Shown piece by piece: positions 1-47,496 of a stretch of 47,496 bases of DNA (positions are counted from its first letter, which is position 1; each line of letters opens with the position of its first letter). The position numbers and the translations under genes are program-made. This DNA is from Myxococcaceae bacterium. Its GTDB lineage: Bacteria; Myxococcota; Myxococcia; Myxococcales; Myxococcaceae. The notes under the pieces are model-generated. The model was not told where the DNA came from, did no database searches, and saw nothing but the letters and a program-made list of their open reading frames with translations. The DNA lies in NCBI GenBank assembly GCA_025459425.1, contig JALOQF010000008.1, positions 1 through 47,496 on the forward strand, given 5' to 3'.

Positions 1-439
1 CGTCTTCCACCTCACCGCCGACGCCGCGCTGGAAGGCATCGATGAAGCCACCGACGAGGGCGAGCACGGCCTCCTGCTCGTCGAGGCCCGCGCGCACGCC
101 GTGAACGGTGGTCGCCAGGCGCTTGACCCCCTCGCGCTGCCCGAGCGCCAGCATTCGGCCGGCGAGCTGGCGAAGCTCGTGGTAGCGCAAGAGCCCCAGC
201 CGCGGAGTGCCGAAGATGGCGGCCTTCGGTGACGTCAGCGCGCCGTGGGTGTCGAAGACCTTCACCTCGCCAGCCGACACCTCGAAGGCGGTGAAGCTGC
301 CGCCCGTTCGCAGCGTGATGGCCGACACCGCGGCCTCGTCGGCCCCGTAGAACGCCTGCGCGTGTTTGAAGCACGCGACGTCTGCGGCGGTCTTCAGCAC
401 GTCACCGTCGAGCAGATGAACGTCGATGGACGAACGCAC
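1..439 (-). CDS. Partial protein with macro-like N-terminal module (3' end outside window)
   Basis: The reading frame is open to the left edge, so only the first 146 residues are seen. The start chosen is GTG at 439, with GGGAGG ten bases upstream; the previous gene stops at 474. The residues VHLLDGDVL, FKHAQAFYGAD and GTPRLGLLRYHELRQLA resemble a macro-like module that I recall at the front of some myxobacterial CHAT-domain proteins. That is a recollection and not a proof, and the C-terminal domain is not visible. It lies 34 bp downstream of the putative selenoprotein gene on the same strand, so it is probably cotranscribed with it. No signal peptide is seen. Function unknown. Confidence 0.6.
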   Translation of the reverse strand, partial: MRSSIDVHLLDGDVLKTAADVACFKHAQAFYGADEAAVSAITLRTGGSFTAFEVSAGEVKVFDTHGALTSPKAAIFGTPRLGLLRYHELRQLAGRMLALGQREGVKRLATTVHGVRAGLDEQEAVLALVGGFIDAFQRGVGGEVED

Positions 440-473
440 GGCGAAGAGGCCTCCCTCGCAGGGAAGAAAGACG

Positions 474-1550
474 TCAGTGCGAGCCAGCGTACGACGGCTC
501 GATCGCGAGCGTCTCTTTCTTGAGCGCTTCGTCGTCGGGCACGTCGGGCCCGAGCATGTACCAGTCGAGCTTCAAGGTGCGCCCGCTGACGAGCTGCTTC
601 ACCTTCTTCGCCTGCTCGTCTCGCCGGGCCTTCATGTCGTTGCGCAACGAGGCGAGGGCCTTCTTCGACTCGACGTCGGTGGCCTTGCTCATGCGCTCGT
701 CGATCGACGTGAGCTGCCGGTCGAGGTTGGCGAGCAGCTCCTCGTCGCGTGACGCCTCGTTGAGGTCGGTGAAGACGCCCTTCTTGCCAGCGAGGCCCAG
801 CGTCAACACCGCCAGCGCCCGGCCACGATCGCCCGACGCGAGGACGAAGGCGTCGCGCACCCGCTGCGGTGGCGCCGAGCCGCGGTACTCGCCCGACTGC
901 ACCACGAGGTCGACCTTGCCCGACAGCTGCTCGGCGATGGCCATGGCCTCGAGGTAGCCACCCGTCGCCACCACCACGGTGAGATCGCGCGCGGGGAGCT
1001 TCGGCAGCTCGGCCGAGAGCGCCTCGATGGCGTTGAGCGAGGTGACGTTCGGCACGCCGGGTACGTCACCCAGGCCCGAGGTCGCCAGCAGCGCCACCTT
1101 GACGCCCTCGTGCGTGAAGACGAGCGACGTGGGGAAGAGCGGCTTGCCGGTGTCCTTCGCGCGCAGGCTCGTCGACACCAGCGGCACCTGGGCCTTCTTC
1201 GCCTCGTCGACGAGGAACGGCACGCCGCCCAGCAGATCCTTCTGGCCGACCGCGAGGGCCTTCGTGCCCATGGCGCCCGAGGCCTTCAAGATGAACCGCG
1301 CCCGCTCGAGCTCGGCCGGCGCGTTGCTGCCGGGGGCACGGAACAAGGCGTTTCCGGCGTCGAGGAGCACCTGGCTCCCGCCGATCTGCTTCAGCTTCGT
1401 CTTGCGCCTGGCCAGACCGCCAGTCGGGTTCGCGCGTCACCCACAGGGGGCGACTTCGCCCCCACCATCTCCCTGGAAGACGAAGGTGACCGTCTTCGGC
1501 GCGGCCAGCACCGACGAGGCGAACAGCGCGGCGAGCACGAGTGACTTCAC
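474..1550 (-). CDS. Putative selenoprotein, exported metallophosphatase-like (UGA = Sec at codon 38)
   Basis: The frame starts at GTG 1550, which overlaps the stop of the upstream TPR gene (GTGA), with GGGAGG six bases before it. Residues 1-17 form a signal peptide ending SSVLAA. The frame then meets UGA at 1439-1437 and stays open for 320 more codons, giving 358 residues in all. The segment reads APCG-U-RANPTGGLARR. Related UshA-like proteins, as I recall them, carry PCGC followed by NP.GGLARR, so UGA stands where Cys is expected. A hairpin with loop GGUCUG follows at +14 to +29 after UGA. LLDAGNALF resembles the LLDAGD motif of metallophosphatases, but the usual Asp-x-His metal site is degenerate. 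The last 90 residues look like a coiled coil. A sequencing error or pseudogene is the main alternative. Initiation inside the frame would give only a signal-less product starting at or after residue 61. Confidence 0.72.
1408..1426 (-). promoter_or_regulatory. Candidate bacterial SECIS hairpin
   Basis: In the mRNA, 13 nt after the UGA, CUGGC pairs with GCCAG around the loop GGUCUG; past one A-G mismatch, two more pairs (CG with CG) extend it. The loop GGUC starts 19 nt after UGA, the position and sequence I remember for E. coli fdhF, where SelB binds GGUC. The loop bases also encode the conserved Gly-Gly-Leu of the protein, so the matching arms are the more telling part. Confidence 0.6.
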
Positions 1551-2338
1551 TTCTTGCCTCCCTTGCCCGCGGGCTTCTTCTCGAGATCGGCCAGGCGCTG
1601 TCTGGCGAGCTTCGCGCTCTCGCTCTTCGGGTGCTGCTTGAGCAGCTCGTTCAAGGCCAGCTTCGCCTCGTCCATCATCTTGAGCTCCTTGAAGCAGTCC
1701 GACGAGCGCAGGTAGGCGGTGGGGGCGCTCTTCGTCTTCGGGTGCTCCTGCAGCACCTTGCCGTACTCGTAGAGGGCCTCGCGGCACTTCGTCTCGAGGA
1801 AGAGGATCTCGCCCAGCGCGAAGTGGGCCTCACCCACCTGCTCGTCACGCGGCCACTTCTTGAGGAACTCGGCGAAGAGCTTGCGGGCCACGTCGTTCTC
1901 ACCGGCCTTCGCCTTCTCCTCCGCGAGCGTGAAGAAGGCCTTCGGGTCGTCGGGCTTCTTGAGCTCTTCCTTCTTCGGCTCGTCGGGCTTCGTCGTGGTC
2001 GGCGCGGACGCGGCGGTCGCCAGCTTCGCCTCGAGCTCGGCGATCTTGAACTGGTAGCTCTCCATCTGCCCGCGCAGGGTGGCCACGTCTTGAATGGCGT
2101 TGTCGACCTTCACGCCGATGTTGGCGCCAGTGGTGCGCGAGGCCTGGTCGAGCTGATCGAGCGCCGTCTTCAGCTGGGCGGTGGCCTCGTCGAGCCGGGC
2201 CTGGGTCTCGGCGAGCGCGCTCTTCAGCTTCTTGTTCTCGTCGCCGAGCGAGTCGACGCGGCTCTCGAGGAGCTGGCCCCGATCGGCCGGGAAGAAGCAG
2301 CCGGTGATGGCGAAGGTGAGCACGAGGACGCGACGCAT
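1547..2338 (-). CDS. TPR-repeat outer-membrane lipoprotein, CpoB/YbgF-like
   Basis: 263 residues. The start ATG at 2338 gives a short lipoprotein signal with lipobox ITGC and lipid cysteine at residue 14. Residues 20-120 are a charged coiled coil of the kind that trimerises YbgF/CpoB. A Thr/Lys/Pro linker follows, and then three TPR-like repeats (FFTLAEEKAKAG, AHFALGEI, AYLRSSDCF). In E. coli CpoB links the Tol-Pal system to PBP1B and peptidoglycan; no tol or pal genes are next to it here, so the role is inferred from architecture only. Its stop overlaps the start of the selenoprotein candidate by GTGA, which suggests a shared envelope job or at least shared expression. Confidence 0.75.
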   Translation of the reverse strand: MRRVLVLTFAITGCFFPADRGQLLESRVDSLGDENKKLKSALAETQARLDEATAQLKTALDQLDQASRTTGANIGVKVDNAIQDVATLRGQMESYQFKIAELEAKLATAASAPTTTKPDEPKKEELKKPDDPKAFFTLAEEKAKAGENDVARKLFAEFLKKWPRDEQVGEAHFALGEILFLETKCREALYEYGKVLQEHPKTKSAPTAYLRSSDCFKELKMMDEAKLALNELLKQHPKSESAKLARQRLADLEKKPAGKGGKK

Positions 2339-2346
2339 GGCTTCAC

Positions 2347-2352
2347 ACTGTA
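2347..2352 (-). promoter_or_regulatory. Possible -10 hexamer TACAGT, eight bases before start
   Basis: TACAGT lies eight bases upstream of the ATG at 2338, and the -35 region (CTTCCG at 17 bp) is poor. If it is used, the transcript would be nearly leaderless. The rest of the 252-bp gap to the protease gene shows nothing I can name. Confidence 0.25.
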
Positions 2353-2590
2353 TGCACTGCGGGCCACGCCGGAAGCAGAAACCTCCTGAGGGGCCGGCCA
2401 GTGCTTCGAGCGGTGCGACGGCCAGGCCGCGCCCAGGAGGGAGCGCCCGTGCAGCGGCGGCCATCATCACCTCGCACTGACCGGCCCACTCGAACTCGGG
2501 TGTCGGTCTGCGAGGAGAGGAACGCCGTGCCCCACGGAGCATTCCCGGGCCCACCGCGCTCGGCGAGCGGACCCGGTCGAACGCCCGAGG

Positions 2591-5500
2591 TCAGCCCTTC
2601 GACCGCCGCCGGCGCAGCGCCTGGCCCAGCACCGCCGCGGCCAGGAGCGAGACGCCCTCGAGGCCCGACGTGCAGCCACACCCGGGCTTCGTCGCCTCGA
2701 CCACCGGCGGCGCGTCGAGCCCGGCCTCGCGCACCAGCACCTCGACGCGCACCGGGTCGGAGTCGAACTGCCCATCGTTCGCCACCACCTCGAGCATCAG
2801 CGTCGCGTCGGCGTCGACGAAGGGCGCCTCGAGCGCGAGCGCGTCGGTGTCGGCGCCCGCCAGCTTCGCGGTCGGGCCGTCGACCTGCGTCCACCGGAAA
2901 GTGACGACGCGGTCGGGCGCAGCGCGGGCCACGGCCTGGATGCGGGCGATCTCACCTTCCTGCACCTCGACCCGCATCGGCGCCGTCACCAGCGGCCGCG
3001 AGGCCGAGTCGAGCACCGTCACCGTCATGCGCTGGGGCATCGACTCGATGGAGAGGTCGGTCGCCACCACGTCGAACGCGATCACCGTGTCGGTGTCGAC
3101 GAGCGGCGCGTTGAAGACGCCGTTCAGCACCTCGACCTGCGGGCCCTCGCGCTGGACGAAGAGCACCGACGCCGGGTCTCCATCGGGGTCGACCGCCGTC
3201 GCCACCAGCGTCACCGCGTCACCCTCACGAACGGTCTGGTTGGGGCCCACCGTCAGCGTCGGGGCACGATTGCCCGAGCAGGTGTTCGGGTCGGCCGCGA
3301 CCGAGGCGAAGGGCAGGTTGCGCAGGCCGGTGAAGGCGATGTCGTCGACTTCCCAGCCCTTGTTGGCCGCCGCGTCGTCGGAGCCGATGCGGAAGCGCAC
3401 GCGCACCGTCTGCCCGGCGTACTGCGTGCCGAGGTCGAGCGTCTCGGGGTTGAACGTCGGGTAGTTCGGGCTCTTGCCCACGAAGGCCCGGCGGCCGCGC
3501 AGCGGGTTCGAGCTCTGCTGGGGAATGGCGCCGCCGTAGCCGGGCATCGCTGCCATGCCGATGTCCGTCCACGTGCGGCCGTCGACCGACAGCTCGACGG
3601 CAGCTCCGTCGTAGAACGTCGTCATGTCCTGCTCGAACTCGTAGCGGTGCTTGAACGTCAGCACGAACGGGCCGGAGCCGACGTCGAGCGGCGGCGAGAT
3701 GAGGTACGTGTCGGCGGGAGACGCCGGGTTCGGGCCGAACCACCAGTGCACCGTGGCGCTCGACTGGGCGATGCGCCAGTCGCTGCCGGTGTTGCCATTG
3801 GGGTTGTTCGCCACCGTCCAGCGCGACATCGGCGCTTCGACGTCGTCGACGGCCGAGCTGTCGGGCTTCAAGTTCGAGTTGAGCCGCGCGCGGAAGTCAC
3901 GCACCACCGGGCCAGGCACCGCCAGCGACGAGTCGTTCACCTCGACCCGAATCTGCCCGGCCACGAAGCCGCGCGTGCCCTTGAGCGTCACCGGCAGCGA
4001 CACGGTGGCCGAGCCGAAGGGCGCCAGCGCTTGCACTGGAACCGTGGCGCCCTGCGGGAACGAGAGCCCCGTGGTGGCCGTCGACACCGCGACGGTCGAG
4101 TTCGACAGCATGCCCACGCCGACGTTCTTCACCGTCACCTTGAGCAGCCCCACCTCGTCGGTGTCGAGCGTGCCGTCCATGTCGCAGCTGGTGGAGGAGT
4201 CGTCGATGGTGACGTCGGTGATGGCGATGGCGTTGCCGACGACGAAGCTCTCGACGGCGGGGCGGTTGTCGGGCGCGTCACGATCGGGCGCGACGGCCTG
4301 CATGCCGAGGCCGCGGCGGGCGAAGGCCGCCCAGAGGAGCGCGAAGTCAGCCGGGTCGCGGGCCACGGCCGCCGCGAGAATGGCGTCGCGCGCCTCGACG
4401 AACGTGGGCATCACCGGCGTGAGTTTGTAGCCGCCCACGAGGTACCGCATCATGCGGTCCTGCGCCTGGTCGAAGGTGAGGCGCTGGCTGTCGCGCAAGA
4501 GCGCCACGTAGCACTCCCACAACATCGACGCCCACACCTCGCCCGTCTGGTGCACCTGGTTGTTGAGCGAGCCGTCGCGGCCGAACGCCGTCGGCGGCCC
4601 GGCGGGGAGCGGGACACCGCGCTGGATGTGCTGGAACGTCAGCGCGTTCTTCGCGAAGTCGACCGAGTACGGCAGGCGGCGCACGCCGAAGTAGTGGCCG
4701 TTCGACGACGTCGCCGCCGTCGTGTACCCGCCCACCGGCCACGTGCCCGTCCAGTTCGCGTTCGACGGCACGTTGAGGTCGTCGGCCTTCACCATCATCA
4801 GGAGCGCGTGGAAGTCCGACCAGCCCTCGCCCATGCCGACGCTCTGCTGCGACGACAGGCCGTTGCCATCGCCGATGAGGCGGTTCGAGATGTAGTGGCC
4901 CCACTCGTGCGCGACGATGGCGTTGTCGAGAGTGCCGTCGCGGTCGGTCGTCGAGGTGCGGAAGAGCGTCACCATCGGCGGCGTCGAAGCCGAGATGGCT
5001 CCGCGCAGCGTCATGCCGCCGGTGCGGGTGACGCTCATCGCCGGAATGGTGGTGTTCGGCATCGGCGTGCCCACGAGGTCGGGCGGCCGCGACGACATCT
5101 GGATGTCGGCGATGATGACGCCCACCGCGCCGTTCATCTGCGCGAGCTGCACCTTCTGCACGAAGGTGCAGTTGCCGCGGTCGATGAGCGCGATCTTCCC
5201 GGCCACCGGCGTCGTGAAGTTCGCCTGGCAGGCGTCGTGGATCGACCCGTTCATGCCCGATGGATCGCCGTCGTCGACCAGCACCAGCTCGCCGGTGACG
5301 TTGTACTGCTGCGGGCCGAAGCTCGCGCCGTTCGAGGTGAGGGTGGTGCCGTTGAGCGTGAGGCGCTCCGACGAGGTGCCGTCGAAGATGTACATCTGCA
5401 TGCGGGGCCGCGCGCCGTCGCTGGGCGTCGACATGTTGGCGTTGCTGCGGCCCGAGTTGTCCTGCGCCTCGGAGTTGATGGGGTCGTTCTCACGCCCGCC

Positions 5501-6763
5501 GCGGCCGTAGTTGCTGACCTGCGCGTTGCCCGCCCGCTCGTCGAAGCCCTTGTCGTAGTACCAGTCGTGGAAGAAGTTGACGTTGTAGAAGAGCTGCGTG
5601 GTCGCGGCCATGCGCTGCTCGGGGTTCACGTCGGGGTTCTGGGTGACGTCGTAGAGGCGATCGAAGACGCCGGCGTCGGTCATCGTCGCCGCGAGGTCGC
5701 CCATGCCGAAGCCGTTGGGCCGCACGATGTCGGCGTAGGCGAAGGTGTTGTTGCCCTCGGTGCGCGTGGCGTTCGCCGGCAGCCAGGGGTCCATGGTGCT
5801 GATGGGCCCGAAGTCGCGGCTGACGAGCTCCTGCGGCACGAAAGCAGGCTGGAAGCCGTTGGGCGTCCCGGCGGGGTGCGGCGTGGGCGAGTTGCCCGAG
5901 GGTCCGTCGTACGGCAGGCCCAGGCCCGAGGGGTCGGCCCACACCCGGTACTCGGCGTCGGCGGTGAGGTTCTTCTCGTAGAGCACCTCGCCGGAGCGCG
6001 CCGAGACGACGTACGAGAAGTAGCGCGAGTCGGTGTCGCCCTCGTTGAGCTCGACCTCGACGTAGAAGCCCGGCTCGAGGCCCTCGGGGAGCGGGAAGTA
6101 CACCTGGCGCGTGCGCACCGGCGTGGGCTCTCCGCGCAGGCGGTAGAGCTGGTAGCCGTCGCGGTACGAGAGCGCCGACAGCTCCGTCGACTCGACGCCG
6201 CGGCCCGACAGCGCCGTGATGGCCGTCAGCGCCGCGGTCGGCGCCGAGAGGTTGAACGCGCCGAGCGGCTTCGTCTGCGGCGTGAGGTACCCCGAGATGG
6301 CGACGGGCACGAAGTCCTTCGTCATGGCGACCTTCACCTCGTCACGGAAGACCGGAACGCCGCCGACGTCTTGCTGGAAGGTGGCGATGACGGCGCCCTG
6401 GTCGTCGAGGGCGTGCAGGTGAGACAGGCGAGCCTCGGCCCACCGCGCGCGGTCGGCGCGATAGAGTTCGGCGTGCGTGAACAGCGTGCGCCGCGCGACG
6501 TGCTCTGCCGAAAGCCCCATGTCCTTCGGGGTGCGCGCGCCCGCCGGGGGCTGGCCGACCCAGAAGAACGTCGGCACACCGAGCCGGCGCTCCGTCGACG
6601 AGATGAACCCGGCGCCCACGGCTGCGCGCGCCATCGGCGAGAGCTCGATCAGCTCCGGCACGTCACGCGCCTCACCGCGCGAAAGAAACGCGTCGCGGCG
6701 GGGGACCTGCGCGACGGCAGCGCTCGCGCAGAGCGCGGCGACGAGGGTGAAGCGGCGGTTCAT
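2591..6763 (-). CDS. Secreted M36 (fungalysin) metallopeptidase with MYXO-CTERM tail
   Basis: 1390 residues. The signal peptide is residues 1-18 (ATG 6763, GGGAG upstream). An FTP-like propeptide region follows. The catalytic domain has HEWGH at 619-623 and GEGWSD at 645-650, giving the two zinc histidines, the catalytic Glu and the third ligand. A PA insert (about 490-605, with DRGNCTF) lies before the active site. After it come a CARDB-like segment, a jelly-roll domain of the kind seen in immune-inhibitor-A-type proteases, and two Ig/cadherin-like repeats. The end, residues 1359-1390, has GCGC, a hydrophobic stretch and RRRR, which is the MYXO-CTERM surface-anchoring signal processed by myxosortase. 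Predicted role: extracellular, cell-surface proteolysis, fitting a predatory myxobacterium. A divergent gene lies upstream. Confidence 0.93.
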   Translation of the reverse strand: MNRRFTLVAALCASAAVAQVPRRDAFLSRGEARDVPELIELSPMARAAVGAGFISSTERRLGVPTFFWVGQPPAGARTPKDMGLSAEHVARRTLFTHAELYRADRARWAEARLSHLHALDDQGAVIATFQQDVGGVPVFRDEVKVAMTKDFVPVAISGYLTPQTKPLGAFNLSAPTAALTAITALSGRGVESTELSALSYRDGYQLYRLRGEPTPVRTRQVYFPLPEGLEPGFYVEVELNEGDTDSRYFSYVVSARSGEVLYEKNLTADAEYRVWADPSGLGLPYDGPSGNSPTPHPAGTPNGFQPAFVPQELVSRDFGPISTMDPWLPANATRTEGNNTFAYADIVRPNGFGMGDLAATMTDAGVFDRLYDVTQNPDVNPEQRMAATTQLFYNVNFFHDWYYDKGFDERAGNAQVSNYGRGGRENDPINSEAQDNSGRSNANMSTPSDGARPRMQMYIFDGTSSERLTLNGTTLTSNGASFGPQQYNVTGELVLVDDGDPSGMNGSIHDACQANFTTPVAGKIALIDRGNCTFVQKVQLAQMNGAVGVIIADIQMSSRPPDLVGTPMPNTTIPAMSVTRTGGMTLRGAISASTPPMVTLFRTSTTDRDGTLDNAIVAHEWGHYISNRLIGDGNGLSSQQSVGMGEGWSDFHALLMMVKADDLNVPSNANWTGTWPVGGYTTAATSSNGHYFGVRRLPYSVDFAKNALTFQHIQRGVPLPAGPPTAFGRDGSLNNQVHQTGEVWASMLWECYVALLRDSQRLTFDQAQDRMMRYLVGGYKLTPVMPTFVEARDAILAAAVARDPADFALLWAAFARRGLGMQAVAPDRDAPDNRPAVESFVVGNAIAITDVTIDDSSTSCDMDGTLDTDEVGLLKVTVKNVGVGMLSNSTVAVSTATTGLSFPQGATVPVQALAPFGSATVSLPVTLKGTRGFVAGQIRVEVNDSSLAVPGPVVRDFRARLNSNLKPDSSAVDDVEAPMSRWTVANNPNGNTGSDWRIAQSSATVHWWFGPNPASPADTYLISPPLDVGSGPFVLTFKHRYEFEQDMTTFYDGAAVELSVDGRTWTDIGMAAMPGYGGAIPQQSSNPLRGRRAFVGKSPNYPTFNPETLDLGTQYAGQTVRVRFRIGSDDAAANKGWEVDDIAFTGLRNLPFASVAADPNTCSGNRAPTLTVGPNQTVREGDAVTLVATAVDPDGDPASVLFVQREGPQVEVLNGVFNAPLVDTDTVIAFDVVATDLSIESMPQRMTVTVLDSASRPLVTAPMRVEVQEGEIARIQAVARAAPDRVVTFRWTQVDGPTAKLAGADTDALALEAPFVDADATLMLEVVANDGQFDSDPVRVEVLVREAGLDAPPVVEATKPGCGCTSGLEGVSLLAAAVLGQALRRRRSKG

Positions 6764-6807
6764 GGTGGCTCCCAGGCGTGTGACGGTGCCCGACATCGGC
6801 GGCGCGA

Positions 6808-6836
6808 GAAATACCGACACGCACTTCACATTTCAA
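6808..6836 (-). promoter_or_regulatory. Sigma-70-type promoter of the M36 protease gene
   Basis: TTGAAA (6836-6831), a 17-bp spacer and TATTTC (6813-6808) lie about 45 bp before the ATG. This is the least GC-rich stretch of the divergent region. Confidence 0.5.
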
Positions 6837-6986
6837 TGCCGGGGATTAAGAAAATCAGCCACTTGCGCGATAGAATCATGCCGACACGAAACTGACACCC
6901 TGACATTCCCGTCGGGGTGGGCTGCTGTGGGCAGGTCGATCTTTCGGCGGGTTAAGGGCCTTGGCCAATGACAGGGAACCGTCACC

Positions 6987-7871
6987 ATGTCGGATGAAGT
7001 GGGAAAGCTCGCGTCGGCCATCGACGCCGCGCCGGACGATCCGCAGGGCTACGCGGTGTATGGCGATTGGCTGTCGCAGCAGGGCGATCCGCGCGGTGAG
7101 CTCATCGCCCTGCAGCTGTTGCCTTCGCTCGACCGCAAGCAACGCGAGCGCGTGAAGGCGCTGTTGTACGAGCCGACGATTCGGTGCCTGCCGGGCCCGC
7201 TCGCGCACTGGCGCTGGGGCTTCGTGCACACCGCGACGCTGCTGCGGCCGACGACGGCGACCGACCAGGTCGACCTCGGCGCGTTGCTGAGGCACCCCTC
7301 GATGCGCTTCGTGCGGGCCTTCACGCTGGGGCAGGAGCCGCTCTCCACCGCCCTCGCGACGCTCGCCGCGAACGCGCCGCGGGTGCTGTCGGCGCTCACC
7401 CTCTACGCGCCGCGCGAGTTCGACCTCTCGCTCGTCCCGACGACGCTGCCGTCGCTGCGGCGGCTGGGGCTGTCGGTGCCGCAGATGACGGGCCGCCTGC
7501 CACTTCTCCCCGGGCTGCGCGCGATCGAGCTGGCGTACGCCGACTTCGGGCAGGCCCACGACGAGCTGCTCTTCGGGGCGAACCGGCTCACGCTCACCGA
7601 GGTGAAGCTCGTGGTGTCGCTCGAGCCCGAGCGCGCGCTCCTCGACGCCGTCTTCTCGCTGCCGAACCTGTCGACGTTCACGCTCGAGGCACAGCGGGTG
7701 GGCGCGACGCTCCTCGAGGCGCTCGAGCAGAGCCCTGCGATGGAGCGGCTCACCCGGCTCGACCTCATGCGCAGCGGCCTGTCGGAGCGCGCCGCAAAGA
7801 AGATGCTGGCGCTGACGCGGCGCATGCCCCGGCTGACGGAGCTGGTGCTGGGCGACCCCGCGTGGGACTGA
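6987..7871 (+). CDS. TIGR02996-type repeat-companion protein with LRR-like body
   Basis: 294 residues. The N-terminus (AIDAAPDDPQGYAVYGDWLSQQGDPRGELIALQ split over residues 11-45) matches the short TIGR02996 module, known mainly from Myxococcales and Planctomycetes, typically A.P.D...R..YADWL...GDPRGE. The rest has recurring leucine-rich segments (LPSLRRLGL, LPGLRAIEL, LPNLSTFTLE, MERLTRLDL, MPRLTELVL), suggesting a leucine-rich-repeat fold for protein binding. There is no signal peptide, so it is cytoplasmic. AGGGA lies nine bases before the ATG. The biological role of the family is unknown. Confidence 0.85.
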   Translation: MSDEVGKLASAIDAAPDDPQGYAVYGDWLSQQGDPRGELIALQLLPSLDRKQRERVKALLYEPTIRCLPGPLAHWRWGFVHTATLLRPTTATDQVDLGALLRHPSMRFVRAFTLGQEPLSTALATLAANAPRVLSALTLYAPREFDLSLVPTTLPSLRRLGLSVPQMTGRLPLLPGLRAIELAYADFGQAHDELLFGANRLTLTEVKLVVSLEPERALLDAVFSLPNLSTFTLEAQRVGATLLEALEQSPAMERLTRLDLMRSGLSERAAKKMLALTRRMPRLTELVLGDPAWD

Positions 7872-8101
7872 CGCGTGGCCCCACGCACCTCGAGGCGTGA
7901 CGTCTCGTGCTTCTGGCCTCTTTTCGATGCGGCGCGACTGCCGCCCGTCGCGGGCCTGCCTTCGAGACGACGCCACAGCCTCGGGGCGCCGACGACGCGT
8001 CAGGCCCTCGAATCACCGGGCGCGTCTCCGCTTGTCGGACTGAGCCGCGGCGAAGAAGCTCTGGAGCACTGATGCAGGGCGCGTGTTCTCGACGACCGGT
8101 G

Positions 8102-8737
8102 ATGTCCTTCTGCGCGCGCTGGGCGGTGGCGCTGGCGATCTTCGTCGCGACCGGCTGTCGCGTCGTCTCGAGCGGCGCAGACGAGCGCACCGACGCCCTC
8201 CTCTCCGACTACCGCTCCCGGAGCGCGAAGACGTTCCCGGCGGCCGAGGTCGTCTGGACGCCGAGCTGGCGGAGCGGCGAGTTCACCGTGCACGCGCTCA
8301 CGAAACAGCAGCTGACGGTGCTCGAGCGGGTGAGCGTCTTTCAGCAGGCCGGCCAGGAGCGGGTGCGTGTTTCGGTCGACCGGCTCGGCGCGAACGAGCG
8401 CCTGCGCGTGCGGTTGACGCTCGGCCGCGCGCCCCGCGACGGAGAGCGCCTCGACGGCCTGGTGACCGAGGCCTGGGTACGGCGCGACGATCGACCCGAG
8501 GTCCACCACCTCGGCGAAGTCCCCGCTGAGGTGGTGGCGCTCGTCAACGCCGCCATCGAGCGCCCGCGCGCCGACTCGAGCCCCAGGACGCTCACGGTGC
8601 CCGCGGGGACGTTCGAGGGGTGCATCGGCGGCGTGCACGGAGGCGTGCCGCTCTCCGGCGTCGTGCAGCAGGAGCGCGGCGACGTCCTCCGCGAGCTGCT
8701 CGAGTTCGGCGACGACGACTCCGGGTGGTTGTACTGA
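8102..8737 (+). CDS. Lipoprotein of unknown function
   Basis: 211 residues. ATG 8102 was preferred because it places a lipobox (VATGC) at residue 19; an earlier ATG at 8072 would give a ten-residue-longer N-terminus. The mature part is charged, has no recognised domain, and ends with an acidic DDDSG segment. The middle (GQERVRVSVDRLGANERLRVRLT) looks beta-rich. The 230-bp gap upstream holds no convincing gene. The next gene starts seven bases after its stop, so the two are probably expressed together. Confidence 0.7.
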   Translation: MSFCARWAVALAIFVATGCRVVSSGADERTDALLSDYRSRSAKTFPAAEVVWTPSWRSGEFTVHALTKQQLTVLERVSVFQQAGQERVRVSVDRLGANERLRVRLTLGRAPRDGERLDGLVTEAWVRRDDRPEVHHLGEVPAEVVALVNAAIERPRADSSPRTLTVPAGTFEGCIGGVHGGVPLSGVVQQERGDVLRELLEFGDDDSGWLY

Positions 8738-8744
8738 GCGCCGA

Positions 8745-9050
8745 ATGAACTTCCACGACGCAGTCCTCCATCGAGTCGTCTGGGACGAGCTGCGAGTGCT
8801 GCACATCGAACTCCGCGAAGTGCCGACGGTCGGCAGCGTCACGCTCCGAATCGTGGGCTGCAGCGAGTTCTTCTCGAGCGGCGAACTCGAGCCCGACTGG
8901 TTCTTGAGCGACGTGGTCTTCATCGGCCGCGAGGGCGTGATCACTCCGCCGTGGACCGGCCCGCGACAGGTCTGGCGAACCATCGTCCTCGGCACCAACG
9001 GTGCCTACTTCGAAGTGGTCTACGGAACGGTCGAGTTGATTCTGCCGTGA
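8745..9050 (+). CDS. Small protein of unknown function
   Basis: 101 residues, unrecognised. It begins MNFHDAVLHRVVWDELRVLH, a layout common to small beta-rich orphan or immunity-like proteins in which an early Asp is followed by alternating hydrophobic strands. It has no signal peptide and one cysteine. Its GC content looks somewhat lower than that of the neighbours, which hints at more recent arrival. It starts seven bases after the lipoprotein gene and converges with cheR. The 121-bp gap after it contains only a weak inverted repeat. Confidence 0.65.
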   Translation: MNFHDAVLHRVVWDELRVLHIELREVPTVGSVTLRIVGCSEFFSSGELEPDWFLSDVVFIGREGVITPPWTGPRQVWRTIVLGTNGAYFEVVYGTVELILP

Positions 9051-9171
9051 CGTTCCGGCTCGAAGCGTCGGTCGGCGTCTCGCAACAGCAGCGAGGCCGT
9101 GAGCGGCACCTTGCCCCGCTGACCGGAGAGCGTCGACGAGGGCGGTCCGTCGTCAGCGCAGCGCAGGGCGA

Positions 9172-10407
9172 TCACCCTGCATCAGCTCTGGTGACGCCCG
9201 ACACCCGATCCCGCCGCTCGAGTGCGCGCCGACAGGCGGCCGCGAGGCGCTCCGGGTTCAAGAAGAACGGCGTCGCGCGCGCGCGGCCAGACTCGAGCAC
9301 GGCCAGCGCCCGCCGGTACTCCGTCGCCGCGTCGGCGCGAAGGCCTTGCTGATCGAGCAGCAGCGCCAGGCAGTAGCGGGCGGCGGCGAGGTCTGGCGCG
9401 AGGTAGAGCGCCTTGCGCAGGCCCGCCTCGGTCTGCGCGTCGCCCTGCCCCGCCGCCGCCCACTCCATCACCAGCGAGAAGAGCGCTTCGCCCTCCTGCT
9501 CCGGAGACGTCGCCACCGGCTCGTCGCGCGGTGGTGGCGGAGCTTTGGCCACCGGCGGTACCGGCGCACTCGGCCTCGGCGGCGGCAGCGCCTCGATGGG
9601 TGGTCGCGGCAAGCCGGGCCGCCGGGGCGCGTAGAAGAACGTGCCGCCCACGCGCACCGTCTCGAGATCGGCCCTCGGCTTCAGAATCGGCTCCGCCGCC
9701 GACAGCACCAGCGTGCCCGAGGGCGCGAGCCGCTCCGCGAGGGCGCCGACGGTGCGCTCCGCGGCCTCGGGCGTGAAGTAGATGAGCACGTTGCGGCACA
9801 TGATGACGTCGAAGCCACGCGCCGCCTCGGCGAACGGGTACGGCGTCTCCATCAGGTTGTGCTGCAGAAAGCGCGCGCGCCCCGCGAGCCGCTGCGACAG
9901 GCGGAAGACCTCGCCCTCGCGCTCGAAGTGCTGCGCCGCGAGGGGCCCTGGAACGCGTCGCATCGCCTCGGCCGAGAACGCCAGCGTGCGGGCCCGCGCG
10001 AGCGCCAGCGACGACAGATCCGTGCCCAGCACGCGACTGTCGGGGTGCGCCCCCACCCGCGCCAGGAGCAGCAACAACGTCGCCACCTCTTCCCCCGTCG
10101 CGCAGCCCGCGCTCCAGAGCTCGAGCGGCCGCCCCTCCCGCACGAGCGGGGCGAGCACGTGGTGCTCCAGCGCCTCGAGCTGCCCTTCGTCACGGAAGAG
10201 ATCGGTCTTGTGCACCGACGCCGCCGACAACAGCGTCAGCAGGTCCCTCGCGCCCTCGCGCCCATCGAGGTGCGCCACCAGTTCGAGCGCCGTTCGCCCC
10301 TCGAGCAGGGGCCGCGCGGCCTCGGCGACGCGCTCACGCTGCTGTCGCGACAGCGCGCTCCCACTGCGCCGCGTGACGAGCGAAAAGAGCGGCTCGAGCC
10401 CTTCCAT
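9172..10407 (-). CDS. cheR: Chemotaxis methyltransferase CheR with C-terminal TPR region
   Basis: 411 residues. CheR transfers methyl groups from S-adenosylmethionine to receptor glutamates. It has the N-terminal helical part, the TDLFRD segment near residues 68-73, the SAM-binding motif ELWSAGCATGEE at about 96-107, and MCRNVLIYF. A Pro-rich linker (about 275-315) leads to a TPR-like region ending the protein, the same plan as Myxococcus FrzF. The ATG overlaps the cheB stop (TGATG). Last gene of the chemosensory operon; it converges with the small orphan gene. Confidence 0.93.
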   Translation of the reverse strand: MEGLEPLFSLVTRRSGSALSRQQRERVAEAARPLLEGRTALELVAHLDGREGARDLLTLLSAASVHKTDLFRDEGQLEALEHHVLAPLVREGRPLELWSAGCATGEEVATLLLLLARVGAHPDSRVLGTDLSSLALARARTLAFSAEAMRRVPGPLAAQHFEREGEVFRLSQRLAGRARFLQHNLMETPYPFAEAARGFDVIMCRNVLIYFTPEAAERTVGALAERLAPSGTLVLSAAEPILKPRADLETVRVGGTFFYAPRRPGLPRPPIEALPPPRPSAPVPPVAKAPPPPRDEPVATSPEQEGEALFSLVMEWAAAGQGDAQTEAGLRKALYLAPDLAAARYCLALLLDQQGLRADAATEYRRALAVLESGRARATPFFLNPERLAAACRRALERRDRVSGVTRADAG

Positions 10408-11489
10408 CACTTCGTCGGATCCTGCCCGCGCGACAGCTTCAGCAGGGCGCGGCCGACGTCGTCTCCGTGAATGACGTGGTCGATGACGCCCTTCGCGATC
10501 GCCGCGCCCGGCATGCCGAAGACGACGCACGACTCCTGGCTCTGGGCGATCGTCTTGCCACCGGCTGCGCGGATGGCCGCCATGCCGTCGACGCCGTCGA
10601 TCCCCATGCCGGTGAGGATGACGCCCACCACGCGCTTGCCGTAGGCCTTCGCGGCCGACTCGAGGAGGAGCGTCGCCGACGGCAAGTGGCCGTCTCGCGG
10701 CTCGCCGGGCTGCACCGACACGCGGCCCCGCGAGGGAATGGTGACGTGGAACCCCGACGGCGCGATGAGCACGGTGCCGGGCGCGAGCAGATCGCCGTCC
10801 TTCGCCGAGCGCACCTTGAGCTTCGCCGAGGTGCCCAGCCACCCGACGAGCGAGTCGGCGAAGGCCGCGTTGATGTGCTGCACCACCACCACGGGCGCTG
10901 GAAAGTCGGCCGGCAGCTCGCTCACCAGCTTGTGGACGACCTGCGGGCCGCCCGTCGAGCTCGCCACCACCACCAGCCCGACGGGAGACGCGCCGACGGG
11001 CGCCACCTCGGGCAGGGCCTGCGAGCTCGAGGCGGTGGCCGTCGCGAAGCCTCCGGTGGCGGGCTTCTTCACGCCGCGCAGGTGACGAATCACCTTCACC
11101 GTCGAGAGCAGCTTCACTTCGCGCGCGAGGTTCCACGCCTCGGGCCCGGCGTCGAGGGCCGGCTTGACCTGCAGGGCGAGCGCCCCGGCCGCCAGCGCCC
11201 GGTGGGTCAGCTCCGGCGCCTGGTTCCGCGGGTCGGCCGTCAGCACCAGAATCGGCGTCGGCGTCTCGCTCATGATGCGCTCGCACGCCGAGAGCCCATC
11301 GAGCACCGGCATGTCGACGTCCATCGTGACGACCTGCGGCTTGAGCTCGGCCACCTTGCGAATCGCCTGCTCGCCGTTCTCGGCCTCGCCGACCACCTCG
11401 ATGTCCGCGTCGCGGGTGATGGCGTCGATGATGAGCTGCCGACACAGCGGAGAGTCGTCGACGACCAGGACCTGACACTTCCGGCTCAT
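10407..11489 (-). CDS. cheB: Chemotaxis response regulator / methylesterase CheB
   Basis: 360 residues. The receiver domain has DD at 11-12, phosphoacceptor Asp57 and Lys109. The catalytic methylesterase/deamidase domain has Ser178 in ASSTGGP, His205 in VVQHI and Asp298 in TGMGIDG, so the catalytic triad is complete. It demethylates the receptors, opposing CheR. It starts 54 bp after cheA, the only clear gap inside this operon, and its stop overlaps the cheR start. Confidence 0.95.
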
Positions 11490-11543
11490 GGGTGCTCCAA
11501 CAGGTAATCCAGCCCGACCGGGGTGGCCATCCCATCCACGAGT

Positions 11544-13751
11544 CTAGGCGAGCAGTCGCGCGACGACGTCAACGAGATCCTGCCTCACCAGGTCACCCTT
11601 GGTGACGTACCCGTCGGCGCCGGCCTCCATGCCTCGCCGGCGGTCCTGGTCGCTGCCGCGGGTGGTGACGATGACGACGGGCAGGCTCTTGAGCGTCGGG
11701 TGGCCCTTGAGCCGGCGCGTCAGCTCGAGGCCATCGACGCGTGGCATCTCGAGATCGGTCACCACCAGATCCACCGCCTCGCGCTGCAGCCGCTCGAGCG
11801 CCTCGGCCCCGTCGACGGCCTCGGCGATCTCGTAGCCCACCGACTCGAGGAGCGAGACGAGCAGCTCGCGTGTCAGCGGCGAGTCGTCCACCACCAGCAC
11901 CCGGCGCTTGCGCACCTCGGCGCGGGCCGACACGTCACTCGCGAGCCGCAGCTCACGGCCATGCGCGGTCGCGACCAGGTGCGGCGCCGACAGCACCATC
12001 GCGAGCGAGCCGTCGGGCAACTGCGTGGCACCCGACAGGTGGGCGAAGCGGGCGAGCAGGCCCCTGAGCGGGAGGATCGCCTGCGTGCGCTCGTCGAGCA
12101 CCCGGTCGATGCCGATGGCCGCCGTCTGCCCGCGGCCCCGCACCACCAGCACCACCTCGCCGTCGGCCACGGCCCGCTCGGGCGCCCCTCCGAGAATGGA
12201 GGCGATCGACGAGTACGGGAGCACCTGGTCGTCCAGCACCACCGTCGGCTTGCCGGCGATCTCGCGGGCCTGCCCCTGTGAGACCTGCACCGCGCGCAGC
12301 ACGCTCGCCGCGGGCAGACAGAAGCGCTCGTCGCCCGTCTGCACGAAGAGCACCGGCGCCACCGTGAGCGACAGGGGCGCCCGCACCTCGAACACCGCGC
12401 CCAGCCCCGGCGTCGACGTCACCGTCACCTCGCCGCCGATCTGCGCGAGCCGCGTCTTCACCACGTCGAGGCCGACGCCGCGGCCCGACACGTCGGTCAC
12501 CTCGCGCTTCGAGGTGAAGCCGGGCAGGAAGACGAGATCGATGGCCGCCAGCTCGGTGAGGCCCGCCGCCGTGGCTTCGTCGACGAGGCCCTTCTTCACC
12601 GCGACCGCCTTGAGGTCCGCCGCCCGCAGCCCGCGCCCGTCGTCCTTCACCCGAAGCACCAGCCGCTCGCCCTCGCGGCGCGCCGTCAGCGTGAGCTGCC
12701 CCCGGGGCGACTTACCGGCCTCGACGCGCTCCTCGCGGCTCTCGAGGCCGTGATCGATCGCGTTGCGCACCAGGTGCAACAGCGGGTCGCGCAGCACGTC
12801 GAGCACCGTGCGATCGACGCGCTCGTCTTCGCCCTCGACGACCAGCTCGACCTCCTTGCCGAGGTCCTTCGACAGCTCTCGCACCATGCGGGGGTACGGC
12901 TCGAAGAGCACGCCCAGCGGCAACATGCGCAGCGCCTGGATCTCTTCGGACAGCACGGTGAGCTCGCGCGCCTCGTCGGTCTGGATGAGGGTGTGCAGCC
13001 GGGTGAGATCGCCCGATTGCTCCTTCGCGCGGGAGAGCCGGGTGACGAGCTCCATCGCCGCGGGGCCCAGGTCTTCGGCGAGGCGCTGGAGCTGCGCGAG
13101 CTCCTTCGCCAGCACCCGCTGCCGGCTCGCCGCGAGCTCCCGCCGGCGCCCCACCTGCTGGAGCGACGTCACCGCGCTCGTCAGCACCTCGAGGCTCTGC
13201 TGGCTGATGCGAATGGTGGCGTCGGCGCGCCCGTCGGCCTGCGGCGCAGGTGCGGGGGTGGGCGGCGCGGCGGGCGCGGCCTTCGTGGGCCCTGCGGGAG
13301 CGGGCGGCGCGCTGGGCACGGGCGCGGAGGCCGGGGCCGACTCGGGCTGCGGGGCTCCGGCGGCGACGCGCGCCTGCTCCTGCACGATGGTGTGGCCGAG
13401 CCACTCGAGCACCCGAGGCAGCTCCACGGGCGCGCCCTGCGTCGCACCGGCCAGCACCGCCACTGCGTCCGAAGCGACGAGGAGCGCGTCGACGGTGCCT
13501 GGCCCGAGGGCGTAGCCGAGCGGCTCGACGGTGCGCACCAGCTCCTCCATCTGGTGCACCAGGGTGTTTACCTCGGCGAAGCCCATCATGCGGGCCTCCC
13601 CTTTGAGCCCGTGCAGCTCGCGCAAGGTGGCCTTCCCGGCCTCCGGGTCGCCCATCGCCTCGAGCGACATGAGGAACCGGTTCACCTTCGCCAGGCGCTC
13701 CACGACCAGCTCGCGGAACTGCGCGAGCAGCTTGTCGCGGCTCGAGCTCAT
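11544..13751 (-). CDS. cheA: Hybrid chemotaxis kinase CheA with receiver domain (FrzE-like)
   Basis: 735 residues. HPt domain with phosphorylatable His47 (ELHGLKGEARMMGF); Ala/Pro-rich linker 131-175 in place of a clear P2 domain; dimerisation helices; HATPase with N box HLVRNAIDHGLE (about 326-337), DDGRG (370-374) and GRGVGLD (423-429); CheW-like domain about 465-600; receiver domain 615-735 with DD at 622-623 and Asp666. The order HPt, kinase, CheW, receiver is that of Myxococcus FrzE, in which the attached receiver modulates phosphoflow. No separate cheY is seen, so the output may be this receiver or a protein encoded elsewhere. Start ATG overlaps the stop of the upstream mcp (ATGA). Confidence 0.95.
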   Translation of the reverse strand: MSSSRDKLLAQFRELVVERLAKVNRFLMSLEAMGDPEAGKATLRELHGLKGEARMMGFAEVNTLVHQMEELVRTVEPLGYALGPGTVDALLVASDAVAVLAGATQGAPVELPRVLEWLGHTIVQEQARVAAGAPQPESAPASAPVPSAPPAPAGPTKAAPAAPPTPAPAPQADGRADATIRISQQSLEVLTSAVTSLQQVGRRRELAASRQRVLAKELAQLQRLAEDLGPAAMELVTRLSRAKEQSGDLTRLHTLIQTDEARELTVLSEEIQALRMLPLGVLFEPYPRMVRELSKDLGKEVELVVEGEDERVDRTVLDVLRDPLLHLVRNAIDHGLESREERVEAGKSPRGQLTLTARREGERLVLRVKDDGRGLRAADLKAVAVKKGLVDEATAAGLTELAAIDLVFLPGFTSKREVTDVSGRGVGLDVVKTRLAQIGGEVTVTSTPGLGAVFEVRAPLSLTVAPVLFVQTGDERFCLPAASVLRAVQVSQGQAREIAGKPTVVLDDQVLPYSSIASILGGAPERAVADGEVVLVVRGRGQTAAIGIDRVLDERTQAILPLRGLLARFAHLSGATQLPDGSLAMVLSAPHLVATAHGRELRLASDVSARAEVRKRRVLVVDDSPLTRELLVSLLESVGYEIAEAVDGAEALERLQREAVDLVVTDLEMPRVDGLELTRRLKGHPTLKSLPVVIVTTRGSDQDRRRGMEAGADGYVTKGDLVRQDLVDVVARLLA

Positions 13752-15529
13752 GCGCGGGCCTGGAACCGCTGCACCACCTCGGCGAGGGCGGCCGAGAGCG
13801 TCTCGAGCCGCTCGTTGGCGGCGGTGAGCTGCCGGGTGTTGGCGAGGCTCTGCTGCGTGATGCCGAGAATGTCGGCCATCGCCTCGGCGAGCTGATCGGT
13901 GCCCGTCTGTTGCTGCTGGGTGGCGAGGCTGATGGTTCGCACCGCGTCGGACGTCTGGCGGGCGCTCTGGGCGACTGCCGACAGGGCGCGGGACACCTCA
14001 TCGGCCAGCGCCGTACCGCTCTCGGTCAGCACCCGCGCGCGCTCCGTGGCCTCGGACGTCTGGCGCGTCGCCGTGCGGATCTCGCCGATGAGCTCTTCGA
14101 CCTCGGCCGTCGACTCGAGCACGTTCTCAGCCAGCCGCCGCATCTCGGTGGCGACCAGCGCGAAGCCGCGCCCCACCTCTCCGGCCCGCGTGCCCTCGAG
14201 CTCGGCCGACAGCGCCAGCAGATCGCTCCGGTCGGCGACGGTGTTGATGACGTCGACGATGCGGCCGATCTGCTGCACGCGCCCCGCGAGCCGCTCGACG
14301 GCGGCGGCGATGGAGCGGTTGTCCTGGCGCATGCGCTCGATGGCGGCGCGGAAGGCGTCTGACGTCGAGAGCCCCGACTCGGCGGCCTCGAGCGTCTTCT
14401 GCGCGAGCTCCTGCACGCTGGCGGCGCTCGAGGCGATCTGCCGCGCGCTTTGCGCCAGCTCCTCGGTGGTGGCCGACGTCTGGTTGAGCGCCGCGGCCTG
14501 CTCCGCCGCGCCCACCTCGGACGCCGACGACGCCTGCTTGAGCACCCGGGCCGCCGTGCCGATGCGCGCCGTGGCCGCCGACAGCCGCGACACCAGCCGC
14601 ACCAGCCGCTCCTTGAGGCGCGAGAAGACGTTACTGATGAGCCACACCTCACCGTCGCCGGGAATGAGCCGGGCTGCGTCGAGGCGCCCCTGGGCGAGGG
14701 CGCCGGCCTCGTCGGCCACCTGCTGCAGCGGCCTGGCGATGAGGCCCGCGCCGACGAAGGCCGCCACCGCCGCCATCAGCGCGGACACCACGATGAGCGC
14801 GCCGGCCTTCACCACCGTCGCCACCTCGGCGCCGGCGAGGAACCCGTCACGGCTGGCGACGTCGAGCTCGAGCCACCCCTCGATGAGCTCTTCTCCCAGC
14901 ACGCGGGTGACGTCGATGGTGACGAGCGAGGGGAGCCCCACCATCACCACGGTGAAGCCCACCAGCCGCGCCCCGATGGACACCGACGGCACCTCGAGCG
15001 AGGCGATGACGGCGTCGGGCGAGAGCCCCTCGGACAGGCGCTCGACGACGTCGTGCGAGCGCCGGCCCACCAGCAGCCCGACCACCACGGCCGCCATGGG
15101 GCCGAACAACAGGCCCAGCACCAGCACGCGCCCCGCGAGCGCCACCGGCGCGCCCGCCACCAGCACCAGGAGCCCCGCCAGCGCCGCCACCGCGCCCAGC
15201 CAGACGACGATGCCGAGCCGCGCGATGACGTCGGGGAACCGTCGAGCCTCGTCGATGGCCGCCAGCCGGTTCGCCTCGGTCACCGCGAGCTGCCCCGACG
15301 AGAGCCCGCGGAGCGTCGACAGCCGCGTCGCCGCGATGAACTCGGCCAGCCCGACGCCGACGCCCGCCACGCCCACCACCAGCAACCAGAAGAGGCCCGT
15401 CAGCTCGTCGTCGAAGCGGAAGGTCGCCGCCGCGTACTGGGCCGCGAGCAGCGCCACCAGGCTGTTGCCCAGCGTCGAGGGCAGCATGAGCCACCGGGCC
15501 CGGCCGGGCAGCCACTCGGCGAGCGTCAC
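13748..15529 (-). CDS. Methyl-accepting chemotaxis protein 1, multi-spanning membrane N-terminus
   Basis: 593 residues. Instead of a periplasmic sensor there are about six hydrophobic segments in residues 16-262. A HAMP-like linker (IARPLQQVADEAGALAQGRLD) and a long cytoplasmic coiled coil follow. The signalling tip reads ELEGTRAGEVGRGFALVA, the conserved hairpin that contacts CheA and CheW. Glu/Gln pairs flank it as likely methylation sites. The ligand is unknown; a membrane-embedded or membrane-state signal is an inference from the lack of an outer domain. Overlaps by ATGA with the receptor upstream and with cheA downstream. It has exactly the same length as that receptor, so a tandem duplication is likely. 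Confidence 0.93.
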   Translation of the reverse strand: MTLAEWLPGRARWLMLPSTLGNSLVALLAAQYAAATFRFDDELTGLFWLLVVGVAGVGVGLAEFIAATRLSTLRGLSSGQLAVTEANRLAAIDEARRFPDVIARLGIVVWLGAVAALAGLLVLVAGAPVALAGRVLVLGLLFGPMAAVVVGLLVGRRSHDVVERLSEGLSPDAVIASLEVPSVSIGARLVGFTVVMVGLPSLVTIDVTRVLGEELIEGWLELDVASRDGFLAGAEVATVVKAGALIVVSALMAAVAAFVGAGLIARPLQQVADEAGALAQGRLDAARLIPGDGEVWLISNVFSRLKERLVRLVSRLSAATARIGTAARVLKQASSASEVGAAEQAAALNQTSATTEELAQSARQIASSAASVQELAQKTLEAAESGLSTSDAFRAAIERMRQDNRSIAAAVERLAGRVQQIGRIVDVINTVADRSDLLALSAELEGTRAGEVGRGFALVATEMRRLAENVLESTAEVEELIGEIRTATRQTSEATERARVLTESGTALADEVSRALSAVAQSARQTSDAVRTISLATQQQQTGTDQLAEAMADILGITQQSLANTRQLTAANERLETLSAALAEVVQRFQARA

Positions 15530-17307
15530 GCGCGGCCTCCGAAGGTGTCGACGAGCTGCTCGAGCTCCTTCGAGACGGTGACGAGGTCGCGCTGCGTGCT
15601 GGCCGTCTCGTTCGCCGACGCCACGCCGGCCTGGGTGGAGCGGTTGATGTCTTCCATCGCGGCCACCAGCTGATCGCTCCCGGCCTGCTGCTGCACGGTG
15701 GCGAGGCTGATGCTCTGCATCGCGTCGGCCGAGAGGTTGGCGAACTCGACGATGCGGGCCAACGAGTCGCGCACGCCCGTCGCGAGCTGCGCGCCGCTGT
15801 CGGTGGCCTTGACGCCCGCCTCGGTCGCCATCACGGCGGCGTTGGTGGCGTCGCGGATGTCGTCGATGAGGCGGGCGATCTCACGCGTCGACGTCATCAC
15901 GTTCTCGGCGAGCCGCCGCATCTCGGCCGCCACCAGGCCGAAGCCCTGCCCCACCTCGCCGGCCTTGTGCCCCTCGAGCTCTGCGTTGAGCGCGAGCAGA
16001 TCGGACTTGTCGGCGATGCCGTCGATGAACTCGATGATGCGGCCGACCTGCTGCACCCGCTTGTTGAGCCGCACCACCGAGTCGGCGATGGCCTGGTTGC
16101 CCTCGCGCACCTGGCCCATGGCGTCGGTGAAGGACTCGGCGTTGGCCCGGCCGCGCTGGGCCGCCTCGAGCGTGCCCCGGGCGAGCTCGGACACCTTCTG
16201 GGCGTTGGCGGCGATCTGCCGGGCGCTGCGGGCCAGCTCCTCGGTGGTGGCCGTGGTGGCCATGAGGGCCGCCGACTGCTCGGCCGAGCCCTGCTCCCGT
16301 TGCGCGCCGTTGTGCACGAGCTCTTCGGCGGCGCCCCGAATGCCCCGCGCCGCTTCCCTGGCGCGGCCGACCGCGTCGAGCAGGTGCACCTCCATGTGGC
16401 TCATCGCTCTTGCCGCGGCCCACGCCTCGAACTCGGCCGGCACCAGCTTCTCGCGCTGGTACCGCGCCGCCGCGAGCCGCTCGGTCTCCTGCCCCAGCGC
16501 CTTGAGTGGATCGCCCAGCACCCGGCCCGTCAGCCACCCGCACGCCACCACCATCAACACCGTGACGACGCCGAGGGCCCCCAGCCCACCGAAGCCCTGC
16601 GCGCGCTGCGCTTCGAAGACGGCCCTCGCCGACGCCGTGTCGGGCGCGGCCCGCACGGCCTCGAAGACGTCGCGCGTGCGGTGCAGCCCGGCGTCGGCCA
16701 GCATCAGCATCGGCGTGAGCACCGCCACCACCGAGTAGAGCACCAGGCGGCGCCGCAGCTCGTAGCGCACCGGCACCACCGCCGACAGCCGCGCCACGGG
16801 CAACCCCGCGGCGACGAGCTCGTGCTGGAGCTGCCGGGCCCGCGGGAGCACCAGCAGGTTCGCCATCACCGCGGTGAGCGGCGCCACCAACAGGCCCACG
16901 ACGCTGATGCGCAGCGCCACGCCCAGCGGCGGCGCCGCGACGAGCAGCCACAGGCCTGCGATGAGGACCGAGCCCGCGATGAAGCAGACGAGCGCGAGGA
17001 AGAACGTGGTGTCGGCCGCCTGGGCCACCTCGCGCGCGGCCACCTCGAGCCGCTCCGGCGTCGGCGCGGCGGTGCCCTCGGACACGGCCTTGAGGGTGCG
17101 CAGCCGGCCCTGCTCCCACCAGTCGGCGACGACGTTGATGAGCACCGACACCACGACGAGGAGGCCGAAGTACCAGCCGCTCTTGCCCTCGGGCATGTCG
17201 ACGACGGTGGTGACGTAGGCGAGGCCGATGACGACGCCGAGGGGCGCCGAGAACGTCGAGGGGTTGGTGAGCCAGCGATGCCGGCCCTTCGGGAGCGCCA
17301 CCGTCAT
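15526..17307 (-). CDS. Methyl-accepting chemotaxis protein 2, multi-spanning membrane N-terminus
   Basis: 593 residues. ATG 17307 overlaps the stop of the upstream cheW-like gene (ATGA). Residues 20-270 contain about six membrane segments (for example LGVVIGLAYVTTVV and FFLALVCFIAGSVLIAGLWL) without a sizeable periplasmic loop. A HAMP-like segment (VLGDPLKALGQETERLAAARY) and the signalling helix bundle with tip ELEGHKAGEVGQGFGLVA follow. Likely paralogue of the next gene. Both probably work through the CheA in this operon. Confidence 0.93.
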   Translation of the reverse strand: MTVALPKGRHRWLTNPSTFSAPLGVVIGLAYVTTVVDMPEGKSGWYFGLLVVVSVLINVVADWWEQGRLRTLKAVSEGTAAPTPERLEVAAREVAQAADTTFFLALVCFIAGSVLIAGLWLLVAAPPLGVALRISVVGLLVAPLTAVMANLLVLPRARQLQHELVAAGLPVARLSAVVPVRYELRRRLVLYSVVAVLTPMLMLADAGLHRTRDVFEAVRAAPDTASARAVFEAQRAQGFGGLGALGVVTVLMVVACGWLTGRVLGDPLKALGQETERLAAARYQREKLVPAEFEAWAAARAMSHMEVHLLDAVGRAREAARGIRGAAEELVHNGAQREQGSAEQSAALMATTATTEELARSARQIAANAQKVSELARGTLEAAQRGRANAESFTDAMGQVREGNQAIADSVVRLNKRVQQVGRIIEFIDGIADKSDLLALNAELEGHKAGEVGQGFGLVAAEMRRLAENVMTSTREIARLIDDIRDATNAAVMATEAGVKATDSGAQLATGVRDSLARIVEFANLSADAMQSISLATVQQQAGSDQLVAAMEDINRSTQAGVASANETASTQRDLVTVSKELEQLVDTFGGRA

Positions 17308-17663
17308 GGAGCGGCCTCGGTCGACAGCCACTCGAGCAACCCGCGCACCGACACCAGCGGCCACAGCTGGCCCGACAGCTCGACGAAGCCGAGCAACGCG
17401 CCGCCGACGAGGCCCGCGAGCGCGAGCGGCGTCGGGAGCACCGACAGGCCCGGGCTGGCGACGACGTCGACCGAGTCGACCCGCAGCAGCTGCCCCGCCG
17501 CCTGGAGCGCCCGGCCGACGGGCGCCAGCACCTCGCCGAAGGCCACCGATGGGTCGACGAGCTCACCCTCGGCGTCGGCGATGGCGTCGACCTCGTCGCA
17601 CGGCGCCGCGAAGCGCGCGCCACCCACCCGGCAGAGCACCACGCCGTCGACCGCCGCCGTCAC
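17304..17663 (-). CDS. Divergent CheW-like coupling protein
   Basis: 119 residues from GTG 17663, one base after the stop of the upstream cheW gene, with a GAGGGGG ribosome site about ten bases before it. FAAPCDEVDAI and VELSGQLWPLVSVRGLL match CheW landmarks (the receptor- and kinase-contact beta strands). The middle is Ala/Leu/Val-rich and divergent, so it may be a specialised or weakened adaptor. FrzA and FrzB are a comparable pair of CheW proteins in the Myxococcus Frz system. Overlaps the receptor gene by ATGA. Confidence 0.75.
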   Translation of the reverse strand: MTAAVDGVVLCRVGGARFAAPCDEVDAIADAEGELVDPSVAFGEVLAPVGRALQAAGQLLRVDSVDVVASPGLSVLPTPLALAGLVGGALLGFVELSGQLWPLVSVRGLLEWLSTEAAP

Positions 17664-17664
17664 C

Positions 17665-18090
17665 TCATCGCCCCCTCGCGAGGAACTCCAGCAGCCCCTC
17701 GGGCTCGATGGCCGCACACTCTCCAGCGGGGACCCGCGCCGGGCCGTGCATGAACGCCAGCGCCCCCTGCTCGCCCAGCCGCGGCAGCGCGCCCTCGAGC
17801 ACGCTCACGCCCACCACGCGGGTGGCGGTGAAGGCCATCACGCCCTTCGGCACCCGCACCAGCACCACGCGCCGGAACGTCTCGTCGACGGGCTTGCCGA
17901 TGAGGCGGGCGAGGTCGATGACGGGCAGCACCTCGCCGCGGTGCGCGAACACCCCCAGCAGGTGTGGCCCGGCGCCCGGCACGCGCGTCAGCGGGGGCAG
18001 GTTCACCACCTCCGAGGCCCGCTCCGCCGGCACCGCATACAGCCCCGAACCGCAAGCGAAGACGAGATGTCCCTTCGGTCCATCCGCCAT
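17665..18090 (-). CDS. cheW: Chemotaxis coupling protein CheW
   Basis: 141 residues from ATG 18090, first gene of the seven-gene chemosensory operon. CheW features are LYAVPAERASEVV near the start, LLGVFAHRGEVLPVIDLARLIG in the middle and VMAFTATRVVGV. It bridges receptors to CheA. Its promoter must lie in the 60-bp divergent region shared with the globin kinase gene, where I could not pick out a convincing minus-strand promoter. Confidence 0.88.
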   Translation of the reverse strand: MADGPKGHLVFACGSGLYAVPAERASEVVNLPPLTRVPGAGPHLLGVFAHRGEVLPVIDLARLIGKPVDETFRRVVLVRVPKGVMAFTATRVVGVSVLEGALPRLGEQGALAFMHGPARVPAGECAAIEPEGLLEFLARGR

Positions 18091-18115
18091 GAGAGTTCGG
18101 CTTTTCAGCACAGGT

Positions 18116-18144
18116 TTGCGTCGCCCGAAAGCGCTGGGTACACC
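18116..18144 (+). promoter_or_regulatory. Possible sigma-70 promoter of the globin-kinase operon
   Basis: TTGCGT (18116-18121), 17-bp spacer, TACACC (18139-18144), only six bases before the ATG at 18151, so the mRNA would be leaderless or nearly so. The -35 match is weak. Confidence 0.3.
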
Positions 18145-18150
18145 GGCGTC

Positions 18151-19275
18151 ATGCAGCGCCTGTTCGGGGAGCTCAAGCGGTACGTCGGTTTCTCGGCCGA
18201 CGACGAACGGCGCCTGCGCACGTTGCACCCGCGCGTGCTGCCGCACTTCGAGCGCACCATCGAACGCTTCTACGGCCGCATTCTCGAGCACGACGACGCC
18301 CGGGCCGCGCTCGAGCGGGGCGAGCGGCGCGTCGGCCACCTCAAGGTGACGCTCCTCCAGTGGATGGAGGAGCTCTTCCTGGGCCCGTGGGACGAGGCCT
18401 ACGTCGACCGCCGCGCCCGCATCGGCACCACCCACGTGCGCATCAGCCTGCCCCAGCACTACATGGTGACGGCCATGAGCATGGTGCGCAGCGACCTGCT
18501 CGACGTGCTCGACGCGCCGGACTTCGGCGACGACGACCGCCACTCGGTGCAGCGCGTGCTCGATCTCGATCTCGCCATCATGCTGCACACCTACCGGCTC
18601 GATCTCGAGGCCCGGCAGGCGCGCGCCGAGCGGCTCGCCACCTTCGGCCAGCTCGTCGGCTCCATCGGCCACGAGCTGCGCAACCCCCTGGGCGTCATCG
18701 AGACGAGCCTCTACGTGCTCAAGTCGAAGGTCGACGGCGACCCCCGCGTCTCGAAGCACCTCGATCGCATCTCGCACCAGGTGACGCTGGCCAACGACAT
18801 CATCACCCAGCTGCTCGACCTCATTCGCGACAAGCCGCTGGGCCGCCAGAAGGTCGACCTCGGGCGAATCTTCCTCGAGGTGGCGCAGGCAGTGACGCGC
18901 CCCGAGGGCGTGCAGATCGAGCTGCCGACGTACCCGACGGCCCCGGTGTCGGGCGACCCCGTGCAGCTGCGCCAGGTGGTGATGAACCTCGTCGAGAACG
19001 CCGTGCACGCGGCCTCACCGCAGGGCCGGGTGGTCATCGGGGCCGCCCGCGTGGGACAGTCGGTGGACGTGACCGTCGACGACACCGGCCCCGGCATCGA
19101 CCCGTCGATCGGTGGCCGCCTGTTCGAGCCGCTCATGACGACGAAGGCCAAGGGCATCGGGCTGGGGCTGGCCCTGGTGAAGCGCATCGTCGACCGCCAC
19201 GGCGGAATGATCGAAGCTTCGAAGAGCCCACTCGGGGGAGCCCGCTTCACCGTCCGACTTCAGGAGGCTTCATGA
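18151..19275 (+). CDS. Globin-coupled sensor histidine kinase
   Basis: 374 residues. Residues 1-150 fit the sensor-globin (protoglobin) family: YVGFSADDERRLRTLHP, FYGRILEH, and IGTTHVRISLPQHYM, where His95 is the expected proximal haem ligand. Residues 155-374 are a kinase: H box SIGHELRNPLG with His174, N box VMNLVENAVHAA, G boxes DDTGPGI and KGIGLGLALVKRIV. No membrane segment, so cytoplasmic. Such proteins usually sense oxygen or another gas at the haem and autophosphorylate in response. First gene of a three-gene operon; its stop overlaps the next start (ATGA). The downstream receivers are its likely targets. Confidence 0.88.
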   Translation: MQRLFGELKRYVGFSADDERRLRTLHPRVLPHFERTIERFYGRILEHDDARAALERGERRVGHLKVTLLQWMEELFLGPWDEAYVDRRARIGTTHVRISLPQHYMVTAMSMVRSDLLDVLDAPDFGDDDRHSVQRVLDLDLAIMLHTYRLDLEARQARAERLATFGQLVGSIGHELRNPLGVIETSLYVLKSKVDGDPRVSKHLDRISHQVTLANDIITQLLDLIRDKPLGRQKVDLGRIFLEVAQAVTRPEGVQIELPTYPTAPVSGDPVQLRQVVMNLVENAVHAASPQGRVVIGAARVGQSVDVTVDDTGPGIDPSIGGRLFEPLMTTKAKGIGLGLALVKRIVDRHGGMIEASKSPLGGARFTVRLQEAS

Positions 19276-19979
19276 CGCGTCACTACCTGCTCATCGATGA
19301 CAACGAGGCCTTCGCCGAGAACCTGGCCGAGATCCTCAGGGACACGGGGGCGAGCGTCGACGTGGCCCACGACGGCGTGCGCGCGCTCGAGCTGGTGAAG
19401 GAGAAGCGCTACGACGCCCTCGTCACCGACATGCGCATGCCCGGCATGAGCGGCGCCGAGGTGCTGCACGAGATCCGTCGGCTCGACCCGGGCGTGCCCG
19501 CGGTGCTGCTGTCGGCCTACAGCCTCAACGAGCAGCTGCGCATGGCCCGGCGCGACGGCCTGCTCGCGGTGCTGTCGAAGCCCCAGCAGATCCCGAGGCT
19601 CCTCAAGATCCTCGCGGCGGCGCGGCGCTCGGGCGCGGTGCTGCTGGTCGAAGACGACATCGCCCTGGCCGACAACCTCTCCGAGGCGTTGTGCGAGCGC
19701 GGCCTGACGGCGGTGACGGCCACGGAATTGAAAGAGCTCGCGTCGATCGAAGCCCAGCCCTTCGCGGCGCTGGTCGACTTGCGGCTGCCCGACGCGACCT
19801 TCGGCGAAGCGCTCCAGGCCGTCGAGTCGCGTTGGCCCGACACGCCGGCGATCGTGATGACGGCCTTCGGCCAGGAAGCCCAGGCCGTGGGCGCGAGGGA
19901 GTACGTGCACAAGCCGTTCGACACCGCCACCGTGCTGGCGCGGCTCGAGGCGCTCTACCGGGAGCCCAAGCCGGCGTGA
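19272..19979 (+). CDS. Double-receiver response regulator without output domain
   Basis: 235 residues made of two receiver domains and nothing else. The first has DD at 9-10, Asp53 in VTDMRMPG, and Lys103. The second has EDD at 127-129, Asp169 in LVDLRLPD and a Lys in VHKPFD; both look phosphorylatable. With no DNA-binding or enzymatic part, it is likely a phosphate relay or sink between the two flanking kinases. Start ATG overlaps the upstream stop, and its own stop overlaps the next GTG. Confidence 0.9.
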   Translation: MTRHYLLIDDNEAFAENLAEILRDTGASVDVAHDGVRALELVKEKRYDALVTDMRMPGMSGAEVLHEIRRLDPGVPAVLLSAYSLNEQLRMARRDGLLAVLSKPQQIPRLLKILAAARRSGAVLLVEDDIALADNLSEALCERGLTAVTATELKELASIEAQPFAALVDLRLPDATFGEALQAVESRWPDTPAIVMTAFGQEAQAVGAREYVHKPFDTATVLARLEALYREPKPA

Positions 19980-21061
19980 GCGCCCACATTCTGCTGGTCG
20001 AGGACAACACCGACTACGTCGAGAACCTGAAGGAGATCTTCGAGGAGCTCGGCCACGAGGTGCGCTCCGTGCACACGTGCGCGGGTGCGCGCGAGGTGGG
20101 CAAGGGCTGGCTGCAGGTGGCGCTGGTCGACCTGAAGCTGCCCGACGGCGACGGCACCGCGCTGGCCCGCCAACTCAAGGACGACAACCCCGACTGCGAG
20201 GTGATTCTGCTGACGGGGCACGCGTCGGTCGAGTCGGCCGCCGAGGCGGTGCGCGCTGGCGTGTGGGCCTACCTCATCAAGCCCTGCGCGGTGCCCGACC
20301 TGCTGGCGACGCTCGACAAGGCCACCCGGCACGTGCACGCCCAGCAAGAGAAGCGCGAGCTCGCGCGGCGCGCCCAGGTGGCCGAGAAGCTCGCGGCGGT
20401 GGGAACGCTGACCGCGGGCCTGTCACACGAGATCCGCAACCCGCTCAACGCCGCGGTGCTCCAGCTCTCGGTGCTCGAGCGGCGGGTGCGCAAGCTCGAG
20501 CACACCCAGCAGGGCCCGCTGCTCGAGCCGCTCACGCTGGTGCGCGACGAGATTCGCCGGCTCGAGCACATCGTGCAGGACTTCCTGCAGTTCGCGCGGC
20601 CGTTGCAGCTCGCCGTGAAGCCGACGGCGCTGGGGCCGCTGCTGCAGAAGGTGGTGGCCTTCATCATCACCGACGCCGATCGCCGTCAGGTGGGCCTCGA
20701 GGCCGACACCTCGCAGGCCTCGACCATCGCCGGCGACGCCGACCAGCTCCGCCAGGTGTTCATGAACCTCTTGCTCAACGCCTTCGACGCGGTGAAGGAA
20801 GGCGGGCGCGTGCGGCTGTCGTGCGAGGCGCACCCCGACGCCATCGCGGTGCACGTCGACGACGACGGCCCGGGCGTGCCGGCGGAGCACGCCGACCGCA
20901 TCTTCGAGCCGTTCTTCACCACCAAGTCGAAGGGCTCGGGCCTCGGCCTGCCCATCACCCACGCCATCGTCTCGCAGCACGGCGGCACGCTGAAGGTGAC
21001 GAAGGCGCCGCTCGGCGGGGCGCGCTTCACCGTGACGCTGCCCCGCGCGACCGAGCGGTGA
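19976..21061 (+). CDS. Receiver-histidine kinase hybrid
   Basis: 361 residues, GTG start overlapping the previous stop (GTGA). N-terminal receiver with ED at 10-11, Asp52 in LVDLKLPDGDG and Lys102. A helical linker follows (about 115-140), then an NtrB-like kinase: H box GLSHEIRNPLNAA with His151, N box MNLLLNAFDAV, DDDGPGVP, and KGSGLGLPITHAIV. Soluble. The receiver placed in front of the kinase suggests its activity is set by phosphate from another kinase, plausibly the globin kinase via the double receiver. It ends one base from the convergent NtrC-type gene, the natural candidate for its output. Confidence 0.92.
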   Translation: MSAHILLVEDNTDYVENLKEIFEELGHEVRSVHTCAGAREVGKGWLQVALVDLKLPDGDGTALARQLKDDNPDCEVILLTGHASVESAAEAVRAGVWAYLIKPCAVPDLLATLDKATRHVHAQQEKRELARRAQVAEKLAAVGTLTAGLSHEIRNPLNAAVLQLSVLERRVRKLEHTQQGPLLEPLTLVRDEIRRLEHIVQDFLQFARPLQLAVKPTALGPLLQKVVAFIITDADRRQVGLEADTSQASTIAGDADQLRQVFMNLLLNAFDAVKEGGRVRLSCEAHPDAIAVHVDDDGPGVPAEHADRIFEPFFTTKSKGSGLGLPITHAIVSQHGGTLKVTKAPLGGARFTVTLPRATER

Positions 21062-21062
21062 G

Positions 21063-22460
21063 TCAGTTCGGCTCGCTCGAATCGCCGGTGGGCATGGGCG
21101 CGCCAGCGTCCTGCTGGGCGTACTCCTTGAGCCGGTACTGAATCTTCCGCACCGAGATGCCCAGAATGTCGGCCGCGCGAGAGGTCGAGCCGTCGACCAT
21201 CTCGAGGGTGCGCAGAATGGCCTCGCGCTCGATCTCGTAGAGCGTCGCGCCCGGAATGAGGGTGTCGGCGCTGCGGTCTTTCGGGCGGGGACCGCGCATG
21301 GTGGTGGGCAGATCGTCGCTGGTGAGCTCGTTCTCGCGCGCCAGCACCACCGCGCGCTCGACCACGTTCGACAGCTCGCGCACGTTGCCGGGCCAGTCGT
21401 ACGAGAGCAGCGCGTTGAGCGTGCCCGGGGCGAGCCCCTTGACCACCTTGCCGTGCGCGTCGTTGTACTTCTCGATGAAGTGGCTCACGAGCGCGGGAAT
21501 GTCGCTCTTGCGCTTGCGCAGCGGCGGCAGCGTGACGCTCACCACGTTGAGCCGGTAGTAGAGATCTTCGCGGAACTTGCCGGCCTTCACCTCGGCCGCG
21601 AGATCCTTGTTCGTCGCCGCCACCACCCGCACGTCGACCTTCAGCGTCTGCGTGCCGCCGACGCGCTCGAACTCCTTCTGCTGCAGCACCCGCAACAGCT
21701 TCACCTGGAGCGCCGGGGTGACGTCGCCTATTTCGTCGAGGAAGAGCGTGCCGCCGTCGGCCAGCTCGAAGCGCCCTTCCCGCTTGCCGGCGGCGCCGGT
21801 GAACGAGCCCTTCTCGTGCCCGAACAGCTCGCTCTCGAGCAGCGTCTCGGACAGGGCCGCGCAGTTCACCTTCACGAAGGGCTTGTCGCGGCGCGGAGAC
21901 TCTTCGTGAATCGCCTGGGCGATGAGCTCCTTGCCGGTGCCCGACTCGCCCAGCACCAGCACCGTGGCCTTGGTGGGCGCCGCGCGCTTGACGACGTCGA
22001 AGACGGCCTGGAGCTCGCCCGACTCGCCGACGATGTTGTTGAAGCGGTGCTTCTCGTGGAGCCGCTCGCGCAGCATCGCGTTGTCGCGCCGCAGTTGGCG
22101 GGTCTCGAGCGCCTTCTCGAGCTTCACCAGCACCGCCGACACGTCGACCGGCTTGGTGATGTAGTCCTGCGCGCCCAGCCGCATCGCCTCGACGGCCGTC
22201 TCGATGCTGCCGAAGGCCGTGATCATGATGAACAGCGTGTCGAAGCCGTCGCCGCGCACCTTCTTCAGCAGCGCCAGCCCGTCGAGCCTCGGCATCTTGA
22301 TGTCGCACAGCACCGCGTCGGGGTTGAACGAGCTGAGCTTCTCGTACCCCGCTTCACCGTCGGCGGCCTCGGCCACCTCGTAGCCTTCTTCGCGCAGAAT
22401 CGTCGTCAGCCCGTCGCGCGCGTTCTGCTCGTCGTCAACCACCAGGATTCGATGTGTCAT
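21063..22460 (-). CDS. NtrC-family sigma-54-dependent response regulator
   Basis: 465 residues from ATG 22460 (AGGA upstream; a TTG at 22466 is also possible). Receiver domain with DD at 9-10, phosphoacceptor Asp53 and Lys103. AAA+ domain with Walker A GESGTGKE (171-178), sigma-54 contact loop GSFTGA (218-223, Ser instead of the usual Ala), Walker [12 protein letters not shown], and an arginine-finger region. C-terminal Fis-type helix-turn-helix ([17 protein letters not shown]). It activates -24/-12 promoters by ATP hydrolysis. Three such promoter matches lie 0.5-1.1 kb away, upstream of its own neighbours. It follows the usp gene by 48 bp on the same strand and may be read from the usp promoter. 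Confidence 0.95.
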
Positions 22461-22473
22461 GTGCAATTCCTGC

Positions 22474-22489
22474 GCGCCCTTTCGGGCGC
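22474..22489 (-). other. GNRA-capped hairpin between usp and the ntrC-type gene
   Basis: GCGCCC-GAAA-GGGCGC is a perfect six-pair stem with a GAAA tetraloop on the minus-strand RNA, just upstream of the ribosome site of the regulator gene. No U-tract follows, so it is more likely an mRNA-stability or partial-attenuation element than a simple terminator. Confidence 0.5.
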
Positions 22490-22508
22490 CGGTAAATTCT
22501 GCGTCTTT

Positions 22509-22919
22509 TCAGCGAACCACGAGAATCGGGCGCTTGCAGATGTGGACGAGGCGGTCGGTGACGCTCCCGATGAGCACCCGCGACACGGCGCCCCGGCCCT
22601 TCGAGCCGACGACGACGAGATCGAACGCGCCCTGCTCGGCGAGATCGGCCAGCCGCTCGGCCGGAGAGCCCGTGATGTTCTGACGTTCGCAGGTGACGCC
22701 GAGCTCCGTGGCAGCGCGCTCCAGCAGCCGCTCGCCGGCCTTCACGGCCTCTTCGGTCCACGGCTGAACGCCGAAGGGCACCTCGGGGGGCACGAAGGTG
22801 GGCGGCACCACGTGCGCCAGCGTGAGCGTTGCGCCCAGTCCTTTCGCGAGGGTGGCCGCGGTGCGGGCGGCGTGCATCGACGCGTCGGAACCATCAATCG
22901 CCACGAGGATTTTTTTCAT
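22509..22919 (-). CDS. Universal stress protein (UspA family)
   Basis: 136 residues from ATG 22919 (GGAG upstream). A single Usp domain: ILVAIDGSDAS at the start, and the ATP-binding signature GSKGRGAVSRVLIGSVTDRLV near the end, i.e. the ATP-binding subgroup. The C-terminus CKRPILVVR is typical of the family. Usp proteins help survival under starvation or energy stress. Divergent from the cytochrome-like gene, with a -24/-12 promoter match 27 bases or so before the start when counted from the predicted transcription start. Confidence 0.93.
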   Translation of the reverse strand: MKKILVAIDGSDASMHAARTAATLAKGLGATLTLAHVVPPTFVPPEVPFGVQPWTEEAVKAGERLLERAATELGVTCERQNITGSPAERLADLAEQGAFDLVVVGSKGRGAVSRVLIGSVTDRLVHICKRPILVVR

Positions 22920-22956
22920 GGGGCCGCTCCGGGAGAAAGAAGGTGTCGGGGGCTTC

Positions 22957-22972
22957 TGCACACGGCGGGCCG
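22957..22972 (-). promoter_or_regulatory. Sigma-54 (-24/-12) promoter match upstream of usp
   Basis: CGGCCCGCCGTGTGCA on the minus strand matches 9 of 12 fixed positions of TGGCACGNNNNTTGCA with the GG-N10-GC core spacing. The predicted start near 22946 leaves about 27 bases before the ATG. Confidence 0.4.
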
Positions 22973-22974
22973 AG

Positions 22975-22990
22975 TGGCGCCAGCCTTGCT
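22975..22990 (+). promoter_or_regulatory. Sigma-54 (-24/-12) promoter match upstream of the cytochrome-like gene
   Basis: TGGCGCCAGCCTTGCT has the GG-N10-GC core and 10 of 12 consensus positions. It is back to back with the usp element, two bases apart. The predicted start near 23001 would leave almost no leader before the ATG at 23003. Confidence 0.45.
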
Positions 22991-23002
22991 TGTCACCTCG
23001 TC

Positions 23003-23491
23003 ATGCGACGACTCGTGCTGGTGGTGGCGGCGGTGGTGTTCACGCAGAGCGCGCTCGCGCAGGAGAAGGCGAAGCCCGCGGAGCCGAAGCGCCCCGCCGA
23101 GAAGCGGGCCGAAGACGGGCTGACGAAGCCCGACTACCTGTCGGAGCTGGCGCGCCAGATGCTCCGCCGCCGCATGGAGCGACACGGCCGCGACATGACG
23201 ATGTTGATGACGGGCGTGGTGCTGCTCAAGCGCGAGGTGGTGCAGAGCCTTTCGGCCAACCTCGCCGCGGAGCCGCGCATCACCCGGCCGCTCCCCGACA
23301 GCCGCGACGAGCTGAACTCGGCCCTGCCGGAGCGCTTCTTCGTGCTGCAGGACGAGCTGCGCGATCGCGCCCGCCAGCTCGCCGAGACGGCGAAGACCGG
23401 CAAGGACAAGGAGCTGGGCGAATCATTCGCGCGGCTCACGCAAACCTGTGTTTCGTGTCACGCGACGTACCTCAACCCGAAGGGCGAATAG
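23003..23491 (+). CDS. Periplasmic c-type cytochrome-like protein with single CVSCH
   Basis: 162 residues. Signal peptide MRRLVLVVAAVVFTQSALA, cleavage near residue 19. A Lys/Pro/Ala-rich stretch follows, then mainly helical sequence, and one haem c attachment motif CVSCH at 149-153 near the C-terminus. The helix bundle plus C-terminal CxxCH is reminiscent of cytochrome c-prime or cytochrome b562-like four-helix haem proteins, which bind gases or carry electrons. The motif RMERHGRDM offers possible Met/His ligands. Divergent from usp and next to a sigma-54 regulator, which suggests a respiratory or redox-stress role. Confidence 0.8.
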   Translation: MRRLVLVVAAVVFTQSALAQEKAKPAEPKRPAEKRAEDGLTKPDYLSELARQMLRRRMERHGRDMTMLMTGVVLLKREVVQSLSANLAAEPRITRPLPDSRDELNSALPERFFVLQDELRDRARQLAETAKTGKDKELGESFARLTQTCVSCHATYLNPKGE

Positions 23492-23509
23492 CGCAACGAA
23501 TGCCGGAGG

Positions 23510-23524
23510 TTGATCGGCGATCAA
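23510..23524. other. Perfect palindrome TTGATCGGCGATCAA
   Basis: A six-pair inverted repeat with a three-base centre lies 18 bp after the cytochrome-like gene and about 35 bp before the -24 element of the next gene. It could be an activator or operator site. Confidence 0.3.
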
Positions 23525-23557
23525 GCGTCCGCTCGTCGGGGCCGTGACGCCGGTTGG

Positions 23558-23573
23558 TGGAATGGAGGTTGCA
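23558..23573 (+). promoter_or_regulatory. Sigma-54 (-24/-12) promoter match upstream of the DksA/TraR-like gene
   Basis: TGGAATGGAGGTTGCA matches 10 of 12 consensus positions with correct GG-N10-GC spacing. The predicted start near 23584 leaves a 46-base leader before ATG 23630 and 7 bases before ATG 23591. Confidence 0.45.
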
Positions 23574-23629
23574 GCCCAGGCCGCTTCATCATGGCGGGCG
23601 GGAAGCACCACGTCGGGTACGGAACGGGA

Positions 23630-23851
23630 ATGACGGCAGACGCCCGGCGGGCGCTGGTGGCGCGCCGAGAGACGTTGCGCCAGCAGCCCGTGAGCGACGC
23701 CGTCACCATGGAGCTCCGCGAGGTGGACGAGGCGCTGGCCCGCATCGACGGCGGCACGTGGGGCCGGTGCCTGCAGTGTGGCGGCGCCATCGGCAGAGAT
23801 CGCCTGCGCGCGGTGCCTGACGCGAAGTTCTGCGTCTCGTGCGGCCGGTAG
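23630..23851 (+). CDS. Small DksA/TraR-type C4 zinc-finger protein
   Basis: 73 residues from ATG 23630 (GGAACGGGA just before it); ATG 23591 would add 13 residues. A helical hairpin (about 5-40) leads to a four-cysteine zinc finger, CLQC at 47-50 and CVSC at 68-71, which is the TraR/DksA C-terminal fold. Its size fits TraR-like proteins that bind in the RNA polymerase secondary channel and mimic DksA with ppGpp. The tip acidic pair of DksA is not obvious. Convergent with ftsZ, 77 bp away. Confidence 0.8.
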   Translation: MTADARRALVARRETLRQQPVSDAVTMELREVDEALARIDGGTWGRCLQCGGAIGRDRLRAVPDAKFCVSCGR

Positions 23852-23870
23852 CGGCCTGGCGAAAACGACA

Positions 23871-23907
23871 CGGGCCGAGACGCGTCCGAGCGGACTGTCC
23901 CGGCCCG
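23871..23907 (-). terminator. Candidate terminator at the end of the dcw cluster
   Basis: CGGGCCG (23871-23877) and CGGCCCG (23901-23907) form an outer stem around an inner GTCC/GGAC hairpin, between the convergent DksA-like gene and ftsZ. Read on the minus strand, TTTT follows a few bases after the stem. It may serve both directions. Confidence 0.4.
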
Positions 23908-23928
23908 AGGTGTTGGCCCAGCCCGACG

Positions 23929-25245
23929 TCAGAGCGGCTCGTTGCCGTGGCCCTGGCGGCGGAGGAACGTCGGAATGTCGTACTGATCCTCGTCGAGCGA
24001 GAGCGACGCCGACGGGTCGCGCGTCACGATGCGCGGCGACTGCGGGCGCTCGGCGGTCGAGAGCTGACGGGCCCCCACGCGGGTGGGCACCAGCGTCCCC
24101 ACCGGCTCCTGGAGCTCGGCCGCGGAGCGGATGACGGTGGGCGCGACGGCCGCAGCAGGCGCCTGGGCGGTGACGGTGACGGGCGGCATGACGGCGGGCA
24201 CCGACGGCGACGACACCGTGCTGCCCGGAATGAGCGAGCCCTGCACGCCCGGCCGGAACTCGCCGGAGCCGCGCGAGACCTGCTTCGTCTCACGGCCCAC
24301 GAAGCCGGTCGCGATGACGGTGATCTTCACCTCGTCCTTCACGTTCTCGTCGACGAGCGAGCCGAAGATGATGTTGGCCTCGCTGTCGGCCGACTCCTGG
24401 GCGATCGAGATCGCCTCGTGAATCTCCTGCAGCGTGATGTCGCGACCCGCGGTGATGTTGATGAGCAGCCCGCGCGCGCCGTCGATGGTGACGTCTTCGA
24501 GGAGCGGCGAGGCGATGGCCTGCTCCATGGCGCGCAGCGCCCGCTTCTCACCCGACGCGCGGCCCGTGCCCATGAGCGCCAGGCCCTGCTCGCTCATGAT
24601 CGTCTTCACGTCGGCGAAGTCGACGTTGATGTACCCGTGGTACTGGATGAGGTCCGAGATGCCCTGCACGGCGTGCAGCAGCACCTCGTCGGCCTTGCGG
24701 AACGACTCGAGCAGCGGCAGCGGCTCGGTCTGCAGCGTCAGCAGCCGCTGGTTGGGAATCGTGATGAGCGTGTCGACGGCGGCCTTCAGTTCCTGCAGGC
24801 CCTGCTCGGCGGCCTTGCGGCGGCGGTTGCCCTCGAAGCTGAACGGCTTGGTGACGACGCCGACGGTGAGGGCGCCCAGCTCCCGCGCGATGTCGGCGAT
24901 GACCGGCGCGGCGCCAGTGCCCGTGCCGCCGCCCATGCCGGCGGTGACGAACACCATGTCGGCGCCCTCGAGCAGCCTGGCGATCTCGTCGCGCGACTCG
25001 GTGGCGGCCTGCCGGCCCATCTCGGGGTTCGCCCCGGCGCCCAGCCCGCGGGTGAGCTCCTTGCCGATCTGCAGCCGCGTGGGCGCCTTGTTGTTGGCGA
25101 GCGCCTGCACGTCGGTGTTGAGCGCGATGAAGTCGACGCGCTCGAGGCCGGACTGGATCATCGTGTTGACGGCGTTGCTGCCCGCTCCGCCGACGCCCAC
25201 CACCCGGATCTTCGCTGCCTGCTTGCTCTGTTCGAACTCGTTCAT
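23929..25245 (-). CDS. ftsZ: Cell division GTPase FtsZ
   Basis: 438 residues from ATG 25245. FtsZ polymerises into the Z-ring at midcell and recruits the divisome. Seen: [14 protein letters not shown] at 14-27, the tubulin signature GGGTGTG at 105-111, the T7-loop region [12 protein letters not shown], a variable Pro/Ala/Val-rich linker (about 330-420), and the C-terminal peptide [11 protein letters not shown] that binds FtsA and other partners. Full length. Preceded by a 145-bp gap that carries a motif shared with the ftsQ upstream region, so it may have its own control. Last gene of the cluster. Confidence 0.98.
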
Positions 25246-25324
25246 GACTGGTCCTCGAAGGTCGATTCGGTGAAGAAAGGAATCCGGGCGGTTCGACTCT
25301 GGCCCGGGTGGAGGCCCCCGCAAG

Positions 25325-25347
25325 TTTTCAGCCACGTGGCTGTAGCG
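25325..25347 (-). repeat. Shared motif copy upstream of ftsZ
   Basis: On the minus strand CGCTACAGCCACGT (25347-25334) runs into a CAGCCACGTGGCTG palindrome and then AAAA. The same 14 bases occur upstream of ftsQ, also followed by GAAA and TTGCGGGG. Confidence 0.6.
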
Positions 25348-25390
25348 GGGTGTACCGGCGGGTGTCCGACGAAGGCCTACAGCCCCTCGC

Positions 25391-26626
25391 TCAGAACACC
25401 TCCTGGAGCCACTCGCCCATGCGGCGCTTCACCTTCTTGAAGACGTTCTCGCTCTCGCGGATGCGGAACATGCGGCGATCGAGGTTCTTGGCGCCGTAGA
25501 CCACCAGGCCGACGCCGGTCGCGTAGACGGGGCTCTTCACCACGTCGACGAGCCCGCCGATGCCGCGCGGCACGCCGCGGCGCACGGGCACGCCCATGAT
25601 CTCTTCGGCGAGCTCCGGCATGCCGGGCAGCAGCGTCGAGCCACCGGTGATGACGACGCCCGAGGCGAGCAGCTCGGAGAAGCCGTTGCGCTCGATCTCG
25701 TGGTGCACGAGCTGGAAGATCTCTTCGACGCGCGGCTCGAGGATCTCGGTGAGGATCTGCCGGCCCATCACGCGGGGCTCACGGCCGCCGACCGACGGCA
25801 CCTCGATCATCTCCTGCTTGTCCACCATCGAAGTGAGCGCGCAGCCATGCTTCTGCTTGATGCGCTCGGCCTGCTCCATCGGCGTGCGCAGACCCATCGC
25901 GATGTCGTTGGTGAGGTTGTGTCCGCCGAGCGCGATGACGGCCGTGTGCACGATCGAGCCGTTCTGGAAGATGGCGATGTCGGTGGTGCCGCCGCCGATG
26001 TCGACGAGGCAGACGCCCAGCTCCTTCTCCTCTTCGGTCAGCACGGCCTCGCTCGAGGCGAGCGGCTGCAGCACGATGTCGGCGACGTTGAGCCCGCCGC
26101 GGTTGGCGCACTTGACGATGTTCTGCGCGCTGGTGACGGCGCCGGTGACGATGTGCACGCGGGCCTCGAGGCGCGCGCCGGTCATGCCGAGCGGTTCCTT
26201 GATGCCCGACTGCTCGTCGACGATGAACTCCTGCGGGAGCACGTGAATGACTTCGCGGTCCACGGGGATGTTGACCGTCTTGGCCTGCTCGATGACGCGG
26301 GCGATGTCGGCGTCGCGCACCTCGCGGTCCTTCAGCGCCACCACGCCGCGGCCCCCGAAGCTCTTGATGTGGCCACCGGCGATGCCCGTGTAGACGTGGG
26401 TGATCTCGGTGCCGGCCATCGCCTCGGCCTCGTCGATGGCGCGCTGAATCGACTGCACGGTCGACTCGATGTTGACGACGACGCCCTTGCGAAGCCCGCG
26501 CGAGGGGTGTGAGCCGATGCCGATGATGTCGATGCCTTCGTCGGTCAGCTCGCCGACGATGGCGCAGATCTTCGTCGTGCCGATGTCGAGCCCGACGATG
26601 ATCTCTCCTCCCCGCTGCTTCGCCAT
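25391..26626 (-). CDS. ftsA: Cell division protein FtsA
   Basis: 411 residues from ATG 26626. An actin-fold ATPase that anchors FtsZ to the membrane. Seen: phosphate-1 loop [20 protein letters not shown]-like insertion, phosphate-2 [15 protein letters not shown], adenosine motif [13 protein letters not shown], and the C-terminal amphipathic membrane helix [17 protein letters not shown]. Lies 60 bp after ftsQ and 145 bp before ftsZ. Confidence 0.97.
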
Positions 26627-26686
26627 GTGTGTCTCCCTGGCGCCCCTCTCGGAGCGCCCGCCGTGCTGCAGGACCGAGCTCCCCTC

Positions 26687-27541
26687 TCAGGGCGCGCGGC
26701 CACTCCTGGTGGTCGACGGACGCACGGCGACCCAGTCGGGCCGGGTGCGGTTGTCGAGCCGAATGACCTCGGCGGAGAGCTGCCGTGCTGCCAGCTCGCG
26801 CCGTACGCGGGACAGCCGCTCGAGCGCAGGCTCGACCTCGGCGTCCCCAAGAACGATCTCTTCCCCCACCGCCGTCACCAACGTGAGCCCGAGCTCGGGG
26901 CCCACGTTCACCTCGGACACCGGGTGCCCCTTCGACGCGGGCGAGCGGCCGTAGGCGTCGAGGGCGATCAGCGCCCGGCGGATCACCGCGCGCGTCTCGT
27001 CCCGCCGGTTCACCAGCGCGTCGCGGGCGATGCCGGTGACCAGGGGCAGGTCCATCGCCTCGTTCGCCTGCGCCCGCTTGAAGGGCTCGCCCTCGGCGTC
27101 GACGAGGTAGAGGTCGGACAGCGCCAGGAGCGCCACCGGCTCGTGCTCGGCGAGCTGGACGACGACCGCGTCTGGCAGCTGACGGTTGACCGACACCGAG
27201 CGCACCCACGGGTGCGTCGCCACCGCGCGCTCGACGGCCGACAGGTCCATCGCGACGAGGTTGGCGCCGACGACGAGGCCGCCGAGCTTGACGATCTGCG
27301 ACTCGGTCACGCGCGACGCGCCCACCACCCGCACGCGCTTCATGGCGAAGGTGTCGGTGGTGGTCGCCCACTGCCAGCCGCGCAGCCCGCCGAAGACGAG
27401 GCCCGTCGACACCGCCGTGACGGCGAGCGCCTTGAGCACCGCCGGCGCGTGGCTCTTCACGGAGGCCTTCACCTCGCTCGTCTTCTTCGCGAGGTCGACC
27501 TTTCGGCGGTTGCGGCGGGAGCGGAACATCGACCCGGTCAT
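26687..27541 (-). CDS. ftsQ: Cell division protein FtsQ
   Basis: 284 residues from ATG 27541 (an in-frame ATG at 27529 is possible). Short basic cytoplasmic tail RSRRNRRK, one membrane helix around 34-52, then the periplasmic POTRA domain (MKRVRVVGASRVTESQI, LSAVERAVATHPWVRSVSV) and the beta domain (LPDAVVVQLAEHEPVALL). FtsQ scaffolds the divisome and regulates FtsWI with FtsL and FtsB. It is preceded by a 98-bp gap with the motif shared with ftsZ. No ddl gene lies between murB and ftsQ, unlike in E. coli. Confidence 0.93.
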   Translation of the reverse strand: MTGSMFRSRRNRRKVDLAKKTSEVKASVKSHAPAVLKALAVTAVSTGLVFGGLRGWQWATTTDTFAMKRVRVVGASRVTESQIVKLGGLVVGANLVAMDLSAVERAVATHPWVRSVSVNRQLPDAVVVQLAEHEPVALLALSDLYLVDAEGEPFKRAQANEAMDLPLVTGIARDALVNRRDETRAVIRRALIALDAYGRSPASKGHPVSEVNVGPELGLTLVTAVGEEIVLGDAEVEPALERLSRVRRELAARQLSAEVIRLDNRTRPDWVAVRPSTTRSGRAP

Positions 27542-27571
27542 CGTCAGGCCGGTTCGGTGACCCCGCAAATT

Positions 27572-27598
27572 TCTGGCTACAGGGACGTGGCTGTAGCG
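27572..27598 (-). repeat. Shared motif copy upstream of ftsQ
   Basis: On the minus strand CGCTACAGCCACGT (27598-27585) is followed by CCCTGTAGCC and then AAATTTGCGGGG; GCTACAG and CTGTAGC form a seven-pair inverted repeat. The first 14 bases are identical to the copy upstream of ftsZ. Confidence 0.6.
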
Positions 27599-27639
27599 AG
27601 CGGGGGCGTCGAGCGGCCCCCCGAAAGCGCCTGCCGCCC

Positions 27640-28572
27640 TCATCGGAAGTCTCCCAGGCGCTTGACCTCGGGCGTCAGCGTGACGCCCTGCTGCTCGAGC
27701 ACGCGGGCCTGCGCGAGGGCCATGAGCGAGGTGACATCGTGGGCCGTGGCACCGCCGAGGTTGACGATCCAGTTCGCGTGGAGCGTCGAGATCTGCGCCG
27801 CGCCGACGGTGTGGCCCTTGAGCCCGGCCTTCTCGATGAGCGCGCCGGCGTGGTGGCCCGGTGGGTTGGTGAAGACGCTGCCGAAGTTGGGCTGCGACAG
27901 CGGCTGCGTGCGCTTGCGGTAGCCCACGTCGGCGTCCATCGCGGCCTGACTGGCGGCGACGTCGCCCACCGGGAGCCGGAAGCGCGCGCGCGTCACCACC
28001 GCGCCTGCGGGCAGGTCGGTGTGCCGGTAGCGGTACGTCGGCGGGTCGACCCACCCCACCCCGTCGGCGGTCGCCAGCTCGAGCGCGACGACGCGGCTCA
28101 TGCACTCGCCGTGCTTCGTGCCGGCGTTCATGGTGACGGCGCCGCCGATGGTGCCGGGCACGCCCGCGAGGAACTCGGCGCCGACGAGCCGGTGCTGCTT
28201 CATGAGCGTCACGAGCCGCGCGATCGACGCGCCCGCGCTCACCGTCAGCGTTCCGCCTCCCTCGTCGAGCGCCACCTCTTCGCGGAACGTCGAGGCCGGC
28301 AGCTTGAGGGTGAGGCCTCGCACGCCGAGATCGCCGACGAGCGTGTTGGCGCCCAGGCCCAGCACCCACACCGGCAGGCCCTCGGCCTTCGCGAGCCCGA
28401 GCGCCGTCACCAGCGTGTCGGGCGACTGGGGCCGCACCAGCACGTCGGCCGAGCCACCCACCCGCACCGTGCACCACGGGGCCAGCGGCTCGTCACGCTT
28501 CACCTCGCCCGGCAGGAGGCGCTCGAGCCAGGCCTCCACCGGCTGCGGGTGAATGACGGCCACGGCGTTCAC
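27640..28572 (-). CDS. murB: UDP-N-acetylenolpyruvoylglucosamine reductase MurB
   Basis: 310 residues, GTG 28572 overlapping the murC stop (GTGA). It reduces UDP-GlcNAc-enolpyruvate to UDP-MurNAc with NADPH and FAD. FAD-binding segments are [26 protein letters not shown] and [23 protein letters not shown] is the substrate Tyr/Arg region; the proton-donor Ser lies in FGSVFTNP, followed by [12 protein letters not shown]. This is the short (type II-like) form. Confidence 0.97.
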
Positions 28573-29984
28573 CGCCCCTCGTCCGCGCTCAGCGCCGAGA
28601 GCAGCTCGGGGCCGGTGTTGGTGATGTCGCCCGCCCCCAGCGTGATGACGAGGTCGCCCGGCTGCAGGCGGGGCTTGAGCGCGCTCACCAGATCGCTGCG
28701 CTTCTCGACGTACGTCACGTCGGGGTGGCCGAACGACCGAATGGCCTCGACGAGGCGCTCCGAGGTCGCGCCCGGAATCGGCTCTTCACCCGCCGCGTAC
28801 ACCGAGGTGAGGAACACCACGTCGGCGTCGTTGAAGGCGCTGCAGAAGTCCTCGAAGAGATCGTGCGTGCGCGTGTACCGGTGCGGCTGGAAGGCGACGA
28901 CGGTGCGCCGCCCGAACGCGCGCCGCGCACCAGCGAGCGTGGCCTTCACCTCGGCCGGGTGGTGGCCATAGTCGTCCACCACGGTGACGCCCTTCGCTTC
29001 GCCCTTCACGGTGAAGCGCCGCTGCACCCCGCCGAACTCGGCCAGCGCCTTGCGGACGACGTCGAGCGGAATGTCGAGCTCTTCGGCCACGGCGATGACG
29101 GCGAGCGCGTTCATCGCGTTGTGGGCCCCCACCATGCGCACCGAGAACTCGCCGAGCGACTGGTCGCGCCGCCACGCCGAGAAGCGCGTCGAGAAGCCGT
29201 CGAGCGTGATGCCCTCGAGGCGGTAGTCGGCGGCATGGCTCGAGCCGTAGGTGACGAAGCGCTTGTCGAGGTGCGGGAGCAGCGCCTGTACGTTGGGGTG
29301 ATCGAGGCACAGCACCGCGAGGCCGTAGAACGGCACCCGGTTGCAGAACTCGGCGAACGCGGCCTTCAGCGCGTCGAGCGTGCGGTAGTGGTCCATGTGC
29401 TCGGGGTCGATGTTGGTGACGACGGCGATCGACGGGTGCAGCTTGAGGAAGCTGCCGTCGCTCTCGTCGGCCTCGACCACCATGAGCTCGCTCTTGCCGA
29501 GCTTGGCGTTCGAGCCGAGCACGTTCACCTTGCCGCCGACGACGGCCGTGGGGTCGAGACCCGCGGCGTTGAGCACCGTCGCCACCATCGAGGTGGTGGT
29601 CGTCTTCCCGTGCGAGCCGGCGAGCGCGACCGAGTACTTGAGGCGCATCAGCTCGGCGAGCATCTCGGCGCGGGGAATGACGGGGATCTTCCGGCGCCGC
29701 GCCGCCACCACCTCGGGGTTGTCCTTCTTCACCGCCGACGAGATGACGACGACGTCGCTCGTCTGGAGGTTGTCTTCGCGGTGGCCATAGCCGACGCGCG
29801 CGCCGAGCGAGACGAGGCGCCGGGTGACGTCGGACTCCTTCAGGTCGCTCCCCGACACCTGGTAGCCGAGGTTGAGCAGCACCTCGGCGATGCCCGACAT
29901 GCCGATGCCGCCGATGCCGACGAAGTGCACGCGCGCGGCGTGGCGCGACTTGAAGCGGCTCTCGAGCGGGGCCTGGGTCGTCAT
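28569..29984 (-). CDS. murC: UDP-N-acetylmuramate-L-alanine ligase MurC
   Basis: 471 residues, ATG 29984 overlapping the murG stop (TGATG). It adds L-Ala to UDP-MurNAc using ATP. Rossmann start [15 protein letters not shown] (20-34), P-loop GSHGKTTT (123-130), [24 protein letters not shown], and [10 protein letters not shown] in the C-terminal domain, all Mur-ligase landmarks specific to MurC. Followed by murB with a GTGA overlap. Confidence 0.98.
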
Positions 29985-31132
29985 CACGTCTCTCCCGTCT
30001 TCTTCGGTCGCAGGGGCTCGCCCTCGCGCTTCTGGCCGGTGAGGGCGCCCCACTTCACGAGGCACATCTGCTGGAGCACGTCGGCGATCTCCCGCGCGGC
30101 CTCGGGCCGGCCGAGGCTGCCGGCGGCCTTCTCCATGGCCTTGAGCCGCGCGCGGTCGGCCTCGAGCGACAGAATGGCGGTGGCCAGCTTCTCGCCGGTG
30201 AGCTCGCCTTCGCGGAACATGAGCGCCGCGCCCGCCTCGACCAGCGCCTTCGCGTTGACGGCCTGGTGGTCGTCGGTCGCGAAGGGGAACGGCACGAGGA
30301 TCGACGCCTTCTTGCAGGTGGTGAGCTCGGCCACGGTGGTGGCGCCGGCGCGGCACACGACGAGATCGCTCGACAGGTACGCCGCGCTCATGTCGTCGAT
30401 GAACTCGCGCACGTCGGCGTCGAAGCCCTTGCCGGCGTAGCCCTGCTTCACCGTCTCGAGATCGGCCTTGCCCGTCTGGTGCACGATGCGCAGCGAGTCC
30501 TTCTTCGCGGCCAGGTGCTCGAGGGCCTCGACGACGCGGGTGTTGAGGCCGCGGGCGCCCAGCGAGCCCCCGAACACCAGCACCGTGAACTTCTCGTGGG
30601 CGGTGCTCGGCTTGAGGAAGTTGTCGAGCAGCGCGCGGCGAATCGGGTTGCCCAGCACGTGCGCCTTGCCCTTCGGGAAGAAGCGCGTGGTGTCGTCGAA
30701 CGAGAGGAACACCGACCTCACGAAGCGGCCCAGCACCTTGTTGGTGAAGCCCGGGAGCGCGTTCTGCTCCTGCACTGCGGTGGGCACGCCGAGCAGCCAC
30801 GCCGCCATCACCACCGGCCCCGACGAGTACCCGCCGACGCCCACCACCACGTCGGGCCGGTAGCGGCGCACCAGCGACAGCGCCTCGAAGAAGCTCAACG
30901 GCAGCGTCAACAGCCCGAGCGCGAGCTTCACCGGGCCCATGCCCTTGAGGCCGCGCGAGGTGATGGGCTCGAAGACGAAGCCGTTCTGCGGCACCACGCG
31001 CGCCTCGAGCCCGCGCGTCGTCCCCACGAAGACGACGTCGTTCTTCGGGTGCCGGGTGACGACCTCTTCGGCCAGCGCGATGCCGGGGAAGAGGTGCCCG
31101 CCCGTGCCGCCGCCGGCGATCAACACTCTCAC
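29984..31132 (-). CDS. murG: Lipid II-forming GlcNAc transferase MurG
   Basis: 382 residues from GTG 31132, overlapping the ftsW stop. It transfers GlcNAc to lipid I on the inner membrane face. N-terminal [46 protein letters not shown], and the C-terminal donor site [22 protein letters not shown] and [14 protein letters not shown]. About 20 residues longer at the C-terminus than E. coli MurG. Confidence 0.97.
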
Positions 31133-32313
31133 GCAGCCGCCTCCGCCCCGCCCAGCCCCAGCTCGTCCTTCGTCACCTTCACTGCACCCACGCGCCGCTT
31201 GCCGCCGTCGGCCGCGCCGCTGATCGACAACAGGAGCCCCGCCGCGCCCATCAGCACGATGAGCGAGCTGCCGCCGTACGAGATGAACGGGAGCGTCAGG
31301 CCCTTCGTCGGCACCAGGCCCATCGCCACCGACATGTTCACCACCGCCTGGAAGCCGATGAGCGCCGTGATGCCGAGGCCGAGGTAGCTGCCGAACGGCT
31401 CGGTGGCGTTGAGCGAGGCCCGAATGCCGCGCCAGATGACGACGCCGTAGAGGGTGATGAGCGCGCCGACGCCGAAGAGGCCGAGCTCTTCCCCGATGAT
31501 GGCGAAGATGAAGTCGGTGTGCGCCTCCGGCAGGAAGAAGAGCTTCTGCCGCCCGTCGCCGAGGCCCAGGCCCGTCATGCCGCCGGAGCCGATCGACATG
31601 AGCGACTCGGCCACCTGGTAGCCCGAGCCCTGGCGGTTGGCCCACGGGTCGAGGAACGCGGTGATGCGCTTCATGCGGTACTCGCTCGTCGCGATGGCCG
31701 TGTAGGCGAAGGGAATCGCCAGCAGCACCGAGCCCACCAGCCACGACAGCCGCGCGCCGGCCGCGAAGAGCAGCACGAACATGAGGAACAGGAGCGCCAC
31801 CGAGCTGCCGAAGTCGGGCTCGAGCATGCAGAGGCCGACGAGCACGCCCGCCAGCCCCAGGTGCGGCAGAAAGCCGATGGAGAAGTGCTTCACCTTCTCG
31901 CGCTTCTTCGCCAGCGAGTACGAGAGGTAGACGACCCACGCCACCTTGGCGATCTCGGCGGGCTGAATCGAGACGCCGGGGAAACGCAGCCACCGCTTCG
32001 CGCCGCCCACCTTCGTGCCCAACCCGGGGATGAGCACCAGCACCAGCAGAATGACGGCCACCACCAGCAGCGGGTACGCGAGCCGCGCCATGCGCCGGTA
32101 GCCGAGCTTCATCGCCACCGCCATCGCCACCACGCCCAGCGCCGCCGCGAAGGCCTGCCGCTTGAGGAAGAAGAAGGCGTCGCCCAGCTTGTCCTGCGCG
32201 GTGATGGCGCTCGACGAATAGACCATCACCAGCCCGAAGCCGACGAGGCCGAGGACGGCGGCGAGCAGCACCGGATCGTACGCCACGGTGGCCCTGCGGG
32301 AGTCGGTCGTCAC
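31129..32313 (-). CDS. ftsW: Septal peptidoglycan polymerase FtsW (SEDS family)
   Basis: 394 residues from GTG 32313, overlapping the murD stop (GTGA). About ten membrane helices. SEDS landmarks: [82 protein letters not shown] and [10 protein letters not shown]. It polymerises glycan strands from lipid II with FtsI. Assigned FtsW rather than RodA from its place in the cluster. Confidence 0.96.
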
Positions 32314-33674
32314 GAGAGGCTCCTCACCAGCGACTTGAAGGTGTCGCCGCGGTGCTCGAAGTGGTTGAACTGGTCGTACGAGGCGCACGCGGGCGAGAGG
32401 AGGACGACGTCTCCGGCCTTCGCGAGCGCGTGCGCCTTCGCCACCGCGGCGTCGAGCGTGCCGCAGCCGTGCACCGCGAAGCCGTGGAAGGCGGCCTCGA
32501 TGGTGGGCGCGTCGGCGCCGATGGTGAGCACGCCGAGCACCTTGCCCTGCGCGGCCTTCACCAGCGGGGCGTACGGCGCGCCCTTTCCCTTCCCGCCGGC
32601 GATGAGCCAGATGCGGCCGGGCAGCGCGTTCAGCGCCACGAGCGACGAGTCGACGTTGGTGGCCTTCGAGTCGTTGAGCCACTCGACGCCGTTCAACTCG
32701 CGGACGAACTCCATGCGGTGCGGCAGGCCCGGGAACCCGTCGAGCCCGGCCTGAATCGTCTCGGCCGTCACGCCCGAGAGCCGCGCCATCAAGGCCGCCG
32801 CCATCGCGTTCTCGAGGTTGTGCTTGCCGCGGAGCGCCCGGTTGCGCAGGTGGAGGACGTCCTTCGTGCCGAAGGTGAAGATGAACTTCGAGCCGCCGCC
32901 CACCACCAGGCCCGTGAAGCCGGCGTTCGTGCGCATGGCGTCGGTGGTGAAGCCGTAGAGCGGCACCTTCGCGGCCCGCGCGAGCCGCACGACGTGCGAG
33001 TCGTCGGCGTTCACCACCGCGAAGCCACCTCTGGGCTGGCCACCGAAGATGCGCGCCTTCGCCAGGCCGTAGTCGTCGTGCGAGGCGTAGCGGTCGAGGT
33101 GATCTGGCGTGAGGTTGAGAATCGCCGCGCCCTCGAACGACGCGTCGACGACGCCCTCGAGCTGGAATGAAGACAACTCGACGACGTGCCGTGCGTACGC
33201 CGGCTGGGCCGGGTCTTCGTACGCGCGGGTGAGCGCGGTGCCCAGGTTTCCGCCGACGAAGGTGTTGGCCTCGTGGCGCTTCATCAACTCGCCAAGGAGC
33301 GCGGTCGTGGTGCTCTTGCCGTTCGTGCCGGTGACGCCGAGGAAGGGGCCGGCGTTCTTCGGCCGAAAGCGCCAGGCGAGCTCGATCTCGCCGTACACCG
33401 TGGCGCCGGCCGCCTTCGCCGCGACGAGCTCGGGCTTCGACAGCGGCACGCCGGGGCTCACCACCACGGCCTCGGCGCCCTCCCAGAAGCGCGCCGGGAG
33501 CGCGCCCTTCGTCAACGTGAAGCTGGCCGTCGTGAATGGCGCGGTGGCGTTGGGGTTCTCGTCGAAGGCGGCCACGGTGGCGCCGCGGTTGAGGAGCAGC
33601 GACGCTGCGCCCAGGCCGCTCTTGCCGAGGCCGACGACGACGAAGCGCTTTCCGTTCAGCTCGTTCGTCTGCAT
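32310..33674 (-). CDS. murD: UDP-N-acetylmuramoylalanine-D-glutamate ligase MurD
   Basis: 454 residues from ATG 33674, four bases after mraY. It adds D-Glu to UDP-MurNAc-L-Ala. Seen: VVVGLGKSGLGAA (12-24), P-loop GTNGKSTT (116-123), ELSSFQLE, NLTPDHLDRY, NDSKATNVDS, and LLSPACASYDQFNHFEHRGDTF near the end. These last two motifs identify MurD within the family. Confidence 0.98.
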   Translation of the reverse strand: MQTNELNGKRFVVVGLGKSGLGAASLLLNRGATVAAFDENPNATAPFTTASFTLTKGALPARFWEGAEAVVVSPGVPLSKPELVAAKAAGATVYGEIELAWRFRPKNAGPFLGVTGTNGKSTTTALLGELMKRHEANTFVGGNLGTALTRAYEDPAQPAYARHVVELSSFQLEGVVDASFEGAAILNLTPDHLDRYASHDDYGLAKARIFGGQPRGGFAVVNADDSHVVRLARAAKVPLYGFTTDAMRTNAGFTGLVVGGGSKFIFTFGTKDVLHLRNRALRGKHNLENAMAAALMARLSGVTAETIQAGLDGFPGLPHRMEFVRELNGVEWLNDSKATNVDSSLVALNALPGRIWLIAGGKGKGAPYAPLVKAAQGKVLGVLTIGADAPTIEAAFHGFAVHGCGTLDAAVAKAHALAKAGDVVLLSPACASYDQFNHFEHRGDTFKSLVRSLS

Positions 33675-33678
33675 CGCC

Positions 33679-34845
33679 TCACCTCAGTTTGAGCGACGCC
33701 AGCGCGACGCCGGCGAGGAGGACCGAGACGATCCAGAAGCGGATGACGATCTTCGTCTCCGACATGCCGGCCTTCTCGAAGTGGTGGTGGAGCGGCGCCA
33801 TCTTGAAGACCCGCTTGCCGGTCGTCTTGAAGCTGACGACCTGGATCATCACCGACAGCGCCTCGACCAGGAAGACGCCGTGGATGATGGCGCTGACGAA
33901 CTCGTTCTTGCTGAGCATCGCCACCGTGCCCAGCGCGCCGCCGAGCGCGAGCGAGCCCACGTCACCCATGAAGACGCTCGCCGGGTAGGCGTTGAACCAG
34001 AGGAAGCTGATGCCCGCGCCGATGATGGCCGCGCAGAAGACGGCGAGCTCGGCCCCGCCGTCGACCTTCGCGATGCCCAGGTACTGGTGCACGGGCACGC
34101 CCACCAGTTGCCGGGAGCCGTTCACCACCTCGACGTCGGCGATCTCGACGGTGGTGCCAGCCACGTAGCAGAGCACCACGAAGACGAACGAGGCGATCAT
34201 CGTCGGCGCGATGGCGAGGCCGTCGAGCCCGTCGGTGAGGTTCACCGCGTTCGAGGTGCCAACCACGACGATCCACGCGAAGAAGACGTAGAGCCAGCCG
34301 AGGTCCGGGTTCGCGTAGCGCGTCGGAACGAACGGCACCGTGAGCTTCGTGTCGATGAGCAGGTGCGGCGCGCCGCCGCTCCAGTCGCACAGCAGGCCGA
34401 ACACGCTCACCAGGAAGAAGCCCGTCTGCAGGACGATCTTGTACCGGCCCGCCAGCCCCTTCGAGTTGCGCTTCGACAGCTTGAGCCAGTCGTCGAGGAA
34501 GCCGGTGAAGGCGTAGCCGAACGTCATCAGCAGCGCGACGAGCACCACCCGGCTGCGCAGGTCGGCGAACAGCAGCGTGCCGACGAAGATGCCGATGAGA
34601 ATGAGGGTGCCGCCGAGCGTGGGCGTGCCCTTCTTCTTCTGGTGCGACTCGGGCGTGTCCTCGCGCACGTTCGACACGCCGTACTGCGCGATGCGCAGCC
34701 GCTCGATGAGGCGCGGGCCCACCAGCATGCCCACGACGAGCGACGACACGAAGCCCGCGACGATGCGGAACGTCGGGTAGCGCAGGAAGTTGAGGTAGCG
34801 GCCAGCGTCGCCGTCCTTCAACCACTCGTAGAGGAAGTAGAGCAT
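33679..34845 (-). CDS. mraY: Phospho-N-acetylmuramoyl-pentapeptide transferase MraY
   Basis: 388 residues from ATG 34845, overlapping the murF stop (TGATG). It makes lipid I from UDP-MurNAc-pentapeptide and undecaprenyl phosphate. About ten membrane segments; catalytic aspartates in FTGFLDDWLKL and VNLTDGLDGLA, FMGDVGSLALGG, and the C-terminal APLHHHFEKAG loop. Length as in other proteobacteria, slightly longer in the loop around residues 150-190. Confidence 0.98.
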   Translation of the reverse strand: MLYFLYEWLKDGDAGRYLNFLRYPTFRIVAGFVSSLVVGMLVGPRLIERLRIAQYGVSNVREDTPESHQKKKGTPTLGGTLILIGIFVGTLLFADLRSRVVLVALLMTFGYAFTGFLDDWLKLSKRNSKGLAGRYKIVLQTGFFLVSVFGLLCDWSGGAPHLLIDTKLTVPFVPTRYANPDLGWLYVFFAWIVVVGTSNAVNLTDGLDGLAIAPTMIASFVFVVLCYVAGTTVEIADVEVVNGSRQLVGVPVHQYLGIAKVDGGAELAVFCAAIIGAGISFLWFNAYPASVFMGDVGSLALGGALGTVAMLSKNEFVSAIIHGVFLVEALSVMIQVVSFKTTGKRVFKMAPLHHHFEKAGMSETKIVIRFWIVSVLLAGVALASLKLR

Positions 34846-36248
34846 CAGTGGCCTCCCGCGGAGGACTGACCGGTGAGCGCCTCGACGACCCGCTCGAGCC
34901 GCATGCCGCGGCTGCCCTTCACCAGCACCACGTCGCCCGCCTTCAGCTCGTGCGACAGCCACGCGGTGAGCGCCGCCACGTCGTCGAAGTGCCGCGCCGC
35001 TGCGCCGAGCTTCTTCACCGCCTCGGCGTGGGCGGCCCTCATGCGCGGGCCGAAGAAGGCCACCAGCTGCGCCCGATCGCTCACGGTGACGCCCATCTGC
35101 GTGTGCGCCAGCGCCTCATCGGCGCCCAGCTCGAGCATGTCGCCCAGCACCGCCACCGGCCGGCCGCGCGAAGCCAGCCCCGAGAGCGTCTCGAGCGCCG
35201 CCGTCATCGACGCCGGGTTGGCGTTGTAACAGTCGTCGACCACCGTCACGCCGTTGGGCGCGTCGAGCAGCTGGAGCCGCCGCGCGTGCGCCTGGGCCGA
35301 CTCGAGCCCGCGGACACACTCCTCGGGCTGGTAGCCCAGCGCCAGCCCCATCGCGAAGGCGCCCGTCGCGTTGAGCGCGTTGTGATCGCCCACCAGCCGC
35401 AGCGCCACCTCGTAGCCCTTCCCGCGCGCCTGAATCGCCAGCGACAGCCCATCACGGCCCTGCGCAGTGACGCGCTGGAGCAGCACGTCGGCCTTCGGGC
35501 TGCGGCCGAACGTCAGGATCGGCCCCTTCGCGCGGCGCGCCTGTTCGGCCACGCGCGCGTCGTCGACGTTCACCACCGCGATGGCGGCGCTGCCCAGCCC
35601 CTCGAACAGCTCGCCCTTGGCCATCGCCACGCCCTCGATGGAGCCGAGGCCCTCGAGGTGCGCGGGCTGCACCACGGTGATGAGGCCCGCGTCGGGGCGC
35701 GCGATGTCGGTGAGGCGGGCGATCTCGCCCGCGTGGTTCATGCCCATCTCGACGATGGCGGCGACGTGGCGCGGCTCGAGCCCGAAGAGCGTGAGCGGCA
35801 CGCCCACCTCGTTGTTCAGATTTCCTTGCGTCTTGAGCGCAGGGCCACGCGTCTGGAGGATCGAGGCGATGAGCTCCTTCGTCGTCGTCTTGCCGTTCGA
35901 GCCGGTGACGGCGCCGATGGGGATCTTGAAGCGTTCGCGGTGCGCGCGGCCCAGTCGACCCAGCGCGTGCAGCGTGTCGGCGACCTCGAAGACGGTGACC
36001 TCGGGCCTTCCGTCCAGCGCCGCGCCGCGGCCCGGGTGCACCACCACGCCGGCCGCGCCCTTCTCGGCGGCCTGCGCCACGAAGTCGTTCGCGTCGAAGG
36101 TCTCGCCCTTGAGCGCGACGAAGAGACAGCCGGGGGTGAGGCTGCGGGTGTCGGTGCAGATGGCGTCGAACGACGCGCGGCTCCCGGCGCGCACCAGCCT
36201 CGCGCCCGTCGCGTCCTTCACCTGCGTCTGCGAGAACCGCACCGCCAT
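34845..36248 (-). CDS. murF: UDP-MurNAc-tripeptide-D-alanyl-D-alanine ligase MurF
   Basis: 467 residues from ATG 36248, 18 bp after murE. It adds D-Ala-D-Ala to the UDP-MurNAc tripeptide. N-terminal CTDTRSLTPGCLFVALKGETFD, P-loop GSNGKTTTK (116-124), EMGMNHAGEIARL, GDHNALNATGAFA, DDCYNANPASM and VLGDMLELG. The D-Ala-D-Ala maker (Ddl) is not in the cluster and must be encoded elsewhere. Confidence 0.98.
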   Translation of the reverse strand: MAVRFSQTQVKDATGARLVRAGSRASFDAICTDTRSLTPGCLFVALKGETFDANDFVAQAAEKGAAGVVVHPGRGAALDGRPEVTVFEVADTLHALGRLGRAHRERFKIPIGAVTGSNGKTTTKELIASILQTRGPALKTQGNLNNEVGVPLTLFGLEPRHVAAIVEMGMNHAGEIARLTDIARPDAGLITVVQPAHLEGLGSIEGVAMAKGELFEGLGSAAIAVVNVDDARVAEQARRAKGPILTFGRSPKADVLLQRVTAQGRDGLSLAIQARGKGYEVALRLVGDHNALNATGAFAMGLALGYQPEECVRGLESAQAHARRLQLLDAPNGVTVVDDCYNANPASMTAALETLSGLASRGRPVAVLGDMLELGADEALAHTQMGVTVSDRAQLVAFFGPRMRAAHAEAVKKLGAAARHFDDVAALTAWLSHELKAGDVVLVKGSRGMRLERVVEALTGQSSAGGH

Positions 36249-36266
36249 GACGTGCTCCTGCCGCGC

Positions 36267-37760
36267 TCAGCCCAGGGCCTTGCGCGCCTCCTCGAGATCG
36301 TCGAACGGCGTCTTCTGGCCGTTCTGCTCCTGGTACGCCTCGTGGCCCTTGCCGGCGATCAGCACCGTGTCGTTCTCCTTCGCGAGCGAGATGGCGGTGG
36401 CGATGGCGGCCTTGCGATCGGCCTCGACGAGGTAGCCCTTCTCGCCCGTGCGCGCCTTCGCCGGGCTCATGCGCCGCAGCCCCGCCTTCTCGAGGCCGGG
36501 GATGATCTCGGCGATGATGTCGTCTGGATCCTCCGAGCGCGGGTTGTCGCTGGTGACGATGGGCACGTCAGCCTGCGCCGCGGCCTCGCCCATGAGCGGG
36601 CGCTTGCCGGTGTCGCGATCGCCGCCGCAGCCGAAGACGACGATGACCTTCCCTTTGGTGACGTGGCGCGCCGACTCGACCGCGCGGGTCAGCGCGTCGT
36701 CGGTGTGCGCGTAGTCGACCAGCACGGTGACGCCCTTGCCGCTCACCTTCTCCATGCGGCCCGGCACGCGGCTCACGCGCTCGATGCCGTCCTGCACGTC
36801 ACGCCGGGAGGCCCCGGCGGCCAGCGCGATGCCGGTGGCGGTGAGAATGTTGTCGAGGTTGTGCGTGCCGACGAGCTGGCTCTTCACCGGAATGTCGCCG
36901 GCCGGCGTCTTGAGCGTCGCCTTGATGCCGCTCGTCGTCAGCTCGGACGAGCCACAGCTCACCTCGCCGTTGCCCAGCCGCGAGAACTTCCACGCCATGC
37001 GCTTCTGCCCGCGCAGCTCGCTGTAAATGCGGTTGGTGTACGTGTCGTCGCCGTTCACCACCGCCACGCCGCCCGGCGAGAGGTTGTCGGTGAAGAGCTT
37101 CCGCTTGGCCTGGAAGTACGTCTCCATGTCCTTGTGGAAGTCGAGGTGGTCGCGCGAGAGGTTGGTGAAGCCCGCCGCGCGGAAGGTGAGGCCGTGCACG
37201 CGGTCCTGCGCGAGGGCGTGGCTCGAGACCTCCATCACCACGGTGTCGACGCCAGCGTCGACCATCTCGCGGAAGGTGCGGTGCAGCTCGATCGGGTCGG
37301 GCGTGGTGTGCGTGGGCACGCGCTTCTGGCCCTGGAAGCGGATCTCGATGGTGCCGAACAGCCCGCACACCGAGCCGCCGGCCGTCATGATGCTCTCGAG
37401 CAGCCAGGCCGTCGTCGTCTTGCCGTTGGTGCCGGTGACGCCGAGCAGCGACAGCTCGCGCGCCGGGTTGCCGTAGAAGTTGCCGGCGACGAGGGCGACG
37501 GCCTTGCGCGCCGAGGGCGTGAGGAAGAGCGGCACCGACAGGCCCGGCACGGGCTTCTCCGAGACGACAGCCACCGCGCCTTTGTCGACGGCCGCGCGCG
37601 CGAACTGGGTGCCGTCGGCGGTGGTGCCCGGCACCGCGATGAAGAGATCGCCCGGCTTCACCTGGCGCGAGTCCGTCGAGATCCCGGTGACATCGACCTT
37701 CGCCTTCGTCGAGGCGACCGGCTCCGTCGAGACGCCTGCCAGCACTTCGTTCAGCTTCAT
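36267..37760 (-). CDS. murE: UDP-MurNAc-L-Ala-D-Glu:meso-diaminopimelate ligase MurE
   Basis: 497 residues from ATG 37760, 32 bp after ftsI. Seen: GISTDSRQVKPGDLFIAVPG, P-loop GTNGKTTT (110-117), MEVSSHALAQDRVHG, NLSRDHLDFH, VDYAHTDDAL and VFGCGGDRD. DNPRSEDP is the amino-acid-selecting motif of enzymes that add meso-diaminopimelate, so the cell wall is predicted to be the Gram-negative A1-gamma type. Confidence 0.98.
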   Translation of the reverse strand: MKLNEVLAGVSTEPVASTKAKVDVTGISTDSRQVKPGDLFIAVPGTTADGTQFARAAVDKGAVAVVSEKPVPGLSVPLFLTPSARKAVALVAGNFYGNPARELSLLGVTGTNGKTTTAWLLESIMTAGGSVCGLFGTIEIRFQGQKRVPTHTTPDPIELHRTFREMVDAGVDTVVMEVSSHALAQDRVHGLTFRAAGFTNLSRDHLDFHKDMETYFQAKRKLFTDNLSPGGVAVVNGDDTYTNRIYSELRGQKRMAWKFSRLGNGEVSCGSSELTTSGIKATLKTPAGDIPVKSQLVGTHNLDNILTATGIALAAGASRRDVQDGIERVSRVPGRMEKVSGKGVTVLVDYAHTDDALTRAVESARHVTKGKVIVVFGCGGDRDTGKRPLMGEAAAQADVPIVTSDNPRSEDPDDIIAEIIPGLEKAGLRRMSPAKARTGEKGYLVEADRKAAIATAISLAKENDTVLIAGKGHEAYQEQNGQKTPFDDLEEARKALG

Positions 37761-37792
37761 CGCGTGTCTTTCTGGCCGCGGGCTGCCGGCGT

Positions 37793-39844
37793 TCAACGGG
37801 TGGTGGAGGGCAAGTGCCCTGCCAACTCGAGGGTGATGCGGGCGCCCTTGTCGACGAGGGTTCCCGCAGCGGGCGACTGCGAGACGACGCGGCCGGAGCC
37901 GACGAGGCGTGGCTCCAGTGACGCGGTGAGGGCTTCTTTCACGGCGGCGCGGCCACTGTGGCCGGTGAGGTTGGGCACGCGCACCGCCCCTTCGGCAGGG
38001 AGCTCGGTGACGGCCTCGACGCGCTCGATGGCGGCGACGACCGGGTTCTTCTCGGGAATGGCGGCCCCGGCCGGCTCCTTCTTCTTCGTGCTGGCCACTT
38101 CGGCGGCCGGCACGTCGCGCGACGGCGGCACCGCGAGATGGGGCATCGCGGCCTCGGCGATCTCCTTGAAGGCCGGCGCCGCCACCAGGCCGCCGTAGAC
38201 GTCGGTCTTCGGCTCGTCGATGAAGATGCCGATGACGACGCGGGGATCTTCCGCGGGCACCATTCCGACGAAGCTCGAGAAGCGCTTGTCCGAGTAGCCG
38301 CGCGCCACGGGGTCGGCCTTCTGCGCGGTGCCCGTCTTGCCCGCCACCCGGTACGCGTCCATGCGGGCCTTCGGCGCCGTGCCGCCCTTCTCCACCACGC
38401 TCTCGAGCATCTCGACCACCGTGCGCGCCGTCTTCGCCGACACCACGCGGCGCACCTCGGTGGGCTTGTTCTCGAGCAGCACCAGCCCGTCGGCATCGAC
38501 CACCCTCGAGACGAGGTACGGCTTCATCAACACACCGCCGTTGGCGAGCGCCGCGAACGCCGCCGTCACCTGGAGCGGAGAGGCCGTGAGGCCCTGGCCG
38601 AAGCTCTGGGTGGCCAGCGCGATCTCGGCCTTCGGGAAGGGAATGACGCCCTTCGCCTCGCCGGGCAGCCCGAGGCCATGGCGCTCCGAGAAGCCGAAGC
38701 GCTGGTACGTCTCGACCAGCTTCTCGCGGCCCAGCTTCTGGCCAATCTTCGCGGCGCCGATGTTCGACGACACCTGCAGCACGCCGCGCACGTCGAGCAC
38801 GCCCGAGGGGTGGCTGTCGTTGATGACGTGGCGGCCGATGGGCATGCGGCCCTTCTCGCAGTCGAACGACGTCGAAGGCGTCACCAGCCCCTCGTCGAGC
38901 GCGCGGGCCACCACGAAGGCCTTCATGGTGGAGCCGGGCTCGAAGGCGTCGGTGAGGGCGCGGTTGCGCAGCACGTCGGCCGACACGCCCTGGGTCGCGT
39001 TCGGGTTGAAGCGCGGCGCGTTGGCGAGCGCGAGCACCTCGCCGGTCTTCGGGTCGAGCACCACGGCCATGCCGGCGACGCCCTTCGCCTCGTCGACGGC
39101 CTTCAGCAGCGCCTTCTCGGCGACGTACTGCAGGTGGCGGTCGACGGTGAGCGACACCGAGGCGCCCTGCCGGCTGGTGGGGTCTTCCACGCCGTTGGTG
39201 AGCACCTTGCGGCCCTTTGCGTCGCGGACCGACGCGCGGCGCGCCTTGTCGCCGGACAGCTCGTCTTCGAAGGACAGCTCGAGGCCGTCGAGGCCGTGCG
39301 AGTCGGTGCCGACGAGGCCGATGACGTGCGCGGCGAGCTCGCGCTGCGGGTAGAAGCGGCGCGGCTCCTTCGTGTAGCCGAAGCCCGGCAGGCCCAGCGC
39401 CTGCACCTTCTGCACCTCGGTCTGCGTCACCTGGCGCTTCACCCACACGAAGCGCTTGCCCTTCATGAAGCGCTCGACGAGCTCCTTCGAGTCGACGCCG
39501 AGCACCTTCGAGAGCTTCTTCGCGGCGTCCTTCGGGTCGTTCAGCATCGAGGGGTCGACCCAGATCGAGTCGACGTCGACGCTCTGCGCGAGGGGCGTAC
39601 CGCGGCGGTCGAAGATGTCTCCGCGCCGCGCGGGGATCTCGAGCTCGCGCAGGTACTGGTCCTGCGCCATGCCCGAGAGCTTCTCGCGCTGGTGGATCTG
39701 CAGGTTGACCGCGCGCGCGAACATGCCGCCGAGCAGCCCGATGAAGGTGAGGCCGACCAGCGACACGCGCAGCCGCATCCACTTCGTGGGGGCGTCGGGT
39801 GAGGCCTGGTGGTGCTTCAGATCGCGCATGGAGGACGGAGTCAC
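37793..39844 (-). CDS. ftsI: Septal transpeptidase FtsI (PBP3) with C-terminal PASTA domain
   Basis: 683 residues from GTG 39844, which overlaps the ftsL stop (GTGA); ATG 39829 is the alternative. One membrane helix at about 25-45, the class B PBP pedestal with RGDIFDRRGTPLA (74-86), and a transpeptidase domain with SxxK at 305-308, SxN at 359-361 and KTG at 503-505. A linker and a PASTA domain (about 619-677, VRVPNLTG ... VVSQSPAAGTLVDKG) end the protein. E. coli FtsI lacks PASTA; the arrangement resembles SpoVD/PBP2x-type enzymes, and PASTA may bind the cell wall or aid septal targeting. Confidence 0.96.
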   Translation of the reverse strand: MTPSSMRDLKHHQASPDAPTKWMRLRVSLVGLTFIGLLGGMFARAVNLQIHQREKLSGMAQDQYLRELEIPARRGDIFDRRGTPLAQSVDVDSIWVDPSMLNDPKDAAKKLSKVLGVDSKELVERFMKGKRFVWVKRQVTQTEVQKVQALGLPGFGYTKEPRRFYPQRELAAHVIGLVGTDSHGLDGLELSFEDELSGDKARRASVRDAKGRKVLTNGVEDPTSRQGASVSLTVDRHLQYVAEKALLKAVDEAKGVAGMAVVLDPKTGEVLALANAPRFNPNATQGVSADVLRNRALTDAFEPGSTMKAFVVARALDEGLVTPSTSFDCEKGRMPIGRHVINDSHPSGVLDVRGVLQVSSNIGAAKIGQKLGREKLVETYQRFGFSERHGLGLPGEAKGVIPFPKAEIALATQSFGQGLTASPLQVTAAFAALANGGVLMKPYLVSRVVDADGLVLLENKPTEVRRVVSAKTARTVVEMLESVVEKGGTAPKARMDAYRVAGKTGTAQKADPVARGYSDKRFSSFVGMVPAEDPRVVIGIFIDEPKTDVYGGLVAAPAFKEIAEAAMPHLAVPPSRDVPAAEVASTKKKEPAGAAIPEKNPVVAAIERVEAVTELPAEGAVRVPNLTGHSGRAAVKEALTASLEPRLVGSGRVVSQSPAAGTLVDKGARITLELAGHLPSTTR

Positions 39845-40161
39845 TTCTTGACGTGGAAGACCTGCGACGGCGGCGGCGTGACGAGCCCGAGCTGGGTGCG
39901 CGCGGTGGCCTCGAGCTTCTGGGGGCCCTTCAAGGTGGCGAGCTCGAGCTTGAGCCGGTCGTTCTCGCGCAAGAGCTCGGTCGACTGCGCGTCGAGCCGC
40001 GACAGCTCGTAGCCCTGCGAGACGACGAGCACCCGCGAGGTGACGTGAATGATGCCCACCAGCGCGAAGAGCGCCACGGCGAGCGCGGCGGGCAGGATCT
40101 CTCCGAGAATGACCGAGAGCGGCACCCCGCCGCGGTTGCGGGCCTCGAGGACGACGCTCAT
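39841..40161 (-). CDS. ftsL: Cell division protein FtsL
   Basis: 106 residues from ATG 40161, overlapping the rsmH stop (ATGA). Short cytoplasmic N-terminus, one membrane helix (about 23-46, ILPAALAVALFALVGIIHV), then a leucine-zipper-like coiled coil (LSRLDAQSTELLRENDRLKL) and a short tail. FtsL forms a complex with FtsQ and FtsB and activates FtsWI. Identified from its position between rsmH and ftsI and its architecture, since the sequence is poorly conserved. Confidence 0.88.
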   Translation of the reverse strand: MSVVLEARNRGGVPLSVILGEILPAALAVALFALVGIIHVTSRVLVVSQGYELSRLDAQSTELLRENDRLKLELATLKGPQKLEATARTQLGLVTPPPSQVFHVKK

Positions 40162-41075
40162 GAGACGACTCCTGGCAGCTTGCGAACGGCGCGCAGCTTC
40201 GCGCTGCGGGCGCGGGGGTTCTGGGCGGTCTCGTCGTCGGTGGCGACGAGGGGCTTCTTCGTGAGCGCCTCGAAGGTGGGCGCCGTGGTGCGGGCGAAAG
40301 GCAGGCCCTTCGGCGCGTCGTCCTGCTCGCCGCACCACTTCTTGAACGTCTGCTTCACCAGCCGGTCTTCGAGCGAGTGGAACGAGATGATGGCGGCGAC
40401 GCCCTTTGGCCCCAGCCACGACGGGAGCGACGCGAGCGCGCGCTCCAACTGCTCGAGCTCGGCGTTCACCGCGATGCGCAGCGCCTGGAAGGTGCGGGTG
40501 GCCACGTGCGTGTCCTTCGGCCAGGCCTTGCGCGGCATGCCCTGCTTGACCGCCTCGACCGCCTCGAAGGTCGTCCTGGGCAGCCGCGCCTTCAGCGCCC
40601 GCGCGATGGGGCGGGAAAAGCGCTCCTCGCCGTACTGGTAGATGACGTCGGCGAGCTCGTTCTCGGGCAGGCGCGCGATCAGCTCGGCGGCCGTCTCGCC
40701 GTCGCCCGACATGCGCATGTCGAGGGGCCCGTCGTGCATGAAGCTGAAGCCGCGCGCGGGCGTGTCGAGCTGCGGAGACGACACGCCGAGATCGAGCACC
40801 AACCCGTCGACCGGCCCGGGCACGAGCGACGCGACGTCACCGAACTCGCCCTGCACCGCGCGGAACGAGTCACCGAACCGGGCCAGGCGCGCCGTGGCGG
40901 CCGCGAGCGCGAGGGGATCACGATCGACGCCCACGACGCGGAAGCCCGCCTCGAGGAGCGCCTCGCTGTGCCCACCACCTCCGAGCGTGCCGTCGACGAT
41001 CACGCGCTGCACTCCTGGCTCGAAACACGAGACCACCTCGCCCTTGAGGACGGTCTGGTGGTTGAACGGACTCAG
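40158..41075 (-). CDS. rsmH: 16S rRNA m4C1402 methyltransferase RsmH (MraW), probable CTG start
   Basis: 305 residues if started at CTG 41075. The family begins with a conserved H..VL..E segment just before the SAM motif; here it is FNHQTVLKGEVV, which is lost if the first standard start (GTG 41036) is used. No ATG, GTG or TTG lies in frame nearby upstream, and CTG overlaps the previous stop as CTGA, mirroring the ATGA and GTGA couplings of the cluster. SAM motif VDGTLGGGGHS, then VGVDRDPLAL, LDLGVSSPQLD, RGFSF, and SFHSLEDRLVK. It methylates N4 of C1402 in the ribosomal P site. Confidence 0.9.
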   Translation of the reverse strand: MSPFNHQTVLKGEVVSCFEPGVQRVIVDGTLGGGGHSEALLEAGFRVVGVDRDPLALAAATARLARFGDSFRAVQGEFGDVASLVPGPVDGLVLDLGVSSPQLDTPARGFSFMHDGPLDMRMSGDGETAAELIARLPENELADVIYQYGEERFSRPIARALKARLPRTTFEAVEAVKQGMPRKAWPKDTHVATRTFQALRIAVNAELEQLERALASLPSWLGPKGVAAIISFHSLEDRLVKQTFKKWCGEQDDAPKGLPFARTTAPTFEALTKKPLVATDDETAQNPRARSAKLRAVRKLPGVVS

Positions 41076-41464
41076 CCCTGCACCATCACCGCGTCGCGGA
41101 ACGCCACCTGCGCGTCGCGCACCTCGGCGAAGAAATCGAAGTCGTCCTGCACGCCGGCGGCCTGAACGATGGTGAAGAGGTACGGCGAGAGGCCCGCGAG
41201 CTTGATGTCGCCGCCGAGCTCACGGAACACCTCGGCGCGGCGCGAGAGCGTGACGAGCCCGCGGTAGTCGAGGTGCGTGACGCCGCGGAAGTCCATCACC
41301 AGGTCGGTGACGCCGTCCATCGAGAGGCTCACGAGCATCTCGCCGATCTCGGCCATCTCGTCGCGGCCGATCTCGCCCTCGAGCACCATCGTCATCGCGC
41401 GGGGACGCATGACGTTCTTCGCCATCGTCGTCCGAACCACTTCCACCGTCGCCAGCTCGCTCAT
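41072..41464 (-). CDS. STAS-domain protein inserted in the dcw cluster
   Basis: 130 residues from ATG 41464, with a GAGGAGGG ribosome site. A single STAS (anti-sigma-factor antagonist-like) domain: VLEGEIGRDEMAEIGEML, LVMDFRGVTHLDYRGLVTL, then LAGLSPYLFTIVQAAGV. In SpoIIAA-type proteins the helix-1 start is D-S-S-G with a phosphorylated Ser; here it is DYRG (66-69), so phosphorylation at that place is not possible. It may act as a constitutive adaptor. Its place between mraZ and rsmH, with CTGA coupling to rsmH, is not the usual dcw order and suggests a role linked to division or wall synthesis. Function unknown. Confidence 0.85.
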   Translation of the reverse strand: MSELATVEVVRTTMAKNVMRPRAMTMVLEGEIGRDEMAEIGEMLVSLSMDGVTDLVMDFRGVTHLDYRGLVTLSRRAEVFRELGGDIKLAGLSPYLFTIVQAAGVQDDFDFFAEVRDAQVAFRDAVMVQG

Positions 41465-41497
41465 GTGTCCCTCCTCGAAGTCCGAAAAAATGGAGCC

Positions 41498-41950
41498 TCA
41501 GCCCTGCCGCAGCTCCGTCAGCACCCGCATCACGTCGGCCGAGTCGGCGGCGGTGCGCGCTTCAGCCTGCGCGGCGTCCCAGCCGGTCTTCGACCAGAGC
41601 TCGATCACCTTCACCATGCCCGCCCAGATGACGTCTTTCTCGAGGTGGGCGTGGCCGCGCAGCGACGGCGGCAACAGCACCCGGCCCAGCTTGTCGACGG
41701 CCACTTCCTGCGCGGGCGCCACGTAGAGCCGCAACAGCGACTTCACGCCGGGCTCCATCGGGTTTCGCCGCGCGAGCGCCGTCTCGAGCTGCTCCCATTC
41801 CTTCACCGGGTAGCAGTGCAGGCACGCGTCGAGCGACGTGGTGACGATGAGCCGCTCGTCGTACTGGCCGACGAGCACCTCACGCAGCTTCGCCGGGAAG
41901 CTCGTTCGCCCCTTCGCGTCGATCTGATGCTCGTAGACGCCCCGGAACAC
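41498..41950 (-). CDS. mraZ: Transcriptional regulator MraZ
   Basis: 150 residues from GTG 41950. Two tandem AbrB-like (SpoVT-AbrB) half domains: [23 protein letters not shown] and [20 protein letters not shown], each with the DxKGRxxxP type signature. MraZ forms rings that bind short direct repeats in the dcw promoter and usually represses it. Three TGG-type repeats with 10-bp period lie just downstream of a strong -35/-10 pair here, which fits autoregulation. First gene of the cluster, 33 bp before the STAS gene. Confidence 0.96.
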
Positions 41951-42016
41951 GTTGGCCCGCCTTGCCGCCTGGATCAGCCGTCTTTTGCCCTGAATGGGCT
42001 CGAAACTGGGAATCTG

Positions 42017-42041
42017 ATCCGCCGAATACCACTTCTTGCCA
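42017..42041 (-). promoter_or_regulatory. Candidate MraZ operator: three 10-bp-spaced repeats
   Basis: TGGCA (42041-42037), TGGTA (42031-42027) and CGGAT (42021-42017) are separated by five bases each. E. coli MraZ is known to bind TGGGN repeats separated by five bases. The site sits just downstream of the predicted transcription start. Confidence 0.5.
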
Positions 42042-42052
42042 CGACGGCCGCG

Positions 42053-42081
42053 AAATTACGGGCGGTTCCCGAGGGGGTCAA
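42053..42081 (-). promoter_or_regulatory. Sigma-70 promoter of the dcw cluster
   Basis: TTGACC (42081-42076), 17-bp spacer, TAATTT (42058-42053): the best promoter match in the window. Transcription would begin near 42046, leaving about a 95-base leader before mraZ. Confidence 0.65.
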
Positions 42082-42210
42082 GAAACGATGATCCAGCCTG
42101 TAGCGTTCGACCGGCTAACGCGGCGTGTCACGGCCAGTTTCGCCGATCGGTTCCAGTGCGGGCGAAAAGCATCGGTGACAGCGCGGCAAAGTGCGCTAGG
42201 GAGGCGGCCC

Positions 42211-42924
42211 GTGTCGCTGCCGCCCGGCGCGCCGATCCGCCTGAAGGTCGGGTACAAAACACCCGAGACGTTGCTCGGAGAGCTGACCAAGTCGGTTGGC
42301 CGTGGCGGCGTGCGCATCGAGGCGAAGAAGACGGTGCCGGTGGGCACGAAGTTCGTCTTCGAGCTCAAGAGCGTGGGCGTCAAAGAATCGGTCGAGGTGA
42401 GCGGCACGGTGCAGACGGTGACCGAGACGGCGCCGGGCCGGTACGTGCTGCACATTCGGTACGAGCCGCCGCGCAACCGGCAGGGGCTCGACGCGGTGTT
42501 GAAGCGCATCTTCGAGGCGACCGAGAAGGACGTACGCCGGCGCACGCCCCGGGTGCCGCTGCACGTGCGGGCGACCGAGAACTCGCCGAACTCGCCGATC
42601 TACCGCCTGCGCGATCTGTCGCGTGGAGGCATGGGGCTCGACGTCGAGTGCGAGATTCTGCCGACGTACCTGCAGGTGGGCACGCCCACGCTGGTGCAGA
42701 TGCGGCTGACGACCGGCCAGCTCGCCGCGCACGGAGAGATCATCTGGGTGGTGCAGCCCGACGCGTCGAAGGCGATGCCGGCGCGGGTGGGCGTGCACTT
42801 CGGCAAGCTGTCTCCGGCCGCGGCGACGATGCTGGACGATCTGCTGACGCTGAAGGCCCTGCCCCAGCCGCCGTGGATCGCCCGGCTCGCGTTCGGGAAT
42901 GACGCGCTCTCGCAGATGAAGTGA
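42211..42924 (+). CDS. PilZ-domain protein, likely c-di-GMP receptor
   Basis: 237 residues from GTG 42211, chosen for GGGAGG six bases upstream; ATG 42088 would add 41 residues without family features. An N-terminal PilZ-like module (about 5-95, resembling the Myxococcus TIGR02266 paralogues) is followed by a canonical PilZ domain with RRRTPR and DLSRGGMGL, the RxxxR and D/NxSxxG elements that grip cyclic di-GMP. Cytoplasmic. Such proteins often regulate motility or polysaccharide export. Divergent from mraZ; the 120 bp upstream has no other gene. Confidence 0.88.
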   Translation: MSLPPGAPIRLKVGYKTPETLLGELTKSVGRGGVRIEAKKTVPVGTKFVFELKSVGVKESVEVSGTVQTVTETAPGRYVLHIRYEPPRNRQGLDAVLKRIFEATEKDVRRRTPRVPLHVRATENSPNSPIYRLRDLSRGGMGLDVECEILPTYLQVGTPTLVQMRLTTGQLAAHGEIIWVVQPDASKAMPARVGVHFGKLSPAAATMLDDLLTLKALPQPPWIARLAFGNDALSQMK

Positions 42925-42930
42925 GCGGCC

Positions 42931-43296
42931 TCAGGGCTCTTCCAGCCCGAGGTGCAACCGGAGCGCGGCGTCGACACGTTCCAGCGTGGCCCTGTTGACG
43001 GAGCCCGCTCGCTTGACGACGCGGCTGCGATCGTACGAGGTGATCATCGACGCGTTGGCCACCCGCTCGACCGTGAGGTTGGACCGGGGGCTGCGGAGGT
43101 CGACCATGAACGCCCGGGCCGCGCGCTCCTTCGTGAAGCGCTGGGTGGGGATGACGGTCACCACCTGGCCGAACTGATTGGCGACGTCGTTCGAGACCAC
43201 GACACAGGTTCGAACCTTCTTCGGCTCGGCGCCGACCGACGGCTCGCAATTCACCCAGACGATGTCGCCGCGCCGGAGCCGGAGGGGCTCAGTCAT
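42931..43296 (-). CDS. MazF/PemK-type toxin (endoribonuclease)
   Basis: 121 residues from ATG 43296. LRRGDIVWVNCEPSVGAEPKKVRTCVVVSND matches the MazF core in pieces: GDIVWV, an aligned Pro, then R-x-CVVVSND with the catalytic Arg and following Thr-like position as Cys, and QVVTVIPTQRF. MazF enzymes cut single-stranded RNA at short motifs. The start overlaps the antitoxin gene by eight bases. The C-terminus (RATLERVDAALRLHLGL) is the typical closing helix. Convergent with the PilZ gene. Confidence 0.9.
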   Translation of the reverse strand: MTEPLRLRRGDIVWVNCEPSVGAEPKKVRTCVVVSNDVANQFGQVVTVIPTQRFTKERAARAFMVDLRSPRSNLTVERVANASMITSYDRSRVVKRAGSVNRATLERVDAALRLHLGLEEP

Positions 43297-43531
43297 CGAG
43301 CGACTCCAGATCGGCGAGCGCGGCTGGCTCGAAGTCCTTGAGGAGCGCGACCGCATCGGCCCGTCCAGCGGCGTAGTCACGAGCGAGCGCCTTCTTCCGC
43401 TCGAGCGCCTCCGCGCGGGCCAGGCCCTCTTCGATGAGGGTTCGCGCGACCCGTGTCACCCGCTGGCCACGTGCGTGCCGTTTCAGAGCGGCGAGCGTGT
43501 CAGCGGGAAGTGTCAGATTGAGCCGGCTCAT
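43289..43531 (-). CDS. Antitoxin partner of the MazF-like toxin
   Basis: 80 residues from ATG 43531. The front (RLNLTLPADTLAALKRHARGQRVTRVARTLIEEGL, residues 3-37) looks like a ribbon-helix-helix DNA-binding fold: one beta strand, then two helices. The acidic tail (DFEPAALADLESLDD) would wrap the toxin. Pair order antitoxin-toxin with overlap is the standard layout and allows coupled translation and autorepression. TACTCC lies seven bases before the ATG as a possible -10 element. Confidence 0.88.
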   Translation of the reverse strand: MSRLNLTLPADTLAALKRHARGQRVTRVARTLIEEGLARAEALERKKALARDYAAGRADAVALLKDFEPAALADLESLDD

Positions 43532-43551
43532 GACACGGGGAGTAGCACGAC

Positions 43552-44487
43552 TCAGTCAGGCAGGAACACCAGCCCCGTCGGCTGACCATCTCGCAGCGCC
43601 ACCACCGCAGGCTTGCCGAGCCACGCCCCCTCGGGGTCCTTCCGCACGTAGCGCAAGGGGAACAGCCGCTTCGCCTTCGCGTCGCCCAGGCGCAGCAGCG
43701 GGCCCGCTTCACCATCGGACGAGAACGTCAGCAGCACACCCTCGGCGTCTTCCGCGTGCAGCTCGTACTCGGGCTCGTCGAACGTGAGCGCCTTGAGCGA
43801 CACCTTCTTGAAGCTCCGCGGCAGCTCGTCGGCGCCCTTCTGGGTGCTCGCGTGCGCCAGGAACCCTCGTGACGCGAGCAGGCCATCAGTGCTCGCGGCG
43901 AGCGCCTTGAGCCGCTCCTGCTCGAACTCGGCCGTGTAGCGCCGCCGCAGCACCGGGCTCTTCGTCGGAGCGAGCGCGCCTTTGCGGTACTCGTACTCGC
44001 GCCCCACGAAGACGAACGCCGGCTCGGGCTGCTTCTCGACGGCCTGGTACGTCCACTCGGTGAGCAGCAGCGCCCGGCCCTTCACGAAGTCAGCCGGAAG
44101 ATCGTGCGCCACCCCGTGCACCACCACGTCCTCGGTGCCGTCGACGATCGAGACTTCCCACGACCGAATCTCCATGCCGTCCGACACGCTCATCAGGCTG
44201 GCCACGACGAGCTCGGGCGAACCATCGCCGTCGAGATCGACCTGCTGCACCGAGAAGTCCGTCACCGCCCCGCGGTTCGTGTCGGTGGTCCAGATGACGC
44301 GCCGCTCCTCGGGCCGGTCGACCACCAGCAGATCGACGCTCCGCTCGTTCGGCGCCGAGCACTTGCACACCCGCACCTCACCCGACGTCGTGCACGCCGC
44401 CTGCGTGCAGTTCTCGAGGGGCACCAGCGCGGGGGCGGGAAACGGCGCGGCAGCAAGGAGCAACGGCAGCAGCATGGAGGCGGTCAT
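43552..44487 (-). CDS. Exported protein of unknown function with DxDGDG repeat
   Basis: 311 residues from ATG 44487 (an ATG at 44475 is also possible). Signal peptide MTASMLLPLLLAAAPFPAPA. After a Cys-rich start (NCTQAACTTSGEVRVCKCS), VQQVDLDGDGSPELVVASL matches the calcium-binding FG-GAP/VCBS-type loop, here as a single copy. The rest is beta-rich without a recognised domain. Likely periplasmic or secreted. Located 20 bp upstream of the antitoxin gene on the same strand and divergent from the Cys-rich lipoprotein. Confidence 0.75.
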   Translation of the reverse strand: MTASMLLPLLLAAAPFPAPALVPLENCTQAACTTSGEVRVCKCSAPNERSVDLLVVDRPEERRVIWTTDTNRGAVTDFSVQQVDLDGDGSPELVVASLMSVSDGMEIRSWEVSIVDGTEDVVVHGVAHDLPADFVKGRALLLTEWTYQAVEKQPEPAFVFVGREYEYRKGALAPTKSPVLRRRYTAEFEQERLKALAASTDGLLASRGFLAHASTQKGADELPRSFKKVSLKALTFDEPEYELHAEDAEGVLLTFSSDGEAGPLLRLGDAKAKRLFPLRYVRKDPEGAWLGKPAVVALRDGQPTGLVFLPD

Positions 44488-44613
44488 GGCCGAAAACGAA
44501 ACCCACGTGAAGACGGTCCCATGCCAGGACAGATCCACCCCCACCCCGCTTCGGCCCATGAGGCTGGACTCAAAGTTGCCCCCGCGGCCCGGCGGACGCA
44601 GAGTGGCCGTTCG

Positions 44614-44937
44614 ATGCGCTCCCTCTTCGCCCTCGCACTTGTCGCCCTGACCGGCTGCGGCCCGACCATCGGAGACCCCTGCACCACCGAGCGCGACTGT
44701 GGCTCGGCGGTGTGCCTCAACCGGGACTTCACCCCGGGCGGGTACTGCTCCCTCGACTGCAAGGCCAACAGCGTGGCGTGCCCTGCCGGCAGCGTGTGCG
44801 TGGAAGACGCCATCGGCCGAAACACCTGGGGCTGCCTGCGCACGTGCCGTACCGCCGCCGACTGCCGCATGGGCTACGTCTGCCGCCGCGAGAAGGACTC
44901 GCCCACGCCCGTATGTGTCGGCCCCGAAGGCGTGTGA
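44614..44937 (+). CDS. Cysteine-rich lipoprotein
   Basis: 107 residues. Lipobox ALTGC with lipid cysteine at residue 15. The mature part has 12 more cysteines in a knottin- or EGF-like spacing (CTTERDC, GYCSLDC, CRTAADC, GYVC), so six disulfides are likely. Small Cys-rich lipoproteins of this look are common in myxobacteria; the role is unknown. A weak -35/-10 pair (TTGCCC, 17 bp, CAGAGT) lies nine bases before the ATG. Confidence 0.8.
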   Translation: MRSLFALALVALTGCGPTIGDPCTTERDCGSAVCLNRDFTPGGYCSLDCKANSVACPAGSVCVEDAIGRNTWGCLRTCRTAADCRMGYVCRREKDSPTPVCVGPEGV

Positions 44938-45004
44938 AGCGCCGTCAAGCCCTCGAGCGACACGACGGCCACCGGCCTCCCATCGACGGGTGACGCCCGT
45001 TCGC

Positions 45005-45010
45005 TACACT
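45005..45010 (+). promoter_or_regulatory. Possible -10 hexamer TACACT, seven bases before a GTG start
   Basis: TACACT matches the -10 consensus at four of six positions and would give a leaderless mRNA for the DUF2378 gene. No convincing -35 is seen. Confidence 0.3.
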
Positions 45011-45017
45011 GCGGCCA

Positions 45018-45563
45018 GTGGCTGGTCCTCCGTCAGAGCGCGTCGTCTTCTCGAGCGTCTTCGAGGCGCTCGGGCGCATCGTGCAGGCCAGCACGCCCCA
45101 GCTCACGAAGGACGCGCTGGCCATCGGCGTCGACTTCACCAACCTGAACCCGGCGTACCCGGCCGACACCTGGCGAAAGCTGACGTCGCTGGTGGCGCAG
45201 GTGCTGCACCCGACGGTGAGCGCGCCAATCGCCGAGTACCAGCTCGGGCAACGCATCATCCAGGAGTACGGCAAGACGCTCATCGGCCGCGCCCTCATGG
45301 CCACGCTCAAGGTGCTGGGGCCGACGCGCTGCTTCTCGCGGGTGAGCCGCTCGTTCCGCACCGCGAACAACTACACCGAAGACCGCGTCACCCAGCACGC
45401 GCCGAACCACTTCGAGCTGTGGATCAACGAGCTCCACGTGCCCTACGTGAACCAGGGCGTCATTCAGGCCGCGCTCGAGGCCATCGGCGCGAAGAACTGC
45501 AGCGTCGAGGTGACCAAGCGCGACGCCGACGGCACCTCGTACGTGTGCCGCTGGGACGCCTGA
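45018..45563 (+). CDS. DUF2378 (TIGR02265) family protein
   Basis: 181 residues from GTG 45018. Typical features of this myxobacteria-restricted paralogous family are the two-part VFSSVFEALGR start, YPADTWRKLTSLVAQVL, the GQRIIQEYGKTLIGRALM helix, and the FELWINELHVPYVNQGVIQAALEAIGA segment. No signal peptide; cytoplasmic. The molecular function of the family is unknown. Convergent with the lipoprotein gene that ends two bases away. Confidence 0.85.
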   Translation: MAGPPSERVVFSSVFEALGRIVQASTPQLTKDALAIGVDFTNLNPAYPADTWRKLTSLVAQVLHPTVSAPIAEYQLGQRIIQEYGKTLIGRALMATLKVLGPTRCFSRVSRSFRTANNYTEDRVTQHAPNHFELWINELHVPYVNQGVIQAALEAIGAKNCSVEVTKRDADGTSYVCRWDA

Positions 45564-45565
45564 CG

Positions 45566-46723
45566 TCAGCGCCGGCAGCCGATGCGCTCGCGGGCGACCA
45601 CCACGTCGTCGAACTGCAAGGCGCTGGTGCCCGACGAGGTGTAGTTCAGCAGCCACAACCAGTTGAGGCGGAGCGCCGGGTTCGTGCGCCACCGCAGGTC
45701 GACGACGCTGGTGCTGCGCTGCGCTGGCGGCGGCGCGAAGTCGAGGCAGTTGGGTGAGTCGGCGTCGCTGGGGCAGAACGTCGCGGCCACCCAGTACCCG
45801 CGAGGGCCGCTCTCGTCGTAGCGGTAGACGAGGGCGTCATCGACCCACAGCGAGAGACTTCCGCCGCGGGCCGAGGCCGGGTCGTCGTTGAGCTTCACGT
45901 GGTACTCGACGCACTGCCAGGTGCCCGGGCGCGTCGACACCGACGAGCGGTTCACCAGCCAGTTGCCGTACGACGAGCCCTGCCACGAGCGCATGCCGAA
46001 CCAGACGTTGTAGAAGTCGAGGCGTCGCCCCTGCGGCGTCTCGGACGCGGGCTCGAAGCCCACCGAGATGCGGTCGCTCCCGTTGGGACGCACGCCAGCC
46101 ATCGGGTTGGGCCACAGCGTCGCCGGGTTGTACCCGCCCATCCACAGGCCGGAGTGGTGGTACGGCGCCGTCTCGTACTTCACGTAGTAGCGCACGAAGA
46201 GCTCGTCGAAGTCGCCGGGCAGGCGCTTGAAGAGGTCCGACGTGTCCTGGCCCGTGCTCGCGGCGAAGCGCCCGGAGCGCATGCCCGGGCTGCCGGCCGG
46301 CCGATCGGCCACGAGGGTGAGCTGCCCGACGCGTGAGGAGTCGTAGCGGGCACCGATGGCCTGCGGCGTCGCGGCCTCGAAGGGCTCGTGCCACACCACC
46401 GTCGACGCCGAGCCGATGCCGACGTCACCGGGGAAGCGCGCCGAGAGCGTCGCGGCCCCGCCTGCCGTGCTGCCACCAGCCGTGGCCCCGCCCGCGGTGC
46501 CCCCCGCAGCGCCGCCACCGGCGACGCCCCCCGCACCTCCAGTGCCACCGGAAGCGCCTCCACCAGCTCCGGCGCTGCCGCCTCCGCTGGAGTTGCCGGC
46601 CGTCCCCCCGGCGACCACGCCACCTGCGCTTCCACCGCCCGCGCCTCCATCAAGGGGGCCCGTGACCATCGCCTCACAACCGAGCCAGAAGGCCGCGGAC
46701 AGCAGCAGTGCGCATCGCGTCAT
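45566..46723 (-). CDS. Large lipoprotein: Gly/Ala-rich linker plus jelly-roll lectin-like domain
   Basis: 385 residues. Lipobox FWLGC with lipid cysteine at residue 16. Residues 26-93 are almost only Gly, Ala, Ser, Thr and Val (GGxAGG repeats), a flexible spacer from the membrane. Residues 100-385 look like a concanavalin/polysaccharide-lyase-type beta sandwich: WHEPFEAATPQAIGARYD, FDELFVRYYVKYE, SGLWMGGYNPATLWP, GTWQCVEYHVKLND, SLWVDDALVYRYD and LQFDDVVVARERIGC. It probably binds or cuts a polysaccharide at the cell surface. ATG 46723 has a GGAGA site. Confidence 0.8.
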   Translation of the reverse strand: MTRCALLLSAAFWLGCEAMVTGPLDGGAGGGSAGGVVAGGTAGNSSGGGSAGAGGGASGGTGGAGGVAGGGAAGGTAGGATAGGSTAGGAATLSARFPGDVGIGSASTVVWHEPFEAATPQAIGARYDSSRVGQLTLVADRPAGSPGMRSGRFAASTGQDTSDLFKRLPGDFDELFVRYYVKYETAPYHHSGLWMGGYNPATLWPNPMAGVRPNGSDRISVGFEPASETPQGRRLDFYNVWFGMRSWQGSSYGNWLVNRSSVSTRPGTWQCVEYHVKLNDDPASARGGSLSLWVDDALVYRYDESGPRGYWVAATFCPSDADSPNCLDFAPPPAQRSTSVVDLRWRTNPALRLNWLWLLNYTSSGTSALQFDDVVVARERIGCRR

Positions 46724-46740
46724 CGAGGTGTCTCCACGTT

Positions 46741-46863
46741 TCAGTCACCGACCTGCATCATCAACGGCATCAGCCAGAGCAGCGCCTTGAGCGCGACGCC
46801 ACAGGCGGCCCCCAGCAGCAGGCCGCCAACCAGGTCGATCGCTGCGGGGCGCTTCACCGTCAT
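46741..46863 (-). CDS. 40-residue membrane protein
   Basis: Starts at ATG 46863, overlapping the upstream stop (ATGA), and ends 17 bp before the lipoprotein gene. Basic start MTVKRPAAIDL, then a hydrophobic stretch (VGGLLLGAACGVALKALLWLMPLMM) long enough to cross the membrane once or twice. No family recognised. The coupled start and clean spacing are the main evidence that it is real. Confidence 0.55.
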   Translation of the reverse strand: MTVKRPAAIDLVGGLLLGAACGVALKALLWLMPLMMQVGD

Positions 46864-47496
46864 GGCGCCGCCTTCACCTTCGGCCGCGGGTACACGAGGC
46901 ACGCGGTGGGAAACCACGCCACCTCGGCCGAGGTCCAGTTGGCGGCCAGCGCGCGGCTCACCTGCGCGAGCTCCGTGCCGAAGGACGGCACGAAGCACAC
47001 GTCCTTCGTCTTGAACTTCTTCGCGACCCGCTCGAGGCCACGCTGGAGCGTCTTGAGATCCATCTTCCCGCCGCGCACCGGCACCGTCGGCCCGTTCGGG
47101 TCCTGCCCCGGCAGCTTGCCCAGGTTCGTCTGCACCTCGAAGCCGTCGGCCCGCTGAATGACGCGCACCTTTCCCGGCTCGGGGTCGTCGATCCACGACT
47201 GGAAGGCGCCTTCGTCGCGCAGGTCGAGCGGCCAGGCCACGTCGGCGTCGGGGTGCTTCAAGAAGGCGTCGGCCCCCACGTCATCGAGGCGCGCGAGCAG
47301 CGGCGCGGCCTGCACCAGGTACGTCTCGGCGTCGGGCACCAGCAGCAACGCGTCGTTCTGCTTCACGGTCGAGAGATCGAACGGCTGACCGTCGAGCGTC
47401 ACCGCATCGCCCTTGAGCTCGAGCACCCGCGCGCCCTCGGGCGGCTTCGGCCCCACCACCGGCAACGGCACGATGCGGAAGATGGCCTCTCGCTCG
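46860..47496 (-). CDS. Partial protein of unknown function (5' end outside window)
   Basis: The frame is open to the right edge; 211 residues are visible before the stop at 46860. It contains IRV-like start residues FRIVPLPVVGPK, a beta-rich middle (GDAVTLDGQPFDLSTV, YLVQAAPLLARL) and VRVIQRADGFEVQTNLG followed by KTLQRGLERVAKKFKTKDVCFVPS. The last part is vaguely like the periplasmic domain of ExbD/TolR-type proteins, but I would not assign it. One could take an internal GTG at 47471 as the start, but codons upstream read through. Coupled to the small membrane gene. Confidence 0.6.
   Translation of the reverse strand, partial: EREAIFRIVPLPVVGPKPPEGARVLELKGDAVTLDGQPFDLSTVKQNDALLLVPDAETYLVQAAPLLARLDDVGADAFLKHPDADVAWPLDLRDEGAFQSWIDDPEPGKVRVIQRADGFEVQTNLGKLPGQDPNGPTVPVRGGKMDLKTLQRGLERVAKKFKTKDVCFVPSFGTELAQVSRALAANWTSAEVAWFPTACLVYPRPKVKAAP

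Follow-up and report, generated by a model that had tools for sequence, protein, structure and literature searches.

A probable UshA-like selenoprotein of Myxococcaceae with a CxU motif, and a possible second recoding element before its UGA codon

Is the in-frame UGA at codon 38 of a gene from a Myxococcaceae bacterium read as selenocysteine (Sec), and what kind of protein would then be made? The gene lies in a stretch of 47,496 nucleotides (the window, meaning the whole stretch that was analysed) from a MAG of 8.4 Mb in 651 contigs that is ~90% complete. It occupies 474..1550 on the minus strand, as do all other features given below by coordinates, and would encode a UshA-like short form of 358 residues. 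The original prediction had given no strand; nothing was found when the region 474-1550 was read on the plus strand.

We found the gene to be laid out as predicted. It begins with a GTG codon (1550..1548) and an N-terminal signal peptide, MKSLVLAALFASSVLAA (1500..1550), and homologues retain the hydrophobic N-terminus. The UGA (1437..1439) lies in the peptide GGEVAPCG-U-RANPTGGLARR, just after the codon for Cys36 (1443..1445), which is invariant in the alignment of homologues and forms the first half of a CxU motif. Another 320 sense codons follow before the TGA stop (476..474). The conventional ORF call, also as predicted, begins past the UGA and gives an ORF of 298 amino acids (474..1370). 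The start is coupled to the gene upstream: the GTGA at 1550..1547 holds both the stop codon of that gene and the GTG start. The upstream gene (1547..2338) encodes a lipoprotein-like TPR protein with a weak TolA-binding-trimerisation (YbgF/CpoB-like) match. Co-transcription of the two genes is likely, and the TolA-binding-like neighbour hints, no more, at a role in the envelope. At 2591..6829 there is a 1412-amino-acid secreted peptidase-like protein whose C-terminus, GCGCTSGLEGVSLLAAAVLGQALRRRR, resembles by eye a MYXO-CTERM sorting tail.

We compared the gene to its homologues. When the genome contigs were searched with the one protein, no relatives came up; an alignment-based search gave 50. 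The protein had a match in 53 of 60 relatives, and the five closest homologues, all from the same genus (56-59% identity), each had one in-frame TGA, as did family homologues down to ~38% identity. Across the phylum Myxococcota, 153 of 195 genomes had a protein match and more than 90 had one in-frame TGA within it, a count taken from the match listing. The position of the TGA was read directly in ~50 distinct sequences, and in these it falls exactly at the PCG-U codon. Among these sequences are some from isolate genomes (Myxococcus xanthus, M. eversor, Archangium violaceum, Hyalangium versicolor and Pyxidicoccus), and this recurrence across many independent genomes excludes a sequencing error. 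At the aligned site the homologues carry either Sec or Cys, and we refer to the two groups as Sec genes and Cys genes. The TGA, a GGC-GGT codon pair and the stem of the downstream hairpin recur across ~45-50 distinct genes of the family, and none of the three is seen in Cys homologues; this is far beyond chance. Some genomes, for example of Pyxidicoccus and Archangium, contain a second, Cys-type paralogue (PCGC, HCGC or DCGC; five loci), and some of these also hold a Sec copy.

The hairpin predicted downstream of the UGA was confirmed in the sequence. It is CTGGC-GGTCTG-GCCAG at 1408..1423 (apical loop at 1418..1413), reaches from +14 to +29 relative to the UGA, and places GGTC at +19..+22. 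The prediction had carried the caveat that GGU CUG also encodes a conserved Gly-Leu. These amino acids would indeed be conserved anyway, but the choice of codon tracks Sec versus Cys and removes the caveat. Among Sec genes sharing this spacing, the second Gly codon, in the loop, is GGT in 47 of 47, although GGT makes up 6% of the Gly codons in the remainder of these genes; it is GGT in none of nine Cys genes, all of which have GGG, GGA or GGC. For the Arg that closes the stem, 42 of the same 47 use AGA or AGG (usage ~4%), and the Cys genes never do. The family sequences are related and are not independent trials, so these counts, and those that follow, give direction and strength and not exact probabilities: a perfect 5-bp stem with GGTC is present in 42 of 45 myxobacterial Sec genes and none of eight Cys genes, compared to 0.8% expected from codon usage. 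Stem pair 45-58 has changed from UA to GC in five sequences, a clear compensatory change. In addition, codons 30-49 have an excess of synonymous conservation relative to the rest of the gene (p = 1.3e-6) that peaks at the codons of this hairpin and of a second one described below.

Folding of the single sequence of the SECIS region was no better than that of shuffles (z = 0.2), so the case for this hairpin rests on conservation and not on energy. An Rfam search had no match at either hairpin. The GGTCT loop is found at the same distance in a Marinimicrobia gene (L101) and a Desulfobulbaceae gene, with the stem, read by eye, shifted by one base; the Chloroflexi members are one codon shorter here and differ at the SECIS. 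These belong to a group of five UshA-like genes with PCGU or SCGU from Marinimicrobia, Chloroflexi and Desulfobulbaceae. Those from Chloroflexi lack a GGTCT loop at +19; instead, G/C runs that follow the UGA form a very stable structure. A third small pairing, GGUU/AACC, which includes the U of the UGA, was mostly compatible with the alignment and was not convincing.

The second hairpin, GGGGGCGA-AG-TCGCCCCC at 1446..1463, lies upstream of the UGA. Its general form in the family is GGGGGCGA-NN-TCGCCCCC, with 8 bp, ending 6 nt before the UGA. All eight pairs are present in 40 of 45 Sec genes, compared to 2.5% expected per gene from codon usage, and in none of eight Cys genes. Over the 27 nt that precede the codon, folding energies average -15.7 kcal/mol in Sec genes and -8.2 kcal/mol in Cys genes. 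It is possible that this hairpin is a second recoding element. It could also be no more than a side effect of the codons preferred for the conserved GGEVAP peptide, an explanation to which we give nearly even standing. High-GC codon usage alone would produce the perfect hairpin in ~2.5% of genes, most of the pairs are invariant and never covary, and the more distant Myxococcota Sec genes keep the GGTCT loop and not the upstream hairpin, indicating that it is a feature of Myxococcaceae and near relatives. However, the perfect hairpin separates Sec genes from Cys genes in the counts above, and the silent sites at the hairpin are among the most conserved of the gene. Covariation, though thin, includes one compensatory change from C-G to A-U (L039), and the Marinimicrobia gene L101 has, at the corresponding position before its UGA, a comparable stem that differs in sequence. 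The 3' arm of the hairpin would be covered by a ribosome whose A site has reached the UGA, so the hairpin could act in pausing before the UGA, or the G-run could act like an internal Shine-Dalgarno sequence; both suggestions are speculative.

What protein does the gene encode? A Pfam search with the protein gave no significant family. The best family was NF041198 (E = 3.9e-44), but the score of 151 bits is below the cut-off of 275, and the match spans profile positions 13-338 of 519 and leaves the C-terminal part unmatched. All 29 aligned relatives match NF041198 as well, the best with E = 4.6e-54, or ~184 bits by extrapolation, which is also below the cut-off. The score to NF049981 (UshA-like Sel family 2) was 30 bits, below its cut-off of 140. 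The family profile matches 5'-nucleotidases, UshA and SoxB in the PDB, and an AlphaFold model (mean pLDDT 89) matches CD73, UshA and SoxB by Foldseek (E ~1e-17 to 1e-14). Three UshA-like proteins from Phycisphaeraceae and Acidobacteria have a CxxC (CRTCP, CQVCP) in place of PCGU.

The prediction had called the protein phosphatase-like. This is valid for the fold and no further, because most of the metal ligands have been lost. Of these ligands the window protein keeps only D28, the site of the first metal ligand of UshA, assigned from the motif pattern with the aid of Chloroflexi relatives that read HTTD or HTND just before it. The Asp-x-His step has become GGG (in GDGGG), DAGD has become DAGN, GNHE has become GQKD (GQKD or GxRD in the family), and the later His ligands are absent. 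The protein ends where the C-terminal nucleotide-binding domain of UshA would begin. The second Asp is still present in some relatives (Anaeromyxobacter, Chloroflexi); that a few more ligands survive in relatives suggests that the ligands were probably lost stepwise. With the ligands and the C-terminal domain gone, it is very unlikely that the window protein is a nucleotidase. A broader alternative, that the selenoprotein still has metal-dependent phosphatase or nucleotidase activity and that its Sec serves a purely structural or regulatory purpose, would fit the UshA/5'-nucleotidase fold, the D28 that is invariant in the alignment and the second Asp of those relatives, but with the GNHE and DAGD motifs altered, the His residues of the catalytic region gone and the C-terminal domain missing, we consider it improbable. 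The protein probably represents a short, non-nucleotidase branch of UshA-like proteins that current models would leave unnamed.

The source genome encodes the machinery needed for Sec: a tRNA-Sec with anticodon TCA (70 bits; gathering 47), selA (571 bits; cut-off 268), selB (324 bits; cut-off 242) and selD (377 bits; cut-off 125). Two relatives have TGC at the codon, and no tRNA-Sec was detectable in either of these genomes. There was one exception, a MAG (87% complete, 900 contigs) with the TGA gene in which tRNA-Sec was not found. The idea that the UGA is a true stop or a sequencing error, with a pseudogene or a protein that starts after the UGA, draws on the conventional ORF call and on the fragmented MAG behind the window, but it is hardly credible given the same-codon TGA in ~50 distinct homologues including isolates, the signal peptide and motif kept before the TGA, the Sec machinery in the source genome, and the Cys in genomes that lack it.

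At three loci, two of them in the TGC genomes, Sec has been replaced by Cys, and the SECIS loop, with GGTCTG changed to GGCTTG or GGGCTG, has decayed along with the upstream hairpin. One genome of the window's genus has tRNA-Sec, and a full-length copy of the selenoprotein gene was not found there, so other selenoproteins may exist in that genome. Three formate dehydrogenase (FDH) loci of relatives each have an in-frame TGA.

These sequence comparisons come close to proving that the UGA at codon 38 specifies Sec, and we hold this reading and the placement in the UshA-like family to be highly probable. This supports the central claim of the original prediction, that an exported protein of UshA/5'-nucleotidase fold carries Sec in a CxU motif and that its gene has a SECIS hairpin. 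The comparisons indicate that SelA, SelB, SelD and tRNA-Sec of the genome decode the UGA as Sec under the direction of the GGUCU-loop hairpin 14-29 nt downstream, and in the myxobacterial clade the extra hairpin directly 5' of the UGA may aid recoding. The protein, presumably exported given its signal peptide, retains in its mature form the N-terminal UshA/5'-nucleotidase/SoxB domain; little is left of the dimetal site, and the C-terminal nucleotide-binding domain is gone. It carries Cys36-Gly-Sec38 on the loop that bears the first metal ligands in UshA. CxU motifs are typical of thiol/selenol redox sites. The function with the best support would be that of a periplasmic CxU selenol/thiol redox protein built on a former phosphatase scaffold and cycling via a selenenylsulfide, and we favour a periplasmic redox role of this kind with modest confidence. 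The full combination, in which a second cis element 6 nt before the UGA works alongside the SECIS and what was a metallophosphatase fold now serves as a metal-free periplasmic CxU selenol redox protein, is a tentative proposal and somewhat doubtful as a whole.

The suggestion that such a selenoprotein would be of a new or seldom noticed type did not hold. The GOS survey of 2008 already counted 76 sequences of UshA-like CxU selenoproteins (PMC2398784); these proteins are in review lists of 2022 and 2026 (PMC9312934, PMC13188914) and have NCBIfam models (NF041198, NF049981). We found no paper in the open-access literature that describes the myxobacterial branch. What is new here is this short branch, with most metal ligands lost, scores below the model cut-offs, and an extra hairpin. 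With its score below these cut-offs, the gene is likely to be annotated as a truncated form that lacks the signal peptide and redox motif. It is in most Myxococcaceae genomes searched, including that of Myxococcus xanthus, a genetically tractable model organism. The clean switches from Sec to Cys, tied to the presence of tRNA-Sec, make a good natural experiment across species, and the upstream hairpin, if functional, would be an additional cis element in bacterial Sec recoding.

The recoding signal resembles that of Escherichia coli fdhF, whose SECIS presents GGUCU in its apical loop, at +19 from the UGA. The myxobacterial gene has the same loop at the same distance, but its stem is shorter (5 bp) and it has the second hairpin before the UGA. 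Among selenoproteins, the closest known system is NF041198 (UshA_like_PCGU; COG0737 UshA-like CxU), with which the window protein shares PCG-U followed by GGLARR, the UshA-type fold, export, and the interchange of Sec and Cys. It differs in that its 151 bits fall short of 275, its match stops at position 338 of 519, and a long helical region and short tail stand in place of the C-terminal nucleotidase domain; in addition, the gene has the upstream hairpin. UshA-like family 2 (NF049981) is related in fold and region, but is listed as CxxU (PMC13188914), and the window protein reaches only 30 of the 140 bits required. E. coli UshA, the CD73 5'-nucleotidase and SoxB share the fold and sequence similarity in the N-terminal domain. 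Relative to these enzymes, the window protein is without the metal ligands and the C-terminal domain, and has gained the CxU motif.
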